Source: Ignavibacteria bacterium
GTDB taxonomy: Bacteria > Bacteroidota > Ignavibacteria > Ch128b
DNA length: 64,000 nt
Direction of reading: 5' to 3'
NCBI GenBank assembly: GCA_013177855.1
Contig: JABLYA010000001.1
Location: 2,498,983-2,562,982, forward strand
The translations under genes and the position numbers were made by a program. A model generated the notes under the pieces. The model made no database searches and was not told the origin of the DNA. It saw only the letters and a list, made by a program, of their open reading frames with translations. Positions 1 to 64,000 of this stretch are shown piece by piece (position 1 is the first letter of the stretch; every line of letters begins with the position of its first letter).

Positions 1-140
1 AAGAAGTAAATCATCATCCCGATATAAAAATTTTTGGATACAGAAATGTCACAATTAATCTTTCAACACATAGTGCTGGTGGAGTAACTATAAAGGATAT
101 TGAACTCGCAAAAAAAATTGATGAGTTATATTTCTCATGA
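1..140 (+). CDS. phhB: 4a-hydroxytetrahydrobiopterin dehydratase, C-terminal part (cut by window edge)
   Basis: An open frame runs in from the window edge and stops at 138-140. The last 45 codons read E-V-N-H-H-P-D-I near the start and T-H-S-A-G-G-V-T further on. These are the HHPD and TH..GGxT motifs of pterin-4a-carbinolamine dehydratases (PCD/DCoH family), which recycle the pterin cofactor of aromatic amino acid hydroxylases or assist in alternative pterin metabolism. Only about the last half of a normal ~100-residue protein is visible. Its stop overlaps the pyrE start (ATGA), so the two are probably co-transcribed. The family match is by motif recognition only. Confidence 0.8.
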   Translation, partial: EVNHHPDIKIFGYRNVTINLSTHSAGGVTIKDIELAKKIDELYFS

Positions 141-706
141 CAAAAGAAGAGAAACTCGAGATATTTAAAAAAGTTGGAGCTCTTCAAGAAGGACACTTCC
201 TTCTTAGCTCAGGACTACATAGCAACATTTATTTTCAATGTGCATTGATACTTCAATATCCAGAGTTGACAACTTTGTTTTGTAAAGAGATCGCTGACTA
301 TTTTTCAGATTTCGGATTTGAAACAGTTATATCTCCAGCAATTGGTGGAATTTTGGTAGGGCAGGAAGTTGCAAGATTATTAAATAAAAGATCTATATTT
401 ACTGAAAGAACCGATGGTCAGATGAGTCTCCGAAGAGGATTTAAAATAAAAGAAGGTGAAAAAGTTTTGATCTGTGAAGATGTAGTTACCACTGCGAAAT
501 CAACCAAAGAAGTTCTGGAAGTTGTTGAATCGTTCAATGGTGTTGCAATTGGACTTGGATCGATAGTCGATAGAACAAGAGAAAAGCCTCAACTCGGTTT
601 TCCTTTCTTCAGCACAATTAGAATTGAAGCCGAAACTTATGAACCAGAAAATTGTCCACTCTGTAAACAAAATATTCCATTTGTAAAACCTGGGAGTAGA
701 AAATGA
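137..706 (+). CDS. pyrE: Orotate phosphoribosyltransferase
   Basis: This 189-residue protein matches orotate phosphoribosyltransferase, which joins orotate to PRPP to give orotidine 5'-phosphate in pyrimidine synthesis. The substrate-loop stretch F-L-L-S-S-G-L-H-S is at residues 21-29. The PRPP-binding motif LICEDVVTTAKS is at about 111-122; it has A-K where many homologues have G-G or G-K. The length is that of the shorter bacterial/archaeal PyrE type, and a cysteine-rich tail (CPLCKQ) is seen near residue 173. The gene overlaps the preceding one by 4 bases and the following MscS gene by 4 bases, which suggests translational coupling. Confidence 0.9.
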   Translation: MTKEEKLEIFKKVGALQEGHFLLSSGLHSNIYFQCALILQYPELTTLFCKEIADYFSDFGFETVISPAIGGILVGQEVARLLNKRSIFTERTDGQMSLRRGFKIKEGEKVLICEDVVTTAKSTKEVLEVVESFNGVAIGLGSIVDRTREKPQLGFPFFSTIRIEAETYEPENCPLCKQNIPFVKPGSRK

Positions 707-1833
707 TTCTATTATCGATTCATAAATTTCTTGAAAACATACTAAGGGATTTGATTCTTGTTGATATATCTATTGCTTTGTTTATACTTATCGGTTCAAT
801 TTTGTTTGGGAAGGTATTGAATTTTGTTTTTAGAGTCATTCTTCGGCCAATTTTTAAAAAAACCAAAACTACCCTTGATGATCGAATTTTAGAATTATTG
901 ATAAAATTTGATAATCGGGTTTTCAGTGTTCTAGGTTTGTACTTAGGATCAGTTTATTTCCACAGCAGGATTAAAAATGAAAATGCATTAAAAAATTTAA
1001 TTTCTGTTGATACTTATAATTTTCTCACTGGATTTTTTGAAATCGTATATCAGTTGCTTTTCATTGCTGCGGTAATTATTGGCATTTACATCACTTCAAA
1101 AGTATTTAATCTTATACTCGATTTTTATGTTGAAAAGAAAAATTTAGAAAAGACACGAGGCTCACTTCATGATTTTGTACCTCTTATTAGAAATGTCTTT
1201 TTAATAACGATTATTATAATTGGGCTACTAATTGTACTTAACCGATTTAATGTAAACGTGAGTGGAATTATCGCCACTCTTGGTGTAGGTTCACTTGCGA
1301 TTGCACTTGCAGCTCAAGAAACTCTTGCCAATATGATTGCTGGTTTCGTGATTTTAATTGATAGACCGTTTAGAGAAGGCGATAGAATTAAATTACCCGG
1401 TGGTGAAATTGGTGATGTTTATGAAATCGGGATGAGAAGTACAAAAATTCTGGACTTTGATAATAATCTCATAATTATTCCAAACACCGATCTTGTAAAA
1501 TCAAAAATCCAGAATATGACTTATCCAAATAATATCTCAAGAGTTTTTGTCGATGTTGATGTTGCTTATGACACTGATATTAATCTTGCTAAAAAGATCT
1601 TAGTAGAAATTGCAAAATCTCACCCATTAACTCTTCCCGAAGTTGAGCCAGTAGTTTTTGTTACCAATTTTGCTCAAAGCGGTATATCATTGCGTTTAAT
1701 TTGTCGTACAGATGATTATAAAAATGTCTATCAGATGCAAAGTGATTTCAGAGAAGAAATTCTGAGAAAATTTTCTGAACATAAAATCGAAATTCCTTAT
1801 TTGCAGGTAGTCATCAGAAATCCTCAAAGCTAA
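703..1833 (+). CDS. Small-conductance mechanosensitive channel, MscS family
   Basis: This is a 376-residue membrane protein. Hydrophobic segments lie at about 19-45, 113-135 and 163-180, and the pore-lining TM3 at about 189-220 carries the conserved pattern GxxxxAxxxAAQ..L.N..AG followed by PFREGD at about 222-227. That block is diagnostic of MscS channels, which release osmolytes on hypo-osmotic shock. The C-terminal soluble beta/alpha domain (about 225-370) follows the usual order. It overlaps pyrE at its start and the NfeD gene by one base at its end, so it belongs to the same transcription unit. It has no obvious metabolic link to its neighbours. Confidence 0.92.
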   Translation: MILLSIHKFLENILRDLILVDISIALFILIGSILFGKVLNFVFRVILRPIFKKTKTTLDDRILELLIKFDNRVFSVLGLYLGSVYFHSRIKNENALKNLISVDTYNFLTGFFEIVYQLLFIAAVIIGIYITSKVFNLILDFYVEKKNLEKTRGSLHDFVPLIRNVFLITIIIIGLLIVLNRFNVNVSGIIATLGVGSLAIALAAQETLANMIAGFVILIDRPFREGDRIKLPGGEIGDVYEIGMRSTKILDFDNNLIIIPNTDLVKSKIQNMTYPNNISRVFVDVDVAYDTDINLAKKILVEIAKSHPLTLPEVEPVVFVTNFAQSGISLRLICRTDDYKNVYQMQSDFREEILRKFSEHKIEIPYLQVVIRNPQS

Positions 1834-2312
1834 TGGAAATATTCATCATATTTGTTCTAGTGTTAGTCGGTTTAATTTTGATTACACTCGAAGTTCTATT
1901 TTTACCAGGATTAATTGTTGGTGTTTTTGGTGGATTTTTAATTCTGGCTGCAATTATTTACTCAACATTAAAAATGGGATTTTTGGAAGGACTTTTGACT
2001 ACAATAATTTCCGTAATTGCAAGCATAATCCTGTTCTTCATTTTCAAAAAATTAAAAGTTTGGGATCGATTTATTTTAAAGTATGCTCAAAAAGCTTCTC
2101 CATTAACAGATATGGAATTAAATGAGAGTAATCTGGTTGGGAAAACTGGCATAACGCTTACTGATCTGAAACCAGCTGGTTTTATTTTAATAGACAATAG
2201 AAAACTTGATGCTCTTTCAGAAGGGGAGTTTATTCCAAAAAATTGTAATGTCGAAATAATTTCACAACAAGGAAAAAAAATTATAGTTAAAAAAGTAGAG
2301 GAAAAACTATGA
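1833..2312 (+). CDS. NfeD-like membrane protein
   Basis: This is a 159-residue protein. Its first ~75 residues are almost entirely hydrophobic (three to four membrane segments with short glycine-rich turns), and an OB-fold-like C-terminal domain lies at about 102-158 (LVGKTGITLTDLKPAG...). This is the architecture of short NfeD proteins, which usually partner SPFH/stomatin proteins or membrane serine proteases in membrane quality control. No stomatin gene is adjacent here; the next gene, overlapping by 4 bases, is a secreted peptidase. The family call is firm and the partner is unknown. Confidence 0.85.
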   Translation: MEIFIIFVLVLVGLILITLEVLFLPGLIVGVFGGFLILAAIIYSTLKMGFLEGLLTTIISVIASIILFFIFKKLKVWDRFILKYAQKASPLTDMELNESNLVGKTGITLTDLKPAGFILIDNRKLDALSEGEFIPKNCNVEIISQQGKKIIVKKVEEKL

Positions 2313-3583
2313 GAAAAATAATTCTTATCATTTTGGGTTTCTGCTCTCTTGTTTTCTCACAAATTAAATATGAAGATTTTTTCATCGAAAAGACTTTACG
2401 ATTTGATTACTATCATGTTGGCGATGCAAGTTCGCAATTAATTGCATTCGATGAATTAAGAGAAGAACCCTATTGGGGTGGACCTAAGAAAAATCTAATT
2501 GATCCCTTCAATTTTGGAAATTACAAATATGAAGTTTATGACAAAGCAACGGGTAAATTAATTTTTTCACGAGGATATTCTACACTTTTCGCTGAATGGT
2601 TAACTACACCAGAGGCAAAAAAAGTTAAGAGAGCTTTCCACGAAACAATTGTTTTCCCTTATCCAAAGAAAGAGGTGATATTAAAAATTTATTCGAGAGA
2701 TGAGAAAAATAATTTTAAGCAAGTATTTGAATTTGAAATTGATCCATCCAATCCATTTATTAAAAAAGATAAGTCGAGTAAAGTTAGTTATTTAAAATTT
2801 CTTTACAACGGAGATCCCTCTTCCAAAGTTGATATAGTTATAATTCCCGATGGTTACACGAAAGATGAGATGGAAAAATTCAAAAAAGACCTCGGAAAAT
2901 TTGTGAATTCATTATTTGGGTCTTCACCGTATCGTGAAAACAAAAATAATTTTAATATCTGGGCGATTGAAGCACCATCCGAAGAAAGTGGAACCGACAT
3001 ACCAAAACAAAATGTCTGGAAGAGCACAGTAGTTAATACATCATTTTATACATTTGATACAGAAAGATATTTGATGACAGAAGATAACAAGACTTTACGA
3101 GATTTAGCGGGCAATGTACCTTACGATTTGATTTACATTATGGTTAATACTTCTAAGTATGGTGGAGGAGCTATTTATAATCATTACTCAGTTTGTGCAA
3201 GCGACAATGAAAATCTTGAATACTTAATAGTTCATGAATTTGGTCATGGTTTCGCTGGGCTCGGCGATGAATATTATACATCTCAGGTATCTTATGAAGA
3301 ATTTTATAAAACTGACGTTGAGCCTTGGGAAAGAAATCTTACTACTCTTGTTGACTTCGACTCAAAATGGAAAAATCTTCTTGATAAAGATACACCAATT
3401 CCAACTCCACCAACAGATGAGTATAAAAACAAAATTGGGGTTTTCGAAGGCGGTGGGTATGTCCCAAAAGGAGTTTATCGTCCAATGCTTGATTGCACAA
3501 TGAAGTCAAGAACTGTTGATAATTTCTGTGTCGTCTGTAAAAAAACAATTCAGGAAATGATTAATTTTTATTGTGAAAAATAA
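2309..3583 (+). CDS. Secreted M64-family (IgA peptidase-like) metallopeptidase
   Basis: This 424-residue protein starts with a signal peptide (residues 1-17, ending at F-S-Q). An N-terminal beta domain typical of M64 proteins (about 25-140) is followed by the peptidase domain with I-P-D-G-Y-T at about 178-183. The zinc motif is H309-E-F-G-H313 with D319 (HExxHxxxGxxD), and GLGDEYY completes the family signature. M64 peptidases are exported zinc proteases of Bacteroidetes and relatives; the name comes from an IgA-cleaving member, and the substrate here cannot be inferred. No T9SS sorting domain is seen at the C-terminus, which ends with a Cys-containing helix (CVVCKK). It overlaps the NfeD-like gene by 4 bases. 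Confidence 0.9.
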   Translation: MRKIILIILGFCSLVFSQIKYEDFFIEKTLRFDYYHVGDASSQLIAFDELREEPYWGGPKKNLIDPFNFGNYKYEVYDKATGKLIFSRGYSTLFAEWLTTPEAKKVKRAFHETIVFPYPKKEVILKIYSRDEKNNFKQVFEFEIDPSNPFIKKDKSSKVSYLKFLYNGDPSSKVDIVIIPDGYTKDEMEKFKKDLGKFVNSLFGSSPYRENKNNFNIWAIEAPSEESGTDIPKQNVWKSTVVNTSFYTFDTERYLMTEDNKTLRDLAGNVPYDLIYIMVNTSKYGGGAIYNHYSVCASDNENLEYLIVHEFGHGFAGLGDEYYTSQVSYEEFYKTDVEPWERNLTTLVDFDSKWKNLLDKDTPIPTPPTDEYKNKIGVFEGGGYVPKGVYRPMLDCTMKSRTVDNFCVVCKKTIQEMINFYCEK

Positions 3584-3585
3584 CT

Positions 3586-4818
3586 ATGGATCAAAGAAAA
3601 CTTTACAGAACAATAGAAAAAATTACCAGTCAACCTGCAGAGACAGAAGAACAAATTTTAATTAATGTTTTAAAGGAAGTCGTTGCGAGTCCCGAATTCA
3701 ATGTCAAAGGCGGAAGAATCTGGAAACTTACTCCATCTAAAACAAAATATAAATTGATTGCTCAGGAAGGTGCTGTTGACAAAATTAGAGATGGGTTTAC
3801 GATAAATGTTTCTGACTATCCGATTTTTGAAGTTATTGCAAAAGAAAGAACTGTACTTGCAACAGAAACAAATGAATATTTAAGAAGGAAAGGAATATTT
3901 AAATATTCAGCAACTGGTGTTGGTGAAAAAGTAAAAGGTGAGAAATTTCCATTGTATCAATATCTTATGGCATTTTCGGCAGATGAGATCAATGAAGATT
4001 TATTCTATACTTTGAATATTATTGGAACTGCCGTTACTGCAACACTCCGAAATCGAAAACTGGAAAAAAGATCAAAACAATTAATTGAAGATATTGATGA
4101 CGCAGCCGAACTCCAGAAAAGAATATTACCTGCTCACGATTTCAAATTTGCAGGTTATGAGATGTTTGGAATTTCAATTCCAGATAGAATTGTTGGAGGT
4201 GATTTCTTCGATTACCTTGAAGTTGGTGATGATAACGATAGGTTGGGAGTTGCAGTTGCTGATGTTGCGAATAAAGGATTTGCAGCAGCTGCCGAAGCTT
4301 TTTATGTTTCTGCAGCCTTGCGAATGGGTGTGAGTTACCAGACACAATTATCTTCTTTAATGAAAAGATTGAATAATCTTGTTTATAAAATATTTCCAAA
4401 TGATAGATTTGTATCTCTGTTTTATATTGAATTAACTAGTGATGCGAGTGGCTACTGCACATATTGTAATGCAGGTCACAATAGCCCGATTCTTTTTCGT
4501 GCACGAACAAAAACAGTTGAATTACTTGAATCGACAGGACCATTGATTGGACCTGCGTTTAATTCGAAATTTAAAACATCAATAGTTAGATTGGAGAAAG
4601 GAGATTCACTTATAATTTATACTGATGGAATTTCCGAAGCTATGAATGAAGAAGGTGAGGAATATGGAGAGGAAAGACTAATTGCAAAGGTTCAAGAATT
4701 GCACGATAGATCAGCAAAAGAAATAACTCAGCTTTTAATTGAAGATGTTCAGAAGTTTAGTGCTCGCGCAAGCTACTCGGATGATAAGACAATAGTGACT
4801 TTGAAGAGAGTAGAATGA
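3586..4818 (+). CDS. GAF domain plus PP2C-type (SpoIIE) serine/threonine phosphatase
   Basis: This is a 410-residue cytoplasmic protein. An N-terminal GAF-like sensor region occupies about 1-165. A short helical linker (DAAELQKRILP, about 171-181) leads into a SpoIIE/RsbU-type PP2C domain. Metal-binding motifs are GGDFFDY (about 204-210), VADVANKG (about 225-232) and the late IIYTDGISEA (about 344-353). Such proteins dephosphorylate anti-sigma-factor antagonists in partner-switching stress pathways. No anti-sigma or antagonist gene is next to it, so its target is unknown. It begins two bases after the M64 peptidase stop, so it probably closes that transcription unit. Confidence 0.9.
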   Translation: MDQRKLYRTIEKITSQPAETEEQILINVLKEVVASPEFNVKGGRIWKLTPSKTKYKLIAQEGAVDKIRDGFTINVSDYPIFEVIAKERTVLATETNEYLRRKGIFKYSATGVGEKVKGEKFPLYQYLMAFSADEINEDLFYTLNIIGTAVTATLRNRKLEKRSKQLIEDIDDAAELQKRILPAHDFKFAGYEMFGISIPDRIVGGDFFDYLEVGDDNDRLGVAVADVANKGFAAAAEAFYVSAALRMGVSYQTQLSSLMKRLNNLVYKIFPNDRFVSLFYIELTSDASGYCTYCNAGHNSPILFRARTKTVELLESTGPLIGPAFNSKFKTSIVRLEKGDSLIIYTDGISEAMNEEGEEYGEERLIAKVQELHDRSAKEITQLLIEDVQKFSARASYSDDKTIVTLKRVE

Positions 4819-4877
4819 GATGATTTTTAATTCTTGGTTTGTTATGATTGAAAAGTAATTTTGAGGATTAATTTATA

Positions 4878-5690
4878 ATGGTGTTAGTAAAGCACAAAAA
4901 TGTATTTTTATCGAACGATAGAATAGCTATCATAAACGATGACTTTATCACTAGTACGGCTGTAGAAGAATCATCTATTGATTTAATCGTTACTTCACCG
5001 CCATATAATGTTGAAATAAGTTATAATGCATATGATGATAACCAATCATGTCAAGAATATCTAAAATTTACAGAAGAATGGCTTAGAAAAGCATTTAAAT
5101 TATTGAAGCGAGATGGAAGATTTTGTTTGAACATTCCTCTTGATAAAAATAAAGGTGGACAACAAAGTGTATTCGCAGATATAATTACAATTGCGAAAAA
5201 GATCGGATTTAAATATCATTCTGCAATTGTTTGGAATGAACAGAATATATCACGCAGAACTGCTTGGGGCTCTTGGTTATCAGCATCAGCTCCGTATGTT
5301 ATTGCTCCAGTTGAAATGATCGCTATTCTTTATAAAGAAAGCTGGAAAAAAGTCAGTGGTAGCCAACAATCAGATATTACTAAAGAAGAATTTGTTGAAT
5401 GGACAAATGGGGTATGGACTTTCCCTGGTGAAAGCAAAAAAAGAGTTAATCATCCAGCACCTTTTCCTGTAGAATTACCAAAGCGTTGTATCAAATTATT
5501 TTCTTTTGTTGATGACTTGATACTTGATCCTTTTTTAGGAAGTGGTTCAACTTTGATTGCCTGTCTACAAACAAATCGAAGAGGGATTGGGATTGAAATT
5601 GATAAAAGTTACTGTAAAGTTGCTTATAATCGATTGCTTCAAGAAGGAAATCTTAGTCAATTAAAATTAGAAAAATTGTTTGGAACTTAA
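4878..5690 (+). CDS. Site-specific DNA methyltransferase, beta-class (restriction-modification)
   Basis: This 270-residue enzyme carries the catalytic motif IV as T39-S-P-P-Y-N44 near the N-terminus and the SAM-binding motif I as D217-P-F-L-G-S-G-S-T near the C-terminus. The order catalytic motif first, SAM motif last defines beta-class amino-methyltransferases. SPPY is found in both N4-cytosine and N6-adenine enzymes, so the modified base is uncertain. A GAGG ribosome-binding site lies at 4862-4865. The HNH nuclease starts on the base after the stop codon, which strongly suggests a type II restriction-modification pair in which this gene protects the host DNA. Recognition sequence unknown. 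Confidence 0.92.
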   Translation: MVLVKHKNVFLSNDRIAIINDDFITSTAVEESSIDLIVTSPPYNVEISYNAYDDNQSCQEYLKFTEEWLRKAFKLLKRDGRFCLNIPLDKNKGGQQSVFADIITIAKKIGFKYHSAIVWNEQNISRRTAWGSWLSASAPYVIAPVEMIAILYKESWKKVSGSQQSDITKEEFVEWTNGVWTFPGESKKRVNHPAPFPVELPKRCIKLFSFVDDLILDPFLGSGSTLIACLQTNRRGIGIEIDKSYCKVAYNRLLQEGNLSQLKLEKLFGT

Positions 5691-6299
5691 ATGTCGGTTG
5701 ACAGGCCTACCATTCGTGATCTAATTATGGAATATTTTATAAAACACCCAAATAATGAAATACCTCATGGACCTGTTGTCGATTATGTAGAAAATGAATA
5801 TCTAAAATTATATAACAGAAAGCCACGAGATACCTGGCGAGAGATCAGGCTTGTACATCAAGAAGGAATATTGATTAAGGTTAAAAAAGGTATTTATAAG
5901 TATGATCCAGAAGCTGTCATTAAAAGAGAATTATACGTGTTCCCTGAGGATGTAAAACAAGAAATATTTAATAGAGATAATTACAGATGTGTTGTATGTG
6001 GACGTGGTAAAGCTGATGGTGTTGAAATTCATGCTGATCATATAAAACCTTTTGATAAAGGTGGTGATAATACCATCGAAAATGGTCAAACTTTATGCTC
6101 GGAACATAATTTCTTAAAGAAAAATTATGGTCAAACAGAATTTGGTAAGAGATTATTTAAGAGACTTTATGAAAATGCAATGAAAAATAATGATGAAAGA
6201 ATGATTAAATTTTGTGAAGCGATTTTGGATGTTTATGATGAATTTAAAATTAATGGACATATAGAAGTAAAAAGAGGACGAATAAGTAAGAAAAATTAA
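5691..6299 (+). CDS. HNH restriction endonuclease (predicted), partner of the adjacent methyltransferase
   Basis: This 202-residue protein has an N-terminal winged-helix-like region (about 1-75) and a Cys-containing HNH nuclease core. C100-x2-C103 and C136-x2-H139 form a structural zinc site, H114-A-D-H117 is the ββα-metal motif, and the asparagine in SEHN completes the set. It directly abuts the methyltransferase with no intergenic base, so the two are almost certainly one restriction-modification system. An alternative would be an unrelated HNH protein, but the tandem arrangement argues against it. The pair sits between a signalling gene and microcompartment genes, as expected for a mobile defence cassette. 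Confidence 0.85.
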   Translation: MSVDRPTIRDLIMEYFIKHPNNEIPHGPVVDYVENEYLKLYNRKPRDTWREIRLVHQEGILIKVKKGIYKYDPEAVIKRELYVFPEDVKQEIFNRDNYRCVVCGRGKADGVEIHADHIKPFDKGGDNTIENGQTLCSEHNFLKKNYGQTEFGKRLFKRLYENAMKNNDERMIKFCEAILDVYDEFKINGHIEVKRGRISKKN

Positions 6300-6359
6300 T
6301 TTTTCTTTTTTCTCTGAAAAGCCATATTTCTTAAAGTAAACTTTTAATTGAGGATAAAA

Positions 6360-7673
6360 ATGCTTTCACAAAAATTAAAACAAATGGGTGTTGTCGGGGC
6401 TGGTGGTGCTGGCTTCCCAACTTATGTAAAAGCTCAGGCAAATGTTGAATTCGTAATTGCTAATGGTGCTGAATGTGAACCACTAATACATAAAGATCTT
6501 GAACTAATGAAACATTATCCTGAAAAAATTATTCACGGCATGAAGCTGATGATGGAAGCCACAAATGCCCGAAAGGGAAAATTTGGAATCAAAGAAAAAC
6601 ACACCGATGCAATTGAAGAAATTTCTAAACATTTCAAAAGTTTACCCATTGATTTTACATTTCTAGGTGACTTTTATCCATCGGGTGATGAATATGAAGT
6701 CGTTTATGCAGCAACAGGAAGATTGATTCCACCAGCTGGAATCCCCCTTCAAGTTGGCTGCGTTGTTAATAATGTGGAAACGCTTTTTAATATTTCAAAT
6801 GCAGCGGAAGATAAGCCAGTTACCAAAAAAATTGTTTCCATCTCAGGTGAAGTTAAAAATCCTAAAGCATTCTGGGTTCCAATCGGAACTACTTTCAGAG
6901 ATTTGATTGAACTTGCTGGTGGAGTAACTGTAAAAGATTTTGCAATAATTGTCTCCGGATTAATGATGGGATCAATAACTTTTGATCTGGATGATGTCGT
7001 AACTAAAACTACGGCGGGACTAATCATACTTCCCAAAGATCATTTTCTTGTGACTCGAAAAACTCAACCACCTGAAAATAGAAATCGTATTGGTAAATCT
7101 GCTTGTGATCAATGTAGCTATTGCACTGAGTTTTGTCCACGATATTTACTCGGTTATGAAGTAATGCCCCATAAAGTTATGAGAAGTCTCGGCTTCACTT
7201 TAACAGGAGAAGCAATCTGGAATCAATGGGCTGAGCTTTGCTGTGCTTGTGGTTTGTGCACTCTCTATGCTTGTCCGGAAGATTTATTTCCTAAGGAAGC
7301 TTGTGATAAAGCAAAATATGATATGCGTCAGGCTGGAATAAAATTTACTCAAACAAAACCAGTTGTTGTTCATCCAATGAAAGAATCTCGACGCGTACCT
7401 CAATCACAACTTCGAAAGAGATTAAAAGTTGATCAATACGATGTTGAAACTCCTTTTGAGGAAATTGATTTCATCCCTGATGAAGTAAAAATTAAATTGC
7501 AGCAGCATATTGGCAAACCAGCAAAACCTGTTGTGTCTATTGGTGATTATGTAAAAGAAGGTCAGACAATTGGAATTGTTGATGAGTCAGATCTTGGAGT
7601 TTACATTCACTCAAGCATTAATGGAAAAGTAATAGAGGTAAACCAGGAATTTATAAGAATTCAAAAATCATAA
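6360..7673 (+). CDS. PduS/RnfC-like flavin and iron-sulfur electron-transfer protein (microcompartment-associated)
   Basis: The start is ATG 6360, preceded by AGG at 6351, rather than the TTG four codons upstream, giving 437 residues. The N-terminal RnfC-type domain shows GAGGAGFPT and NGAECEP (nucleotide/FMN binding). A middle SLBB-type domain follows, then two 4Fe-4S clusters (CDQCSYCTEFCP and CCACGLCTLYACP), and a C-terminal barrel-sandwich segment. This order matches PduS, the cobalamin reductase/electron conduit of propanediol microcompartments, and RnfC. The absence of other rnf genes and the presence of a PduT-like shell gene 12 bases downstream favour the microcompartment role: moving electrons into or out of the shell. 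Confidence 0.88.
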   Translation: MLSQKLKQMGVVGAGGAGFPTYVKAQANVEFVIANGAECEPLIHKDLELMKHYPEKIIHGMKLMMEATNARKGKFGIKEKHTDAIEEISKHFKSLPIDFTFLGDFYPSGDEYEVVYAATGRLIPPAGIPLQVGCVVNNVETLFNISNAAEDKPVTKKIVSISGEVKNPKAFWVPIGTTFRDLIELAGGVTVKDFAIIVSGLMMGSITFDLDDVVTKTTAGLIILPKDHFLVTRKTQPPENRNRIGKSACDQCSYCTEFCPRYLLGYEVMPHKVMRSLGFTLTGEAIWNQWAELCCACGLCTLYACPEDLFPKEACDKAKYDMRQAGIKFTQTKPVVVHPMKESRRVPQSQLRKRLKVDQYDVETPFEEIDFIPDEVKIKLQQHIGKPAKPVVSIGDYVKEGQTIGIVDESDLGVYIHSSINGKVIEVNQEFIRIQKS

Positions 7674-7684
7674 AAGAGGTTGCA

Positions 7685-8236
7685 ATGGAAAGAAATTCAA
7701 TCGGATTAATTGAATTAAGCAGTATAGCAGCTGGATTTCAAGTTACAGATGCAATGTTGAAAGCAGCTGAGGTTGAGTTGATTTTATCTCGTACAATTTG
7801 CTCAGGTAAATATATGGTTTTAGTTCGAGGTGAAGTAGCTGCTGTTCAAAGTGCGGTCGATGCTGGAGCCGAAGCTGGAAATTTCTCTGTGATTGATACC
7901 TTTGTAATTCCAAATGTTCATGAGTCAATTTTTCCAGCAATCGCAGGAACGACAAAAGTTGAAATGCTTGAAGCACTTGGAATAATTGAATCATTTTCAG
8001 TCGCTTCGTTAATTGAAGGTGCTGATGCTGCAGTGAAGGCTGCCAATGTTAAATTAATCGAAGTCCGTCTCGCAATGGCTCTCGGAGGTAAAGCTTTTGC
8101 AACTTTGACGGGTGAAGTCGCTGCAGTTCAAAGCGCTGTTGATGCAGGAGCTTATGTAATTGGTAGAAAAGGATTGCTTGTGAATAAAGTAGTCATTCCG
8201 CAACCACGAGCTGAATTATTAAATGAGATGATTTAA
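7685..8236 (+). CDS. PduT-like tandem-BMC-domain shell protein (trimer-forming)
   Basis: This 183-residue protein contains two successive BMC domains (about 4-90 and 97-180). Each has the pattern SIG/SVA.LIE........AxxKAAxV, and GEVAAVQSAVDAGA is repeated in both halves. The tandem fold makes a pseudohexameric trimer in microcompartment shells. A cysteine at residue 39 (RTIC39SGK) lies where PduT carries the Cys that holds a 4Fe-4S cluster in the pore. With the upstream PduS-like gene this makes an electron-relay pair. It has its own AGAGG ribosome-binding site at 7674-7678. No other shell genes (hexamers or pentamers) are in the window. Confidence 0.92.
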   Translation: MERNSIGLIELSSIAAGFQVTDAMLKAAEVELILSRTICSGKYMVLVRGEVAAVQSAVDAGAEAGNFSVIDTFVIPNVHESIFPAIAGTTKVEMLEALGIIESFSVASLIEGADAAVKAANVKLIEVRLAMALGGKAFATLTGEVAAVQSAVDAGAYVIGRKGLLVNKVVIPQPRAELLNEMI

Positions 8237-8336
8237 GAATAAAGTCTATTTTATTAGATGCTGATTTGATGGATTATTTTTTTAAGAGTATCTGTTTTGT
8301 TGTGATTCAAATTATAAAAAAACAAGAAGATCAAGA

Positions 8337-8786
8337 ATGAAAACTTTAAAGATTAAATGGCAAAGATTAATCTCCGAAGGACAAACTTGCCCTCGTTGTA
8401 ACTCAACCGAAAAAGAACTTAATAAGGCATTTCTAACTCTAAAAAAATCATTAGTACATTTTGGTATAGAGGTTATACTTGAAAAGAATGAAATATCCAT
8501 TGCAGAATTTCAAAAAGATCCTTTGAAATCAAATGCGATATTGATCAATGATAAGCCGTTAGAGGATTGGGTAAATGGAAAAGTTGGAAGTACAAATTGT
8601 TGTGATGTTTGTGGTCCTTATGATTGTCGTACTATTGAGATGAATGGAGAAATTTATGAGACAATCCCTTCCGAATTGATTATTAAAGCTGGGCTGCTCG
8701 CAAGCTCTCAATTGATCGATCCGCAAACAAGTTTTGGATGCTGCGAGGGCGTGGATAACAAAGCAAATCAATCAAATTGTTGCTAA
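8337..8786 (+). CDS. DUF2703 cysteine-rich protein
   Basis: This 149-residue soluble protein matches the DUF2703 family by its N-terminal K-W-Q-R-L-I pattern, the first CPRC pair (about 20-23), EKNEISIAEF and the internal cluster CCDVCGPYDC (about 82-91). Two more Cys pairs (GCCEG and a terminal NCC) occur in the tail. Thiol spacing suggests metal binding or thiol-redox chemistry, but the family has no assigned function. It lies 100 bases after the PduT-like gene and may or may not be co-transcribed with it. Confidence 0.75.
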   Translation: MKTLKIKWQRLISEGQTCPRCNSTEKELNKAFLTLKKSLVHFGIEVILEKNEISIAEFQKDPLKSNAILINDKPLEDWVNGKVGSTNCCDVCGPYDCRTIEMNGEIYETIPSELIIKAGLLASSQLIDPQTSFGCCEGVDNKANQSNCC

Positions 8787-8863
8787 AAGAAGTCTAATTC
8801 CTTAATTGAAAAAATACTTTTCAAAATTTTCAATTTCTCTTTAGAAGTACTACGATAAAAAAA

Positions 8864-8955
8864 TGATTAGTCGGGGAGACAGGATTCGAATCCCGATAAA
8901 TCGGGATTTCGAAAAATTTCTTACGAAATTTTTCTCAACCTGCTATTCTTCTTGG
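8864..8955 (-). pseudogene. Partial tRNA-Pro duplicate interrupted by a palindromic insertion
   Basis: Bases 8864-8890 are identical to 8981-9007, which cover the 3' acceptor and T-arm of the intact tRNA-Pro plus 7 flanking bases. Similarity resumes at 8939-8955 (CCTGC...CTTCTTGG) and matches the region toward the anticodon arm. The copy is split by a 46-base palindromic insert at 8891-8936, flanked on both sides by AA (8889-8890 and 8937-8938). The 5' half of the tRNA is missing, so it cannot be functional. Confidence 0.75.
8891..8936. mobile_element. Double-hairpin palindromic mini-element
   Basis: The insert consists of hairpin 1, TCCCGATAAATCGGGA (perfect palindrome), followed by hairpin 2, GAAAAATTTC-TTAC-GAAATTTTTC. 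It ends in CTC and is bounded by AA on each side, as a 2-base target duplication would be. Insertions inside the CRISPR repeats at 60174-60237 and 60454-60517 have the same head and architecture but a different second hairpin. It codes for nothing; a non-autonomous palindromic element is the most economical reading. Confidence 0.6.
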
Positions 8956-8987
8956 AATTAATAATGAGGGATTGAGGAAGTGATTAG

Positions 8988-9062
8988 TCGGGGAGACAGG
9001 ATTCGAACCTGCGACTTCTTGGTCCCAAACCAAGCGCTCTAGCCGGGCTGAGCTACTCCCCG
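8988..9062 (-). tRNA. tRNA-Pro (anticodon TGG)
   Basis: On the reverse strand a full cloverleaf is seen. The acceptor stem CGGGGAG pairs with CTCCCCG and is followed by discriminator A. The D-arm contains GCTCAGCCCGG, the anticodon arm CTTGG-TTTGGGA-CCAAG has anticodon TGG, and the T-arm carries GGTTCGAATCC. CCA is not encoded. The 3' end of this gene is partly duplicated about 117 bases away. Confidence 0.95.
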
Positions 9063-9155
9063 ATTATTTTTCAGATTTTGTGAGAACAATCTTTTCAAAA
9101 TTGCGATGCAAATTTAATAAAAAATTTTATTTATGTCTATGAAGCTCAATAAAAT

Positions 9156-10301
9156 TTAATTTCTCACCGGCATTAATTGTGAATATTTCATAACCCTGAG
9201 CTTAGTTTCACGCCAGATTATTTTGTTGTAAATAAATGGAGAAAACCAGATTAAACCCATTATCAAATCTTTTAATGGGACAAAGAGAAAATGTCTGAAC
9301 TTTAGATTTGAACAAATTAGTCTTGATGTTAAGTAGTCAAAACAAATTTTTAATAGTATTGCTGAGAGAGAAATGTAATAAAAATTTTTGTAGAAGATAA
9401 GATTCAGAACTGCCAGAAGAGTTGTGTTGGTGAAAAATTCAAGAACATAAAAAAATGGATCAATTTTTAATCGCATTAATGTCCAGCGTCTGTGACGATT
9501 TACCAACTTACTTAAAGACCATCTTTCATTGATATTGTCAATTGTAATTGTTGATGTAAAAACTTTATATCCCAATTTTTTTACTTCAAGTCCCATTAAG
9601 TGATCTTCAGCCAGAACATTCTTAAATTTCACAAAACCATTCATTAATTCTAATAAATTTCTTCTAATTAAAATTGCTTTCCCAATAGTTATTTGAATAT
9701 TTGCAACAGAGCTTGCCGCCTGGACTATTCCGAAAACAAATGAGTTTAGATGTAGATTTTCAAATAAAGCAAAAATATTTTTTGCACATTTTCCTTTAAT
9801 TGCAGCTGTTACTAAACCAACTTTTTCATCTTTAAAGTGCTTTAAAATCTTTTTCAAAAAATCTCTCTCAACTCTTGTATTGCTATCGCTAATGAAAATT
9901 ATTTCGCCATTAGCAAATGGATATATATTGTTTAAATTGTTGATCTTGGGATTTAATCCAATTTCAGTTTTATCAATAACAATCTTAGTTTTAACTTTAG
10001 TGTGCTCTTTAATAAGTCTTTCAACGATTTCAATTGCTGGATCACTTTCAGAATGAAAACCAAAGATTACTTCATAATCGGGGTAATCAAGTTCGAGAAA
10101 GGACTTGATATTTTCTTCAAGTCCATCGTCAATTCCTTTTAGTGGTTTTAATATTGAAACTTTTGGATATTTCGGGAGATCTTTTTCTGAAAAGATAAAA
10201 CACTTCTCTTTTCTGACATTGATGAATGAATTAATTAAAACAATTATATGATAGGAAAGGCTGATGATTATACCTGTAAACAATACAACAAAAAATATCA
10301 T
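9156..10301 (-). CDS. Membrane glycosyltransferase, family 2/GT21-like (ceramide glucosyltransferase-type)
   Basis: This 381-residue protein has an N-terminal membrane anchor (about 1-25), a GT-A catalytic domain and C-terminal hydrophobic segments. Catalytic markers fit the GT21 arrangement: D57-D58, D139-S-N, A-E-D233 and R269-H-R-R-W273 (the (Q/R)xxRW motif). Relatives transfer sugars from nucleotide-sugars to lipid acceptors at the inner membrane; the donor and acceptor here are unknown. AAGGA precedes the start. It is the last gene of a reverse-strand run PAP2 - GH1 - this gene, which points to glycolipid or glycan turnover. Confidence 0.85.
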   Translation of the reverse strand: MIFFVVLFTGIIISLSYHIIVLINSFINVRKEKCFIFSEKDLPKYPKVSILKPLKGIDDGLEENIKSFLELDYPDYEVIFGFHSESDPAIEIVERLIKEHTKVKTKIVIDKTEIGLNPKINNLNNIYPFANGEIIFISDSNTRVERDFLKKILKHFKDEKVGLVTAAIKGKCAKNIFALFENLHLNSFVFGIVQAASSVANIQITIGKAILIRRNLLELMNGFVKFKNVLAEDHLMGLEVKKLGYKVFTSTITIDNINERWSLSKLVNRHRRWTLMRLKIDPFFYVLEFFTNTTLLAVLNLIFYKNFYYISLSAILLKICFDYLTSRLICSNLKFRHFLFVPLKDLIMGLIWFSPFIYNKIIWRETKLRVMKYSQLMPVRN

Positions 10302-10336
10302 ATGCTTGTTTTTTCCTTCTCTAGTAATTCGAACTT

Positions 10337-11581
10337 TCAGGAGTAATGTTGAATTAGTTCTTTGTAAAAATAAAAACTCTCTTTCGGAATTCTCTTAAAA
10401 TTATTTTCATAATCAACAAAGACCAATCCAAATCTTTTAGATTTACCGTAAAGCCATTCGTAATTATCTATTAAACTCCAATAAAAATATCCTCGAACAT
10501 CAATATTTTGTTCCATCGCTTTATACATAAACTTCAAATGTTTCTTTAAGAATTTTTTTCGAATTTCCTCATTATTAATTGCAATTCCATTTTCTGTGAT
10601 GATAATTGGTTTATTATACTTAGATACCATCTTTAATATTTTAAGAAGACCTTTAGGATAAATTTCCCAGCCTGTGTCTGTTTCAGGATGTTTAGTGTAA
10701 AAATGAAATGGATTATCAATGCTGAATCTAAATTTCGTAAATAATCTGTAATAATAATTTACTCCCCAGAAATCGATTTTATTGTTTAGCTCAATTTCAT
10801 TTTCGAATTTTAATAGTGTAGGAAGATTTGCAATTAACCTGTTTGTAACAAAAGCATCTAAAATCATTCTATTAAAAAATTGGTCAATCCTGTTTCTGAC
10901 TGCTTTATCGAGTAAAAACCAATCTCTTTCACTCTTAAAAACTATAAAATGCTTGGCTATTCCGATCTGTGAATCTTTTGAGTTCGATTTAATGAGATCA
11001 TAAATTTTACCATGTGCTTTTAAAATGTTTGAAAGAGCGACCATCATTGTATCGAGATTTTTTATACCAGGTGGAAAATTTCCTTCACCGTATCCAGCCA
11101 TAACCCAGACCATCGGTTCGTTGAATGTAATCCAGTATTTGATTCGATCTCTAAAGCGGGAAAAAATTTTTTCGACGTAGTTATAGAAAACTTCTATCGA
11201 ATTTTCATTATGCCATGGAGAATATTCGTGAAACCAGATTGGATGTGAAAAGTGATGTAACGTTAAGAATGGTTCGATTTGATTTTCTAAAAGATAATCA
11301 ATCATTCGTTCATATTGGTCGAGAGCTTCTTCAGAAAAACGATTTATCTCAGGTTGAATCCTTGCCCATTCGAATGATAATCGGTAAGCATTTACACCAA
11401 GCGTTTTTAATAACTTAAAATCTTCTTCCCACATCAACCAGTGATTTGATCCATTATCGTAAATTGGATCAAGTCCAGCTTTCTTAAATTTTCCTTCCTT
11501 TTCCCATTTAGTAAAGTCGTTTTCGATATTTCCTTCGATTTGAAAAGAAGAAGTAGCTACTCCCCAGAAAAATTGTTTCAT
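10337..11581 (-). CDS. Glycoside hydrolase family 1 (beta-glucosidase-like)
   Basis: This 414-residue protein opens with FFWGVATSSFQIEG, the usual GH1 start. The acid/base glutamate is E155 in TFNEP and the nucleophile is E330 in ITENG. It lacks a signal peptide, so it acts in the cytoplasm on imported or endogenous beta-glycosides. Specificity (glucose, galactose, other) cannot be read from sequence alone. The start codon overlaps the stop of the upstream PAP2 gene by 4 bases, indicating translational coupling. It is slightly shorter than classical 440-480 residue members. Confidence 0.92.
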   Translation of the reverse strand: MKQFFWGVATSSFQIEGNIENDFTKWEKEGKFKKAGLDPIYDNGSNHWLMWEEDFKLLKTLGVNAYRLSFEWARIQPEINRFSEEALDQYERMIDYLLENQIEPFLTLHHFSHPIWFHEYSPWHNENSIEVFYNYVEKIFSRFRDRIKYWITFNEPMVWVMAGYGEGNFPPGIKNLDTMMVALSNILKAHGKIYDLIKSNSKDSQIGIAKHFIVFKSERDWFLLDKAVRNRIDQFFNRMILDAFVTNRLIANLPTLLKFENEIELNNKIDFWGVNYYYRLFTKFRFSIDNPFHFYTKHPETDTGWEIYPKGLLKILKMVSKYNKPIIITENGIAINNEEIRKKFLKKHLKFMYKAMEQNIDVRGYFYWSLIDNYEWLYGKSKRFGLVFVDYENNFKRIPKESFYFYKELIQHYS

Positions 11582-12129
11582 AGAATTATGTTGATAAGTT
11601 CAATAGAAATCATTGCAATTGAAAATCCTAATTGTGAACCAATTAAAACATCAGTTGGGTAATGTAAATTTAAGATAATTCGAGATATTCCAACAAGGAT
11701 AGCGTAAAGGAAGAGAATGAATGTAAAAATTGGGAAATAAATACTAATTAATGTGGCAAATAAAAAAGCAGCTGAAGTATGACCTGAGGGGAAACTGTAT
11801 CTGTCTGGCGGCAGGATTGGAATGTTATTGATTTTAAGTCTCTCAAATGGTCTTAATCTTCTGATTGAATTTTTGATTGTAAAATAAAAGATTCTTTCGA
11901 TTGAAAATGCTGCAGCGAAAACAAAAAATTCTTTCAAACTTAATTTTGAATTAATTAGCATTACAAAGATTATTATTGGATACAAAAAGCCATCACCGAG
12001 GCGAGTAAATACTATAAAAAAGTTTCTTATCCAATTTGTTCGTTTCAATTTATTATTAAAAATGAAGCCGCTTATATTTTGCATCAAAATATCTTCGATT
12101 ATCTGAATTTTTTCTATTGCAGCTATCAT
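11578..12129 (-). CDS. PAP2-family membrane phosphatase
   Basis: This 183-residue protein carries the three phosphatase motifs in order: KNSIRRLRP (about 86-94), PSGH (about 113-116) and SRIILNLHYPTD (about 147-158), among several hydrophobic segments. PAP2 enzymes hydrolyse lipid phosphates or undecaprenyl diphosphate at the membrane. As first gene of the reverse-strand run with GH1 and a GT21-like transferase it may serve lipid-linked sugar recycling; this is inference. It is transcribed divergently from the GT4 gene across a 146-base gap. Confidence 0.9.
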   Translation of the reverse strand: MIAAIEKIQIIEDILMQNISGFIFNNKLKRTNWIRNFFIVFTRLGDGFLYPIIIFVMLINSKLSLKEFFVFAAAFSIERIFYFTIKNSIRRLRPFERLKINNIPILPPDRYSFPSGHTSAAFLFATLISIYFPIFTFILFLYAILVGISRIILNLHYPTDVLIGSQLGFSIAMISIELINIIL

Positions 12130-12275
12130 AGTCTAAACCTGTTTTTTGTAAACTTAAGTTTGTAATGTTTTCATTTTGTTAAATCATTGTTAATTAATTG
12201 TAAATTCTTTTGGAACTTTAATATTTTTTTGTGAATAAAATCGCTGGAATTTCAAAGGCTAATAAAGGAGGCATT

Positions 12276-14552
12276 ATGTTAAGAAATCAAAAAATCAAAA
12301 AAATAGCTTATATAGGAAACTATTTACCTCGAAAATGTGGAATTGCAACCTTCACTTATGACTTATATCATTCTATCCGAAATCAATACCCTGAAACTGA
12401 TTCAATTGTGCTTGCTATCACAGATAAAAATCAAAGTTTTGATTACCCGCCAGAAGTAAGATTCGAAATAATAAAACAAGACATTACTTCCTATCAAAAA
12501 GCAGCTGACTTCCTGAATTATAATAACATTGACATTGTCAGTCTTCAGCACGAATACGGAATTTTCGGTGGAATTGAAGGAAGTCATATTCTTGCCTTAC
12601 TTAGAAATTTAAGAGTTCCCGTAGTTTCGACTTTACACACTATACTTGAAGAACCCAATCCAGAACAAAAAAGAGTATTGAAAGAAATTATAAATCATTC
12701 ATCAAAAGTTATATCAATGACTGAAAAAGGATATAAATTCTTAAGAGAAATTTACAAAGTTCCTGACGAAAAAATTGATATAATTCCCCACGGTATTCCT
12801 GATATGCCTTTTGTGGATCCAAACTTTTATAAAGATAGATTCGGTGTTGAAGGTAAATTTGTCATTCTAACATTTGGACTTCTTTCTCCAGGAAAAGGAA
12901 TTGAGTATGTTCTTTGGGCTCTGCCAAAAGTAATTGAGAAATTTCCGAATGTCGTGTACATAATTTTGGGTGCAACACATCCTAACATTGTAAAAGAACA
13001 GGGTGAATCCTATCGTTTAAGTCTTGAAAGATTAGCGCACGAACTTGGAATAAAGAAGAATGTAATTTTTTACAATCGATTTGTTAGCTCAGAAGAATTA
13101 AAAGAGTTTATTGGTGCTGCTGATATTTACATAACTCCTTATCTCAATAAAGCTCAAATAACTTCTGGAACTTTATCGTATTCATTTGGTTGTGGCAAGG
13201 CTGTTATTTCAACTCCATACTGGCATGCTGAAGAATTACTTGCCGATGACAGAGGGGTTTTGGTTCCTTTCAGAGATTCTGAAGCAATTGCAAACGCAAT
13301 TATTGATCTTCTTTCCAATGAAGCCAAAAGACATTCGATGCGAAAGAAGGCATATATGCTGGGCCGTGAAATGGTTTGGAGCAATATTGCTCATTTATAT
13401 GTAAATACATTTCAGCAGGCGAGAGAATTAGCAGCACAAAAAATTTTATCAGTCCCAACATTAAGAACCCTTGACGATCAACGAATGGAATTACCAGAAT
13501 TTAATTTAAAGCATATAATCAATCTAACTGATTCGATTGGAATCTTTCAGCATGCTAAGTTCTCCATACCAAGATATTCAGAAGGATACTGTCTTGATGA
13601 TAATGCTCGTGCTTTACTTTTTACTGTTCAATTAGACGATTTAGGCATAGCCGATGAGAATGTTTTCAGACTTGCGAATATTTATTCTGCTTTCATTGAT
13701 TATTCCTATAATCCTAAACAGAAAAGATTCAGAAATTTTATGAATTTTGAAAGAAAATGGATTGAAGAGGTTGGTTCAGATGATTCTCAGGGTAGAGCGG
13801 TTTGGGCACTTGGTACTGTAGTTGGAAAATCTTCAAGAAAAAATCTTCAGATTTGGGCAACTCAATTATTTAATGAAGCAATTCAAATAATTCCAGACCT
13901 TACTTCGCCACGAGCCTGGGCTTTTGGCTTGCTCGGCATAAACGAATATTTGCACAAAATGAGTGGTGATAGACTTGTGCTCTCAATTCGTGATCTACTT
14001 GTAGATAAATTGATGAAGTTATACTCTAATGTAGCCGATGCAGATTGGAAATGGTTTGAAAATTACCTGACATATGACAACGCAAAAATATCTCAGGCAC
14101 TGATTGTTAGTGGTTATGATATGAGAAACAGTGAAGTGCTTTCTGTAGGAATTGAAACATTAAAATGGTTAATTAATCAGCAATTGACGGAGAAAGGCAA
14201 TTTTTCTCCTATTGGTTCAGAGGGTTGGTTTACCAGAGGAGGTGAGAAAGCTCGTTATGATCAACAACCTGTATCAACCTGTGATGCTGTTTTAGCTTGT
14301 GCAGAAGCTTATAGAATTACTGGTGATGAAGATTGGTACGAACTATCGAGATTAATATTTGAATGGTTCTTCGGCAAAAACGATCTTGGTTTGCCGCTCT
14401 ATGATGCAACAACTGGTGGTTGTTATGATGCTTTGCAGATGGATCGTGTTAATCTAAATCAAGGTGCTGAATCAACTCTTAGTTTCTTTATTGCACTTGC
14501 ACAAATTTATCGAATTGAAAATATGGTAAAAGCTTATGAAAAAATTAAATAG
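12276..14552 (+). CDS. GT4-type glycosyltransferase fused to a helical C-terminal domain
   Basis: The start is ATG 12276, with AAGGAGG at 12264-12270; an upstream in-frame start lacks a site. The 758-residue product has an N-terminal GT-B/GT4 transferase (about 1-390): GNYLPRKCGIATFT near the start, GLLSPGKG at the donor-domain boundary, and an S-G-T-L-S-Y-S-F-G-C-G-K-A acceptor/donor loop. The second half (about 390-758) is rich in W and helices (SPRAWAFGLLG) and resembles an (alpha/alpha) barrel seen in glycosidase-like proteins. It is followed after 37 bases by a GH130 gene. Such pairs handle mannose-type oligosaccharides; the actual substrate is not visible. Confidence 0.82.
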   Translation: MLRNQKIKKIAYIGNYLPRKCGIATFTYDLYHSIRNQYPETDSIVLAITDKNQSFDYPPEVRFEIIKQDITSYQKAADFLNYNNIDIVSLQHEYGIFGGIEGSHILALLRNLRVPVVSTLHTILEEPNPEQKRVLKEIINHSSKVISMTEKGYKFLREIYKVPDEKIDIIPHGIPDMPFVDPNFYKDRFGVEGKFVILTFGLLSPGKGIEYVLWALPKVIEKFPNVVYIILGATHPNIVKEQGESYRLSLERLAHELGIKKNVIFYNRFVSSEELKEFIGAADIYITPYLNKAQITSGTLSYSFGCGKAVISTPYWHAEELLADDRGVLVPFRDSEAIANAIIDLLSNEAKRHSMRKKAYMLGREMVWSNIAHLYVNTFQQARELAAQKILSVPTLRTLDDQRMELPEFNLKHIINLTDSIGIFQHAKFSIPRYSEGYCLDDNARALLFTVQLDDLGIADENVFRLANIYSAFIDYSYNPKQKRFRNFMNFERKWIEEVGSDDSQGRAVWALGTVVGKSSRKNLQIWATQLFNEAIQIIPDLTSPRAWAFGLLGINEYLHKMSGDRLVLSIRDLLVDKLMKLYSNVADADWKWFENYLTYDNAKISQALIVSGYDMRNSEVLSVGIETLKWLINQQLTEKGNFSPIGSEGWFTRGGEKARYDQQPVSTCDAVLACAEAYRITGDEDWYELSRLIFEWFFGKNDLGLPLYDATTGGCYDALQMDRVNLNQGAESTLSFFIALAQIYRIENMVKAYEKIK

Positions 14553-14589
14553 GTTGAAGATTGAGTTTAAATAAAAAGAGGAGAGAAAT

Positions 14590-15558
14590 ATGAGTAATTC
14601 AAAAGTTGAATTATTCAAGAAATATAAAGATAATCCAATTATTACGATTCAAAATATACCTTACAAATCAAACTCAGTCTTTAATGCTGGTGCAGTAAAA
14701 TTTGGTGATGAGACAATTCTCTTGATGCGTATAGAGGATATGAGAGGAATATCTCATCTAACAATCGCAAGGAGTAAAAATGGAGTTGATAACTGGAGAA
14801 TTGATAGAAAACCAACTTTGCAACCAGAACCAGAAAAATTTCCTGAAGAAATATGGGGGATTGAAGATCCAAGGATAACTTTTCTAGAAGAACTAAATAA
14901 ATATGCAATCACTTACACTGCTTATTCTCACGGGGGACCACTTGTCTCGTTAGCACTGACTGAAGATTTTGAAAAATTTGAAAAAGTGGGCGCTATACTT
15001 CCACCCGAAGATAAAGATGCAGCACTTTTCCCTGTTAAGTTTAATAATCGCTGGGCAATGATACACAGGCCTATAATTTCAACTCCTTATTCTGCGGCTC
15101 ACATTTGGATATCTTTTTCACCTGATTTGTTTCATTGGGGTGAACATAGAATCTTAATTCGTGCTCGAGATGGTGCATGGTGGGATGCCAATAAAATTGG
15201 TCTTTCTCCTCCGCCAATTTTAATTCCCGAAGGATGGTTGATACTATATCATGGTGTTAAGAAAACAGCTGGCGGTTCAATTTATAGGCTTGGTCTGGCT
15301 TTGCTTGATAAAGAAAATCCTACAAAAGTCCTGCGAAGAAGTGATGAATGGATTTTTGGTCCTCGCGAATTTTATGAGAGAGAAGGTGATGTTGATGACG
15401 TTGTTTTCCCTTGCGGTTGGATTGTTGAAGGAGATGAAGTCAGATTGTATTACGGTGCAGCGGATACTTCAATTGCACTTGCGTTTGCTAATCTAAATGA
15501 ATTGAGAGAATATATTCTGAATTGCCCTGAAGCTGAAGAAGCTAAAAGATGGGGCTGA
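14590..15558 (+). CDS. Glycoside hydrolase family 130 (beta-1,4-mannooligosaccharide phosphorylase-type)
   Basis: This 322-residue cytoplasmic protein shows the five-bladed propeller pattern of GH130. RIEDMRG occurs at about 48-54, the conserved WGIEDPR at about 92-98 with the expected catalytic aspartate, a late W-W-D-A-N-K-I-G, and YYGAAD near the C-terminus. GH130 enzymes phosphorolyse or hydrolyse beta-mannosides. It lies in an operon with the GT4 fusion gene and has a strong GAGGAGA ribosome-binding site. A rho-independent hairpin follows at 15634. Confidence 0.9.
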   Translation: MSNSKVELFKKYKDNPIITIQNIPYKSNSVFNAGAVKFGDETILLMRIEDMRGISHLTIARSKNGVDNWRIDRKPTLQPEPEKFPEEIWGIEDPRITFLEELNKYAITYTAYSHGGPLVSLALTEDFEKFEKVGAILPPEDKDAALFPVKFNNRWAMIHRPIISTPYSAAHIWISFSPDLFHWGEHRILIRARDGAWWDANKIGLSPPPILIPEGWLILYHGVKKTAGGSIYRLGLALLDKENPTKVLRRSDEWIFGPREFYEREGDVDDVVFPCGWIVEGDEVRLYYGAADTSIALAFANLNELREYILNCPEAEEAKRWG

Positions 15559-15633
15559 AACTTTGGAGTATACAATTTTTCAATGTATTAATAATGGTGA
15601 ACAGCTTTTATTAAGTGCCTTTAAGAAGATTTT

Positions 15634-15671
15634 AAAAAAGTCAGGTTGAATAAACTCAACCTGACTTTTTT
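15634..15671. terminator. Bidirectional rho-independent terminator between GH130 and bshC
   Basis: A perfect inverted repeat, AAAAAAGTCAGGTTGA and its complement, flanks a six-base loop. The runs of A and T at the two ends give a U-tract in both directions. It lies between two convergent genes and serves both. Confidence 0.88.
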
Positions 15672-15674
15672 ACT

Positions 15675-17300
15675 TTATCCAATCTGTATTAACTGATGTT
15701 CAAATAAATTTATATCAAGGTTTTCAAAAAGATAATCAATCACATTAAGTGAATATTTATTTGCGAAGTAGATAAAATTGATCTCACGTTCCTGCAGATT
15801 TTCATCTGGGAACAGAATGTTTGATGTCTTGTAAATTTGCCTGAAGATTATTTCGTTTCTTTTCTTTTGTGCTGCCAGAGCTTTTTCTTTTAGAACACCA
15901 AGACTTTGGACTACTTTATTATGGGTGGTTTTAATCACATCTTCTAAGGTTGAATCAATTTTAACAAGATTTTCTTTCAAGTAATTAAAAGGACTTTCTA
16001 TTTCCTGATAAACTTTCTCAAAAATATTTTGTACTTTTATTTCAGAATTTTTATCTGTGATATTAGTTGCAAGAGTTTCAAGATCATTAAAAAAATCCTG
16101 AAGTTTTAATTCATATTTATTTAAAATGTTCTGGACTTTTGCTTCAATTACTGTTGCACTTGCACGGGGGAAAAGAATTGGAGGAGTTAGATTATGAATT
16201 GCGTAGTAAGGATAAATTTGAGCATGATAACAAATTTCTGAAGGTCCTGCGATATAGTAAGCAGTTGGAAAAATGAAATCTTGGCAAATGGGTCGTAAAA
16301 CAACATTTGGACTAAATTTTTCTGGAGTTGAATTTATCTCAGCAATTAATTGATCATAAGTAAATTTTTTTCGTTTTCCTTTTAATCTAAAATCATTACC
16401 TGCTGGTTCAATTAAATATCTTCCTCCATCCTCGAAATAAAATAAATTAATAGGTTTAATCTTAACTTGAGCATGATAATTTTCTTCGAGCTTAGCACTT
16501 CTTAAAATCAATTCTTCAGAAATAAATTGAGAGTTCTCGATATCCTTTCTAAAAATATTTTTAAGCCAGTCTTTAACCTCAATATCTTGTGGATCAAACA
16601 CTATTAGACCATATTTATCAAAAAACATCTTCATTAAACCAACGAAACCAGACTTAAAACTCGCACCAGCATAATAAAATTTCTTTACCAGGTTGATTAC
16701 ATCTGACTTGAATTCAGTTTCTCTTAAGGAGGTCGAAATTTTTTCAATAAAACTCTCAATTGTCAAATCAAACTGATAGTTCCCCATTGGTCCGCGATTA
16801 GTTTCAGCATCAAGTCCATCTTCATATGTAATTTTTGTTAAACTGTTTTCATTATCAAGAATTTTTATCCAATTAACTTCATCGAAATCATGATCATCAC
16901 CTTCCAGCCAAAAGATAGGAACGAATTTTAACTCAGGATAGAGTTCATTCAATTGTTCTGCAAGTTTGATGGATGTAATTACTTTGTAGATTGTGTAAAG
17001 AGGTCCAAGCAATATTCCAAGTTGTTGACCTGTTATTATTGCGAATGTATTCTCCGAGAGCAAAGCATCAATGTTTTGTTTTGTTTTTTCAGAGATATTT
17101 TCCTCGGCATATTGTTTTTTTATTATTTGAACTAATTTTTCTCGATGTTCTAAATCTTTATTAAAGTTTTCGAGATTTTTAATAAGTGCCTCGTTATCCC
17201 TGAAATTAGTAGGATAGAATTCTTTTACATTTTCAAAATTTTCAATGTAGTCAATGAATAACTGTAGATTGATTGGAATTTCAGAATGCTTAATTGACAT
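15675..17300 (-). CDS. bshC: Bacillithiol biosynthesis cysteine-adding enzyme BshC
   Basis: The start is taken at ATG 17298-17300, which has GAGG a few bases upstream, giving 541 residues; a longer frame upstream would read almost to the tRNA. Diagnostic stretches are ITGQQLGILLGPLYTIYK (about 87-104), FWLEGDDHDFDEVN (about 127-140) and GPSEICYHAQIYP (about 352-364), with a C-terminal coiled-coil region. BshC adds cysteine to GlcN-malate, the last step of bacillithiol synthesis. No bshA or bshB is nearby. Bacillithiol use is common in Firmicutes and in Bacteroidetes/Chlorobi relatives. Confidence 0.93.
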   Translation of the reverse strand: MSIKHSEIPINLQLFIDYIENFENVKEFYPTNFRDNEALIKNLENFNKDLEHREKLVQIIKKQYAEENISEKTKQNIDALLSENTFAIITGQQLGILLGPLYTIYKVITSIKLAEQLNELYPELKFVPIFWLEGDDHDFDEVNWIKILDNENSLTKITYEDGLDAETNRGPMGNYQFDLTIESFIEKISTSLRETEFKSDVINLVKKFYYAGASFKSGFVGLMKMFFDKYGLIVFDPQDIEVKDWLKNIFRKDIENSQFISEELILRSAKLEENYHAQVKIKPINLFYFEDGGRYLIEPAGNDFRLKGKRKKFTYDQLIAEINSTPEKFSPNVVLRPICQDFIFPTAYYIAGPSEICYHAQIYPYYAIHNLTPPILFPRASATVIEAKVQNILNKYELKLQDFFNDLETLATNITDKNSEIKVQNIFEKVYQEIESPFNYLKENLVKIDSTLEDVIKTTHNKVVQSLGVLKEKALAAQKKRNEIIFRQIYKTSNILFPDENLQEREINFIYFANKYSLNVIDYLFENLDINLFEHQLIQIG

Positions 17301-17424
17301 TTTAACCTCAAATAAATTTACATTTTTGTTTTTCACACAAAAATAAGTATTGATCAAAAATAAAACCTGATTGAATAAAAATTTTAGAATTTGAAAATTT
17401 TTGATAACTTTGCATCGAAATTTT

Positions 17425-17497
17425 GGGGCCATAGCTCAGTTGGGAGAGCGTCTGAATGGCATTCAGAAGGTCGGGGGTTCGACTCCCCCTGGCTCCA
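17425..17497 (+). tRNA. tRNA-Ala (anticodon GGC)
   Basis: The full cloverleaf is visible. Acceptor GGGGCCA pairs with TGGCTCC and discriminator A. The D-arm is GCTCAGTTGGGAGAGC, the anticodon arm TCTGA-ATGGCAT-TCAGA has anticodon GGC, and the T-arm has GGGTTCGACTCCC. CCA is not encoded; the genome continues CAAG and then the ATG of a GIY-YIG gene. Confidence 0.95.
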
Positions 17498-17501
17498 CAA
17501 G

Positions 17502-17762
17502 ATGGGGGAAAAGTTTTACGTATACATATTGCACTCCTTAAAAACCAATCGATATTATGTAGGACAAACAAATGATTTAGAACGAAGATTAATGTATCAC
17601 AACTCAGGTTATAATCCATCTACAAAGAGTGGAATTCCCTGGGAATTAGTTTATGTAGAAGAATATTCAAGTAAACAAGAAGCATTCAATCGAGAGCAAG
17701 AGATAAAAAAGAAGAAGAGTCGGAAGTATATAGAGGAGTTGATAAGTCGAGCTCAGTTTTGA
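17502..17762 (+). CDS. GIY-YIG family nuclease starting 4 bases after tRNA-Ala
   Basis: This 86-residue single-domain protein has the GIY-YIG motifs in the form Y-V-Y-I-L at 6-10 and Y-Y-V-G-Q-T at 18-23. A conserved R-R-L-x-x-H follows, then the catalytic-type glutamate in NREQEIKKKK. The family (UPF0213/YhbQ-like) includes small nucleases of unknown role and mobile endonucleases. The start lies 4 bases past the tRNA-Ala 3' end with no Shine-Dalgarno, and the same frame is open back through the tRNA. The last codons read into the D-arm of a tRNA-Ala pseudogene. The first 37 codons are duplicated at 17819. Confidence 0.8.
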   Translation: MGEKFYVYILHSLKTNRYYVGQTNDLERRLMYHNSGYNPSTKSGIPWELVYVEEYSSKQEAFNREQEIKKKKSRKYIEELISRAQF

Positions 17763-17814
17763 GAGCGCTCCGATGCAATCGGAGAGGTCGGGGGTTCGAC
17801 TCCCCCTGGCTCCA
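17751..17814 (+). pseudogene. tRNA-Ala (TGC) remnant lacking the 5' acceptor strand
   Basis: D-arm-like GCTCAGTTTTGAGAGC, an anticodon arm CTCCG-ATGCAAT-CGGAG (anticodon TGC, alanine), and a T-arm and 3' acceptor identical to tRNA-Ala(GGC) are present. The 5' acceptor strand is replaced by the end of the GIY-YIG gene (ATAAGTC does not pair with TGGCTCC), and the D-loop has lost the conserved GG. It is therefore probably non-functional. Confidence 0.75.
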
Positions 17815-17818
17815 CAAG

Positions 17819-17947
17819 ATGGGGGAAAAGTTTTACGTATACATATTGCACTCCTTAAAAACCAATCGATATTATGTAGGACAAACAAATGATTTAGAAC
17901 GAAGATTAATGTATCATAACTCAGGTTATGATTTTTTAATGAGATAG
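17819..17947 (+). pseudogene. Truncated second copy of the GIY-YIG nuclease gene
   Basis: Bases 17785-17929 repeat 17468-17612 with a constant offset of 317 and one visible mismatch. This places a second ATG four bases after the tRNA-Ala-like 3' end. The copy keeps the N-terminal YVYIL and YYVGQT motifs but diverges after 37 codons and stops at codon 43, so the catalytic second half is missing. It is a decayed duplicate of the upstream gene. Confidence 0.8.
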
Positions 17948-18240
17948 AGTTTAGTTATTCGTTTAAAATCAAAAAATGAAATGATTATATTAAATATCAA
18001 TTCAAAGAAGATAAAAGGGCTTCCAATCTCCTTATATATAATCTTTTAATTCAAAAACTCCGGTGGATAAACTGAAAGTCATGATTTTAGAAGGAAGCCC
18101 TAATCTGGATTTCTTTTATAAATTCCAGAAGATTAATCATCTTCATTTCACAAATAATATTAGAACAATTCCCTAAGTTCTTATTTTCTATTGGAATATG
18201 TCTTAAATTATTTTTATTATTCAAAAAAAGAGATCAGGAA
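17948..18240. other. Intergenic region with a long-range inverted repeat
   Basis: No open frame of note is seen. AGGGCTTCC at 18016-18024 is complementary to GGAAGCCCT at 18093-18101, and AATC follows each arm in direct orientation. The intervening 68 bases are AT-rich. It could be a structured RNA or a relic of a small element; there is no T-run for a terminator. Confidence 0.35.
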
Positions 18241-19623
18241 ATGACAAACAGGAATGTCAGGATTTTTATTTTATTGATTCTAAGCATGTTTATGTTCACT
18301 TCTTGTGAGGACTTTCGCGGCAGATTTCCATCTGGTCCAATTGAATCTCCATTTGGGTTTGAAAAAGGGGAAACTGGAGTAAGATTTATTAACCTTTGTG
18401 TAAAATCTAATCAATTGGATTTTGTAGTTGCAACTAAAAAATTAGTTTCAGCTGCCAGATATAAATATGCAGGACAAATTTTTAATGTTGGAAGTGGAAA
18501 TAGAAGCATTCAAATTAAGTCGACAGAAAATCCAAACCAAAATTTTGCTGACTTCTCACTGAATATTGATCCAGAAAAAATTTATACAATAGTAGCTTAT
18601 AATAAAATTTCAGATTTTCAATATGCTGTAATTCAAAATGATCCAAAAACAATAGGTGCAGGTAGATCATTAATTAGATTTTTTCATGGAACAAAAGATA
18701 TTGCTGGAACTATTGATGTAAAGATAACTAACGATGAGGGGACTAAACTTCTTCAGGGTATATCATTTGGTAATATTTCAGATTTTATTGAATTGAAATC
18801 TGGCAGTAATAAAATAATAATTACTGCAACGGGGACTAATTATATAATTATGACAAATGTTACGTATCTTGAATCAGGTAAAGTATACACAGCATTTTTA
18901 ACCGGTGCATATAATGCAACAGGTGATGAAAAAATTAACTTAAATTTTTTAAATGAGAGTGATACTCGAGCACAAGTTCTTTTTAATTATGCTGAAGGAG
19001 AAGCTTCAGTTAGATTTCTTAATGGTTCGGTAGACTCACCTAATTTAGATTTTGTAATTGATGATGCTAAGGTTTTAGTTGATCAACCATTTAAACTGGC
19101 ATCAGCGCTAATTAAAGTTAAAGCAGGATCAAGAACTATAAAAATATTAGAGAGTGGGGGAATTTCTCCAATATTTACAGGTTCATTTAATTTTGAACTT
19201 GATAAATCGTATATGGTGATTGCAATTAATAATTTTTTGAACCTTTCTGGATTAGTACTTGAGACTCCGTCAAAAAGTCCCGGTGGTGATAGAGCTTTCT
19301 TGAGAGTAGTTCATATTTCACCAAATGCACCTTCGGTTTATATAAAATTTTCTTCAAGTGTTGATAGACCACCAAATTATGTGACCTTGAGTTATCGTGG
19401 TGTTTCAAATTTTATAGAGTATCCAGCAGGTCCACTTGATGTTGTCATTTATCAGGCAGGAACTACTGATACATTAAAATATGGAAGAATGTTTTTGGAT
19501 GGCGGTAGGGTTTATTCAGCTTATATTATTGGTTTTATTACTGGTACACAAAGTTCACCTATTAGCTTTGATTTGTTGATTGATTCTGAACCAGGTTCAC
19601 AAATGTTATTTAACTGGTTTTAA
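18241..19623 (+). CDS. DUF4397 repeat lipoprotein (4 modules)
   Basis: This 460-residue protein begins with a lipoprotein signal (hydrophobic 8-20, lipobox M-F-T-S-C22). Four DUF4397-type modules start at VRFINL, IRFFHG, VRFLNG and LRVVHI, alternating between a 'DFVV...' form and a form ending in 'GR/KVYTAFLTGAY'. DUF4397 is a beta-sandwich found in surface proteins, with no assigned activity. The protein is predicted to be exported and lipid-anchored. The next gene, 8 bases later, is a longer relative with 12 modules, so the two probably arose by duplication and form one operon. Confidence 0.85.
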   Translation: MTNRNVRIFILLILSMFMFTSCEDFRGRFPSGPIESPFGFEKGETGVRFINLCVKSNQLDFVVATKKLVSAARYKYAGQIFNVGSGNRSIQIKSTENPNQNFADFSLNIDPEKIYTIVAYNKISDFQYAVIQNDPKTIGAGRSLIRFFHGTKDIAGTIDVKITNDEGTKLLQGISFGNISDFIELKSGSNKIIITATGTNYIIMTNVTYLESGKVYTAFLTGAYNATGDEKINLNFLNESDTRAQVLFNYAEGEASVRFLNGSVDSPNLDFVIDDAKVLVDQPFKLASALIKVKAGSRTIKILESGGISPIFTGSFNFELDKSYMVIAINNFLNLSGLVLETPSKSPGGDRAFLRVVHISPNAPSVYIKFSSSVDRPPNYVTLSYRGVSNFIEYPAGPLDVVIYQAGTTDTLKYGRMFLDGGRVYSAYIIGFITGTQSSPISFDLLIDSEPGSQMLFNWF

Positions 19624-19631
19624 TTTGTAAA

Positions 19632-22600
19632 ATGACGAATTGGAAAATTAAATATTTCATTATCATATTTTTTCAAATTTTAATTTTCTTAATGATCAAT
19701 TCTTGTGGACCAGTTAAAGAATGGCCTACTGAACCGGGTAAATCGACTCTTGGTAAAGGTACAAAAGTTCGTTTTGTTAATCTTTTACTTGAAAATCCAC
19801 CGATTGATATCTATATAAACAATGTAAAAGTTTATTCATATTCCACCTATAAACTAGCAACTTACTACTTTGATTTAAATCCGGGTTTACATGAGATTAA
19901 AATTTCAAGGATCTCCGAAACAGATGCTCTCCTTAAAGATACAATAAAGCTTGATTCTAATAAGTTTTATTCAATTAATTTTGTTGGTAGTGGAAATAAA
20001 ATCAAATTAAAAACGATTGAAATAAAACAATTAAATCCACAGCCTGATTATGCGTTAGTAAGATTTATCCATGGATTTGATGAAATCGATAGTGTCGATA
20101 TAGCAATCTACAATCAATCAGATAATTTTTTATTCACAGGAATTAATTATACAGATGCAACAGATTTTTTACGAATTTCACCTGGAACATCAAAAGTAAA
20201 TGTTTTTGAGTCAGGTTTTGAAAAATTAATCTTTACCTCCACCATTAATCTTGAAGCGAATAAAATTTATTCGATTTATGTTTCAGGTAATATTAGTGCT
20301 TTAGATAGTACGGCTTTAAATGCAAACATACTTGATGAAACAAAATATACTGATCAAACATTGTTTAGTTTTGAGCAGGGTATTTCTAAGGTAAGATTTA
20401 TAAATGGAATAACATCAGCACAATCTGCACAAATACTAATTGACAATAATCCTTTTAGAAGCTCAATTCCTTTCAACCAAGCCACATCATTTCAAAATCT
20501 CAAAGCAGGTGCAAGAAGAATAAAAATTAATCTAAGTTCAGGGGCTGGCTCTCTTGATACAACTTTAGTGTTTGAAGAACTAAAAAATTACACAGTTTAT
20601 TTATCAAATGCTAAAAATAAAATTTCAATTTATACTTTCACAAATGAGTCAAAGACAATTCCAGGGAATCGTGCTTTACTTAGAATAATTAATGCATCAA
20701 TTGATATAGAAAATGTTTTAATAAACTACAAATCATTACTTGGTCAAGGAATAAAAGAGATACAAACTTACGGCCAAGCAACGGAATACTTTGAACTCGC
20801 ACCGGGACAAAATATTCTTTCATTAAGTTCGAGTGGTAAACCGAACTTACTAAGCATTTCAGCTTATCTTGAAGGCGGAAGAATTTATTCAGCATTTTTA
20901 ACCGGTTCTTACACAGGTAATGATAGAAATTCTTTGATGCTTAGTTTTGTAAAGGATAATGATACACTTGGGCAGAATCTTTTTACATTTGAGCAGGTTA
21001 AATCTGCGGTGAAATTGATCAATGGTTCGCCAGATTTTAATGGTTTAGATTTAATTATTGATGAAAATAAAGTCCACTCGAATTTGAATTATAAATATGC
21101 AACTAAGTTTTTTTCGGTCAACACTGGATTTAGAACAATTCAAGTAAAGCCTTCTGATTCAAATACACCAATTTTTCAATCAACAATAAATTTAGAGATT
21201 GAAAAGAAATATCTTTTATTCTCTGTTGGAAGTTCTGTCTCGCCTGAGGTTTTAGTGCTTGAATCAACTCAAAGAACTATACCAATAGGAAATTCAAGTC
21301 TAAGATTCGTTAATGGCATCTATGATCAGAATTCTGTGGATGTTAAAATCATAAATCAAAATGGTTCTTTACCTATTAATCAAATTCCATCAAAAACTGT
21401 AACAAACTTCTATAATGTCGCTGGCGGAAAGAATCAGATTGTAGTCTATCAGTCAGGAACACAAAATGTTTTAGTCTCCTGCGAAGCAGATATTGATGTT
21501 GGTGTGTCGTACACAATTTTGTTGAGCGGATTAAGCTCGGGAAGTGTAGATAAAAGATATTCGATAGGATTTTTAAAAGAGACAGAGGACTTATATCAAA
21601 AACTTCCAGAATTTAGTTCAATCAAAACAAATGTTCGATTTTTGAATGGACTTTCTGATAATCCCATTGTTGATTTTTATGTTGATAGTGTGAAGTATGC
21701 AGGAAATATTAATTATAGACTTGCAACAGGTTTATTGAAGATACCTTCTGGCAATAATCGAAATTTAATGGTTACTCAATCTGGAAGTATAACTCAAATT
21801 TATAGTCGAGTAGCTAATATAGATTTTGCTAAAGAATACACATTTATTGTTTGCGGCGAAAAAAATTTCCCAGATGGATTTCTAATTGAAAATCCGCCAA
21901 AAACTGTTCCTTCTGGTAAGTCAAGCATTAGATTTGTGCATGCTGCACCCGGGCTCGGTAATATGACTATAAGCATTCAAAATGCTTTGGGAATTTATAA
22001 CGTTCCAAATGTACCTTTCAAGACAACATCAAATTATGTTGATGTAATTGCTGGTAATAATCAGATTACCGTGACAATATCATCATCGACTGGGAATGTT
22101 ATTTTAACATCGGACGCATATCTTGAGGAAAATAAAATTTACACTGTTTACATTCTTGGAAAATCCGGTAATACCGGTGTTTCAGCATTGGATATTTACT
22201 TCCTGATCGAGTCAAATCCTGGAGCTCAGCAATTATTCAAGTTTGCACCGTTGCGAAGTAAATTAAGATTTGTCAATGGTTCCACTGATAATCCAAATTT
22301 ACAATTGAGTGTTGATAATGAGTTTGTCGCAACGAATGTGACTTACAAATTTGCAACTGCACTTCTTAATGTGAATTCAGGAAACAATAAAGATGTGAAA
22401 GTCTTTGAATTTGGTTCAACCACTCCATTAATTAGTCAGAGTTTAAATTTAAGCCATACAAAAGCATATACTTTTTTAGTAACAAATAGGAAAACCAATC
22501 TTGAATATATTTTATTTGAAAATCCAGTAAAGATAGTCCCTGCAGGAAAAGCGAGCCTTAGAATAGTTCATGGTGCATTTGACTTAGCACCTGTTAATAT

Positions 22601-23480
22601 AACTTTTAATAATTACACTTCAACAACTAAAATTACAGCTTTAAGTTATAAAAGCGTTTCAAATTACCTTGATCTGAATGCAGGATTTAACGAGATAATA
22701 ATTACAAAATCAGCTTCGCCGAGTCAATTGATTTTAGCTATTGATGCAACTCTTGAAGAGGGGAAACTTTACACAGTTTATTTGCTTGGAAACAATTCAG
22801 GAAATTTTGGTGAAGAATACTCACTGAACTTTTTAGATGAGACTAATCCTTCAGGTCAATCATTATTTAGCTATACACCAAGTCTTATTGCTCGGATGAG
22901 AGTAATAAATGCATCACCAAATTCCACAGGTTTCGATGTAACGCTTAATCAAACAAGTTTTGTACAGAATATTTTATTCGGAAATTCATCAGGATATCAA
23001 TTTTTTAGAAGTGGGTTGAGAGAAATAAAAGTTTTCCGATCCGGTCAAACATCTCAACCTTTAATTAGTTTTAATTTCCAATTTGAAACAAATAGACTTT
23101 ATTCATTTTTATTAATGGACTCAGTTTCTAATTTAACTCCAGTACTAATCGAGGATTTAAATTTCAATATAGATGAAACAAAAGCTTATGTTCGTTTTAT
23201 AAATGCATCATCTAATTCACCACCATTTGATATCAAAATTGGTAACCCAAATGGTTCTATAAAACATAGCTATTTTACTTATCAGCAGATTACAAATTAT
23301 GAACCTTATGACCCGCAAGTTTTAAGTTTTGTTTTTACTAGATCAGGTACATCAGAGGAATTAACTAGTCTAAGAGGTTTTTCACTTTCAGCCGGGAAGG
23401 TTTATACGATTATTGTAATGGGATTTTATCAAGGACAAATAGGACAAAATTTACAGGTTAAATGGTTTCAGGATTATTAA
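19632..23480 (+). CDS. Large DUF4397 repeat lipoprotein (12 modules)
   Basis: This 1282-residue protein has a lipoprotein signal ending L-M-I-N-S-C25. By eye, twelve successive beta modules start at VRFVNL, VRFIHG, VRFING, LRIINA, VKLING, LRFVNG, VRFLNG, IRFVHA, LRFVNG, LRIVHG, MRVINA and VRFINA. They alternate as six A/B pairs, the B module usually ending in a K-I-Y-S/T-V-Y-x-x-G stretch. It is an extended surface lipoprotein by prediction, with unknown ligand. It sits 8 bases downstream of its four-module relative. No catalytic motif is seen. Confidence 0.85.
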   Translation: MTNWKIKYFIIIFFQILIFLMINSCGPVKEWPTEPGKSTLGKGTKVRFVNLLLENPPIDIYINNVKVYSYSTYKLATYYFDLNPGLHEIKISRISETDALLKDTIKLDSNKFYSINFVGSGNKIKLKTIEIKQLNPQPDYALVRFIHGFDEIDSVDIAIYNQSDNFLFTGINYTDATDFLRISPGTSKVNVFESGFEKLIFTSTINLEANKIYSIYVSGNISALDSTALNANILDETKYTDQTLFSFEQGISKVRFINGITSAQSAQILIDNNPFRSSIPFNQATSFQNLKAGARRIKINLSSGAGSLDTTLVFEELKNYTVYLSNAKNKISIYTFTNESKTIPGNRALLRIINASIDIENVLINYKSLLGQGIKEIQTYGQATEYFELAPGQNILSLSSSGKPNLLSISAYLEGGRIYSAFLTGSYTGNDRNSLMLSFVKDNDTLGQNLFTFEQVKSAVKLINGSPDFNGLDLIIDENKVHSNLNYKYATKFFSVNTGFRTIQVKPSDSNTPIFQSTINLEIEKKYLLFSVGSSVSPEVLVLESTQRTIPIGNSSLRFVNGIYDQNSVDVKIINQNGSLPINQIPSKTVTNFYNVAGGKNQIVVYQSGTQNVLVSCEADIDVGVSYTILLSGLSSGSVDKRYSIGFLKETEDLYQKLPEFSSIKTNVRFLNGLSDNPIVDFYVDSVKYAGNINYRLATGLLKIPSGNNRNLMVTQSGSITQIYSRVANIDFAKEYTFIVCGEKNFPDGFLIENPPKTVPSGKSSIRFVHAAPGLGNMTISIQNALGIYNVPNVPFKTTSNYVDVIAGNNQITVTISSSTGNVILTSDAYLEENKIYTVYILGKSGNTGVSALDIYFLIESNPGAQQLFKFAPLRSKLRFVNGSTDNPNLQLSVDNEFVATNVTYKFATALLNVNSGNNKDVKVFEFGSTTPLISQSLNLSHTKAYTFLVTNRKTNLEYILFENPVKIVPAGKASLRIVHGAFDLAPVNITFNNYTSTTKITALSYKSVSNYLDLNAGFNEIIITKSASPSQLILAIDATLEEGKLYTVYLLGNNSGNFGEEYSLNFLDETNPSGQSLFSYTPSLIARMRVINASPNSTGFDVTLNQTSFVQNILFGNSSGYQFFRSGLREIKVFRSGQTSQPLISFNFQFETNRLYSFLLMDSVSNLTPVLIEDLNFNIDETKAYVRFINASSNSPPFDIKIGNPNGSIKHSYFTYQQITNYEPYDPQVLSFVFTRSGTSEELTSLRGFSLSAGKVYTIIVMGFYQGQIGQNLQVKWFQDY

Positions 23481-23497
23481 AACGAGGTTAATATCTA

Positions 23498-24277
23498 ATG
23501 ACCGAAAAAGAATACAAAGAACTTGAAGAGATAATTAGACTATTAAGAAAAGAATGCCCTTGGGATAGAATTCAGACTAATGATACTATCAAAGAAGCAA
23601 CTCTTGAAGAAGCTTATGAAGTGGTTGAAGCAATTGATCAGAAAGATTATGACGAACTCAAGAAAGAGTTGGGTGATTTATTATTGCATGTAATTTTTCA
23701 TTCTGTGATAGCTGAAGAAATGAATGCCTTTACTCTTGCGGAAGTGATTAACCTTGAAAAGGAAAAATTAATTCGAAGACACCCGCATGTTTTTGGCAAT
23801 ACTGAAGTAAAAGATCATCACGACGTAAAACATAATTGGGAAAAAATTAAACTTACTGAAGGACGTAAATCAGTTGTAGATGGGATTCCAAATGAACTTC
23901 CAGCTTTACAGAGAGCACATCGAATTCAGGAGAAAGTAGCTAAGATTGGCTTCGAATGGACTACAAGAGAAGAGGCTTTCAAAAAAGTTGAAGAAGAAAT
24001 TTATGAACTAAAACATTCACTCGATAAAAATCTAATTGATGAAATTGAAGATGAGTTTGGTGATTTGTTATTCTCGCTTGTAAACTTTGCGAGACTTCTA
24101 AATGTAAATGCTGAAACCGCCCTTCGAAAAGCAAATAGAAAATTCATCAGAAGGTTTCAATTTATCGAAGAAAAGTTGAAATTGGAGAATAGAGAATTAA
24201 AAGACTTAAAGATCGAAGAGTTGTTATCACTGTGGGATCTATCAAAAAATATTGAAAATATTAAGCGAAATGATTGA
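23498..24277 (+). CDS. mazG: MazG nucleoside triphosphate pyrophosphohydrolase
   Basis: This 259-residue protein has two MazG domains. The first carries the metal motif LEEAYEVVEAI...ELKKELGDLLLHV (about 30-70). The second carries KVEEEIYELKHS...EIEDEFGDLLFSLVN (about 165-205). WDRIQTNDT near the N-terminus and the conserved K-R-D-type N-termini of full-length MazG are also seen. It hydrolyses NTPs to NMP and PPi as a house-cleaning or stringent-response modulator. GAGG precedes the start. It follows the lipoprotein pair by 17 bases but is functionally unrelated. Confidence 0.92.
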   Translation: MTEKEYKELEEIIRLLRKECPWDRIQTNDTIKEATLEEAYEVVEAIDQKDYDELKKELGDLLLHVIFHSVIAEEMNAFTLAEVINLEKEKLIRRHPHVFGNTEVKDHHDVKHNWEKIKLTEGRKSVVDGIPNELPALQRAHRIQEKVAKIGFEWTTREEAFKKVEEEIYELKHSLDKNLIDEIEDEFGDLLFSLVNFARLLNVNAETALRKANRKFIRRFQFIEEKLKLENRELKDLKIEELLSLWDLSKNIENIKRND

Positions 24278-24404
24278 AACTGAAAACAATTAAATGTAAA
24301 TTCACATAGAAAAAAATTGCAAAATTTTTAAGTAATGAAATGAAATGTTAATCACAATCAAACAAAAACAATAAATCAACCAAAATAAAATAAAGGAAGA
24401 ACAA

Positions 24405-24692
24405 ATGGGGAAAGCATTATCAAAAACCGAAATCATTGCTAAACTTGCAGAAAAAAATGGCCTTACTAAAAAGCAAGTCAAGCAATTACTTGAAGATCTT
24501 GCAAATCTCGCTTACCAAGAAGCAAAAAATTCATTCACTCTTCCGGGGCTTGGAAAACTTGTTCTTGTTGAAAGAAAAGAAAGAATGGCAAGAAATCCAC
24601 GAACTGGCGAAATGGTAAAAGTGCCAGCAAAGAAAGTTGTGAAATTTAAAGTTGCAAAAGCTTGTAAAGAAGCAATCCTCGGTTCTAAATAA
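24405..24692 (+). CDS. HU-family DNA-binding protein
   Basis: This 95-residue basic protein has the HU/IHF fold order. An N-terminal helix (KTEIIAKLAEKNGLTKKQVKQ) is followed by the G-L-G-K-L turn, the DNA-binding arm R-N-P-R-T-G-E at about 65-71 and a C-terminal helix. HU proteins bend and compact DNA. AAGGAAG precedes the start and a strong hairpin terminator follows, so it is a single-gene unit. Confidence 0.93.
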   Translation: MGKALSKTEIIAKLAEKNGLTKKQVKQLLEDLANLAYQEAKNSFTLPGLGKLVLVERKERMARNPRTGEMVKVPAKKVVKFKVAKACKEAILGSK

Positions 24693-24720
24693 ATAAAATT
24701 TTTATAATCATTTTTTTTCA

Positions 24721-24763
24721 AGTAATGATAGGTTAAGTTTGGCTTAACCTATCATTACTTTTT
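24721..24763 (+). terminator. Rho-independent terminator of the HU gene
   Basis: A 17-base arm (AGTAATGATAGGTTAAG) and its perfect complement flank a five-base loop, with a short T-tract after the right arm. It lies between the convergent HU and serine hydrolase genes. Confidence 0.88.
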
Positions 24764-24826
24764 GAAACTAATCAAAATTATTTCAGGCTTTGATTTATAT
24801 TCAACTTATCACAAAAGCTTATTATT

Positions 24827-26005
24827 TCATTTCACAATCGCAGATGCGACTATATTCGCAATAGCTCTTCTCAAGGAAGCAACGTTTCCTTTTCCATCGG
24901 GATGAACTCGGTTTGTGAGAATTATCAAAAATATATTTTCTTTCTTTGATATGTGAATTGAAGTGCCGGTAAATCCTGTATGACCGAACGAACCAATTTC
25001 AAAGATGTCTCCTCTTTGCTGCATATAGGCCGAGTTTATATCCCAGCCGAGACCACGACCAGCAAATTCAACTTTGGGGTAAATAGAAGTCATCAATTCA
25101 ACGGTTTTTGAACCTAAAATCCTCTTTCCTTTGTAAATTCCTTTATTTAGAATCATCTGGGCAAAAATGGCGAGATCATCGCCAGTCGAGAAAAGTCCAG
25201 CATTCCCTGAAATTCCTCCCTGTACATTTGCCAGAGGATCGTGAACTTCACCGCATAAAATTTTTCCGTCTCTAATTTCAGTTGGGGCACAGTCTTTTTT
25301 TAGATTTTCATCAGGATTATAAGTTGTCTTTTTCATACCGAGAGGAACAAAAATATTTTCTTTTGAAAATTCAGCGATGTTTTTACCAGTTATTCTTTTA
25401 ATAATTTCTGCAAGAGTGATGAAACCAAGGCAGCTGTATTTAAATTCTTTTCCAGGCGGTGCAAACCTCGGCAAATTACAGATTGTCTCAATTGTTCCCT
25501 CTGGTGCAGGATAACCATATTTATTTTTGATTGAATCAGCATTTGTGTAATCGGGCAATCCTGAAGTATGAGTGAGCAAGTGATAAATTTTTGCGTGATG
25601 TTCTTTACCATTTTCATCTACGAATGGCTTAAATTCTGGAATGTATTTTCTGACTTCATCTTCAAGAGAGATAACTCCACGTTCGACTAAAATCATTATA
25701 GATGTTGCAGTTGCAATTGGTTTTGTAAGAGAAGCAAGATCAAAAATAGTTTCAATTTTCATCGGTTTCTTTTCTGGAACAAGCCATGAATTTCCAAAGG
25801 CTTTTCTATAAACAACCCCGTTGTTATTACCAATTAAAATTACAGCTCCAGGCAAATTCCCTTCATTGATATTCTTAATTACAACACTATCAATGTATTT
25901 TAATCTTTCCGAAGATAATCCAATTTCTTCTGGTGAGATCAATGATGGATATTGGGCAAAAGAGGTAGAAATGAAAAATAAAACTAAAGCTAAAATCTTT
26001 TTCAT
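24827..26005 (-). CDS. Exported serine hydrolase (class C beta-lactamase/PBP fold)
   Basis: This 392-residue protein has a signal peptide (1-18, ending S-F-A-Q). The nucleophile motif is S92-L-T-K95 in the beta-lactamase-related fold. A tyrosine motif Y-S-C-L-G-F is at about 191-196 and H-T-G-F-T-G replaces the KTG box. Such proteins act as D,D-peptidases or esterases rather than necessarily as beta-lactamases. A GGAGG site precedes the start. It is the last gene of a reverse-strand run after two T9SS-secreted proteins with a gap of only 11 bases. Confidence 0.88.
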   Translation of the reverse strand: MKKILALVLFFISTSFAQYPSLISPEEIGLSSERLKYIDSVVIKNINEGNLPGAVILIGNNNGVVYRKAFGNSWLVPEKKPMKIETIFDLASLTKPIATATSIMILVERGVISLEDEVRKYIPEFKPFVDENGKEHHAKIYHLLTHTSGLPDYTNADSIKNKYGYPAPEGTIETICNLPRFAPPGKEFKYSCLGFITLAEIIKRITGKNIAEFSKENIFVPLGMKKTTYNPDENLKKDCAPTEIRDGKILCGEVHDPLANVQGGISGNAGLFSTGDDLAIFAQMILNKGIYKGKRILGSKTVELMTSIYPKVEFAGRGLGWDINSAYMQQRGDIFEIGSFGHTGFTGTSIHISKKENIFLIILTNRVHPDGKGNVASLRRAIANIVASAIVK

Positions 26006-26016
26006 AATGCCTCCAT

Positions 26017-26859
26017 TTATTTTAGTAAAATCATTTTTCGTGAAAGTTCATTTTCATTTTGTATCAATCTATAAATATAGACACCGCTCGAAACTCTATT
26101 GTTAAAATTATCAGTTCCATTCCATTCAACTTTGTAATTTCCAGCTTGAAGTTCATCATTAACAATAGTCTTAATTATTTGACCATTCAGATTAATAACA
26201 TCTAATTTTACTTGACTACTGTAGGGGACTTTAAATTCTATAGTAGTATTTGGATTGAAAGGGTTGGGATAATTTTGTTTGAGATCAAAGCCTACAATTG
26301 GGTTGTTCTCAAGAGTTCCTGTACCAACATTTGTATTATAAACAATCAACCGATATCTCCATGAATTGATTATATCATATTCAAAAAATATCAATTCTAA
26401 AATTCCATCACCATCAATATCGTAAATTGATGGGGCAGAGTAATAATAATTTTGTGAGTTAAGTTCGAGAATAGTTTGATTATTTACGATATTTAAAATT
26501 CTTACTGATTGTCTTGTATAGGAAGATACTGTGTATTGTCCTATTACATAGAATTCAACAATATTATCGCCTGTCAAATCAACTCCTAGAGAGTATATTT
26601 GACCTCCAGCTGTAACTTCGGGTTGAGTGAAATTATATTGATATTGAACAGTTCCATTATAAACTGAAGAGTAGATCTGAAATTTTGTTGAATCGACATA
26701 ATAAAATCGATATTCCCAATTTGAACCATTTTTTTTGAATGGGAACCAACCCGCTGTACTGTAATATTGAAAATATGGTGATTGATACTCAAGATTAATT
26801 TGTGCAATCAGATTTAAAGAGATAAAAAAGAATATTGCTGAAAGATAGAATGTTTTCAT
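26017..26859 (-). CDS. T9SS-secreted protein with FG-GAP/VCBS-like repeat
   Basis: This 280-residue protein has a signal peptide (1-19) and a short beta region with one clear calcium-loop repeat DIDGDGILELIFF (about 145-157) of the FG-GAP/VCBS type. The C-terminal sorting domain begins with N-Y-P-N-P-F-N-P at about 200-207 and ends in SRKMILLK, as in Por/T9SS cargo. It should cross the outer membrane and be anchored or released. The stop lies 11 bases before the serine hydrolase start, and an AAGGAAGG site precedes its own start. Function unknown beyond surface display. Confidence 0.85.
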   Translation of the reverse strand: MKTFYLSAIFFFISLNLIAQINLEYQSPYFQYYSTAGWFPFKKNGSNWEYRFYYVDSTKFQIYSSVYNGTVQYQYNFTQPEVTAGGQIYSLGVDLTGDNIVEFYVIGQYTVSSYTRQSVRILNIVNNQTILELNSQNYYYSAPSIYDIDGDGILELIFFEYDIINSWRYRLIVYNTNVGTGTLENNPIVGFDLKQNYPNPFNPNTTIEFKVPYSSQVKLDVINLNGQIIKTIVNDELQAGNYKVEWNGTDNFNNRVSSGVYIYRLIQNENELSRKMILLK

Positions 26860-26906
26860 TTTTATTCCTTCCTTTTTGATTAACCAGTCACCTAATTTAG
26901 AATAGA

Positions 26907-29051
26907 TTATTTTAAGTAGACAGCTTTGATTGTTTTGTTATGATGACCTGAATTTAAATTGATGAAGTAAATACCAGATGGAATTTCCGAGTTCAAGTTT
27001 TTTACATTGAAATAAATTTCGTGACTACCTGCTGGCAGCTCTTTGTCCAATAAAATTGTAATCAATTGTCCCAATGAGTTATAGACACTTACACGAACAT
27101 TGCTTTGATGAGGAAGATTGAATTTTATTGTAGTAGATGAATTAAAAGGATTGGGAAAGTTTTGTTCTACTTTAAAGGTCTCAAGCAGTGGATTCTCAAT
27201 TTCGACGAAAGTAGTTCCGCCATTTGTTGTTTTCAAAATTAAACCGAGATCTCCAGTTATGTAAGCAACTTGATTATTTATAATGAAAACAGATTTTAAA
27301 TCTTTTCTTGTAAATCTTGGGAGTTCAATCCAATTTTCTCCGCCATCGGTTGTTTTTAAGATAATTCCTTCTCTGCCGACAGCAAATCCAAAATTTTCAT
27401 CATAAAAATTAATTGACATCAATTCTTTACTCGTTCCTGAAAATTGCTCAAACCAATAAAGTCCAGAGTTAGTGGTCTTAAAAATTTTTCCTGCTTTGCC
27501 GCAAGTCCATCCTACATTTGGATTAACAAACTTAATCCAGTTTAACCAATCACCAAAACCTAAAATATTAGGATCATAGTAATTCCAGCTTTCACCGCCA
27601 TTTGTTGTATAACGTAAGACCCCAGTTCGTCCTGATGCCCAACCGTAAGAGTAATTTAACATTTGAACATGAAGAGGAACCGCTGCATAGTATTGATCAG
27701 AGGGTCGCCAGATATACCAGCTTTGTCCACCGTTAGTTGTTTTAAGAAAAACAGGTTGACTCCAGTATCCGCCCACAACCCATCCATTCCATTGATCAAA
27801 GAAGTGAATTCCAAATAAATCATCCATTCGATTTGTTGAATCGTAGTGATAAAACCTCCAGTTTTCACCTCCATCTGATGTCCATCCAAAATAGCCTGAG
27901 TCGCCAATTGCATATCCCTGACTTTCATTAAACATCTGGATTGCATTAATATCGGCTGTCATAAATTGATTCCATCGATTCCAGCAAAGGACACGATACC
28001 AGCTTTGTCCTCCATTAGTTGTTTTTAAGATTGTTCCTCGATCACCAGCAACCCAGCCGTAATTTTCATTGATAAAGAATGATTTGTTAAGATATTCGTC
28101 GCTTCCTTTATTAAGCTGAAACCATCCATCACCGCCGTTTGTTGTTCTAAGGATGGTTCCCCAATCACCAATTGCAATACCAATAGATTGAGAGATAAAA
28201 TAACATCCGTAAAGTGTTCGCCAGGTTGGACTCAATTGAAAAGTCCAGGTCTCGCCTCCATTATTTGTAAAAAAGATTCTTGATTCTTTTCCGACAACAT
28301 AACCTCTTAAATCATCAAAAAAGAAAATAGACTTTAAATCAGATTGAGTTACATCCTGACCAATTATTTGCCAGCTTATTCCGCCATTTGTAGTTCTTAA
28401 AATTAATCCAGAATCACCTACTGCATAACCTCGAGTTGAAGAAGTAAAGTAAATATCAGAAATATTTTTTTTCACCTGTGGAAGTGGAATAGGTTGCCAG
28501 TATGAACCAGCATTGTAAGTTCTCAGCATTACACCTGAATCACCAACTATGAAACCATTATTTTCATCAATGAAAAAAACTGAATTCAGATTTCGTTGAG
28601 TCGGGGATGTTTGTTGAACAAATGTATAACCATTATCAGCATATAGAATAGTTCCATTTTCACCAACGATCCAGGCTTTATCCCACCTTAATGCAAAAAC
28701 TTTTCTAAGATTGTTCATAGTTGGCGATGATTGAATTTGCCAGCTCTGAGTTCCATCAAAAGTTCGAATTATCAAACCATAATTTCCACAGATCCATCCA
28801 TTATTTTCATCTGAAAAATCAATCGAATAAAGATCGTTCTCAAGTCCAAGAAAACGATGAATAACATTCCAGGTTTTACCCTGATCAGTTGAGGTAAGGA
28901 TGGTTCCTAAGTCACCGACAGCATAAAGTGTTGAGTTATTAAAAAAATCTATATCACGCAAAGTATTATTTTGAATTGAAGGATTGCTCCAGAAAAATTG
29001 TGCAAAGAGATTTGAAGATATAAGGGCGAGTAAAGTTAATAGTTTTTTCAT
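26907..29051 (-). CDS. T9SS-secreted YCF48/BNR beta-propeller protein (14 repeats)
   Basis: This 714-residue protein has a signal peptide (1-17). Counted by eye, 14 copies of the YCF48 pattern G-x-x-G-x-I-L-x-T-T-N-G-G-x-x-W cover about residues 20-630, enough for two seven-bladed propellers. The C-terminal domain N-F-P-N-P-F-N-S...GIYFINL is a T9SS sorting signal. YCF48-like propellers in plastids assist photosystem II assembly, but in these bacteria they are common surface modules with unknown ligands. It heads a reverse-strand group with the FG-GAP protein and the serine hydrolase. Confidence 0.88.
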   Translation of the reverse strand: MKKLLTLLALISSNLFAQFFWSNPSIQNNTLRDIDFFNNSTLYAVGDLGTILTSTDQGKTWNVIHRFLGLENDLYSIDFSDENNGWICGNYGLIIRTFDGTQSWQIQSSPTMNNLRKVFALRWDKAWIVGENGTILYADNGYTFVQQTSPTQRNLNSVFFIDENNGFIVGDSGVMLRTYNAGSYWQPIPLPQVKKNISDIYFTSSTRGYAVGDSGLILRTTNGGISWQIIGQDVTQSDLKSIFFFDDLRGYVVGKESRIFFTNNGGETWTFQLSPTWRTLYGCYFISQSIGIAIGDWGTILRTTNGGDGWFQLNKGSDEYLNKSFFINENYGWVAGDRGTILKTTNGGQSWYRVLCWNRWNQFMTADINAIQMFNESQGYAIGDSGYFGWTSDGGENWRFYHYDSTNRMDDLFGIHFFDQWNGWVVGGYWSQPVFLKTTNGGQSWYIWRPSDQYYAAVPLHVQMLNYSYGWASGRTGVLRYTTNGGESWNYYDPNILGFGDWLNWIKFVNPNVGWTCGKAGKIFKTTNSGLYWFEQFSGTSKELMSINFYDENFGFAVGREGIILKTTDGGENWIELPRFTRKDLKSVFIINNQVAYITGDLGLILKTTNGGTTFVEIENPLLETFKVEQNFPNPFNSSTTIKFNLPHQSNVRVSVYNSLGQLITILLDKELPAGSHEIYFNVKNLNSEIPSGIYFINLNSGHHNKTIKAVYLK

Positions 29052-29380
29052 AACTCAATTTTTTCGATTTATTATCGGTTCACAATGCAAATTTATGATA
29101 AAATAGATTGTAAAATTATTTTAATTGTTTTTAGGAATCGCATTAAAAATTATAATCTGGCAAAATTGGGATAGCTCTATAACTGGATTTGTTCAGGTTT
29201 GCATTTACCAAACAGTAAGTTTTATCATATAAGATTCATTTCATCAAAGTTAATTCTGCTATTTTATTTCTCTTTAGAAGAGGATCATGCTCATTCAATA
29301 CGATTTAAAATTTGACTTCGAAAATTGGAATTTTCAACTAATAAATTTTTCAATCCTGATTCTATTTCGTAATTTTAAGT
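29052..29380. other. Divergent intergenic region, 329 bases
   Basis: This AT-rich spacer separates the reverse-strand YCF48 gene from plsY. It must hold two divergent promoters, but no convincing promoter boxes, hairpin or small frame could be singled out by eye. Confidence 0.5.
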
Positions 29381-30013
29381 ATGAAAATTTTATTCATATT
29401 CCTAGTTAGTTATCTTCTCGGTTCAATTCCTACAGCATTCATTTTAATGAAATTAATTAAGGGGATTGATATCAGAAAAGCTGGTTCTGGTAATGTTGGT
29501 GGAATGAATACATATGAGGTTAGTGGTTCTAAATTGCTGGGTTTTATTGTGTTTTTTGTCGATTTCGCTAAAGGATTTTTAGCTGTTCAAATTGCAAAAC
29601 ATTATTTCCCCAATAATTTTTTAGTAATAGGACTTTCCACTTTTTTAGTTGTTCTTGGTCATTGTTTTTCTATCTGGATAAGTTTTAAAGGTGGAAGGGG
29701 ACTTGCAACCGCATTTGGATCAACCATAACATTTGTTCCTGCTGCATTTTTTCTCTGGGCTATAATCTGGCTTTTTGTTTATTTAAGAAACAAAGACATT
29801 CATTTAGGAAATATATGGGCAACGATTTCGACTTTTATTCTTTTGATTATCAATTTTGGATTTCTAAAAAAATATCTTTACCCAATAACTGAAAATTACT
29901 TTGAATATTTTGTGGTCGTCACTCTTGTTCTTGGTGTGATCTTTATAAAACATATTGAACCTTTGAAAGAGTTGATTAGTAAAAGCAAATTAAAAAGAGA
30001 GGTTAAGAAATGA
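29381..30013 (+). CDS. plsY: Glycerol-3-phosphate acyltransferase PlsY
   Basis: This 210-residue integral membrane protein shows the PlsY motifs: LLGSIPTAF near the N-terminus, GSGNVGGMNTYEV (about 36-48), where most homologues have GSGNxGATN, and FKGGRGLATAFG (about 103-114). PlsY transfers acyl groups from acyl-phosphate to glycerol-3-phosphate, the first step of phospholipid synthesis. The gene overlaps the htrA-like gene by 4 bases. The G-M in place of A-T in motif 1 is a minor variation. Confidence 0.92.
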   Translation: MKILFIFLVSYLLGSIPTAFILMKLIKGIDIRKAGSGNVGGMNTYEVSGSKLLGFIVFFVDFAKGFLAVQIAKHYFPNNFLVIGLSTFLVVLGHCFSIWISFKGGRGLATAFGSTITFVPAAFFLWAIIWLFVYLRNKDIHLGNIWATISTFILLIINFGFLKKYLYPITENYFEYFVVVTLVLGVIFIKHIEPLKELISKSKLKREVKK

Positions 30014-31218
30014 AGAGAAACATTTTCGTTATTATAGGTCTGACAATTTTAGTCTCTGTTTTAACAACTCTTAGTGTACAAAAAATCGTGAATTCAGATC
30101 ATGAGAAAATTTATACTGAATCAACCGATGCAAAAATTTTACCGGCAAATTATCTTCAAAAAGAAGCAGCTAATCAGGATATCAGTAACTCAAGAGAGAC
30201 AGCAATTACAAGAACAGTCCGAAAGGTTAGTCCAGCTGTTGTCGGTATAAATGTAACAGAAATTCGTGAGTATCGAGATCCATTTTTCTCTTTTTTTGAT
30301 GATCCGTTCTTTAGAGACGATCCTTTCTTCCGCAGATTTTTTGGAGATAGAACTTACAAGCAAGAAGTTCACAGTCTGGGCAGTGGATTTATTATTTCAC
30401 CTGATGGATATATCGTTACCAATGATCATGTGGCTGGAAATGCAAAAAAGATAGTTGTGACATTGACTAATGGTGAAAGGTACGATGCAGAAATTGTTGG
30501 AAGCGATCCACAGAGCGATATTTGCTTATTAAAAATAAATGGAAAGAATTTGCCTTATGTTGTTCTTGGTAATTCTGATGATGTAATAATTGGTGAATGG
30601 GTTATTGCGTTAGGTAATCCATTTGGACTTTTTGATATAAATAATAAACCAACTGTGACAGTTGGAGTTGTAAGTTCTACCGATTTAACTCTTCAGCCAG
30701 TTAATAATCGTTATTACAGAAAAATGATTCAGACAGATGCACCAATTAATGGCGGAAATTCTGGCGGTCCACTAGTCAATAGCATTGGTGAAGTTATTGG
30801 AATGAATACTTTAATTTATACTGGGAATACTTATTCAACTGGAAATATTGGAATTGGATTTGCAATTCCTATTAATAAAATAAAAAAGGTTGTTGATGAA
30901 CTAAAAAAGAATTCAAAGATTGATCGGGATTTCTGGACTGGACTTTCAATTCAAAATGTTGATGAAAGAATTGCAAAATATTATGGACTTAAAACAAGCA
31001 AAGGTGTAATTGTAACTCAAGTTCAACCAGGAAGTCCTGCTGATAAAGCGAAGATAGAAGTTGGGGATGTGATACTTGAAATTGAAGGCGAGCAAATCAA
31101 CGATGAGAATGATATTAAATCAATTTTCAATGAATTTAGAACAGGTCAGGTGATTACTCTTAAAGTTTTACATAATGATAAAATTGTTGAAAGAAAAATG
31201 AAGCTTGAAAAGAGATGA
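30010..31218 (+). CDS. HtrA/DegP-type periplasmic serine protease
   Basis: This 402-residue protein has an N-terminal membrane anchor (about 5-22) and a trypsin-like domain with the catalytic triad H140 (TNDHV), D170 (QSDICLL) and S251 (GGNSGGP). One PDZ domain is at about 315-395 (GVIVTQVQPGSPADKA). An unusual insert rich in F and D (PFFSFFDDPFFRDDPFF) lies at about 91-107, near the LA-loop region. HtrA proteases degrade or refold misfolded envelope proteins. It overlaps plsY and purB by 4 bases each, making a tight three-gene unit. Confidence 0.93.
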   Translation: MKRNIFVIIGLTILVSVLTTLSVQKIVNSDHEKIYTESTDAKILPANYLQKEAANQDISNSRETAITRTVRKVSPAVVGINVTEIREYRDPFFSFFDDPFFRDDPFFRRFFGDRTYKQEVHSLGSGFIISPDGYIVTNDHVAGNAKKIVVTLTNGERYDAEIVGSDPQSDICLLKINGKNLPYVVLGNSDDVIIGEWVIALGNPFGLFDINNKPTVTVGVVSSTDLTLQPVNNRYYRKMIQTDAPINGGNSGGPLVNSIGEVIGMNTLIYTGNTYSTGNIGIGFAIPINKIKKVVDELKKNSKIDRDFWTGLSIQNVDERIAKYYGLKTSKGVIVTQVQPGSPADKAKIEVGDVILEIEGEQINDENDIKSIFNEFRTGQVITLKVLHNDKIVERKMKLEKR

Positions 31219-32510
31219 TAGAAAGATATTCACGAAAAGAAATATCTGATGTCTGGTCAGAAGAGAACAAATTTAAAATCTGGCTCGAGATTGAGTTACT
31301 TGCTGTAGAAGCTCGGGTTCATCTTAAAGAAATTCCCAGATCAGTTTACAATCAGATAAGATCGAAAGCCAATTTTAATATTAAAAGAATTAAGCAGATT
31401 GAAGAGAAAGTTCATCATGATGTAATTGCGTTTATTACTGATGTTGCGAAGAGCATTGGAAAAGAGGGGAAATTAATTCATTATGGAATGACTTCTTCAG
31501 ATGTTCTCGATACCTGCCTTGCTGTGCAAATTAAACAAGCATCAAAAATCTTACTTACTGATCTGGAAAAATTAAGAGACACTCTTAAGAAGCTTGCACA
31601 ACAACATAAATATTTAGTTTGCATTGGAAGAACACACGGCGTGCACGCTGAACTCACAACTTACGGACTGAAGTTTGCTCTCTGGTACGATGAAATTTTA
31701 AGAAACATTGAACGATTAAAATCAGCGGCAGAGAATGCTGCAATTGGAAAGATCTCTGGTGCTGTCGGAACTTATGAGCATCTCAGTCCCGAAATCGAAG
31801 AGTACGTTTGTAATAAGCTTGGGATTAAACCTGCTCGAATATCAACTCAAATTGTTCAAAGAGATGTTCATGCTGAATATGTATTGACACTTGCACTGAT
31901 TGCTTCAACTCTCGAAAAAATTGCAACAGAAATTCGACATCTGCAAAAAACAGAAGTTCGTGAAGTTGAAGAACCATTTGCTGAAGGTCAAAAAGGTTCT
32001 TCGGCAATGCCTCACAAAAGAAATCCAATAATATGTGAACGGATTGCTGGACTTGCAAGACTTATTCGAACAAATGCTTTTGCTTCACTTGAGAATATTA
32101 ATCTCTGGCATGAAAGAGATATTTCTCATTCTTCAGTTGAAAGAATTATTTTCCCTGATACTACAATACTGCTTGATTATATTTTAGATAAAATGAACTT
32201 TGTCTTGTCAAATTTGAAATTCAATCCTGAACAAATCGAAAAGAACATTGAACTGACAAAAGGTTTGATTCATTCACAAAAAGTTTTGCTGGCTCTAATT
32301 GAAAAAGGATTATCACGCGAAGATGCTTATAAACTTGTTCAGACTAATGCAATGAAAGTTTGGGACGGCGAAACAGACTTTAAAACTGAATTACTTAGCG
32401 ATCCCAAAATCTTAAAATATTTGAATGCTGATGAGATTGAAAAAGTCTTTGATCACTCAAGATTGATTGAGAGAGTTGACTATATTTTTAATAGATTGGG
32501 TTTGAAATAA
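31215..32510 (+). CDS. purB: Adenylosuccinate lyase
   Basis: This 431-residue cytoplasmic enzyme of the fumarase/aspartase superfamily has MTSSDVLDT (about 93-101), GRTHGVHAE (about 139-147) and the signature SSAMPHKRNP (about 261-270). It performs two steps of purine synthesis: cleavage of SAICAR and of adenylosuccinate. Length and motif order are those of the standard bacterial short PurB type. It is the third gene of the plsY-htrA-purB unit and converges on a HAD gene with a 3-base gap. Confidence 0.95.
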   Translation: MIERYSRKEISDVWSEENKFKIWLEIELLAVEARVHLKEIPRSVYNQIRSKANFNIKRIKQIEEKVHHDVIAFITDVAKSIGKEGKLIHYGMTSSDVLDTCLAVQIKQASKILLTDLEKLRDTLKKLAQQHKYLVCIGRTHGVHAELTTYGLKFALWYDEILRNIERLKSAAENAAIGKISGAVGTYEHLSPEIEEYVCNKLGIKPARISTQIVQRDVHAEYVLTLALIASTLEKIATEIRHLQKTEVREVEEPFAEGQKGSSAMPHKRNPIICERIAGLARLIRTNAFASLENINLWHERDISHSSVERIIFPDTTILLDYILDKMNFVLSNLKFNPEQIEKNIELTKGLIHSQKVLLALIEKGLSREDAYKLVQTNAMKVWDGETDFKTELLSDPKILKYLNADEIEKVFDHSRLIERVDYIFNRLGLK

Positions 32511-32513
32511 ATT

Positions 32514-33119
32514 TTAGAAGGTTAGTCTAAATTTTTCTAAATCTTCAAGAAGCTTTTCATTTGATTTAAATTGTATTGCATTCCATCCTAGTTGTTTTGC
32601 CGCATTTACATATTCTTCAATATCATCAATATATAATAATTCTTCTGGATAAAGTTTGATTGTGCTCAAGACATAGTTATAAATTTCTTCTTCTGGTTTT
32701 ACAGCTCCAATTTCATAAGAAAGGAAAAGACGATCGAAATGTTGTAAAAAAGGGTAGTGATCCCAACCGAATTTACGGTGAATAATGTTTGTATTTGATA
32801 ACAGAAAGAGTTGATAATTCTTTTTGAAAGATGGAAGCAATCGAGTCAGTTCCTGATTTTCCCAGAAGATCTCCGAAAAAATTTTTGCAATTGTAGTCTT
32901 ATCGAGATTTGAATTAATATTTGTTTTTATTTCGTTCAAAAATTCTTCTTCGCTGATTTTCCCTTTTTCTAAATTTTTTATCAAAGAGTTGTTTTCTTTG
33001 AGAAATTTTGTTGTTCGAGTTCCAAGTTCGTTTTGAATATCATTTAATCTCTTTTCAGCGATTTTCCAATCAAAATAGATTAGAACATTTCCAAGATCAA
33101 AAATTAAAGCTTTTATCAT
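32514..33119 (-). CDS. HAD-family phosphatase (YihX-like)
   Basis: This 201-residue protein starts with the HAD motif I as F-D8-L-G-N-V-L, in which the usual second Asp is Gly, a form typical of the YihX/epoxide-hydrolase N-terminal subgroup. Motif II is LLSNTN (about 105-110), motif III falls in GAVKPEEEIY and motif IV is LYIDDIEEY. A helical cap occupies about 17-85. YihX dephosphorylates sugar phosphates such as glucose-1-phosphate; the substrate here is not shown by sequence. Confidence 0.85.
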   Translation of the reverse strand: MIKALIFDLGNVLIYFDWKIAEKRLNDIQNELGTRTTKFLKENNSLIKNLEKGKISEEEFLNEIKTNINSNLDKTTIAKIFSEIFWENQELTRLLPSFKKNYQLFLLSNTNIIHRKFGWDHYPFLQHFDRLFLSYEIGAVKPEEEIYNYVLSTIKLYPEELLYIDDIEEYVNAAKQLGWNAIQFKSNEKLLEDLEKFRLTF

Positions 33120-33187
33120 AGTTTGGAATTTTAATTAATTATGTCTTGTTTTTATTGCGAAATCTTGAACAAAATTAAGGAGAAAAA

Positions 33188-33703
33188 ATGAAAATACTTT
33201 TAATGTCATTAGTCTTTACTTCATTTTTATTCATGGGGTTCTTTATGCAAGGTGATAAACTTAAAGTTGGTGATACTGCACCAGATTTCAAATTGCAGGA
33301 TGCAGATGGGAATATTTATTCTCTCTCAAGCTATAAAGGTAAAACTCCTGTTGTAGTTTACTTTTATCCAAAAGCTGACACTCCAGGTTGCACGAAGCAG
33401 GCTTGCGGAATTCGTGATAATTGGAAAAGATTTGAGGAAGCTGGAATACCAGTTTTAGGAATTAGTGTAGACTCAAAAGCAGCATTAAAAAAATTTAGAG
33501 AAAAGTATTCATTAAACTTTCCGCTGTTATCAGATGAAAGTAAAGAAGTTACAAAAGCTTATGGGGTTTTAAATTTACTTGGATTTGCAAGCAGAGTAAC
33601 TTTTATTGTTGATAAAGAGGGTAAGATTGCTCATATAATTGACAAAGTTGATGTCGAAACTCATGCAAATGAAGTTTTTGATTATGCATCAAAGTTGAAA
33701 TAA
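33188..33703 (+). CDS. Peroxiredoxin, BCP/PrxQ type, probably exported
   Basis: This 171-residue protein has an AhpC/TSA-type thioredoxin fold. The peroxidatic cysteine C68 is in DTPGC68TKQAC73, the C-x4-C arrangement of alpha-type PrxQ enzymes. The first ~21 residues are hydrophobic and look like a signal or anchor sequence, so it may act in the periplasm, whereas classical Bcp is cytoplasmic. It reduces peroxides using thioredoxin-like donors. AAGGAG precedes the start. A shared hairpin separates it from the ALDH gene. Confidence 0.9.
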   Translation: MKILLMSLVFTSFLFMGFFMQGDKLKVGDTAPDFKLQDADGNIYSLSSYKGKTPVVVYFYPKADTPGCTKQACGIRDNWKRFEEAGIPVLGISVDSKAALKKFREKYSLNFPLLSDESKEVTKAYGVLNLLGFASRVTFIVDKEGKIAHIIDKVDVETHANEVFDYASKLK

Positions 33704-33740
33704 TAAAAAAGCGAAGTGAAGATGTTTCTCTTCACTTCGC
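33702..33740 (-). terminator. Rho-independent terminator serving the ALDH gene, shared hairpin with the peroxiredoxin gene
   Basis: GCGAAGTGAAGA at 33711 and its complement at 33729-33740 flank a six-base loop. The A-run at 33705-33710 becomes a U-tract on the reverse strand, so it mainly stops transcription from the ALDH gene. No T-run follows on the forward side. Confidence 0.82.
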
Positions 33741-33764
33741 CTGATTTAATAAAATCATCTAAAT

Positions 33765-35303
33765 TTAATCACCGATCTCGAATTTAATTCCTTGAGCGAG
33801 TGGTAAATCTGTTCCAAAGTTTATAGTATTAGTTTGTCTTCTCATATATGCTTTCCAGGCATCTGAACCCGATTCTCTTCCTCCACCAGTATCTTTTTCA
33901 CCGCCGAATGCACCACCAATTTCTGCACCGCTTGTTCCGATGTTCACATTGGCAATTCCACAATCACTTCCCCATGCTGATAAAAATGTTTCTGCTTGTC
34001 GCAAGTCATTTGTGAAGATTGAAGAAGAAAGTCCCTGCGGAACACTATTTTGTAATTCGATTGCATTCTCAACTGAACCAGAATATTTTATCAAATAAAG
34101 AATAGGAGCGAATGTTTCTTCCTGAACTATTTTGTAATGATTTTCAGCTTCAACTAAAGCTGGCTTAACATAACAACCAGACTCATAACCAGGTCCACTG
34201 AGAACTTCACCACCGTAAATAACTTTACCACCTTCTTTCTTAACTTCTTCAAGTGCACGAACAAACAATTCAACAGCAGCTTTATCAATTAATGGACCCA
34301 TATGATTTTTTTCGTCGAGTGGATTTCCAATTCGTAAACTTTGATATGCTTTGATGAGAGATTCTTTCACTTTATCATAAACACTTTCGTGAATTATCAA
34401 TCTTCTTGTGGTTGTGCATCGCTGGCCAGCTGTTCCAACAGCACCAAAGACTACAGCTGGAATTGCAAGTTTCAAATCTGCGTTTTCAGTGATGATTATC
34501 GCATTATTTCCACCGAGTTCTAAGATTGTTCTACCTAATCTTTTAGCAACCACTTGAGCAGCATGTCTTCCAACTTCAACTGAGCCAGTGATTGAAATTA
34601 ATGGAACATTTTTGTCTTCAAGCATCTTTTCACCAACCGTTGCACCACGACCAATTATCAATGAGAAAATTCCTTCTGGCAAATTGTTCTCTTTCAAAAC
34701 TTCAGCGACAATTTTTTGTGTTGCAATTGCTGATAGTGGAGTTTTTGAACTCGGTTTCCAGACACAGACATCACCGCAAACTGCCGCAATCATTGCATTC
34801 CATGACCAGACTGCAACTGGAAAATTAAATGCGGTTACAATTCCAACAATTCCAAGTGGATGATATTGCTCATACATTCTATGTTTTGGTCTTTCTGAAT
34901 GCATTGTGAATCCGTAGAGCATTCGTGATTGACCAACTGCAAAATCGCAGATATCTATCATCTCTTGAACTTCGCCCCAACCTTCCTGAAGTGATTTTCC
35001 CATTTCGTAGGAAACTAATCTGCCGAGAGCATCTTTGTATTCTCTTAATCTCAATCCAATTTGTCTGACAATCTCTCCGCGTTTTGGTGCGGGAACAGTT
35101 CGCCAGTATTTAAACGCCTCTCTGGCTTTTTCAATTACTTGATTGTAATCCTGAATTGATGCTTGATAAACTGTGGCTATTAATTTTCCATCTACAGGAG
35201 AGATGATTTTTAATTCACCTTCAGATGTAGTTTGCAACCAGTTCTGACCTGTAGATGCACCAAAATTTTTTTCTTCAATGCCCAGTTTTTTTAAGAAATC
35301 CAT
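33765..35303 (-). CDS. ALDH7-type aldehyde dehydrogenase (aminoadipate semialdehyde dehydrogenase-like)
   Basis: The start is ATG 35301-35303 with GAGG upstream, giving 512 residues; the frame extends further but without a site. The NAD-binding and catalytic motifs are LELGGNNAI (glutamate base) and [12 protein letters not shown] (catalytic Cys). The signature [19 protein letters not shown] followed by [12 protein letters not shown] is typical of the ALDH7/AMADH group, which oxidises alpha-aminoadipic semialdehyde in lysine breakdown and other aldehydes under stress. It is a single gene convergent with the peroxiredoxin gene. Substrate not determined. Confidence 0.93.
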
Positions 35304-35576
35304 ATTGACCTCATAATTTGTTTTTACAAAAATAAGAAAAGTCAAAGAGTTTGAAATTGGACAAAAATGATAGACCAAAAAGATTTTCACTTAAATCAAA
35401 ATTGAACTGGTAATTCATAAAAGGTTAGTTATGAATTATAATATGAGAGCTTCCGAGCAGTTTCAAAATCTTATTTAGCTTATGGAATTTCAATTCATAA
35501 TTGATTAATTTTAACTGAAAGTAAATCAGTAAGAATTTTTGTAAAATCAAAAATTTACTAAGTAGAGGAGGTAATT

Positions 35577-37346
35577 ATGAAAGTTTCAAAATCTTCAATT
35601 TCCCTGTTAATTCTCAGCATCATTTTTCAACTTTATTTAGTTAGTCTTGCCGGAGAAATAGATGAAGCGAAAAAGAACCATTCACTCTCGCAGAGTAAAG
35701 TTAGTACGCAACGAACTTCGTATCTGATTGATGTCAATCGTCTTAAAGTTCCTTTACAAAATAATGGAGTAATGTTTGATGTTTCTGGTTATGGTACAAT
35801 TCCTCAATATGATGAAAGTCAGTTAATATTCTCGGGTGGATTTTATCTTGTTGGAAAATATAATGATCAATTGTGGGCGAATGGAGTTGCAACTTCATCC
35901 AGAGTTTCAGATTATTTGCCTGGAAAAGTTGGTTCTAATCCAAATGATTCACTCAACATTATTTATGTTGTGAAATCGACTGATGCACCATTTGGGACAT
36001 CTTGGCAGGAATATCGCAATGCTGTTTTACTCGGTGCAGAATTTTATGATGGGGATGGAGATGGTATTTACAATCCTGTTGATAAAAATAATAATGGTCA
36101 ATGGGATCCAAATGAAGATAAACCATTCATTCTTGGTGATGTAACAGCTTATTGTGTCTACAATGATTCTCAAGTTGATTCATTACGCAGGTATCGTGGT
36201 GTTCCACCACTTGGAATAGAAATTCATCAAACAGCTTTTGCAATTGGAAATTCAAATTCTCCACTTTACAATACTGTTTTCTTTAAATACAAATTAATCA
36301 ATCGTGGACTTGTAAGTAATTTACTTGATTCAGTTTATTTTCTTTTCTGGTCTGATCCTGATTTAGGTAATTATACGGACGATCTGATTGGATCTGATAG
36401 TGCATTGAATTCAGTCTATTGTTATAATAAGGGAACTGATCTTCAATATGGTTCAAATCCACCAGCAGTTTCTCAAACGATGATTCAAGGTCCAGTAGTT
36501 TATATTCCAGGCGAGACATTTATTGATAATAATTCAAATGGAATTTTTGATGCAGGAATTGATATTCCACTTGATACAGCTATAGTTAATCTCGGAGGGC
36601 TTTTAGGAGTTAAAAAATATCCTGGTGCAAAAAATCAAAGTGTAAAATCTCTTTTTTATCATTTAAATTCTAATCCACCTATTCTTGTTGATCCTGCTTA
36701 TGTTTCAGATGTTTGGAATTATGCTCGAGGATTGAATCGATATGGAACTCAAATTGATCCTTGCACTTGGGGTTTTGGTTATGTATTCAATTATCCTTGC
36801 AATCAGGTAAATCCGGTTTATGTTTTTAATGGAGATCCAGTCACACAAATTGGATGGATTGATACGATTGGAGCGGATGTTAGAATGTTAGTTTCAACAG
36901 GACCATTCAAACTAAGATTAAATGAACCAGTAGAGATGTGGTTTGCAATTGTTGCTGGTCGAGGGCAATCGCATCTGAATTCTGTTTCAGTTTTGAAGCA
37001 AAATATTCTTACTGCGATGAATTATTACAAAAACAACTTTGGTTCTTTGCCGATAAAAGTTGAAGAAGAAGAAATTTCTGTGAATGATTTTCGTTTGTAT
37101 CAAAATTACCCAAATCCGTTTAATCCTGAAACTGAGATTAAATTCACAATACCAGATAATCAACTTGTTACATTGAAGGTTTATGATTTGTTAGGTAGAG
37201 AAATCATCACACTTGTTAACGAGAGATTAATAGCAGGGGAATATTCTATAAAATTCAAAGCAGAAAATCTTCCATCTGGGATTTATATCTATGAGTTGAG
37301 AGCAGGAAAGAACGCTGAAGCGAAAAAGATGATTTATTTGAAATAA
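35577..37346 (+). CDS. T9SS-secreted protein of unknown function with calcium-loop segment
   Basis: This 589-residue protein has a signal peptide (1-25, ending S-L-A-G). A large beta-rich body carries an acidic loop DGDGDGIYNPVDKNNNGQWD at about 157-176 that resembles EF-hand/dockerin-like calcium sites, and a second, DNNSNGIFDAG, lies at about 316-326. The C-terminal sorting domain N-Y-P-N-P-F-N-P...GIYIYEL ends in KKMIYLK. A strong GAGGAGG site precedes the start. Proteins of this form are abundant in Ignavibacteria and have no known activity. Confidence 0.82.
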   Translation: MKVSKSSISLLILSIIFQLYLVSLAGEIDEAKKNHSLSQSKVSTQRTSYLIDVNRLKVPLQNNGVMFDVSGYGTIPQYDESQLIFSGGFYLVGKYNDQLWANGVATSSRVSDYLPGKVGSNPNDSLNIIYVVKSTDAPFGTSWQEYRNAVLLGAEFYDGDGDGIYNPVDKNNNGQWDPNEDKPFILGDVTAYCVYNDSQVDSLRRYRGVPPLGIEIHQTAFAIGNSNSPLYNTVFFKYKLINRGLVSNLLDSVYFLFWSDPDLGNYTDDLIGSDSALNSVYCYNKGTDLQYGSNPPAVSQTMIQGPVVYIPGETFIDNNSNGIFDAGIDIPLDTAIVNLGGLLGVKKYPGAKNQSVKSLFYHLNSNPPILVDPAYVSDVWNYARGLNRYGTQIDPCTWGFGYVFNYPCNQVNPVYVFNGDPVTQIGWIDTIGADVRMLVSTGPFKLRLNEPVEMWFAIVAGRGQSHLNSVSVLKQNILTAMNYYKNNFGSLPIKVEEEEISVNDFRLYQNYPNPFNPETEIKFTIPDNQLVTLKVYDLLGREIITLVNERLIAGEYSIKFKAENLPSGIYIYELRAGKNAEAKKMIYLK

Positions 37347-37347
37347 A

Positions 37348-38673
37348 TCACTTAAGATAAATTACTTTTTTGGCAGCGGAGTATTTATTCAAAGAAATTT
37401 TGATGAAATATACTCCGCTGTTTTTTATTTCGGGATAAAATTCAAATATGTGATTGCCTTGATTAAAAAATTTATCCTCAATGATTTGAAGTCTCTCGCC
37501 AAGAATTGAGAAAAGTTCAATCCTCAATTTACCTGATTGTTTTAGATTAACTAAAATTTTTGTGTTTGAGTTGAAAGGATTCGGGAAAATTTCGAAATCA
37601 ATGACTCTTACATTAATTGGATTTATTGATTTTATATCTTCAACTTTCGTTGAGAGAGGTGGAATGTATTTCAAAAAATATCCACTATCACAAACTGCAT
37701 AACCGTGAAGCGAATCGGTAAAAATTATTTTATTAGGTTGAACTGAATCAGGAGTAGGATATTCTGTCCAATTATAACCCGAGTCAATCGTTACTAAAAA
37801 TTTTCTTTCACCTTTTAAATTAAGCCAGCCTTCCTTGTCATTCCGGAAAGCGACCGAGTTTGCAATTCCAAAAATGTCAAGAGTTCGATAATTCCAGGTC
37901 AAACCAAAATCTGTAGAATGACTTACAGCAGTTCCATATTCATAATCTCCACCAACAGCAAAGACAAAATCATTATTGATGATCTGAAAATCATTAATTG
38001 GTTCGGGTCCAATTGCAAATGCATCCCAGTTTTCACCTCCATCTGTGGTTCGCCAGATCACACCAAAAATATCGATTACGCCGCCGCAACCAATGCCAAA
38101 ATTGTTATTAAAAAATTTGATCTTTTTAATTGGGAAATTTGAGAATTGGATATTATTTATTTTTGCTTCACTCCAGTCTAAACCACCATTTCGTGTCCTT
38201 AATATTACGCCTGGTTCACCGCAAATCCATCCATTTAAAGAATCTTGAAAGATTATTGAATAGATAAATGTAAAATCTTTACCGTAGATTTCTGAAGTCC
38301 AGGTATCACCGCCATTTGTTGTTTTGAGAAAAGTTGTTCCAACTGGACCATACTGATTTCGGTGCCAGGTTAAAGCCCAACCAAAAAGTGAATCAAGAAA
38401 AAATATATCATGAATTGATGTATTGACTGTGCTGCTTTGTGTTGTCCAGTTATTACCGCCATCTGAAGTAAAAAGAATAATTCCAGAATCACCTGCAACC
38501 CATCCTTTTAAGCTGTCTAAAAAGAATATCGACTTTAAATTCTTGAAAGTTGGGGTTTGAGCTTTAATCCAGTTGCCTTGTGAAAATAAATTATAGTTAG
38601 TAAAAATAACTAAAGTGACAGCGAGTGGAATTAATCTATAATGCAAAAAATTTTTGATTGAATTACTTCTCAT
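37348..38673 (-). CDS. T9SS-secreted YCF48/BNR beta-propeller protein (7 repeats)
   Basis: This 441-residue protein has a signal-like hydrophobic N-terminus (about 12-31). By eye, seven YCF48-type repeats (first GDSGIILFTSDGGNNW, last CDSGYFLKY) cover about residues 35-340, which fits one seven-bladed propeller. The C-terminal region with NPFNSNTKI and NSGVYFIKI is a T9SS sorting domain ending AKKVIYLK. It converges on the preceding T9SS gene with one base between stops. A terminator-like repeat for that gene lies inside this coding sequence. Confidence 0.87.
   Translation of the reverse strand: MRSNSIKNFLHYRLIPLAVTLVIFTNYNLFSQGNWIKAQTPTFKNLKSIFFLDSLKGWVAGDSGIILFTSDGGNNWTTQSSTVNTSIHDIFFLDSLFGWALTWHRNQYGPVGTTFLKTTNGGDTWTSEIYGKDFTFIYSIIFQDSLNGWICGEPGVILRTRNGGLDWSEAKINNIQFSNFPIKKIKFFNNNFGIGCGGVIDIFGVIWRTTDGGENWDAFAIGPEPINDFQIINNDFVFAVGGDYEYGTAVSHSTDFGLTWNYRTLDIFGIANSVAFRNDKEGWLNLKGERKFLVTIDSGYNWTEYPTPDSVQPNKIIFTDSLHGYAVCDSGYFLKYIPPLSTKVEDIKSINPINVRVIDFEIFPNPFNSNTKILVNLKQSGKLRIELFSILGERLQIIEDKFFNQGNHIFEFYPEIKNSGVYFIKISLNKYSAAKKVIYLK
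37374..37426 (+). terminator. Probable terminator of the forward T9SS gene, inside the convergent gene
   Basis: CAGCGGAGTAT (37374-37384) and ATACTCCGCTG (37410-37420) form a perfect 11-base stem with a 25-base loop, followed by TTTTTT. It lies 28 bases past the stop of the forward gene but within the coding region of the reverse-strand gene. Confidence 0.55.
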
Positions 38674-38773
38674 CTTAAAAATTTATTTATGTGTATCTCA
38701 AAATTTCTAATCAAAACTCTTATAAATTTTATTTTGTAATGAGAAAATGAATTAAAGATGAACCAATTAAAAA

Positions 38774-40906
38774 TTAAAACTTCCCAACTTTGAGTCTAAC
38801 AGGTTCCCAACAAATAAGATCACTTGCAGCTTTGATTTGTAAATCTTGAGAGTCAATAACTTCATCTTCGGGTTTTCTCTGCACTAATGAATATTTACCG
38901 CTGCTATCGAGTACTCTTGCATTAACATTATCTGACAATTGCAGTTTTAGAATGTTGTTCAAAATAAAACTTCCAATAACTTTTGATTTGATTGGGAAAA
39001 TAACTTCAACTCTTCGATTTAAGTTTCTTTCCATCAGATCTGCGCTGCCAGAATAAATTTTTGAATTACCATTGTTGTAGAAGTAAAAAACTCTCGAATG
39101 TTCAAGAAATCTTCCAACTATGCTTATAACTTTAATATTTTCGCTAACCCCCTTAATTCCAGGTTTTAACATACATATTCCTCGAACAAGTAAATCTATT
39201 TTGACTCCTTCGCATGAAGCTCGGTATAAAGTCTGAATCATTTCGGGATCAGTAATTGAATTGACTTTAATTATGATATAACCATTTCCATACTTTTTAT
39301 GTGATTGAATTTCTTCTTCGATAAGTTCAATTAATTTTTCACGCATATTAATTGGGGCAATCAGGAGTTCTTTATAATTATCCTGCTCGGAATAACCAGT
39401 TAAATAATTGAATAGTTCTGTTACATCATCAGCGATATCTTCATCACAAGTAAATAAACCGAGATCAGAATATTGTCGAGCTGTTGTTATGTTATAATTT
39501 CCAGTTGAAAGATGAACATATCGTCTAAGTCCGGTTCCTTCGCGGCGAATTACAAGTGTAACTTTACAATGTGTTTTAAGTCCAACAAGTCCATAAACAA
39601 CATGAACACCAACTTTTTCCAATCTGCGCGCCCATTGAATATTGTTTTCTTCATCAAATCGGGCTTTTAGTTCAACCAGTGCTGCAACTTGTTTTCCATT
39701 TTCAGCCGCTTCGATTAAATTTTCTACAATTGGTGAATTTGAACCGACACGATAAAGAGTCTGTTTTATGGTTAATACATCAGGATCAGTTGATGCAGCT
39801 CTCAAGAAATTTATTACAGGAAGAAATGAATGATAAGGGTGACTTAAAAGAATATCGTTCTTTTTTATGGCTGAAAAGATATCATCATTTTCTTCAAAGA
39901 CTTTTGGTATAGAAGGAGAAAATGGTTTGAATTTTAAATTTTGAAATGGTAGATCGTATAGGGAGATTAAATCACCGAGAGAAAGAGGACCATTCAAAAT
40001 CTGAATTGATTCATCAGATATTTCAAGATTTTTCTTTAAGAGATTTAAAATTTGTGTTGGTAATTCGTTTTCAATTTCTAAACGAACGACTGCTCCAAAT
40101 TTTCTTTGTCTTATATTTTCTTCGATTACTTTCAACAAATCATCGGCTTCATCTTCTTGAATTTCTATATCTGTATCTCTTGTAACCCGAAAAAGATAAG
40201 AATCAATTATGTGCATTTTTGGAAAAAGAGATTCTAAATTAGCCTGAATGACCTGCTCAAGATAAGTTAATCTTATTTTTCCACTCTGTTTTCTTCCAGA
40301 GTTCAGCTTTTCCTTAATTTGATTGATATTGATAAAGCGAGGTAAATTTTTTGGAACTTTAACTCTTGCAAAGTGTCTTTCACCCGTAGGTTTTTCGATC
40401 CTTACTCCAAGATTTAATGAAAGGTTTGAAATATGAGGAAATGGTCTGCCTGGATCAAATGCCAGAGGTGTAAGTGTTGGGAAAATCTCTTTGATGTAAT
40501 ATTGCTTCAAGAGATTTTGTTCGTCTTCCTCAAGATCATCGTAATTTAAAATTTCAATCCCATTTTCTTTTAGACTCGGAAGCACATCGTTTAAGTAACA
40601 ATTCATATGAATTTTAAGTAATTCATCAACTCGAGCTTTTATCAGATTTAAAGCTTCAATTGGTGTAAGCCCATCAATTCCTATGTTGCTGATGCCGGCT
40701 GAGATTTGTTCCATTAAACCGGAAACACGAATCATATAGAATTCATCAAGATTGGTGCAAAAAATAGAAAGGAATTTTACTCTTTCAAGCAAAGGTAATT
40801 CTTTATCAAGAGCTTCCTCAAGAACTCTTCTGTTGAATTCAATCCAGCTTAAATCTCTGTTAAAATAATATTGAGGATCTTTAAACTTCTTGAGATTATT
40901 TTTCAT
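38774..40906 (-). CDS. ppk1: Polyphosphate kinase 1
   Basis: The start is set at the ATG of MKNNLKKFKD, five codons inside the longest frame, giving 710 residues; no clear ribosome-binding site decides between them. N-terminal YYFNRDLSWIEFN, central KQTLYRVGSNSPIV, the catalytic H in GLKTHCKVT, and HLSTGNYNITTARQYSDLG are all hallmark Ppk1 stretches. It makes and degrades inorganic polyphosphate from ATP at the membrane/cytoplasm. No ppx gene is adjacent. The length is normal. Confidence 0.95.
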   Translation of the reverse strand: MKNNLKKFKDPQYYFNRDLSWIEFNRRVLEEALDKELPLLERVKFLSIFCTNLDEFYMIRVSGLMEQISAGISNIGIDGLTPIEALNLIKARVDELLKIHMNCYLNDVLPSLKENGIEILNYDDLEEDEQNLLKQYYIKEIFPTLTPLAFDPGRPFPHISNLSLNLGVRIEKPTGERHFARVKVPKNLPRFININQIKEKLNSGRKQSGKIRLTYLEQVIQANLESLFPKMHIIDSYLFRVTRDTDIEIQEDEADDLLKVIEENIRQRKFGAVVRLEIENELPTQILNLLKKNLEISDESIQILNGPLSLGDLISLYDLPFQNLKFKPFSPSIPKVFEENDDIFSAIKKNDILLSHPYHSFLPVINFLRAASTDPDVLTIKQTLYRVGSNSPIVENLIEAAENGKQVAALVELKARFDEENNIQWARRLEKVGVHVVYGLVGLKTHCKVTLVIRREGTGLRRYVHLSTGNYNITTARQYSDLGLFTCDEDIADDVTELFNYLTGYSEQDNYKELLIAPINMREKLIELIEEEIQSHKKYGNGYIIIKVNSITDPEMIQTLYRASCEGVKIDLLVRGICMLKPGIKGVSENIKVISIVGRFLEHSRVFYFYNNGNSKIYSGSADLMERNLNRRVEVIFPIKSKVIGSFILNNILKLQLSDNVNARVLDSSGKYSLVQRKPEDEVIDSQDLQIKAASDLICWEPVRLKVGKF

Positions 40907-41120
40907 AATTAATGCCAGCAAGTTTTTATCAAGAATAAGTAAAATTTTAGAAAAATTCTAAGAAGATTGGTCAATATGACTTTACTAAAATAAATTCGTT
41001 TGATTTGTAATTGTAAGTTTATTCCAGATAAAGTTTTTCATATCTATCATACAAATTATAGAAAAATCAATTTTATCAGTTGAATAAATATTTTTATTTT
41101 TCATAAAAAGAAAGGTCAAA

Positions 41121-41930
41121 TTGAACACACTTGAGATTTTATTTATTGGTGATATAGTCGGTAAACCCGGACTTCAAATACTTCAGACATTCCTTAAAAA
41201 TTTGGTTGAGAATAATAAAATTGATTTTATCATTGCGAATGGTGAAAATGTAGCTGATGGCAAAGGCATTACTGAAAAAGAATTAAAAATTTTGAACGAG
41301 CTCGGAATAAATGTAATTACTGGCGGTAATCATATTTTTGAGAAACAACAATTTCAGGAGATTGCAAAAACAGAAAAGAATGTGCTGAGGCCTTTAAATT
41401 ATCCAAAAGGTACATTTGGTCAAGGATATGTTGTGATGGATCATAATGGAACTAAAATTACAGTTGCTTCACTGCAAGGCAGAGCATTTTTACCAGCAAT
41501 TGATTGTCCATTTAGAACAGCCGAATGGTTAATTGCAAAAGTTAAGAAGGAATCCAATATAATTATAATTGATTTTCATGCTGAAGCTACTGCCGAGAAA
41601 ATTGCTCTTGCAAGTTTCTTAGATGGAAAAGTCACCGCAGTCATTGGAACTCACACACATATCCAGACAGCCGATGAGAGAATTTTACCAAATGGAACAG
41701 CGTACATAACAGATGTTGGTATGACTGGACCTTATGACTCAGTTATTGGTATGAAAAAAGAAGCGGCGATAAACAGATTTTTATATCAGACTCCACAGAA
41801 GTATCAAACTGCTCAGGATGATATTCATCTTGCTGCAGTCATTATATCAGTTGATAAATCTACTGGAAAAGCCAAAAAAATTCGAAGAATATTTTTCCCT
41901 GAATTTCAAAACGAAATTACTGAACAATGA
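41121..41930 (+). CDS. YmdB-family metallophosphoesterase (TIGR00282-type)
   Basis: A TTG start at 41121 with GAAAGG just upstream gives 269 residues. Metallophosphoesterase motifs are FIGDIVGKPG (about 7-16), NGENVADGKG, TGGNHIFEK, DFHAEATAEK and GTHTHIQTAD in order, exactly the YmdB arrangement. YmdB hydrolyses cyclic nucleotides and influences biofilm and stress decisions in Bacillus. Here it overlaps folD by 4 bases and heads a tightly packed operon through trmH. Confidence 0.9.
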   Translation: MNTLEILFIGDIVGKPGLQILQTFLKNLVENNKIDFIIANGENVADGKGITEKELKILNELGINVITGGNHIFEKQQFQEIAKTEKNVLRPLNYPKGTFGQGYVVMDHNGTKITVASLQGRAFLPAIDCPFRTAEWLIAKVKKESNIIIIDFHAEATAEKIALASFLDGKVTAVIGTHTHIQTADERILPNGTAYITDVGMTGPYDSVIGMKKEAAINRFLYQTPQKYQTAQDDIHLAAVIISVDKSTGKAKKIRRIFFPEFQNEITEQ

Positions 41931-42826
41931 AAGCCCAAATTTTAGACGGTAAAAATACAGCTGCTTTAATTCGTAATAGAATTAAAGAAATAATTGAAAA
42001 AGATTTCAAACCAAGAAATTTTCAACCAGGTCTTGTCGCTATTATAGTTGGGAAAAACCCTGCTTCAAAAATTTATGTGAATTCAAAAGCAAAAGCCTGT
42101 CAGGAAGTTGGTATTTTTTCTAAAGTAATTGAACTTGAAGAATCAACTTCTCAAAATGATTTGGTCGATTTAATAAAACAATTGAACATTAATCCAAAAT
42201 ATCATGGAATTTTAGTACAACAACCGTTGCCACCTCATATCAATACTCAATTTGTAAATGAATCAATCGATCCCGATAAAGATGTGGATGGCTTTCATCC
42301 AGTTAATATGGGTAAACTTTTACTCGGTGAGGAATGCTTCGTACCATGCACACCGCTTGGAATAATCGAATTGCTGAAGCACTATAAAATTGATTTGAGT
42401 GGGAAAGATGTTGTTATAATTGGTAGAAGTAATATAGTCGGTAAACCGCTTGCAGCAATGCTGATGCAGAAAAATAAATTCACAAATGCAACTGTAACAA
42501 TTTGTCATTCAGCTACTAAGGACATCTCTTTTTATACAAAAAATGCTGATATTGTAATTGTTGCAATTGGCAAGGCAGAATTCTTAAAAGCTGAAATGAT
42601 TAAAGAAAATGCAATTGTAATTGATGTTGGAATTAATAGAGTTGAAGATTTAAATTCAGAGAAAGGTTATAGAATTGTTGGAGATGTAAAATTTGATGAA
42701 GTATCTGAGAAAGCAAGTTATATTACTCCAGTCCCTGGAGGAGTTGGACCTATGACAATAGCGATGCTTCTTAAAAATACTTTAATTGCAAGTTCAAAAT
42801 ATTATGGGTTGGAAGTAAATGTATAA
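41927..42826 (+). CDS. folD: Bifunctional methylenetetrahydrofolate dehydrogenase/cyclohydrolase
   Basis: This 299-residue protein carries YVNSKAKAC (catalytic Lys region, about 46-54), VQQPLPPHI (about 96-104), [13 protein letters not shown] (about 119-131) and the NADP-binding GRSNIVGKP (about 165-173), with [14 protein letters not shown] near the end. It interconverts one-carbon folates for purine, formate and methyl-group metabolism. It overlaps ymdB by 4 and deoC by 8 bases. Standard length and no missing motif. Confidence 0.95.
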
Positions 42827-43688
42827 ATCATTAATCGATCGAGTAATCCAGGAAGTTCTGATTGAGCACTCACTTCAAAAAACGCTTTGCGATGATGGAG
42901 TGTGTGCAGGTTGCGGTCATTGTCTTTTTCACAAAAAAGATGCAGTTAAGAATGTAATTGACAGTGGTGCGGATAGAATTTCGACATCGATCGGCATTCC
43001 TGAGCCTGTTGAATATGATATTGCACGAATGATTGATCATACTTTACTTAAACCGGAAGCAACCCTTGATGATATTAAAAAGCTCTGTGATGAAGCCAGA
43101 CAATTTCATTTTGCATCTGTTTGTGTTAATCCTGGATTTGTAAAGTTTTGTTATGAACAATTAAAAAATACAGATGTTAAAGTATGTACTGTTATTGGTT
43201 TCCCTCTCGGAGCTACAACAACCGAGACAAAAAGGTTTGAAGCTCATCAGGCGATTGAAAATGGCGCCGAAGAACTTGATATGGTGATTAATATTGGTAT
43301 GCTTAAATCAGGAAAATATGATTATGTCTTCAATGATATTCAACAAGTTGTTCTTGAAGCAAAGCCAAAAAGAGTTTTGGTAAAAGTGATAATTGAAACT
43401 TGTCTTTTAACAGATGAAGAAAAAATAAAAGCATGTTTAATCGCAAAAGATGCTGGTGCTGATTTCGTAAAAACTTCGACTGGTTTCAGTAAAGGTGGTG
43501 CAACAGCTGGTGATGTTGCACTTATGAAATATGTCGTGGGTGGAAGTGTTGGAGTTAAAGCAAGTGGAGGCATTCGATCAAGGGAAGATGCAGAGTTGAT
43601 GATTGCAAGCGGTGCTGACCGAATTGGTGCAAGTGCAAGCGTAAAAATTGTTCAAAATATAAAGGACGAAACAACTAAGGGTTACTAA
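42819..43688 (+). CDS. deoC: Deoxyribose-phosphate aldolase with N-terminal targeting-like extension
   Basis: This 289-residue protein has a DeoC core from about residue 68 ([12 protein letters not shown]). [25 protein letters not shown] and the Schiff-base lysine K218 in F-V-K-T-S-T-G-F are intact. It splits deoxyribose-5-phosphate into acetaldehyde and glyceraldehyde-3-phosphate. The ~67-residue extension is unlike household DeoC. It starts with an amphipathic helix containing [10 protein letters not shown], like microcompartment encapsulation peptides, then a cysteine cluster C24-x4-C29-x2-C32-x2-C35. With the PduS/PduT genes elsewhere in the window, a microcompartment role is likely but inferred. 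It overlaps folD. Confidence 0.9.
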
Positions 43689-43916
43689 ATGAAATTTGTA
43701 ATCGAGATTAAAAAAGAACTGGATGGTTATATGGCTCGTGTCCCTGCTATTAAAGATTGTGAAGTGTGGGCAGAGGAACACGAGGTAGCTTTAAGTAAGA
43801 TTATCAATCTTTTAGCTTATTTCCTCAAACTGGATAAAAATTTTTATTACAGGTTAGATATAACGAAAAATTCAAAAGATTTTGTCAGCTATACCATTAA
43901 TATTAGAGAACAATAA
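43689..43916 (+). CDS. Small HicB-like fold protein
   Basis: This 75-residue protein has the pattern KFVIEIKKELDGYMARVPAI (1-21) followed by D-C and a helix E-V-A-L-S-K-I-I. It resembles the partial RNase H fold of HicB/UPF0150 antitoxins (…DGxYxAxVPxxxxC…eAl..). No HicA toxin gene is adjacent and no DNA-binding domain follows. It starts on the base after deoC and overlaps trmH by one base, so it is translated as part of the housekeeping operon. Function unknown; an orphan HicB-type protein is the best description. Confidence 0.6.
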   Translation: MKFVIEIKKELDGYMARVPAIKDCEVWAEEHEVALSKIINLLAYFLKLDKNFYYRLDITKNSKDFVSYTINIREQ

Positions 43917-44509
43917 TGAATTTGAATCTTAGAACAGAAGAAAGAATAAAAAAAATCACAGATGTTCTTAATCAAAAGCAACCTCATTTAACGGTAGTTT
44001 TAGAAAATATTCACGATCCTCATAATGTTAGCGCAATACTTCGAACCTGTGATGCTGTTGGAGTACTTGAAGTACACTTGCTTTATACAACCGAACAATT
44101 TCCAGAAATTTCTAAAGCAAGTTCCGTCAGTGCGAATAAGTGGATGAAACTAAAAAAGCATTCATCTTACGAAGAATTTTATCAGAAAATGAAATCCGAA
44201 GGTTTTTTAATTGCTGCATCTCATCTTGACAAATATTCCTACCTTTACGATGAACTTGATTATACCAAACCTATCGCGTTAATCTTTGGTAATGAACATC
44301 GCGGTGTTAGTGATGAACTTTTGAAATACTGTGATCTGACATTTAAAATTCCAATGCATGGAATGATTCAAAGTCTGAATGTTTCTGTTGCAGCTGCTGT
44401 GACTTTATATTGGGCTGAAAGTGTTTTGCGCCGAAGTGGATTTTATAATAAACGACAACTTGACGAGTTAACTTTTAAACAAATATTCGAAGAATGGATT
44501 CAAAAATGA
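43916..44509 (+). CDS. trmH: SpoU/TrmH-family RNA 2'-O-methyltransferase
   Basis: This 197-residue SPOUT protein shows the motifs in order: NIHDPHNVSAILRTCDAVG (motif 1, about 32-50), ALIFGNEHRGVSDELL (motif 2, about 120-135) and IPMHGMIQSLNVSVAAAV (motif 3, about 144-161). The short length and these forms fit tRNA (guanosine-18-2'-O) methyltransferase TrmH. It is translationally coupled to the HicB-like gene. The exact RNA target could also be rRNA, as SpoU members vary. Confidence 0.87.
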   Translation: MNLNLRTEERIKKITDVLNQKQPHLTVVLENIHDPHNVSAILRTCDAVGVLEVHLLYTTEQFPEISKASSVSANKWMKLKKHSSYEEFYQKMKSEGFLIAASHLDKYSYLYDELDYTKPIALIFGNEHRGVSDELLKYCDLTFKIPMHGMIQSLNVSVAAAVTLYWAESVLRRSGFYNKRQLDELTFKQIFEEWIQK

Positions 44510-44519
44510 GGATTTAAAA

Positions 44520-45611
44520 ATGGCTGAAGTAAGATTAGTAAATGTTAGTAAGATTTATGATAATAACCTGGTAGCAGTTAAGGATGTGACTTTTACAGTT
44601 AATGACAAAGAGTTTGTAGTGATTGTTGGACCTTCAGGATGTGGCAAGACGACAACTTTGAGAATGATCGCTGGACTTGAAGAAATTTCAAAAGGTGAGC
44701 TGTATATCGATAATGTACTGGTAAATAATGTCCCGGCTAAAGATAGAGATATTGCAATGGTTTTTCAGAACTATGCATTGTATCCGCATATGACAGTTTT
44801 TGAGAATATGGCTTTCGGACTAAAAATCAGGAAACTTCCAAAAGATGAAATTAAAAAACGAGTTCACGAAGCTGCTCGGATTTTAGAGATAGAACATTTG
44901 CTCGATCGTAAACCAAAACAATTAAGTGGCGGACAAAGACAACGAGTTGCTGTGGGGCGAGCAATTGTCAGAAAACCTAAAGTTTTTCTTTTTGATGAAC
45001 CTTTAAGCAATCTCGATGCAAAACTTCGTGTTCAAATGAGAACTGAGATTTCAAAACTTCATCAAAGACTTGAAGCGACAATCGTTTATGTCACTCATGA
45101 TCAGGTCGAGGCAATGACAATGGGAGATAGAATCGTCGTGATGAAAGATGGCGTAGTTCAACAAATAGATACACCGCTCAATCTTTACAATCGGCCAATT
45201 AATAAATTTGTCGCTGGGTTTATTGGAAGTCCGGCAATGAATTTCATTGAAGGTAAACTTGTTCTCGAAAATGGTTTAAAGTTTGTTTCCAAACAGAATG
45301 GACTTTCTTTCCAAATTCCTGATAGTTTTGACTTAAAAAATGCAATAAATAAATCTGTCATTCTCGGAATTAGGCCTGAAGATTTTGTTCCAGTTTTGAA
45401 TAATAATTCTTTTCCAAAAGTTGATGTGAATGTAGAGGTTGTTGAACCGATGGGCAATGAATCATTTGTTTATTTTGTTATCGATGATGTTCAGTGTGTT
45501 GCAAGGATCAGTTCCGATATTGCTGTTAAACCAAATCAGAAATTTTCCTTCTTTATAAATCCTCAAAAGTTGCATTTCTTCGATGTTGAAACTGAACAAA
45601 GATTAAATTAA
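44520..45611 (+). CDS. ABC transporter ATP-binding protein, MalK/UgpC type
   Basis: This 363-residue ATPase has Walker A GPSGCGKTT (about 38-46), the signature LSGGQRQRV (about 135-143), Walker B VFLFDEP, the switch His in VTHDQ, and C-terminal OB/TOBE domains (about 240-360) as in MalK, UgpC and MsmK. Such ATPases energise sugar or glycerol-phosphate importers and may serve several. No permease or binding-protein gene is adjacent, so it probably works with a transporter encoded elsewhere. It follows trmH by 10 bases. Confidence 0.92.
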   Translation: MAEVRLVNVSKIYDNNLVAVKDVTFTVNDKEFVVIVGPSGCGKTTTLRMIAGLEEISKGELYIDNVLVNNVPAKDRDIAMVFQNYALYPHMTVFENMAFGLKIRKLPKDEIKKRVHEAARILEIEHLLDRKPKQLSGGQRQRVAVGRAIVRKPKVFLFDEPLSNLDAKLRVQMRTEISKLHQRLEATIVYVTHDQVEAMTMGDRIVVMKDGVVQQIDTPLNLYNRPINKFVAGFIGSPAMNFIEGKLVLENGLKFVSKQNGLSFQIPDSFDLKNAINKSVILGIRPEDFVPVLNNNSFPKVDVNVEVVEPMGNESFVYFVIDDVQCVARISSDIAVKPNQKFSFFINPQKLHFFDVETEQRLN

Positions 45612-45641
45612 GTTTGTTCAGAAAGATTTGATTAGTTAGAA

Positions 45642-45672
45642 AATTAACCCGGTTGGGCTAATTATCTTTTAA
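45642..45672 (+). terminator. Possible terminator after the MalK-type gene
   Basis: AATTA-a-CCC and GGG-c-TAATT form an imperfect stem around GGTT, followed by ATCTTTTAA. It lies between the ATPase gene and the next T9SS gene. The imperfect stem and weak T-run keep confidence moderate. Confidence 0.45.
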
Positions 45673-45692
45673 TAAAAAAATAGGAGGTCAAA

Positions 45693-47126
45693 ATGCAACG
45701 CTTTTCTTTTTTATTTTCAATATTTACTCTTTATTTAAGTACAATTTTTGCTCAGGATTTTCAGGTAACCAATATGAATGGTTATGTTGTCGAAAATCCG
45801 AAGTTCTCAATTGCAAATGGTAATGTTTATTTAACATTTGCGACAAATACAAAACTTTACAAATTCCCTGTTTCTGGACCTCAGACACCAATTTCGGATC
45901 CGATTAATTTTGATCCATCTTTCTGGGGACCATCAGTAGTTGATATTGCTGCATCTGGAAATTATGTTTATACAATTGTTAACGATTACAAGTATCCTTA
46001 CTTTATTGAAAGAATCGGTTATTCCTCAAATGCCGCTTTAGATTGGAATAATTTTACCATTGATACCATTCAATTAACTAACTACATTCCAATAAGATGG
46101 GATGTACCAAAAGTAATTGCAAGCTCGCAGGGAAATCCATATTTCTTTTATTATGTTTTTGAAAATCAAAATGATACATCAGGACTGTACCTTTATACTT
46201 TTGGCGGCAAGAAAAAATTAGATGTTTATTCACCAACAGCAAGATATGAATATGGAATTTCACCATTTGTAATTACAAAAAACAATGTTGATCATATTTA
46301 TGTTGCATACTTTATCGATTCGTCTTATTACTTTATTCATTCGAGTGATGGCGGCCAAAACTTTTCTCAACCAAAAGTAATTCAGAATTTTAAAGTGATG
46401 TGGCCCTCAGATTGGTTCAGAAACAGATTCCAGTTAGATAATAATGGTAAATTATATTTCTACTATTTTTACAGATACTTTGGGATGCCAGGACCCGGTC
46501 AACCGCCAGAAGATAAAATGTATCATCTCGTTACCAGTTCAACTGATTGGGGTACAAATTGGTCTGAGCCAATTTTGATAGATACTAATTTTTATGATCT
46601 GGATTTCAGAATTGTTGAAAATAAGTTTGTCAAAAGTTATGTCGAACAAAATAATCTTTATATTCAATCAAGCACAGACTTGATAAACTGGTCCGATAGA
46701 GTCAGAGTAAATTCAGTTGATAGTTCTGTAATGGCAGATTTCTCAACGGAGGTTTATAATAACAAACTTGCAATTGCCTGGAAGGATCATAGAACTGGTA
46801 ATGATGAAATTTTTTATCGATTAATGGATATTCCAACCGATGTTGTTGAAAATACAATTCCAGCACAATTTAATCTTTATCAGAATTTCCCAAATCCATT
46901 TAATCCAATAACTACTATATCATTTACATTGAATCAAAAAGCAAAAACTTCATTAAGAGTTTTTGATATCTTTGGAAAGCTCATCAAAGAAATATTAAAT
47001 GATGAGTTAGAAGCAGGGGAATATAATCTTGAATTCAATGCAAATGGTCTAAGCAGTGGAACTTATTTTTATCAATTGACCTCTGGCAATTTCAGAGAAA
47101 CTAAAAAGATGATATTGATAAAATAG
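45693..47126 (+). CDS. T9SS-secreted sialidase-like propeller protein of unknown function
   Basis: This 477-residue protein has a signal peptide (1-20, ending F-A-Q). A repetitive beta body contains Asp-box-like S-x-D-x-G-x-x-W/F segments (HSSDGGQNF, SSTDWGTNW), and a late AWKDHRTGNDEIFYR motif is common in exo-sialidase/BNR-like proteins. The C-terminal T9SS domain N-F-P-N-P-F-N-P...GTYFYQL ends KKMILIK. Catalytic sialidase residues could not be confirmed. TAGGAGGT precedes the start and a strong terminator follows. Confidence 0.82.
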   Translation: MQRFSFLFSIFTLYLSTIFAQDFQVTNMNGYVVENPKFSIANGNVYLTFATNTKLYKFPVSGPQTPISDPINFDPSFWGPSVVDIAASGNYVYTIVNDYKYPYFIERIGYSSNAALDWNNFTIDTIQLTNYIPIRWDVPKVIASSQGNPYFFYYVFENQNDTSGLYLYTFGGKKKLDVYSPTARYEYGISPFVITKNNVDHIYVAYFIDSSYYFIHSSDGGQNFSQPKVIQNFKVMWPSDWFRNRFQLDNNGKLYFYYFYRYFGMPGPGQPPEDKMYHLVTSSTDWGTNWSEPILIDTNFYDLDFRIVENKFVKSYVEQNNLYIQSSTDLINWSDRVRVNSVDSSVMADFSTEVYNNKLAIAWKDHRTGNDEIFYRLMDIPTDVVENTIPAQFNLYQNFPNPFNPITTISFTLNQKAKTSLRVFDIFGKLIKEILNDELEAGEYNLEFNANGLSSGTYFYQLTSGNFRETKKMILIK

Positions 47127-47155
47127 TTTTAATAAAATCCACAAGCCTTTCAAAT

Positions 47156-47193
47156 AATTCTGAGTCCTGTTTACGCAGGACTTAGAATTTTTA
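47156..47193 (+). terminator. Rho-independent terminator
   Basis: AATTCTGAGTCCTG and CAGGACTTAGAATT form a 14-base stem with one mismatch around a TTTACG loop, with a T-rich tail. It ends the T9SS gene transcript. Confidence 0.9.
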
Positions 47194-47543
47194 TTGTTAA
47201 GATTTATTTGATAAATACTAATTTTTGTTTGGCAATGATTCTAAATTTTTGATTTGATTTTTAAAAAATTTTTGTGAATAATAATGTAGAATTATAGAGA
47301 AATTTTTATGAGGGATTTTGATTTTATTGACGAGGGGCTGTTCAATAATTTTAATCTGCATTTTTTGATTATCAATAAGAATAAATTTGAATTCAATCTA
47401 ACTTACTTAAAAAATAAATTTAATCTTTATGGTAGATTTCTCCGGTATGCAACCGAGAAATCTTTGATTTGATTTGTCAGGTATCCGTTCTTGTGATTTA
47501 AAAAAATCGATTTAGGGGTTTAATAAAAAATTAGGGAGGTTTT
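47194..47543. other. Intergenic region with a hairpin and a doubtful 54-codon frame
   Basis: An ATG at 47308 opens a 54-codon frame to 47472 rich in N, F and K, without a convincing ribosome-binding site; it is probably not a gene. At its end AGATTTCT-c-CGG (47434-47445) pairs with CCG-AGAAATCT (47453-47463) around TATGCAA. The hairpin sits about 80 bases before the ferritin-like gene and could be a 5'-leader structure. Nothing else is recognisable. Confidence 0.35.
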
Positions 47544-47998
47544 ATGATAACTCCCGAGCTCACCGCACTTGAAGCTTTAGGCATTGCCATCCGAAGCGAA
47601 ATTGATGCGCAAGAACTTTATAAAGAATTAGCAGATAAATGTAAAAATGAATTTTTCAAGGACAAACTGCTTAACCTTCATAAAGAAGAGAAAAAGCATC
47701 AAGCAATTCTTGAAAATCTCCATCAACAACTTTTCAGTGAAGTTGAATTAAAGATTCCGCCAACTGAAACTATCAAAAAAAAATATTTGGAGATTTTCAA
47801 AAACCTGAATCTATTTCGGATATTTTAAGATATGCAATTAATCTGGAAAGAAAGTCAAGAGAATTTTACCTTGACTGCGCTGAACTTGTGCAGGACCTTT
47901 CTGGAAAAAGAATGTTTAGATTTCTGGCTGATATGGAATTTAATCATCAGATGATTTTGACAAATGAACTTGAAATGATTGAAAAGTACCCTAGCTAG
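47544..47998 (+). pseudogene. Ferritin-like/rubrerythrin-type protein, frameshifted at an A9 run
   Basis: The first frame (47544-47828) starts after GGGAGG and encodes the first half of a four-helix ferritin-like protein: S-E-I-D-A-Q-E-L-Y and the E-E-K-K-H metal motif. It then ends in an unrelated tail. In the next frame the second half continues without break to a stop at 47996: NLERKSREFYLDCAEL and ADMEFNHQM with the second ExxH. The switch point is the run of nine A at 47775-47783; one added A would restore a ~151-residue protein. Either a recent mutation, a sequencing error in the homopolymer, or slippage during expression explains it. Confidence 0.8.
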
Positions 47999-48352
47999 TT
48001 TTGGTTGTGCGACTCATTATTTTGGTGAACGACCGTTCTTTGTTCAAATATTTGATACAAATGGTGATTTGATAGATGTAATCAAAAATTAACTTAAGTT
48101 ATTTAAGATGATTTAATTTTTTTTGTGAGTTAATTCTAGAGTTTGATATTAATGTGATTTAATTTTTTAGTAAAAATCTTATCCACATAGGAACTCTTTA
48201 CTTGTTTCTTTCGAGCAAATAATGAAATTAAAGAAGCCGAATTCTTAATTTCAGCATATTATTATTTAAGCATTATTCCATTATTTCAAAAGACTTCAGA
48301 TAAAAATTGAATTGTCTTCTTTTATTTCCAACAATCCTTCTTAAATTTGTAT
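47999..48352. other. Intergenic region before murA
   Basis: AT-rich sequence of 354 bases. A short frame, open from TTG 47979 to a stop at 48090, ends in a peptide with T-H-Y-F-G-E-R-P-F-F-V-Q-I-F; it may be a gene remnant or chance. No clear promoter or terminator was recognised. Confidence 0.35.
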
Positions 48353-49615
48353 ATGTTTAAGTTTATTATTCGAGGCGGTAAAAAATTATCTGGCGAATTA
48401 GAAATAAGCGGTGCAAAGAATGCATTGCTTGGTTTACTTCCAGCCACAATTTTAGCTGACGGAGAATATACTTTTTATAATTCTCCAGAATTGCTTGATG
48501 CATACAGTATGATAAAACTCCTCACAAATATGGGCGAAGAAATTGAGTTTAAAGATCATACTATCAAAGTAAAAAATAATGGATTAAAAATTCTTGAAGC
48601 TCCTTATGAATATGTTAAGAAAATGCGTGCTTCAATTTATGTTCTTGGTCCAATGCTTGCCCGTTATGGATATGCAAAAGTTTCGATGCCGGGTGGTTGT
48701 GCCTGGGGACCAAGACCTATCAATCTTCATATCGAAGCAATTCAAAAACTCGGGGCTAATGTTGAGATTGATCAGGGTTATATAATCGCAAAAGCTGAAA
48801 AACTCCACGGCACAAAAATAATTTTTAATATTCCAAGTGTTGGTGCAACTGTCAATACAATGTTGGCTTCTGTATTTGCAAAGGGAACAACTTTAATTTC
48901 AAACTCTGCTATCGAACCTGAAGTTACTGCAGTTGGCGAATTTTTAGTTAAAATGGGTGCAAAAATCTCGGGCATCGGTTCAAAGTTTTTAGAAATTGAA
49001 GGTGTCGATCAATTACATCCTGCTGATGAGACCATAATTCCCGATAGAATTGAAGCAGGAACTCTTCTTGTTGCCGGTGCAATTACTAAAGGAGAAATTA
49101 GAATTAAAAAATGCCGTCCCGATCATTTGGATGCAATTTTAGTAAAACTTAATGACGCTGGTTTTGAAGTTTCAACAGGAGATGATTTTGTTGAATTAAA
49201 ATCTGGTGATAAAATTCTGCCTGTTAATGTTGAAACCGAAGTTTATCCAGGTTTTCCAACTGATATGCAGGCTCAATGGATAAGTTTGATGAGTATTGCT
49301 GAAGGTGCTTCTGAAGTTACTGATAATATCTATCACGATCGTTTTAATCATGTCCCGGAGTTAAATCGTCTCGGAGCTGATATTACTGTTAAAGGCAATA
49401 CAGCTTTTGTCAAAGGCGTGAAAAAATTAAAAGGCGCCAAAGTAATGTCCACTGATTTAAGAGCCAGTGCATCACTCGTTCTTGCCGGATTGGTAGCTGA
49501 GGGTACAACTGAAGTTTTAAGAATTTATCATCTCGATCGAGGTTACGAGAAAATTGAAAATAAATTAAAAGCTCTGGGCGCTGATATCGAACGCGTTCAA
49601 ACTGATGAGTATTAA
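48353..49615 (+). CDS. murA: UDP-N-acetylglucosamine 1-carboxyvinyltransferase
   Basis: The start is taken as ATG 48353 (M-F-K-F), giving 420 residues. LEISGAKNALL (about 17-27), the active-site loop P-G-G-C116-A-W-G-P-R-P with the catalytic cysteine, and the late DLRASASLVLAGL are standard MurA features. The enzyme adds enolpyruvate to UDP-GlcNAc, the first committed step of peptidoglycan synthesis. The cysteine is retained, so it should be fosfomycin-sensitive by family knowledge. It overlaps the next gene by 11 bases. Confidence 0.95.
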   Translation: MFKFIIRGGKKLSGELEISGAKNALLGLLPATILADGEYTFYNSPELLDAYSMIKLLTNMGEEIEFKDHTIKVKNNGLKILEAPYEYVKKMRASIYVLGPMLARYGYAKVSMPGGCAWGPRPINLHIEAIQKLGANVEIDQGYIIAKAEKLHGTKIIFNIPSVGATVNTMLASVFAKGTTLISNSAIEPEVTAVGEFLVKMGAKISGIGSKFLEIEGVDQLHPADETIIPDRIEAGTLLVAGAITKGEIRIKKCRPDHLDAILVKLNDAGFEVSTGDDFVELKSGDKILPVNVETEVYPGFPTDMQAQWISLMSIAEGASEVTDNIYHDRFNHVPELNRLGADITVKGNTAFVKGVKKLKGAKVMSTDLRASASLVLAGLVAEGTTEVLRIYHLDRGYEKIENKLKALGADIERVQTDEY

Positions 49616-51770
49616 AAATCTTCTCTTTAAATATCGCTTTATATTTTCTCCTATCTTTTTCACTCTAATCGGGTTAAGAATTTTTTTATTTCAACTGCCA
49701 CTCCTCAAAAATCTTGATCTCGAAATTGCTATTGTATTCTCTCTAATTTTTTCTTTTCTGTCAGGATTTGGTGGGATATGGCTTTTAAATAGAAAAGAAA
49801 AAGTCTCAACAATTCTCAAGTTAAATCTGATTTTGATTTCATCTCTATTCGTTGTTTTTCTTCTTTTAGAATTTTTACTATTTGATTGTCCTTTGACAGA
49901 AGGTATTCTTTTCTTCCCAATATTTGTAATTTCATCTTCACTTTTTTCACTTGCTTTAAGTTCAATCACTTACTCGTTCGGTAAAATTAGGTCTGTTTTA
50001 TTTCTATTCTTCATTTATTTTATTTTAATTCTTTATAGTTTGACTGCATATTACTTTGAGCCTCAACTTTTTTTGTTTAATCCATTGATGATTTTCTTTC
50101 CCGGCCTGGTTTATAATGAGGTTTTTACTATTGAAACTAGAATGGTTATTTATTCATTAGGAATTTCAATAGCCTCAATTTCCATTTTAATTGCAAAAAT
50201 TTTAGATGAAAATGAACGCAGGTCAATCAAACTCAATAAATCTCACTTCTATATTTTGCCAGTCCTGATCTTTTCATTGATGTTTATTCTCAGTGATAAT
50301 TTAAGATTAAGCACATCTCAAAATTTTCTTTCAAGAAATTTCCCAACCAAAATAGATGAAAAAGATTTTGAAATATTTATTGAGGATAAAAACATCTCTG
50401 AAAGAGAAAAACAACTGCTGATTTACAAAACCCAATTTCATTATCAATGGCTCACACAGCTATTTGGTTACAAAACAAACAAAGTTCAAATATTTATTTT
50501 CAAATCAAATAGTTCGAAGAAGAATTTTTTAGGCGATGAAGTTGCCGATTTTACCAAACCATGGTTAAACCAGATCTTTGTCACAGAAAAATCTTTCGAT
50601 CAAACAATCAAGCATGAGCTTGCACATATTTTTTTGGGTGAGAGAACGAAAAATATTTTTAAAGTTGCTGCTGGATTTAATTTAGGCTTGATCGAAGGTG
50701 GGGCAGTGGCAGTCGAATGGGAATGGTTAGAAAACATTCCTGCTTATTACACATCAATGATTATTAGATTTTCACCTCAAATTGAAATTCAGAGTTTTTT
50801 TAATAACTATACCTTTGCAACTCAAAGAAGCAGCTTAAGTTATTTGATTTCAGGAGCATTTTGCAGGTATTTGATAGATAATTACGGTTTAGGATCTTTC
50901 TTGAAATTTTATAATGATGGAGACTTCACTAAAGTCTATGGCTTAAAGTTATCAGATGAAATAAACAATTTTCTCTCTCATTTAAATTCATTCCAATTTT
51001 CAAATGATGACAGCTTAAAATTCAAAGTGATTTTTGGCGGAGGAACTTTCTTTGAAAAAAAATGTCCCCGAGCTATCAGTCGAATAAGGCTCAAAGCTCG
51101 AAAGTTTATGGTTGAAAGATTAGTTGACAGAGCTGAAGAGATTTTCAAAAAAATTTATGACAGAACTTCCGACACCGATGCTTTTATGAATTTAATACGT
51201 GCAAAGTTTTACCAGAAAAAATTCAATGAGATTATTCGTGAGTACAACGCTTCTCTACATCATAATACAATAAATGGATTTAGTTCTATTTACTTAAAAA
51301 TTTATTATTCACTTTCACTTGCGAAAATCGGTGAAAGTGAAAAAGCAAAAAAAATTATTTCAGATTTAAAACAATTAGATATTTCTTCGAATTGGAATTC
51401 ATATTTCGATTTACTTCTATTTTTAATTTCCAAACCTGAATTAATAGATAGAATGATCAATAAAAATTTCTATGAATTTATTGGTGAACTGCGACAAAAT
51501 TATCCTAACGAAACGGCAATACTTGTCAACGATATTGAGCGATTAAATTCTTCTCAAGTTGAAGAAGTAATCAAAAAATATGAGAGTGATTTCTGGATTT
51601 ATAAAGATTGTTTTTATAGATACATAATGCTTGGTAATTTTGCAAAAGCAATTTCCCTGATTAAAAAAGTTGAAACCGAATTTTTTAATCTCAACGATGC
51701 TGAGAAATATCAACTTGAATTAATGAGGTATATTTTACAAAAGTTTAATAAGCTGCAGGAGCTTGAATGA
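49605..51770 (+). CDS. Membrane protein with gluzincin (peptidase MA-like) domain and helical repeats
   Basis: This is a 721-residue protein. Residues ~10-245 contain six or seven membrane helices. They are followed by a soluble metallopeptidase-like domain with H337-E-L-A-H341 and a downstream glutamate in GLIEGGAVA (about 361-369), the HExxH...E order of gluzincins. The C-terminal third (about 470-720) is helical and TPR-like. It resembles 'peptidase MA-like' membrane proteins, but the full arrangement is not one I can name. The 11-base overlap with murA and 4-base overlap with the CCA-type gene suggest a common operon. Confidence 0.7.
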   Translation: MSIKNLLFKYRFIFSPIFFTLIGLRIFLFQLPLLKNLDLEIAIVFSLIFSFLSGFGGIWLLNRKEKVSTILKLNLILISSLFVVFLLLEFLLFDCPLTEGILFFPIFVISSSLFSLALSSITYSFGKIRSVLFLFFIYFILILYSLTAYYFEPQLFLFNPLMIFFPGLVYNEVFTIETRMVIYSLGISIASISILIAKILDENERRSIKLNKSHFYILPVLIFSLMFILSDNLRLSTSQNFLSRNFPTKIDEKDFEIFIEDKNISEREKQLLIYKTQFHYQWLTQLFGYKTNKVQIFIFKSNSSKKNFLGDEVADFTKPWLNQIFVTEKSFDQTIKHELAHIFLGERTKNIFKVAAGFNLGLIEGGAVAVEWEWLENIPAYYTSMIIRFSPQIEIQSFFNNYTFATQRSSLSYLISGAFCRYLIDNYGLGSFLKFYNDGDFTKVYGLKLSDEINNFLSHLNSFQFSNDDSLKFKVIFGGGTFFEKKCPRAISRIRLKARKFMVERLVDRAEEIFKKIYDRTSDTDAFMNLIRAKFYQKKFNEIIREYNASLHHNTINGFSSIYLKIYYSLSLAKIGESEKAKKIISDLKQLDISSNWNSYFDLLLFLISKPELIDRMINKNFYEFIGELRQNYPNETAILVNDIERLNSSQVEEVIKKYESDFWIYKDCFYRYIMLGNFAKAISLIKKVETEFFNLNDAEKYQLELMRYILQKFNKLQELE

Positions 51771-53218
51771 ACATTAACCAATTCCCTTCATTGGATAAGT
51801 TCAATGAAGAGTTAATTATTCGCATTGGAAAAATTGCCGATGAAAACAATTTCGAAGTTTATGCAGTCGGCGGTTATGTGAGAGGTAGAATTCTTGGAAG
51901 AGAAAGAAAAGAAATTGATCTACTTGTAGTCGGAGATGGAACAAAATTCGCCAGAATTGTAAGTAAGGAATTAAAAACAGAAGATATAGTAATTTACAGA
52001 AACTTCGGTACTGCTCTAATCAAATTTGGTGAATATAAAATCGAATTTGTTGGTTCGAGGAGAGAATCATACACCAAATATTCACGAAAGCCAATCGTTG
52101 AAGCCGGCTCATTTGAAGATGATATCCGAAGAAGGGATTTTACGATTAATACTCTTGCTTTCTCGATAAACTCAAAGAATTTTGGAGAGATTATAGATCT
52201 CTTCAATGGCTTTGAAGATATCAAAAATAAAATCATAAAAACTCCACTCGATCCATTTATAACTTTTAGCGATGACCCTCTGAGAATTATGCGGGCATTT
52301 CGTTTTGCAGCGCAGCTCAAATTTCAAATTGAAGAGAATACTTTGAAAGCTGCAGAAGAAATGCGCGAAAGACTTGCAATTGTTTCAACCGAAAGAATTG
52401 TTGATGAATTTTTCAAGATAATGATGAGCGATAAACCTTCAATTGGCTTAGCTTTAATGTATCAAACAAAAGTTCTGGAGTTCCTTTATCCTGAGATTGC
52501 AAATATGGCAGGTGTTGAACAAAGAAAAGATTATCATCACAAAGATGTTTTCTGGCATACCCTTGAAGTAGTAGACAATGTAGCTGAAAGATCTAATGAT
52601 CTCTGGTTGAGACTTGCGGCACTTTTTCATGATATTGCCAAGCCTTTAACGAAAGCATACAACGAAAAAGTCGGCTGGACTTTTCATGGTCACGAAGAAC
52701 TCGGTGCAAGAATGGTTCGAAAGCTTTTTATGAAATATAAATTCCCACTTCACAAAGTAGGCTACATTGAAAAGTTGATTCGTTTACATTTGAGGCCAAT
52801 TGCATTAATTGATGAGAATGTAACCGATTCTGCAATCAGACGATTAATTGTAGCCGCTGGTGAAGATCTGGAAGATTTAATCACTCTTTGCCGTTGTGAT
52901 ATAACTTCGAAAAATCCAGAAAAAGTCAAAACATATCAGAAAAATTATGATTTGGTCGTTCAGAAAATTCACGATGTGATTGAGCGAGATAAACTCCGTG
53001 CATTTCAATCGCCTGTACGTGGTGATGAGATTATGAAGATTTTCAACCTGCCGCCTTGCAAAGGAGTTGGCATTATCAAAGAGCGAATTGAAAATGCAAT
53101 ACTCGATGGCGAAATTCCAAATACATACGAAGCTGCTCTAAATTATATCAATGAACATTTTGATGAGCTGAATCGTGAAGTTGAAATTTATCGAAACAAT
53201 CAACAATCCAGCTCGTAA
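51767..53218 (+). CDS. CCA-adding-type tRNA nucleotidyltransferase with HD domain
   Basis: This 483-residue protein has an N-terminal class II nucleotidyltransferase head, GGYVRGRILGRERKEIDLLVV (in two parts at about 35-44 and 45-55), then RRDFTIN (about 121-127) and DPLRIMRAFRFAAQ (about 167-180). A C-terminal HD domain (HHKDVFWHT, ALFHDIAKP) follows. Family members add CCA to tRNA 3' ends or act as poly(A) polymerases; tRNAs in this window do not encode CCA, which fits CCA addition. The first metal-binding Asp of the usual DxD is Glu (E49-I-D51), and the VRD motif reads VRG. Activity is still likely but altered chemistry is possible. Confidence 0.87.
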   Translation: MNINQFPSLDKFNEELIIRIGKIADENNFEVYAVGGYVRGRILGRERKEIDLLVVGDGTKFARIVSKELKTEDIVIYRNFGTALIKFGEYKIEFVGSRRESYTKYSRKPIVEAGSFEDDIRRRDFTINTLAFSINSKNFGEIIDLFNGFEDIKNKIIKTPLDPFITFSDDPLRIMRAFRFAAQLKFQIEENTLKAAEEMRERLAIVSTERIVDEFFKIMMSDKPSIGLALMYQTKVLEFLYPEIANMAGVEQRKDYHHKDVFWHTLEVVDNVAERSNDLWLRLAALFHDIAKPLTKAYNEKVGWTFHGHEELGARMVRKLFMKYKFPLHKVGYIEKLIRLHLRPIALIDENVTDSAIRRLIVAAGEDLEDLITLCRCDITSKNPEKVKTYQKNYDLVVQKIHDVIERDKLRAFQSPVRGDEIMKIFNLPPCKGVGIIKERIENAILDGEIPNTYEAALNYINEHFDELNREVEIYRNNQQSSS

Positions 53219-53244
53219 GAGACAAACAAATTAGTGAGGAACTG

Positions 53245-54594
53245 ATGAGATTTAATTTGATAATTTTTACAATCCTTATTTTCTTTAATTCTTTGCTGGC
53301 TCAAACTACTCAAACCCTTTCGCTTGAAGATGCAATTAAAATTGCGCTTCAAAAAAATGTTTTGATTAAGCAAACAGAAAATTCACTCGAACTCAGCAAA
53401 TCAGAAGTTTTACTCTCTTATGGCAGTTTAATTCCTTCACTTAATGCAAATGCTGGATTGAACTGGACAAGATCTGAAGACGAAGGTGGTGTTGTAACTT
53501 TTGGCGCTATTACAATTCCTCTTCCACCCACAAAAACTGAATCACGCTCTTACTCTGCATCTTTGAGCTCAGGCTTAACCTTATTCGATGGACTTTCAAA
53601 TTTTTACTCCATCAGTCAATCAAAAGCAAACTATGAATCTAGCAAATATAAATTGCTGAGATTAAAACAGGATGTTGTCTTTCAAACTATTGTCAAATAT
53701 GTTTCAGTCCTAAAAGCAAAAAAACTTTTAGATGTGCAGGAAGAAAATTTAAAGTGGAATAAGAAAAGTCTTGAGACAATCATAGAAAGAAATCGACTCG
53801 GTCAGGTCACTTTAGCCGATGTTTATCAACAACAGGTTAATTATGGTAATGCAGAGCTTCTACAAATTCAAGCAAAAAATAATTATGAAATTGCCAAAAA
53901 CGATTTGCTCTATTATTTAAGTCTCGATGTCTCATTACCTTATGATGTTCAGGATTTTGATATTCAAAATTTGATTAAAGAACTTGAAAGCGAAAAGCTT
54001 GAAGGTGTTCATCTACAATTTTCAGAACTTGTAAAAAGTGCTCTTGAAAATAGATATGATTATCTGGCAAAACAACTTGAAGTCGAAGCAAATGATTATG
54101 GAATTTCAATTGCACGGGGCGGACATTTCCCGAGATTAACTGCCTCTTTATCTGCATCAACAAGATCAAACAGATTAAGTGATCTGGGAAAATCGAGAAC
54201 TTATGTGGCTGGATTGAACTTGAGTGTCCCAATTTTTAATGGATGGACAGTTTCAAATCGTGTTCAATTTGCAGAAGTAAATTTGAAAAATGCTCAACTT
54301 TCACTCGATGAATTGGAAAGATCAATAAAAGTAAATCTTAGAAAGGCTCTTCTTGATTTAGATGCTTCAAAGAAAAAACTGGAAGTAAACAATAAAAATG
54401 TCCTTGCCGCATCGGAAAACAAAAAAATTAACGAAGAGAAATACAATCTCGGTGCAACCACTCTTTTGAATTTACTTATCGCAAATTCTCAGTATGTTCA
54501 GGCTCAAAATGAATTAATCAGTTCTGCATTTGATTATCTGATCATCAAAAAACAAATGGAATATTTACTCGGAACACTTGAATATAAGTACTAA
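53245..54594 (+). CDS. TolC-family outer membrane efflux channel
   Basis: This 449-residue protein has a signal peptide (1-19, ending L-L-A-Q) and two TolC repeats, each with long helical stretches (about 110-220 and 325-435) separated by beta strands. S-L-E-D-A-I-K-I-A-L at 25-34 is the usual TolC opening. It forms the trimeric exit duct for tripartite efflux. It is followed directly by an adaptor, an ATPase and two permeases, so it completes a MacAB-TolC-like pump. It overlaps nothing at its start and has GAGGAA upstream. Confidence 0.9.
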   Translation: MRFNLIIFTILIFFNSLLAQTTQTLSLEDAIKIALQKNVLIKQTENSLELSKSEVLLSYGSLIPSLNANAGLNWTRSEDEGGVVTFGAITIPLPPTKTESRSYSASLSSGLTLFDGLSNFYSISQSKANYESSKYKLLRLKQDVVFQTIVKYVSVLKAKKLLDVQEENLKWNKKSLETIIERNRLGQVTLADVYQQQVNYGNAELLQIQAKNNYEIAKNDLLYYLSLDVSLPYDVQDFDIQNLIKELESEKLEGVHLQFSELVKSALENRYDYLAKQLEVEANDYGISIARGGHFPRLTASLSASTRSNRLSDLGKSRTYVAGLNLSVPIFNGWTVSNRVQFAEVNLKNAQLSLDELERSIKVNLRKALLDLDASKKKLEVNNKNVLAASENKKINEEKYNLGATTLLNLLIANSQYVQAQNELISSAFDYLIIKKQMEYLLGTLEYKY

Positions 54595-54610
54595 AATTTT
54601 AGGAGTTAAA

Positions 54611-55906
54611 ATGAATATGCCGGCAAATAACAAAAAGAAAAATCGTAAAAAAGTCGTTATCCTTTCAGTAATTGGTTTGCTTGTTGTTGTTTTCATTGTT
54701 CTCGCAATTCTTGGAACAAAGAAAGAAGAAATTGTTGTAGTCCAAACAGAGATAGTTGGCAAAAAAAATATAACGCAAACCGTTACAGCAACAGGAAAGA
54801 TTGATCCCGAATTTAAAGTTGTAATTACACCAGAAGTCTCAGGTGAAATTGTTTACCTTCCTGTTAAAGAAGGGCAGAAAGTTAAAAAAGGAGACTTGAT
54901 TTTGAGAATTAAACAAGATCAATACATTGCTCAAAGAGACAGGGCAGTTGCAAATCTTCAATCGGCAAAAGCAAATCTCGCAATTCAAAAAATTCAACTT
55001 CAAAAAATAGAATCAGATTACAATCGAGTTCAGGAGTTATTTAGAAAAGGATTATCAAGTGAAGCCGAACTTGAAGCAATAAAAGCTCAATACGAAACTG
55101 CTCGTGCTCAGGTGCTCGCTGCTGAATCATCTGTTCAACAGATGGAAGCTGCTGTTAAAGAAGCATCGGAAAATCTTGCGAAAACTGTAATCACTTCTCC
55201 AATGGATGGAATTGTCAGCCAATTAAATGTGAAAGTAGGTGAAAGAGTTTTAGGCACTGGATTTACTCAGGGCTCAAATTTGATGACAATTGCTGATCTC
55301 TCTAAAATGGTTGCAGTAGTTGATGTGGATGAAAATGATGTAGTTTTAATCTCAATTGGAGATACTGCCAGAGTTAAAGTTGATGCTTTCCCCGGAAAAG
55401 TTTTTAAAGGAATAGTTTATGAAATTGGAAACACAGCAAAAGCAAAAGGGCTCGGAACTCAGGAAGAAGTCGTAAACTTCGAAATTAAAATCCGAATTCT
55501 TAACGCTGATGTTGAACTCAAACCAGGAATGTCCTGCAATGCAGAAATCATGACCGAAACCAGAGAAAATGTTGTGGCTGTTCCAATTCAATCGGTTACA
55601 ATTCGAGGTGCCGAAGCAATTTCATCTCAAGAAAATAAATCTGAAGATGAAATGGTAACCATCGAAAAGAAAAAAGAAGAAGTAGATAAAAAAGCACTCG
55701 AAGGTGTCTTCATTATCGAAAATGGAAAAGCCAAATTTGTGAAAGTTAAAACCGGAATCAGCGACGATACATATATTGAAATTATCGATGGATTGAAAGG
55801 CGGTGAAGAGGTTGTAACTGGAACTTACCGTGCAATCAGCCGCGAATTAAAAGATGGCTCTAAGGTTAGAGTTGAAAATAAAAAATCAACCAAAGCTTCT
55901 AAATAA
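54611..55906 (+). CDS. Periplasmic adaptor (membrane fusion) protein, MacA-like
   Basis: The start is ATG 54611 with AGGAG immediately upstream; a frame opening earlier overlaps tolC and lacks a site. The 431-residue product has a single N-terminal membrane helix (about 14-34), lipoyl/barrel-sandwich halves around a coiled-coil hairpin (about 105-195, rich in A, Q, E), and a beta-barrel plus C-terminal domain. SPMDGIVSQLNVKVGERV is the second lipoyl half. It bridges the MacB-type ABC complex and TolC. Substrate unknown. Confidence 0.9.
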   Translation: MNMPANNKKKNRKKVVILSVIGLLVVVFIVLAILGTKKEEIVVVQTEIVGKKNITQTVTATGKIDPEFKVVITPEVSGEIVYLPVKEGQKVKKGDLILRIKQDQYIAQRDRAVANLQSAKANLAIQKIQLQKIESDYNRVQELFRKGLSSEAELEAIKAQYETARAQVLAAESSVQQMEAAVKEASENLAKTVITSPMDGIVSQLNVKVGERVLGTGFTQGSNLMTIADLSKMVAVVDVDENDVVLISIGDTARVKVDAFPGKVFKGIVYEIGNTAKAKGLGTQEEVVNFEIKIRILNADVELKPGMSCNAEIMTETRENVVAVPIQSVTIRGAEAISSQENKSEDEMVTIEKKKEEVDKKALEGVFIIENGKAKFVKVKTGISDDTYIEIIDGLKGGEEVVTGTYRAISRELKDGSKVRVENKKSTKASK

Positions 55907-55918
55907 CAGGTAAAATTT

Positions 55919-56635
55919 ATGGATGATAAAAATCCAATCATCATTGAAATGAAAAACATCACAAAGACTTACATCGTCGGTCTTGAAGAAGTTCATGCAT
56001 TAAGAGGAATTTCTTTAACTGTCAGGAAAAATGAATACATTGCTGTGATGGGTCCTTCTGGTTCTGGTAAATCAACTTTAATGAACATAATTGGTTGTCT
56101 CGATACTCCAACTACGGGCATTTATCTTTTCAATGGAATCAATGTAAGCGATATGGATGATAATGAACTTGCAAGAATTAGAAACAAAGAAATTGGATTT
56201 GTATTCCAAACATTTAATTTAATTCCAAGATCAAACGCACTTCATAATGTTGAACTTCCTCTTATTTATGCCAATGTGCCTGCTCACGAACGAAAAGAAA
56301 GGGCTAAAGCAGCTCTCGAAAATGTCGGACTTGGTGATCGAATTCATCATAAACCAAACGAATTAAGCGGCGGACAAAGACAGAGAGTCGCAATCGCTCG
56401 TGCTTTGATCAATAATCCATCAATAATCTTAGCTGATGAACCGACCGGTAATTTGGACTCAAAAACTGGCGAAGAAATTATGCAGCTCTTTGAATTGCTT
56501 CACCAGAAAGGAAATACAATCATTTTAGTTACTCACGAAGAATACATCGCTGAACATGCAAAAAGAATTATCCGAATTCGTGACGGCTTAATTGAATCAG
56601 ATGAAATTGTAAATGATAGAAAAGTTTATCTTTAG
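55919..56635 (+). CDS. ABC transporter ATP-binding protein, MacB/LolD-type
   Basis: This 238-residue ATPase has Walker [10 protein letters not shown] (about 45-53), the Q-loop FQTFNLIPR, the signature [15 protein letters not shown] (about 149-163), Walker [13 protein letters not shown] and the switch H in VTHE. The TGNLDSKTG sequence is characteristic of the MacB/LolD/FtsE subgroup, which acts mechanically on extracytoplasmic substrates rather than transporting through the membrane. It lies between the adaptor and two permeases, 13 bases and 8 bases from them. Confidence 0.94.
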
Positions 56636-56642
56636 GTGATGT

Positions 56643-57866
56643 ATGTTCACTTATCTTAAAGAAAGTTTTTTGATTTCATTTAATGCAATAATCGCAAATA
56701 AAATGAGATCTTTTCTGACCACTCTGGGAATTGTCATTGGTGTTTGTTCCGTTGTTTTAATGTCAACTGCAATTAAAGGTGTTGATAATTCATTTCAGCA
56801 GGGAATAAGCTCGCTCGGTTCCGATGTACTTTACATAGATAAATTTGCCTGGTTCAGCAATGAAGAATTCTGGAAAATGCGAAATCGTCCTAATATCACC
56901 TACGAAGACTTCCTGAAATTCAAATCGCTTGTAAAACTGCCTTCTGCTGTAGCCCCTCAATCTATCACTGTTCGAAATATCAAATTTAGAGATCGAACGG
57001 CGGAATCAATCTTTATCACAGGCTCAACAAGCGAATATCTTGCAACAACAAATTTCACTTTTAAATCGGGCAGATTTTTTACCGAAATGGAAAGCGAAAG
57101 CGGCAGAGATGTTGCCGTTTTAGGATTTGAGTTAGCAGAAAATTTATTCCCTAATCTTGATCCAATTGGTATGACGATCAAAATTGGCGGTTATTCTTAT
57201 CAGGTTGTTGGTGTCTTGAATAAACAAGGAAGCACTTTACTCGGCTCTTTCAATCCCGATAAACAGGTTTATATTCCCATTAAGTCTTTATTCAAACACT
57301 TCGGTCTAAACTGGAGATCAATCACCATCGTTGTAAGAGCTCCCAGTTCTCAACTCCTTGAAGAAACCAAAATTGAAGCAGAACAAGTTATGAGGCAGGT
57401 CAGAGGATTGAAAGCTTACGAACCGCCAAACTTTTCAATTAATCAACAGGAAGGTCTAACCCAAATTTATGAACAAACTGTTGGAGTAATTAAAATCGGG
57501 GGATTGTTCATCACAGGACTTTCTCTCTTTGTCGGTGCAATTGGAATTATGAATATTATGTTTGTTTCAGTAAAAGAAAGAACCAGAGAAATTGGAATTC
57601 GTAAAGCAATTGGAGCTACGAGAAAAATTATTCTAACCCAATTTTTAATGGAAGCTTCCATCATCAGTATGATTGGAGGAATTATTGGGTTAATCTTAGC
57701 TGTAATTTTAAGTTATGTTGTAAATCAATTTGTTCCAACTTCTGTTCAGGTCTCAGCAGTAATTCTTGCAATAATTATTTCATTCGTAACTGGAATTATT
57801 TCTGGGTTAGCTCCAGCATACACCGCCGCTAAATTAGATCCTGTTGAATCTTTGAGGTATGAGTAA
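56643..57866 (+). CDS. MacB-type ABC permease (first of two)
   Basis: This 407-residue protein has the MacB/FtsX topology. One N-terminal membrane helix (about 20-42) is followed by a large periplasmic MacB_PCD domain (about 45-270). Three C-terminal helices include [26 protein letters not shown]..., the FtsX signature split at about 297-325. It pairs with the separate ATPase. The next gene, 2 bases downstream, is a homologous permease, so the complex is probably a heterodimer. Confidence 0.92.
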
Positions 57867-57868
57867 TT

Positions 57869-59116
57869 ATGGATTATAAAGAAATCATTAAACATTCTTT
57901 TTATTCATTGAAAGCAAACAAACTAAGAGCATTTCTGACAATTTTAGGAATTGTCGTTGGTATCTTTTCAATTATTGCAATTATGACCATTGTAACAATT
58001 ATGCAGTCGAGCATTGAAAGCGGATTAAGTCAACTCGGAACAAACACATTTCAGATTCAAAAACTGCCAGCATTTAGAAGCGGCGATCCAAAAGAAAGAG
58101 CTAAATATGCAAAAAGAAGAAACATAACTTACGAAGAGTTTGTTCGTTTCTCCGAATTAATGAAAGATGCAAAGTATGTTGCCGCTGAAAGATGGAAATT
58201 TGGTCAAACTGCCAGATTCCTTAATCGAGAAACAAATCCAAATATTCCCGTTGCCGGCATCACACCAGAAGCAATGTTCACAAATAATTGGGTAGTTCAA
58301 AGCGGAAGGGCTATAAACTCTCTTGATATTAATTATTCTGCCGATGTCGCAATTATTGGAATTGATATTCAAAATAAATTATATCCCAATATTGATCCGA
58401 TTGGTCAGGAAATTTCTATAAGCGGAAGAAAATTTGAAGTAATCGGTATACTGGAAAAACAGGGTAGTGTTTTTGGACAGAGCAGAGATAATTTCATTTT
58501 AATTCCGATTACAACATTTAATAAATACTTTGGTTCAATTGATCCTTTCAGCTGGGGCGGAAGCCTTAATATCACCGTGATGGCTTCTTCAAAAGAAACT
58601 TACGATGAAACAATTGATAAAGCAATTGGATACTTCAGAGTTGTAAGAAAATTAAATCCCGGTGAAGAAAACGACTTCGAAATTTTTTCAAATGAATCTC
58701 TTATAGGACAGGTTAATGAAGTAACGCGAGGAGTTAAAATAGGAGTTTTTGCTGTTGCCGCCATTGCATTAATTGCTGCTGGTATTGGAATAATGAATAT
58801 CATGCTTGTATCGGTAACTGAAAGAACAAAAGAAATCGGAATAAGAAAATCCGTTGGCGCAACTAAGAAAGATATTTTATTACAATTTTTGGTCGAAGCA
58901 ATTATACTATGCCTTGTTGGTGGTTTAATCGGAATTATATTAGGAATTACAGCAGGTAATATTGCTGCATCATTTATCGGGGGCACATTTACAATTCCGG
59001 TTCTTTGGATAAGCATTGGAATATTTCTGTGTGTCTTAGTAGGAATAATCTTTGGAACTTATCCTGCTTATAAAGCTGCAAACTTAGATCCTATTGAAGC
59101 CTTAAGATATGAATAA
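57869..59116 (+). CDS. MacB-type ABC permease (second of two)
   Basis: This 415-residue protein has the same topology as its neighbour. An N-terminal helix (about 17-47), a periplasmic domain and three C-terminal helices with [22 protein letters not shown] (in two parts at about 307-317 and 318-328) are seen, ending [18 protein letters not shown]. It is probably the paralogous half of the permease dimer. It is the last gene of the efflux operon; the CRISPR leader region begins about 100 bases further. Confidence 0.92.
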
Positions 59117-59239
59117 AATAATCTCGAGACTCAAATTATTGAAGCAGATATTTCAGAATTTAAATTCAAAACTCTTTAGATGAAGTGTAGAAAATTTTGA
59201 ATAAGTATGCTTGATGTAAGCAAAATCTGACAGCATTTT

Positions 59240-59420
59240 CCCGAACCCCCGTGTAAATAATTAGACAATTGATGAGTGAAGAGAGCAAAGTTGCGATTTT
59301 TTTAATTTTTTCCAGAAATTTCTTTCCCGAACCCCCTAGGGTTTTTAAAGAAAATGAGGTTCGGAGAAAAAATGCTTGACATTTCTGCAAAAATAAATTA
59401 TAATTGCAGAAAATAAACCT
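59240..59420 (+). promoter_or_regulatory. CRISPR leader with sigma70-like promoter
   Basis: TTGACA at 59376-59381 and TATAAT at 59399-59404, with exactly 17 bases between them, precede the first repeat by 16 bases. Upstream, CCCGAACCCCC occurs twice (59240-59250 and 59326-59336), and CCGAACC at 59327 is complementary to GGTTCGG at 59358. The promoter fits transcription of the array from left to right. Confidence 0.8.
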
Positions 59421-60250
59421 GTTGTAATCGAACCATAGTGGAATTGAGACCAACTATTTTATTATCGTACTGTTTGTTAGTGCTACGTTGTAATCGAACC
59501 ATAGTGGAATTGAGACATTCGAGATTTTTCGCTAAGAATTTTACCGCTTGTTGTGTAGGTTGTAATCGAACCATAGTGGAATTGAGACAGTTACTACTGT
59601 TCTATCTGTTAAATTTACATGATACGTTGTAATCGAACCATAGTGGAATTGAGACGCAGCTTAGTAATAATATTTGGCTTAGATGGTTGCGTTGTAATCG
59701 AACCATAGTGGAATTGAGAGCAGCTTAGTAATAATATTTGGCTTAGATGGTTGCGTTGTAATCGAACCATAGTGGAATTGAGACAGTTTTTCTTTTAAGT
59801 CTGTAAGTAAATTAGTAAGTGTTGTAATCGAACCATAGTGGAATTGAGACTAATCAATGAGATATTGGTAGAAAAAGGGAATAAAAACGTGTTGTAATCG
59901 AACCATAGTGGAATTGAGACTATATATAATTGAAAGTGTCAGTCAAGTAAATCAAAAGAGTTGTAATCGAACCATAGTGGAATTGAGACACTTTTGTATC
60001 TCCGTCGCACGAGATGTTGTCCTCAGTTGTAATCGAACCATAGTGGAATTGAGACTTTAAATGACCTAATGACCGCATCTTCGAAAAGGAGTTGTAATCG
60101 AACCATAGTGGAATTGAGACATGGTCAATATGTCGTTTCCAGTTAATTCTGCTGCAGTTGTAATCGAACCATATCCCGACAAGTCGGGATCTCGTTCCGC
60201 TGATTGATTAAATTTTTTAATCGTTAGCGGAACTCGAGTGGAATTGAGAC
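59421..60250 (+). CRISPR. CRISPR array: 11 intact repeats plus a split twelfth
   Basis: The 30-base repeat begins GTTGTAATCGAACCATA and ends GTGGAATTGAGAC. Repeats start at 59421, 59487, 59559, 59626, 59691, 59755, 59821, 59891, 59960, 60026 and 60091; the one at 59691 lacks the last base. Spacers are 35-42 bases long. The spacers at 59656-59690 and 59720-59754 are identical. The twelfth repeat is split: 17 bases at 60157-60173, a 64-base insert, then 13 bases at 60238-60250. The ATTGAGAC end fits the crRNA 5' handle of type I or III systems and the orientation given by the leader. No cas gene lies in the window. Confidence 0.95.
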
Positions 60251-60925
60251 AACCGTAGTCGATGCTTCCAGCTTCGAATGTATCCCAACAAATCAAGATT
60301 AGTTTTTGATGATTAATTGAAATTTCCTAATCGCACGCGGAACTCGAGTGGAATTGAGAACAAGTTTTGATTTTGCATTTAGTTAAATGATTAAGGTGGG
60401 TTAGAAAGATGATCGAGTTTATTCTGAGCTTGGCGAAGCATAATCGAACCATATCCCGACAAGTCGGGTTCTCGTTCCGCTGATTGATTAAATTTTTTAA
60501 TCGTTAGCGGAACTCGAGTGGAATTGAGCCAACCGTAGTCGAAGCTTCCAGCTTCGAATTTGTCCCGACAAATCAAGATTAGTTCTCACTGATTGATTGA
60601 AATTTTCTAATTGCACGTGGAACTCGAGTGGAATTGAGAACAAGTTTTAATTTTGCATTTATTTAAATGATTGAGATGGGTTAGAAAGATGATCGAGTTT
60701 ATGCTGAGCTTGACGAAGCATAATCGAAACATATCCCGACAGGTCGGGATCTCGTTCCGCTGATTGATTGAAATTTTTGAATCGTTAGCGGAACTCGAGT
60801 GGAATTGAGACAAATGTAGCCGAAACTTCCAGCTTCGAATTTGTCCCGACAAATCAAGATTAGTTTTTGCTTATTTATTTAGATTTCCAAATCGCACGAG
60901 GAACTTGATTGGAATTTAGACTTAT
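60161..60925. repeat. Degenerate CRISPR trailer: three tandem copies of a ~280-base unit
   Basis: TAATCGAA(C/A)CATATCCCGAC recurs at 60161, 60441 and 60721, an exact 280-base period; the third copy ends at about 60925. Each unit contains a CRISPR repeat split by a palindromic insert, a spacer-like segment with GCTTCCAGCTTCGAAT, and a second, more decayed insert again ending in GGAACTCGAGTGGAATTGAG (the third unit degraded). The first two units finish with a stretch including GAGCTTGGCGAAGCA or a close variant. Short reverse-strand frames here are not genes. Confidence 0.85.
60174..60237. mobile_element. Double-hairpin palindromic mini-element inside CRISPR repeat 12
   Basis: Hairpin 1 is TCCCGACAAGTCGGGA. 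Hairpin 2 has outer arms GTTCCGCT and AGCGGAAC and an inner stem GATTAAA-TTT-TTTAATC. The insert interrupts the CRISPR repeat exactly between CCATA and GTGG. Related copies are at 60454-60517 and about 60734-60798. The 16-base head is shared with the element at 8891-8936. Confidence 0.7.
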
Positions 60926-61184
60926 AAACATCTGGCTTTGGAATTTGATTTATTTTAAGAGTTAGGTGCGAATTAAATCCCCAAAAGTTTAAAACTTATT
61001 TTGACTTTTGAAATTAAATAATCAATGAATGATTGAACTTAATTGAAATTGGGACAATTGTTGAATTGATTAAATCAACCTTCAATTTTTCTGTTTTAGT
61101 CAAATGATATCCAGAAAATATTAATTAATCCTGACGATTAATTGAGACTTTTTATCTTTAACAAATTCGAGTGTGATTGTAATT
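60926..61184. other. AT-rich remnant downstream of the CRISPR trailer
   Basis: Fragments such as AATTGAAATTGGGAC (about 61042) and TTAATTGAGAC (about 61138) recall the end of the CRISPR repeat, so the decayed array may once have reached further. This is suggestive only; no full repeat or gene is seen. Confidence 0.3.
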
Positions 61185-61466
61185 ATGGAAAACTTAAAAT
61201 ATCGAGTTGACAATTATTTAAATGAAAATCGTTTTTATGAATGGAATGGAGTTAAGTATCATCATCTTGCAACAATAGAGATGGACAATCGAAAATTTGT
61301 CGTTTATGAAGCGTTAGGTGAAAGATATATTGAAGAATTAGCTCAAAGTAATGTTAGCGATAGTCAGCTTACTCCAGATCAATTGTTATACATTGAAGAT
61401 GATGAATTGTGGTTTAAGTTATTTCTAATTGCAGGCAGCGAGGGTTTGTTTGATAAAATTAAATGA
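61185..61466 (+). CDS. Small hypothetical protein
   Basis: From ATG 61185 (an in-frame GTG lies four codons upstream) a 93-residue acidic protein is encoded, with Y-E-W-N-G-V-K-Y near residue 17 and D-D-E-L-W-F-K-L-F near residue 73. There is no clear ribosome-binding site. I do not recognise the family; it looks like a compact alpha/beta protein without transmembrane or signal segments. It stands alone between the CRISPR trailer and a reverse-strand operon. Coding potential is plausible from amino-acid composition and undisturbed length. Confidence 0.5.
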   Translation: MENLKYRVDNYLNENRFYEWNGVKYHHLATIEMDNRKFVVYEALGERYIEELAQSNVSDSQLTPDQLLYIEDDELWFKLFLIAGSEGLFDKIK

Positions 61467-61678
61467 CAATTTCTTTTGTAGGTGTGATTAATCTCTCCTG
61501 AAGTTTATTAAAATTTTTTATAGAGAATAAGTCCTTTTCAATTTAGTGAAGTCTCTAAATCTCCATAGCAGCAACTTCAGCAAATCATATCGAGTTTATG
61601 ATTTAAGGTTAATGATTAATTTAATCTCAAATTATAATTTCTTCTAAGAACTTTTCTAAGATCGATTAACTTTTGAAA

Positions 61679-62503
61679 TCAATGGGCTTTCTTTAGTGTG
61701 AAGTAGAATGTAGGAGTGAGAAATTTATTTACAAATCCAGATTGATTGTTCGCAATTCGAAGTAAAATCTTATCAAGCTTAAGCATCTTTAAGATTTTTA
61801 ATAAAGAAAGATGAAAATCCGACCAGATTATTTGCCCCGGATTATTTAGTAAAGTTTGAACAGCTTCTTTTGTATGTATTTGATAAACAAAACCAGTTTT
61901 AAAGAAAATCTTTTCTAATCTTCTTAATGATAAAAGTTCAGCAATATCCTTTCTATATTTTTCATTTTCCCTGAACAAAGGAATAAATATCTTCTTAATC
62001 AATTTTCGAGGCAGAACCGATACGAAAGGAAAGCCCCAATGTGGATCAGATAAAATATTTACCAACGAGAATTTATTCGGTGTGCTTAAATAGATTATTC
62101 CATCGTTCTTAAGATAATTTTTAATATATCTCAGAAATTGTTCGGGATTTTCAATGTGTTCAATGAAATCCTGAAGAATTATGACATCAAATTTATCATT
62201 AAAAGGAAGATCGAAAGCGTTACAATTAAATTTCTTGATTGATTTATGCTCAACCTGATTTGAAAGTTTAAATTCATCAATCTCAACAGAAAAGATTTCG
62301 TTTTTCTCGTCAAGAAAATTTTGGATTGTTCCTCCGAAACCAGAACCGATATCAAGGACTTTTATGTTTGAAGTTTGTTTGTATTTTGAAATAATGCTTT
62401 TAACGAACTTTCCACGCTCGAAAGAAATTTCTCTGCTTCGCTGCCATCTTAGATAATTTGGGTGATCGTGATCTAAATAATGCGGTTTATTTCCAGTTGA
62501 CAA
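61679..62503 (-). CDS. Class I SAM-dependent methyltransferase
   Basis: This 274-residue protein has the Rossmann SAM-binding motif VLDIGSGFGG (about 50-59), the acidic end of strand 2 in FSVEIDEF and the post-motif V-I-I-L-Q-D-F-I-E-H at about 110-119. This is Methyltransferase type 11/23 style. Such enzymes beside glycosyltransferases often methylate sugars or lipids in surface polysaccharides. It overlaps the stop of the upstream GT2 gene by 17 bases and is co-transcribed on the reverse strand. Substrate unknown. Confidence 0.85.
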   Translation of the reverse strand: MSTGNKPHYLDHDHPNYLRWQRSREISFERGKFVKSIISKYKQTSNIKVLDIGSGFGGTIQNFLDEKNEIFSVEIDEFKLSNQVEHKSIKKFNCNAFDLPFNDKFDVIILQDFIEHIENPEQFLRYIKNYLKNDGIIYLSTPNKFSLVNILSDPHWGFPFVSVLPRKLIKKIFIPLFRENEKYRKDIAELLSLRRLEKIFFKTGFVYQIHTKEAVQTLLNNPGQIIWSDFHLSLLKILKMLKLDKILLRIANNQSGFVNKFLTPTFYFTLKKAH

Positions 62504-63569
62504 TTCTCAACCTCGAACGAACTCCACTGAAAATTAAAATTAAACTATACAAAAATTCTGCGAAAGGTATGATGTAAAATGGATAATCAACTTTTATGAT
62601 TGAACTGATTCTATTAATTGAAAGAACTTTTATGACCCAGTTGAAAAAAATAAAACTCAATAAGAATGGATCGAGAGTAATCATTGCAATTACTAAAAAA
62701 ATATTAAGAGAGATATTCCCTCCATAAATAAGAGCAAGAATAATTTTAAGTTCGATCGGATAAAATTTACTTGCAGAAATGTGACGGCTTTTTTGTCTTA
62801 TATAACTTTTAAAGTTTCTCGCACACTTAGTGAAAACAATTGAATCAGCATTTTCGATTAACTTTACATTTGCATTGTGTTTCAATGTGAGCTGAAGAAA
62901 CAAATCATCATCACCGCTGAGCGATTTTTGAATTTTCTCAAATCCACCAAGTTTTTCAAATAAAGATTTCCTATAACTTAAATTTCTTCCATATGACATA
63001 TAAGGATAACCAGCGTTGTGGAATGCAGTCATCAATATTGAGGTGAATAAATTTTCATATCGAGCTAAATAATTAACGAGAGATTTTTCAGCCACAAAAG
63101 GGGAGTAGCCATAAACTAAGTCTATATTTTCATCAAATTCATCATTAATTGATTTAATCCAGTTCTGTTTTGGAATGCAGTCAGCATCAGTGAATAAAAG
63201 AATTTCACCTCGAGCATTGGCTATTCCGGTCTTGAGTGCATTCTTCTTTCCAGGATTGAAGGCATTCTTAATTAATCTAAAGTTTGGTTTATCTGAAATC
63301 AAATTTTGAGCAAGCTTGAACGAATCATCTTCAGAGAAATCATCAACAAGGATTACTTCAAATTTATCGACTGGATAATTTTGGTTTGAAAGAGAACTTA
63401 TGAGAGTTTCGAGATTAAAACTCTCATTTCTAAAAGCCACAATCACACTTATAAAATTTTCTTTCTTAGAAACAGATACCCGATTTTTTCTTTTGATAAA
63501 TAGGGCAATTAAAATAATTACATTCAGAGTTGTAATGTAAACGATTAAAATCGAGATTATTGAAAGCAA
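62487..63569 (-). CDS. Membrane-anchored family 2 glycosyltransferase
   Basis: This 360-residue protein has an N-terminal membrane helix (about 1-25). A GT-A domain follows with VIVAFRNES, LVDDFSEDDS (about 74-83), FTDADCIPKQNW (about 126-137) and SGDDDLFLQL (about 217-226), then R-Q-K-S-R-H (about 260-265). Two to three C-terminal hydrophobic helices complete it. This topology is common in processive or lipid-linked glycosyltransferases of envelope glycan pathways. It starts next to the preceding gene of the operon (63570). Confidence 0.88.
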   Translation of the reverse strand: MLSIISILIVYITTLNVIILIALFIKRKNRVSVSKKENFISVIVAFRNESFNLETLISSLSNQNYPVDKFEVILVDDFSEDDSFKLAQNLISDKPNFRLIKNAFNPGKKNALKTGIANARGEILLFTDADCIPKQNWIKSINDEFDENIDLVYGYSPFVAEKSLVNYLARYENLFTSILMTAFHNAGYPYMSYGRNLSYRKSLFEKLGGFEKIQKSLSGDDDLFLQLTLKHNANVKLIENADSIVFTKCARNFKSYIRQKSRHISASKFYPIELKIILALIYGGNISLNIFLVIAMITLDPFLLSFIFFNWVIKVLSINRISSIIKVDYPFYIIPFAEFLYSLILIFSGVRSRLRIVNWK

Positions 63570-64000
63570 TTATCTCTGCCTCAAAATTTTAGATTTTTCT
63601 TTCAGTGATATTACTTCGTTAAAGAAAAATCTTGGATCCAGATTGTAATAACCAATTTCAACGAGGAATTTATCTTTAGATAACTCTCTGTTTTTTGTAA
63701 AGAAGTTCATTAGATAAGTCCTCAAATCAGAATTTTTGAACCAAACATTTCCAAATTTTTCACGAATTCTCGTTTTCATCATTGCCTCGGTAAAAATTGC
63801 ATTTAACTGTTCTACCTCTGCGAAATAGTCATTTAATGATAAAAACAATCGAGCTTTGTCACCTGGCAGCAAATTGAATCCAAGAATAGAATTATAAATT
63901 TGAATCAGACTATCCGGATTTGTTTGTGATGAATCTATCATCAAATACTCAACAATAAAATCGGCACATAATTTTCGCACATTGAAAAGTTTATTAAACG
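63570..64000 (-). CDS. Unidentified protein, C-terminal part (cut by window edge)
   Basis: The reverse-strand frame is open to the window end and stops just before the GT2 gene. A GTG at 63978-63980 could be a start but the frame continues upstream without a stop, so this is probably the end of a longer protein. The visible ~143 residues are helical, with R-I-R-E-K-F-G-N-V-W-F near residue 85 of the visible part. That stretch recalls C-termini of some helical metallopeptidase-like proteins, but I cannot assign a family. It ends in a basic tail (KEKSKILRQR). Confidence 0.55.
   Translation of the reverse strand, partial: FNKLFNVRKLCADFIVEYLMIDSSQTNPDSLIQIYNSILGFNLLPGDKARLFLSLNDYFAEVEQLNAIFTEAMMKTRIREKFGNVWFKNSDLRTYLMNFFTKNRELSKDKFLVEIGYYNLDPRFFFNEVISLKEKSKILRQR

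Follow-up and report, generated by a model that had tools for sequence, protein, structure and literature searches.

The window, a 64,000-nucleotide stretch of a 2.65-Mb contig within the 3.66-Mb genome of an Ignavibacteria bacterium (the host, G000), contains a CRISPR array, A1. Its repeats are near-identical, its spacers are unique and of regular length, a leader precedes them and Cas genes are present in the genome. The 30-nt repeat, GTTGTAATCGAACCATAGTGGAATTGAGAC, occurs in 11 intact copies, and the twelfth (60157-60250) is split at its centre, as 17 + 64 + 13 nt. As a promoter-like site lies upstream of repeat 1, the array is read with its leader on the left and its distal end on the right. 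The features are as follows.

59376..59404, + strand: promoter-like site of the leader, TTGACA-17-TATAAT (12/12), shortly before repeat 1; arrays A2 and A4 have it at the same place in their leaders
59421..60120, + strand: array A1, 11 intact 30-nt repeats with their spacers
60157..60173, + strand: 5′ half of repeat 12, GTTGTAATCGAACCATA
60174..60189, + strand: palindrome P1, TCCCGACAAGTCGGGA; genome-wide (at most one mismatch) only in the trailers of A1 and A2, 5/5
60190..60237, + strand: P2, a second hairpin element of 48 nt with arms GTTCCGC (60194-60200) and GCGGAAC (60227-60233)
60238..60250, + strand: 3′ half of repeat 12, GTGGAATTGAGAC
60251..60359, + strand: diverged unit U2a, ending in GTGGAATTGAGA; homology to the split unit judged by eye
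60260..60276, + strand: palindrome of the CGAAGCTTCCAGCTTCG type, one mismatch; more copies at 60540-60556 and 60821-60837, and all ten genome matches in the trailers of A1, A2 and A3
60424..60438, + strand: REP-like motif CTGAGCTTGGCGAAG directly before a truncated repeat, TAATCGAACC; second copy at 60704-60718, motif also elsewhere in the genome
60441..60720, + strand: second trailer unit, of 280 bp (93% identity to 60161-60440); its split repeat is at 60437-60530
60721..60920, + strand: third trailer unit; its split repeat is at 60717-60811 and is followed by a diverged end

Within the intact part of A1 a 64-nt repeat-spacer unit is perfectly duplicated (59656-59783, spacer GCAGCTTAGTAATAATATTTGGCTTAGATGGTTGC twice), and the repeat between the two ends in GAGAG. 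The leader carries two copies of TTTCCCGAACCCCC 86 bp apart (59230-59350), which are present in the leaders of A2 and A4 too.

Both halves of repeat 12 are perfect, and the 64 nt between them (60174-60237) form two hairpins in the predicted fold. As RNA the 94-nt split repeat folds with −33.5 kcal/mol, compared with −19.4 ± 2.9 for shuffled sequences (z −4.8; 0/200 as good), and as DNA with z −5.7. An earlier note on this DNA had described a repeat intact on both sides of 64 extra nucleotides that fold into two strong hairpins, and this description proved exact. A MITE has transposon-derived terminal inverted repeats and, as a rule, a duplicated target site; no such duplication is visible at either junction of the repeat 12 insert.

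Split repeat 12 opens a leader-distal trailer with three split copies and a period of 280-281 bp. The copies at 60437-60530 and 60717-60811 are missing from the earlier note, and they make the interruption part of a tandem trailer; repeat 12 is the start of that trailer and no lone insertion inside a live array. When the five split units of the whole genome were aligned, the differences were almost all confined to the edges and the loop of P2, and the arms GTTCCGC and GCGGAAC were kept in all five. Between the split units lie diverged U2 units, in which the 3′ half of the repeat is clear and the 5′ half blurred, and each of the two linkers of the trailer ends in the REP-like motif abutting the truncated repeat (GAAGCA/TAATCGAACC). 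Repeat 12 comes after the last spacer, and the units beyond it are copied in tandem and hold no unique spacers, so the processing of split repeats hardly matters for immunity in the window.

A search of 60 relatives found the trailer DNA in the host only, except for one 26-nt match. The exact junction AATCGAACCATATCCCGAC had no match in genome_contigs or viral_contigs, TTGTAATCGAAGCTTCCAGCTTCG had none in viral_contigs, and plasmid and phage similarity searches gave no matches. A gapped split-repeat pattern gave nine matches in viral_contigs, none of them in arrays, and these were judged to be due to chance.

An intrinsic terminator consists of a GC-rich hairpin followed by a run of T. No match to this was found at 60157-60250; one weak match lies at 60455, in the second copy, and the total of two terminator-like matches in the region is close to the shuffle mean of 0.9. 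With no terminator signal at the first insert, and with the site being the end of the intact array, the simple terminator reading was rejected, and the internal transcription stop proposed in the earlier note is not supported.

The same split is present at a second locus of the host. A2, 384 kb from A1 and on the other strand of the same contig, has the same repeat, twelve repeats with different spacers and a leader 96.8% identical to that of A1, and it ends in the same split repeat and trailer units. It adjoins Cas1, Cas2 and type III-B genes (Cas10/Cmr2, Cmr3, RAMPs, Card1). In this type III-B locus with Card1 (L008 11497-18422, and L134) a TPR protein is encoded between cas2 and the leader, and a thymidylate-kinase-like gene and a radical-SAM-like gene stand in line with cas1. 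A4 has the same leader (97.9%), but its last repeat is unsplit and there is no trailer. A3, which adjoins type I-B genes, has more than 90 repeats of variant sequence and a palindrome-rich trailer at its end. In G002, a genome of the same genus, the repeat is the same and the leader 76% identical, and the contig ends within the array. Its last 26 nt past the repeat (L123 7400-7425), GTGCACTATGG, contain the centre of the repeat in reverse complement; an inverted trailer may begin here, or the assembly may have folded back on itself.

That A1 and A2 have kept the same trailer through a complete turnover of their spacers would be expected of a selected functional element: a terminator, an RNA-stability hairpin, or an anchor that protects the array end by being unable to recombine with intact repeats. 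The arms kept in all five split units and the analogous trailer of A3 also point this way. Such a function is nevertheless given only a small chance of being the explanation, as the first insert is without a terminator signal, the stems are eroding in the U2 units and A4 does without a trailer.

The A3 trailer (L052 720-1300) consists of REP-pair linkers alternating with one unsplit repeat and three split-looking blocks. Two features of the A1 and A2 trailers are found in it too, the GAAGCA/TAATCGAACC junction and 22 nt around CGAAGCTGGAAGCTTCG, the latter in the opposite orientation in A3. Two of the three blocks are better read as a degenerate repeat, a 36-nt spacer-like segment and another degenerate repeat, so decay, besides insertion, shapes these array ends. 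Repeat 12 itself could then be two successive repeats with their spacer, eroded on facing sides. Its length of 94 nt is that of repeat, spacer and repeat (30 + 34 + 30), the right part of the A1 block keeps GAAC in register (20/30), and one A3 block has a near-complete degenerate repeat, GTTTTTATTGAACAAATGTGGAATTGA (24/30; shuffle maximum 19), 36 nt after a truncated one. Repeat mutations accumulate leader-distally, and insertions and deletions are commoner there (CRISPRDetect, PMC4869251); such degeneration agrees with the position at an old array end and describes the A3 trailer well. In the left block of A1, on the other hand, nothing of a 3′ repeat half is recognisable (18/30, 17 of these from the intact 5′ half); both visible halves are perfect and the insert between them is palindromic. 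Decay also fails to account for the inserts of 18-21 nt in other genomes (see below), which lie well inside arrays and are too short for a lost repeat-spacer pair, and as an origin of the split in A1 it is considered improbable.

These other genomes came from two surveys. The first, less biased but small, covered loci brought in via Cas1, of which twelve had a recognisable array besides those of the host and G002; split repeats were present in two of the twelve. The second was a gapped-pattern search over 391 genomes of the class for inserts between AATCGAACC and GGAATTGANAC with a total gap of 10-40 nt. It added one more genome and found one of the two again, and a reversed-pattern control gave 0; as the pattern sees only inserts between these two motifs, positional preference is not measurable from that search. 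Matches in G154 and G153 were not palindromic splits.

Three other genomes thus have repeats interrupted at this central point by palindromes of other sequence: ChocPot_Mid (a MAG of the Bacteroidetes/Chlorobi group), G118 and Stygiobacter electus. ChocPot_Mid has 128 repeats, 14 of them split by two palindromes, CCAT/TCCGCCAAGGCGGATAAA/AATGG and AACC/CTTGTTCGCCTCTGGCGAA/ATAATGG, with inserts of +17 to +19 nt (type a) and +19 nt (type b); nearly all split repeats stand between unique spacers of 34-39 nt. The array of G118 has 31 repeats including a truncated last one, and 14 (13 complete and the truncated one) are split by +20 or +21 nt, AACC/ACTTGTCCCGCCCTGGCGGG/ATAATGG, many between unique spacers of normal length. 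One distal block of G118 is duplicated near the leader, spacer included, so part of the spread is segmental. At least three repeats of S. electus are split by TACCTGCGGTAGGCAGG (AACC/TACCTGCGGTAGGCAGGCC/GTAACGG).

Elements near the 3′ end of the repeat were also seen. Some repeats of G118 have a second element there, and at five places (L175, reverse strand 9722, 10521, 10640, 11677 and 11816) a palindrome-rich element, TCCCGATACGGCTGGCGCCTATCGGGATC..., replaces the AGAC end of the repeat and is followed each time by the same pseudo-spacer. Another palindrome lies near the 3′ end of two S. electus repeats; at L148 16174 and 17032 palindromes of the TCCGCCAAAGGCGGA type enter repeats after GGAATT, and one repeat has two insertions.

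In ChocPot_Mid (p = 1.5e-5) and G118 (p = 0.05) the split repeats are more distant from the leader than the intact repeats; these p-values are only indicative because neighbouring repeats are not independent. The split repeats of ChocPot_Mid are clustered (10 runs, 26 expected). Along the array the state changes between split and intact 16 times in ChocPot_Mid and 15 times in G118. Because the changes are so many, one insertion that was copied whenever a spacer was acquired was rejected as the sole process for these two arrays; more than one insertion, conversion of one repeat by another, loss or rearrangement has to be assumed.

The region is repetitive and the genomes are mostly draft or metagenome assemblies, so an assembly artefact had to be considered. 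Two loci of the same 2.65-Mb contig, 384 kb from each other and with different spacers beside them, have the same junction, and the same kind of split recurs in independent assemblies. This makes an artefact very unlikely, and it was rejected; the split looks like a recurring biological event. The three further genomes, with different palindromes in the same place, also strengthen the proposal of the earlier note that a small palindromic element had been inserted into a CRISPR repeat.

The intact repeat is predicted to form a stem, CGAA.CCA / UGG..UUGA, with a three-base loop, ((((.(((...)))..)))), of −1.9 kcal/mol, which is no better than shuffles. The dyad is weak and in most of the repeats scores no higher than shuffles. 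All the central inserts lie at the loop of this stem or within about 3 bases of it; they follow positions 14 to 17 of the repeat, with no single fixed point, and inserts of two classes are placed near position 24-25. In the predicted folds of the split repeats of the window, G118 and ChocPot_Mid type a, the native pairs are kept and the new hairpin is stacked on them. Most native pairs are kept in ChocPot_Mid type b, but not in S. electus. The modelling suggests that the weak stem of the repeat is kept and stabilised in the split repeat, and the split may be tolerated because the hairpin would bridge the two repeat halves. On weakly structured repeats, Cas6 recognises the 5′ part and cleaves 8 nt from the 3′ end. 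A central hairpin might therefore be tolerated by the enzyme.

The distribution of the palindromes was then considered. With at most one mismatch allowed, all five host copies of TCCCGACNNGTCGGGA (P1 type) and all ten of CGAAGCTNNNAGCTTCG (CGAAGCT...AGCTTCG) are in CRISPR trailers, and none was found elsewhere in the 3.66-Mb genome. The G118 palindrome has 13 of its 16 copies in the array and that of ChocPot_Mid all nine on the array contig, while the count for S. electus is three of nine and dispersed copies exist. In G003, a relative from another genus, P1 itself (TCCCGACAAGTCGGGA) is dispersed, with up to 19 matches. In several places there (L088, L095, L097) it is the centre of a larger TTCCA...TGGAA palindrome, and none of the contexts fetched is in a CRISPR array. 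The P1 and G118 palindromes are alike except for one symmetric pair change and the loop.

Near-confinement to arrays, together with the central location and lack of target duplication, could mean that the palindromes grew in place, by polymerase template switching at the weak hairpin of the repeat (during replication or gap filling at spacer acquisition), and were later copied to other repeats. The diverged U2 units, in which a palindrome is re-formed in a shifted register (ATTTGTCCCGACAAAT beside TCCCGACAAGTCGGGA), are consistent with this. Growth in place is nonetheless thought somewhat unlikely: closely similar palindromes rich in GC (TCCCGMC..GKCGGGA) are present in genomes that are not related, which together with the dispersed copies in G003 and S. 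electus argues for an element family, and identical inserts of 18-21 nt recur in many repeats of one array.

REP elements of the GTAG or CGTC class are imperfect palindromes of 20-40 bp with GTAG or CGTC at one end, a high dispersed copy number and an association with RAYT. P1, a 16-bp palindrome in a 64-nt two-hairpin insert, and the 18-21 nt inserts of the other genomes resemble them, and the wider REP/REPIN (RAYT, Y1, IS200/IS605-like) systems, in being tiny, non-coding, hairpin-forming palindromes with no target duplication. Y1-type genes occur in the host (four Y1_Tnp matches, three above the cut-off). REPs have moreover been recorded within other palindromes in some species (PMC3733652). 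The resemblance is not complete: neither tag is present at the ends of P1 or of the G118 and ChocPot_Mid inserts, and in S. electus GTAG is internal only; the host palindromes are confined to CRISPR trailers (5/5 and 10/10) rather than dispersed; and none of the REP motifs searched for lies beside the Y1 genes fetched.

Other small mobile DNAs are also comparable. The MITE HqIRS37 of Haloquadratum walsbyi HBSQ001 is likewise small and non-coding and inside an array, but it is a single copy in a spacer of a residual CRISPR locus (PMC3119063), whereas here the palindromes are at the repeat centre, several per array in two genomes. The A-type Small Mobile Repeats of Haloquadratum (PMC3119063), likened here by description only, are also small, with terminal inverted repeats and no target duplication, and too short for a transposase; they belong to a different host group and are not reported in CRISPR repeats there. 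CRISPR loci of Sulfolobales have been described as relatively intractable to transposition, and for euryarchaeal loci one IS element and one 132-bp MITE were noted (PMC4390879), which agrees with the statement in the earlier note that such insertions are rarely reported. A full-text literature search of partial coverage, with few terms, found no description of palindromes in the middle of CRISPR repeats.

The finding is thus of REP-like palindromes in an unexpected, recurrent place. It seems on balance probable that they insert at the dyad tip of the repeat, an insertion followed in the window by tandem and array duplication, and that this happened separately in at least three other genomes. 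The host arrays are in keeping with this, the same terminal-repeat insert being found in two arrays with near-identical leaders and different spacers, and A4, with the same leader, being unsplit. We infer transposition as the cause, targeting of the dyad tip and the following order of events. P1, a small REP-like palindrome, would have entered the loop of the weak stem in the terminal repeat of an ancestral array, and P2 would have been added to the split repeat. The split repeat and its neighbourhood may then have been tandemly duplicated to give the 280-bp trailer, and duplication of the leader-repeat-trailer array would have carried the array end to a second locus. The trailer would now be the frozen leader-distal end of A1 and A2, all upstream spacers of which differ. 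Insertion at the same spot would have occurred separately in at least three other genomes, and repeatedly within arrays in two. Several points speak against dyad-tip insertion: there is no target duplication, the insertion point varies, the S. electus fold is without the native stem and the dyad is weak. P1 has no scattered copies in the host, and a donor is therefore not apparent in that genome.

More tentatively, CRISPR repeats could be a preferred landing site for tiny palindromes. Each array would offer a dense field of identical weak hairpins; a palindrome entering the tip would extend the stem and leave both repeat ends usable, so that split repeats could keep serving, arrays would fill from the oldest end first and in some genomes the array would be almost the sole refuge.

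A CRISPR repeat is commonly taken to be an almost invariant unit. Insertions that recur at its centre, with unique spacers on either side, would mean that repeats can accommodate 18-64 additional nt at the dyad centre, with consequences for what Cas6 and Cas1-Cas2 in fact recognise. Programs that look for arrays with a fixed repeat length can cut an array at a split repeat. As position in an array reflects relative age, split repeats would form a dated insertion record from which the behaviour of very small mobile palindromes over time could be read.
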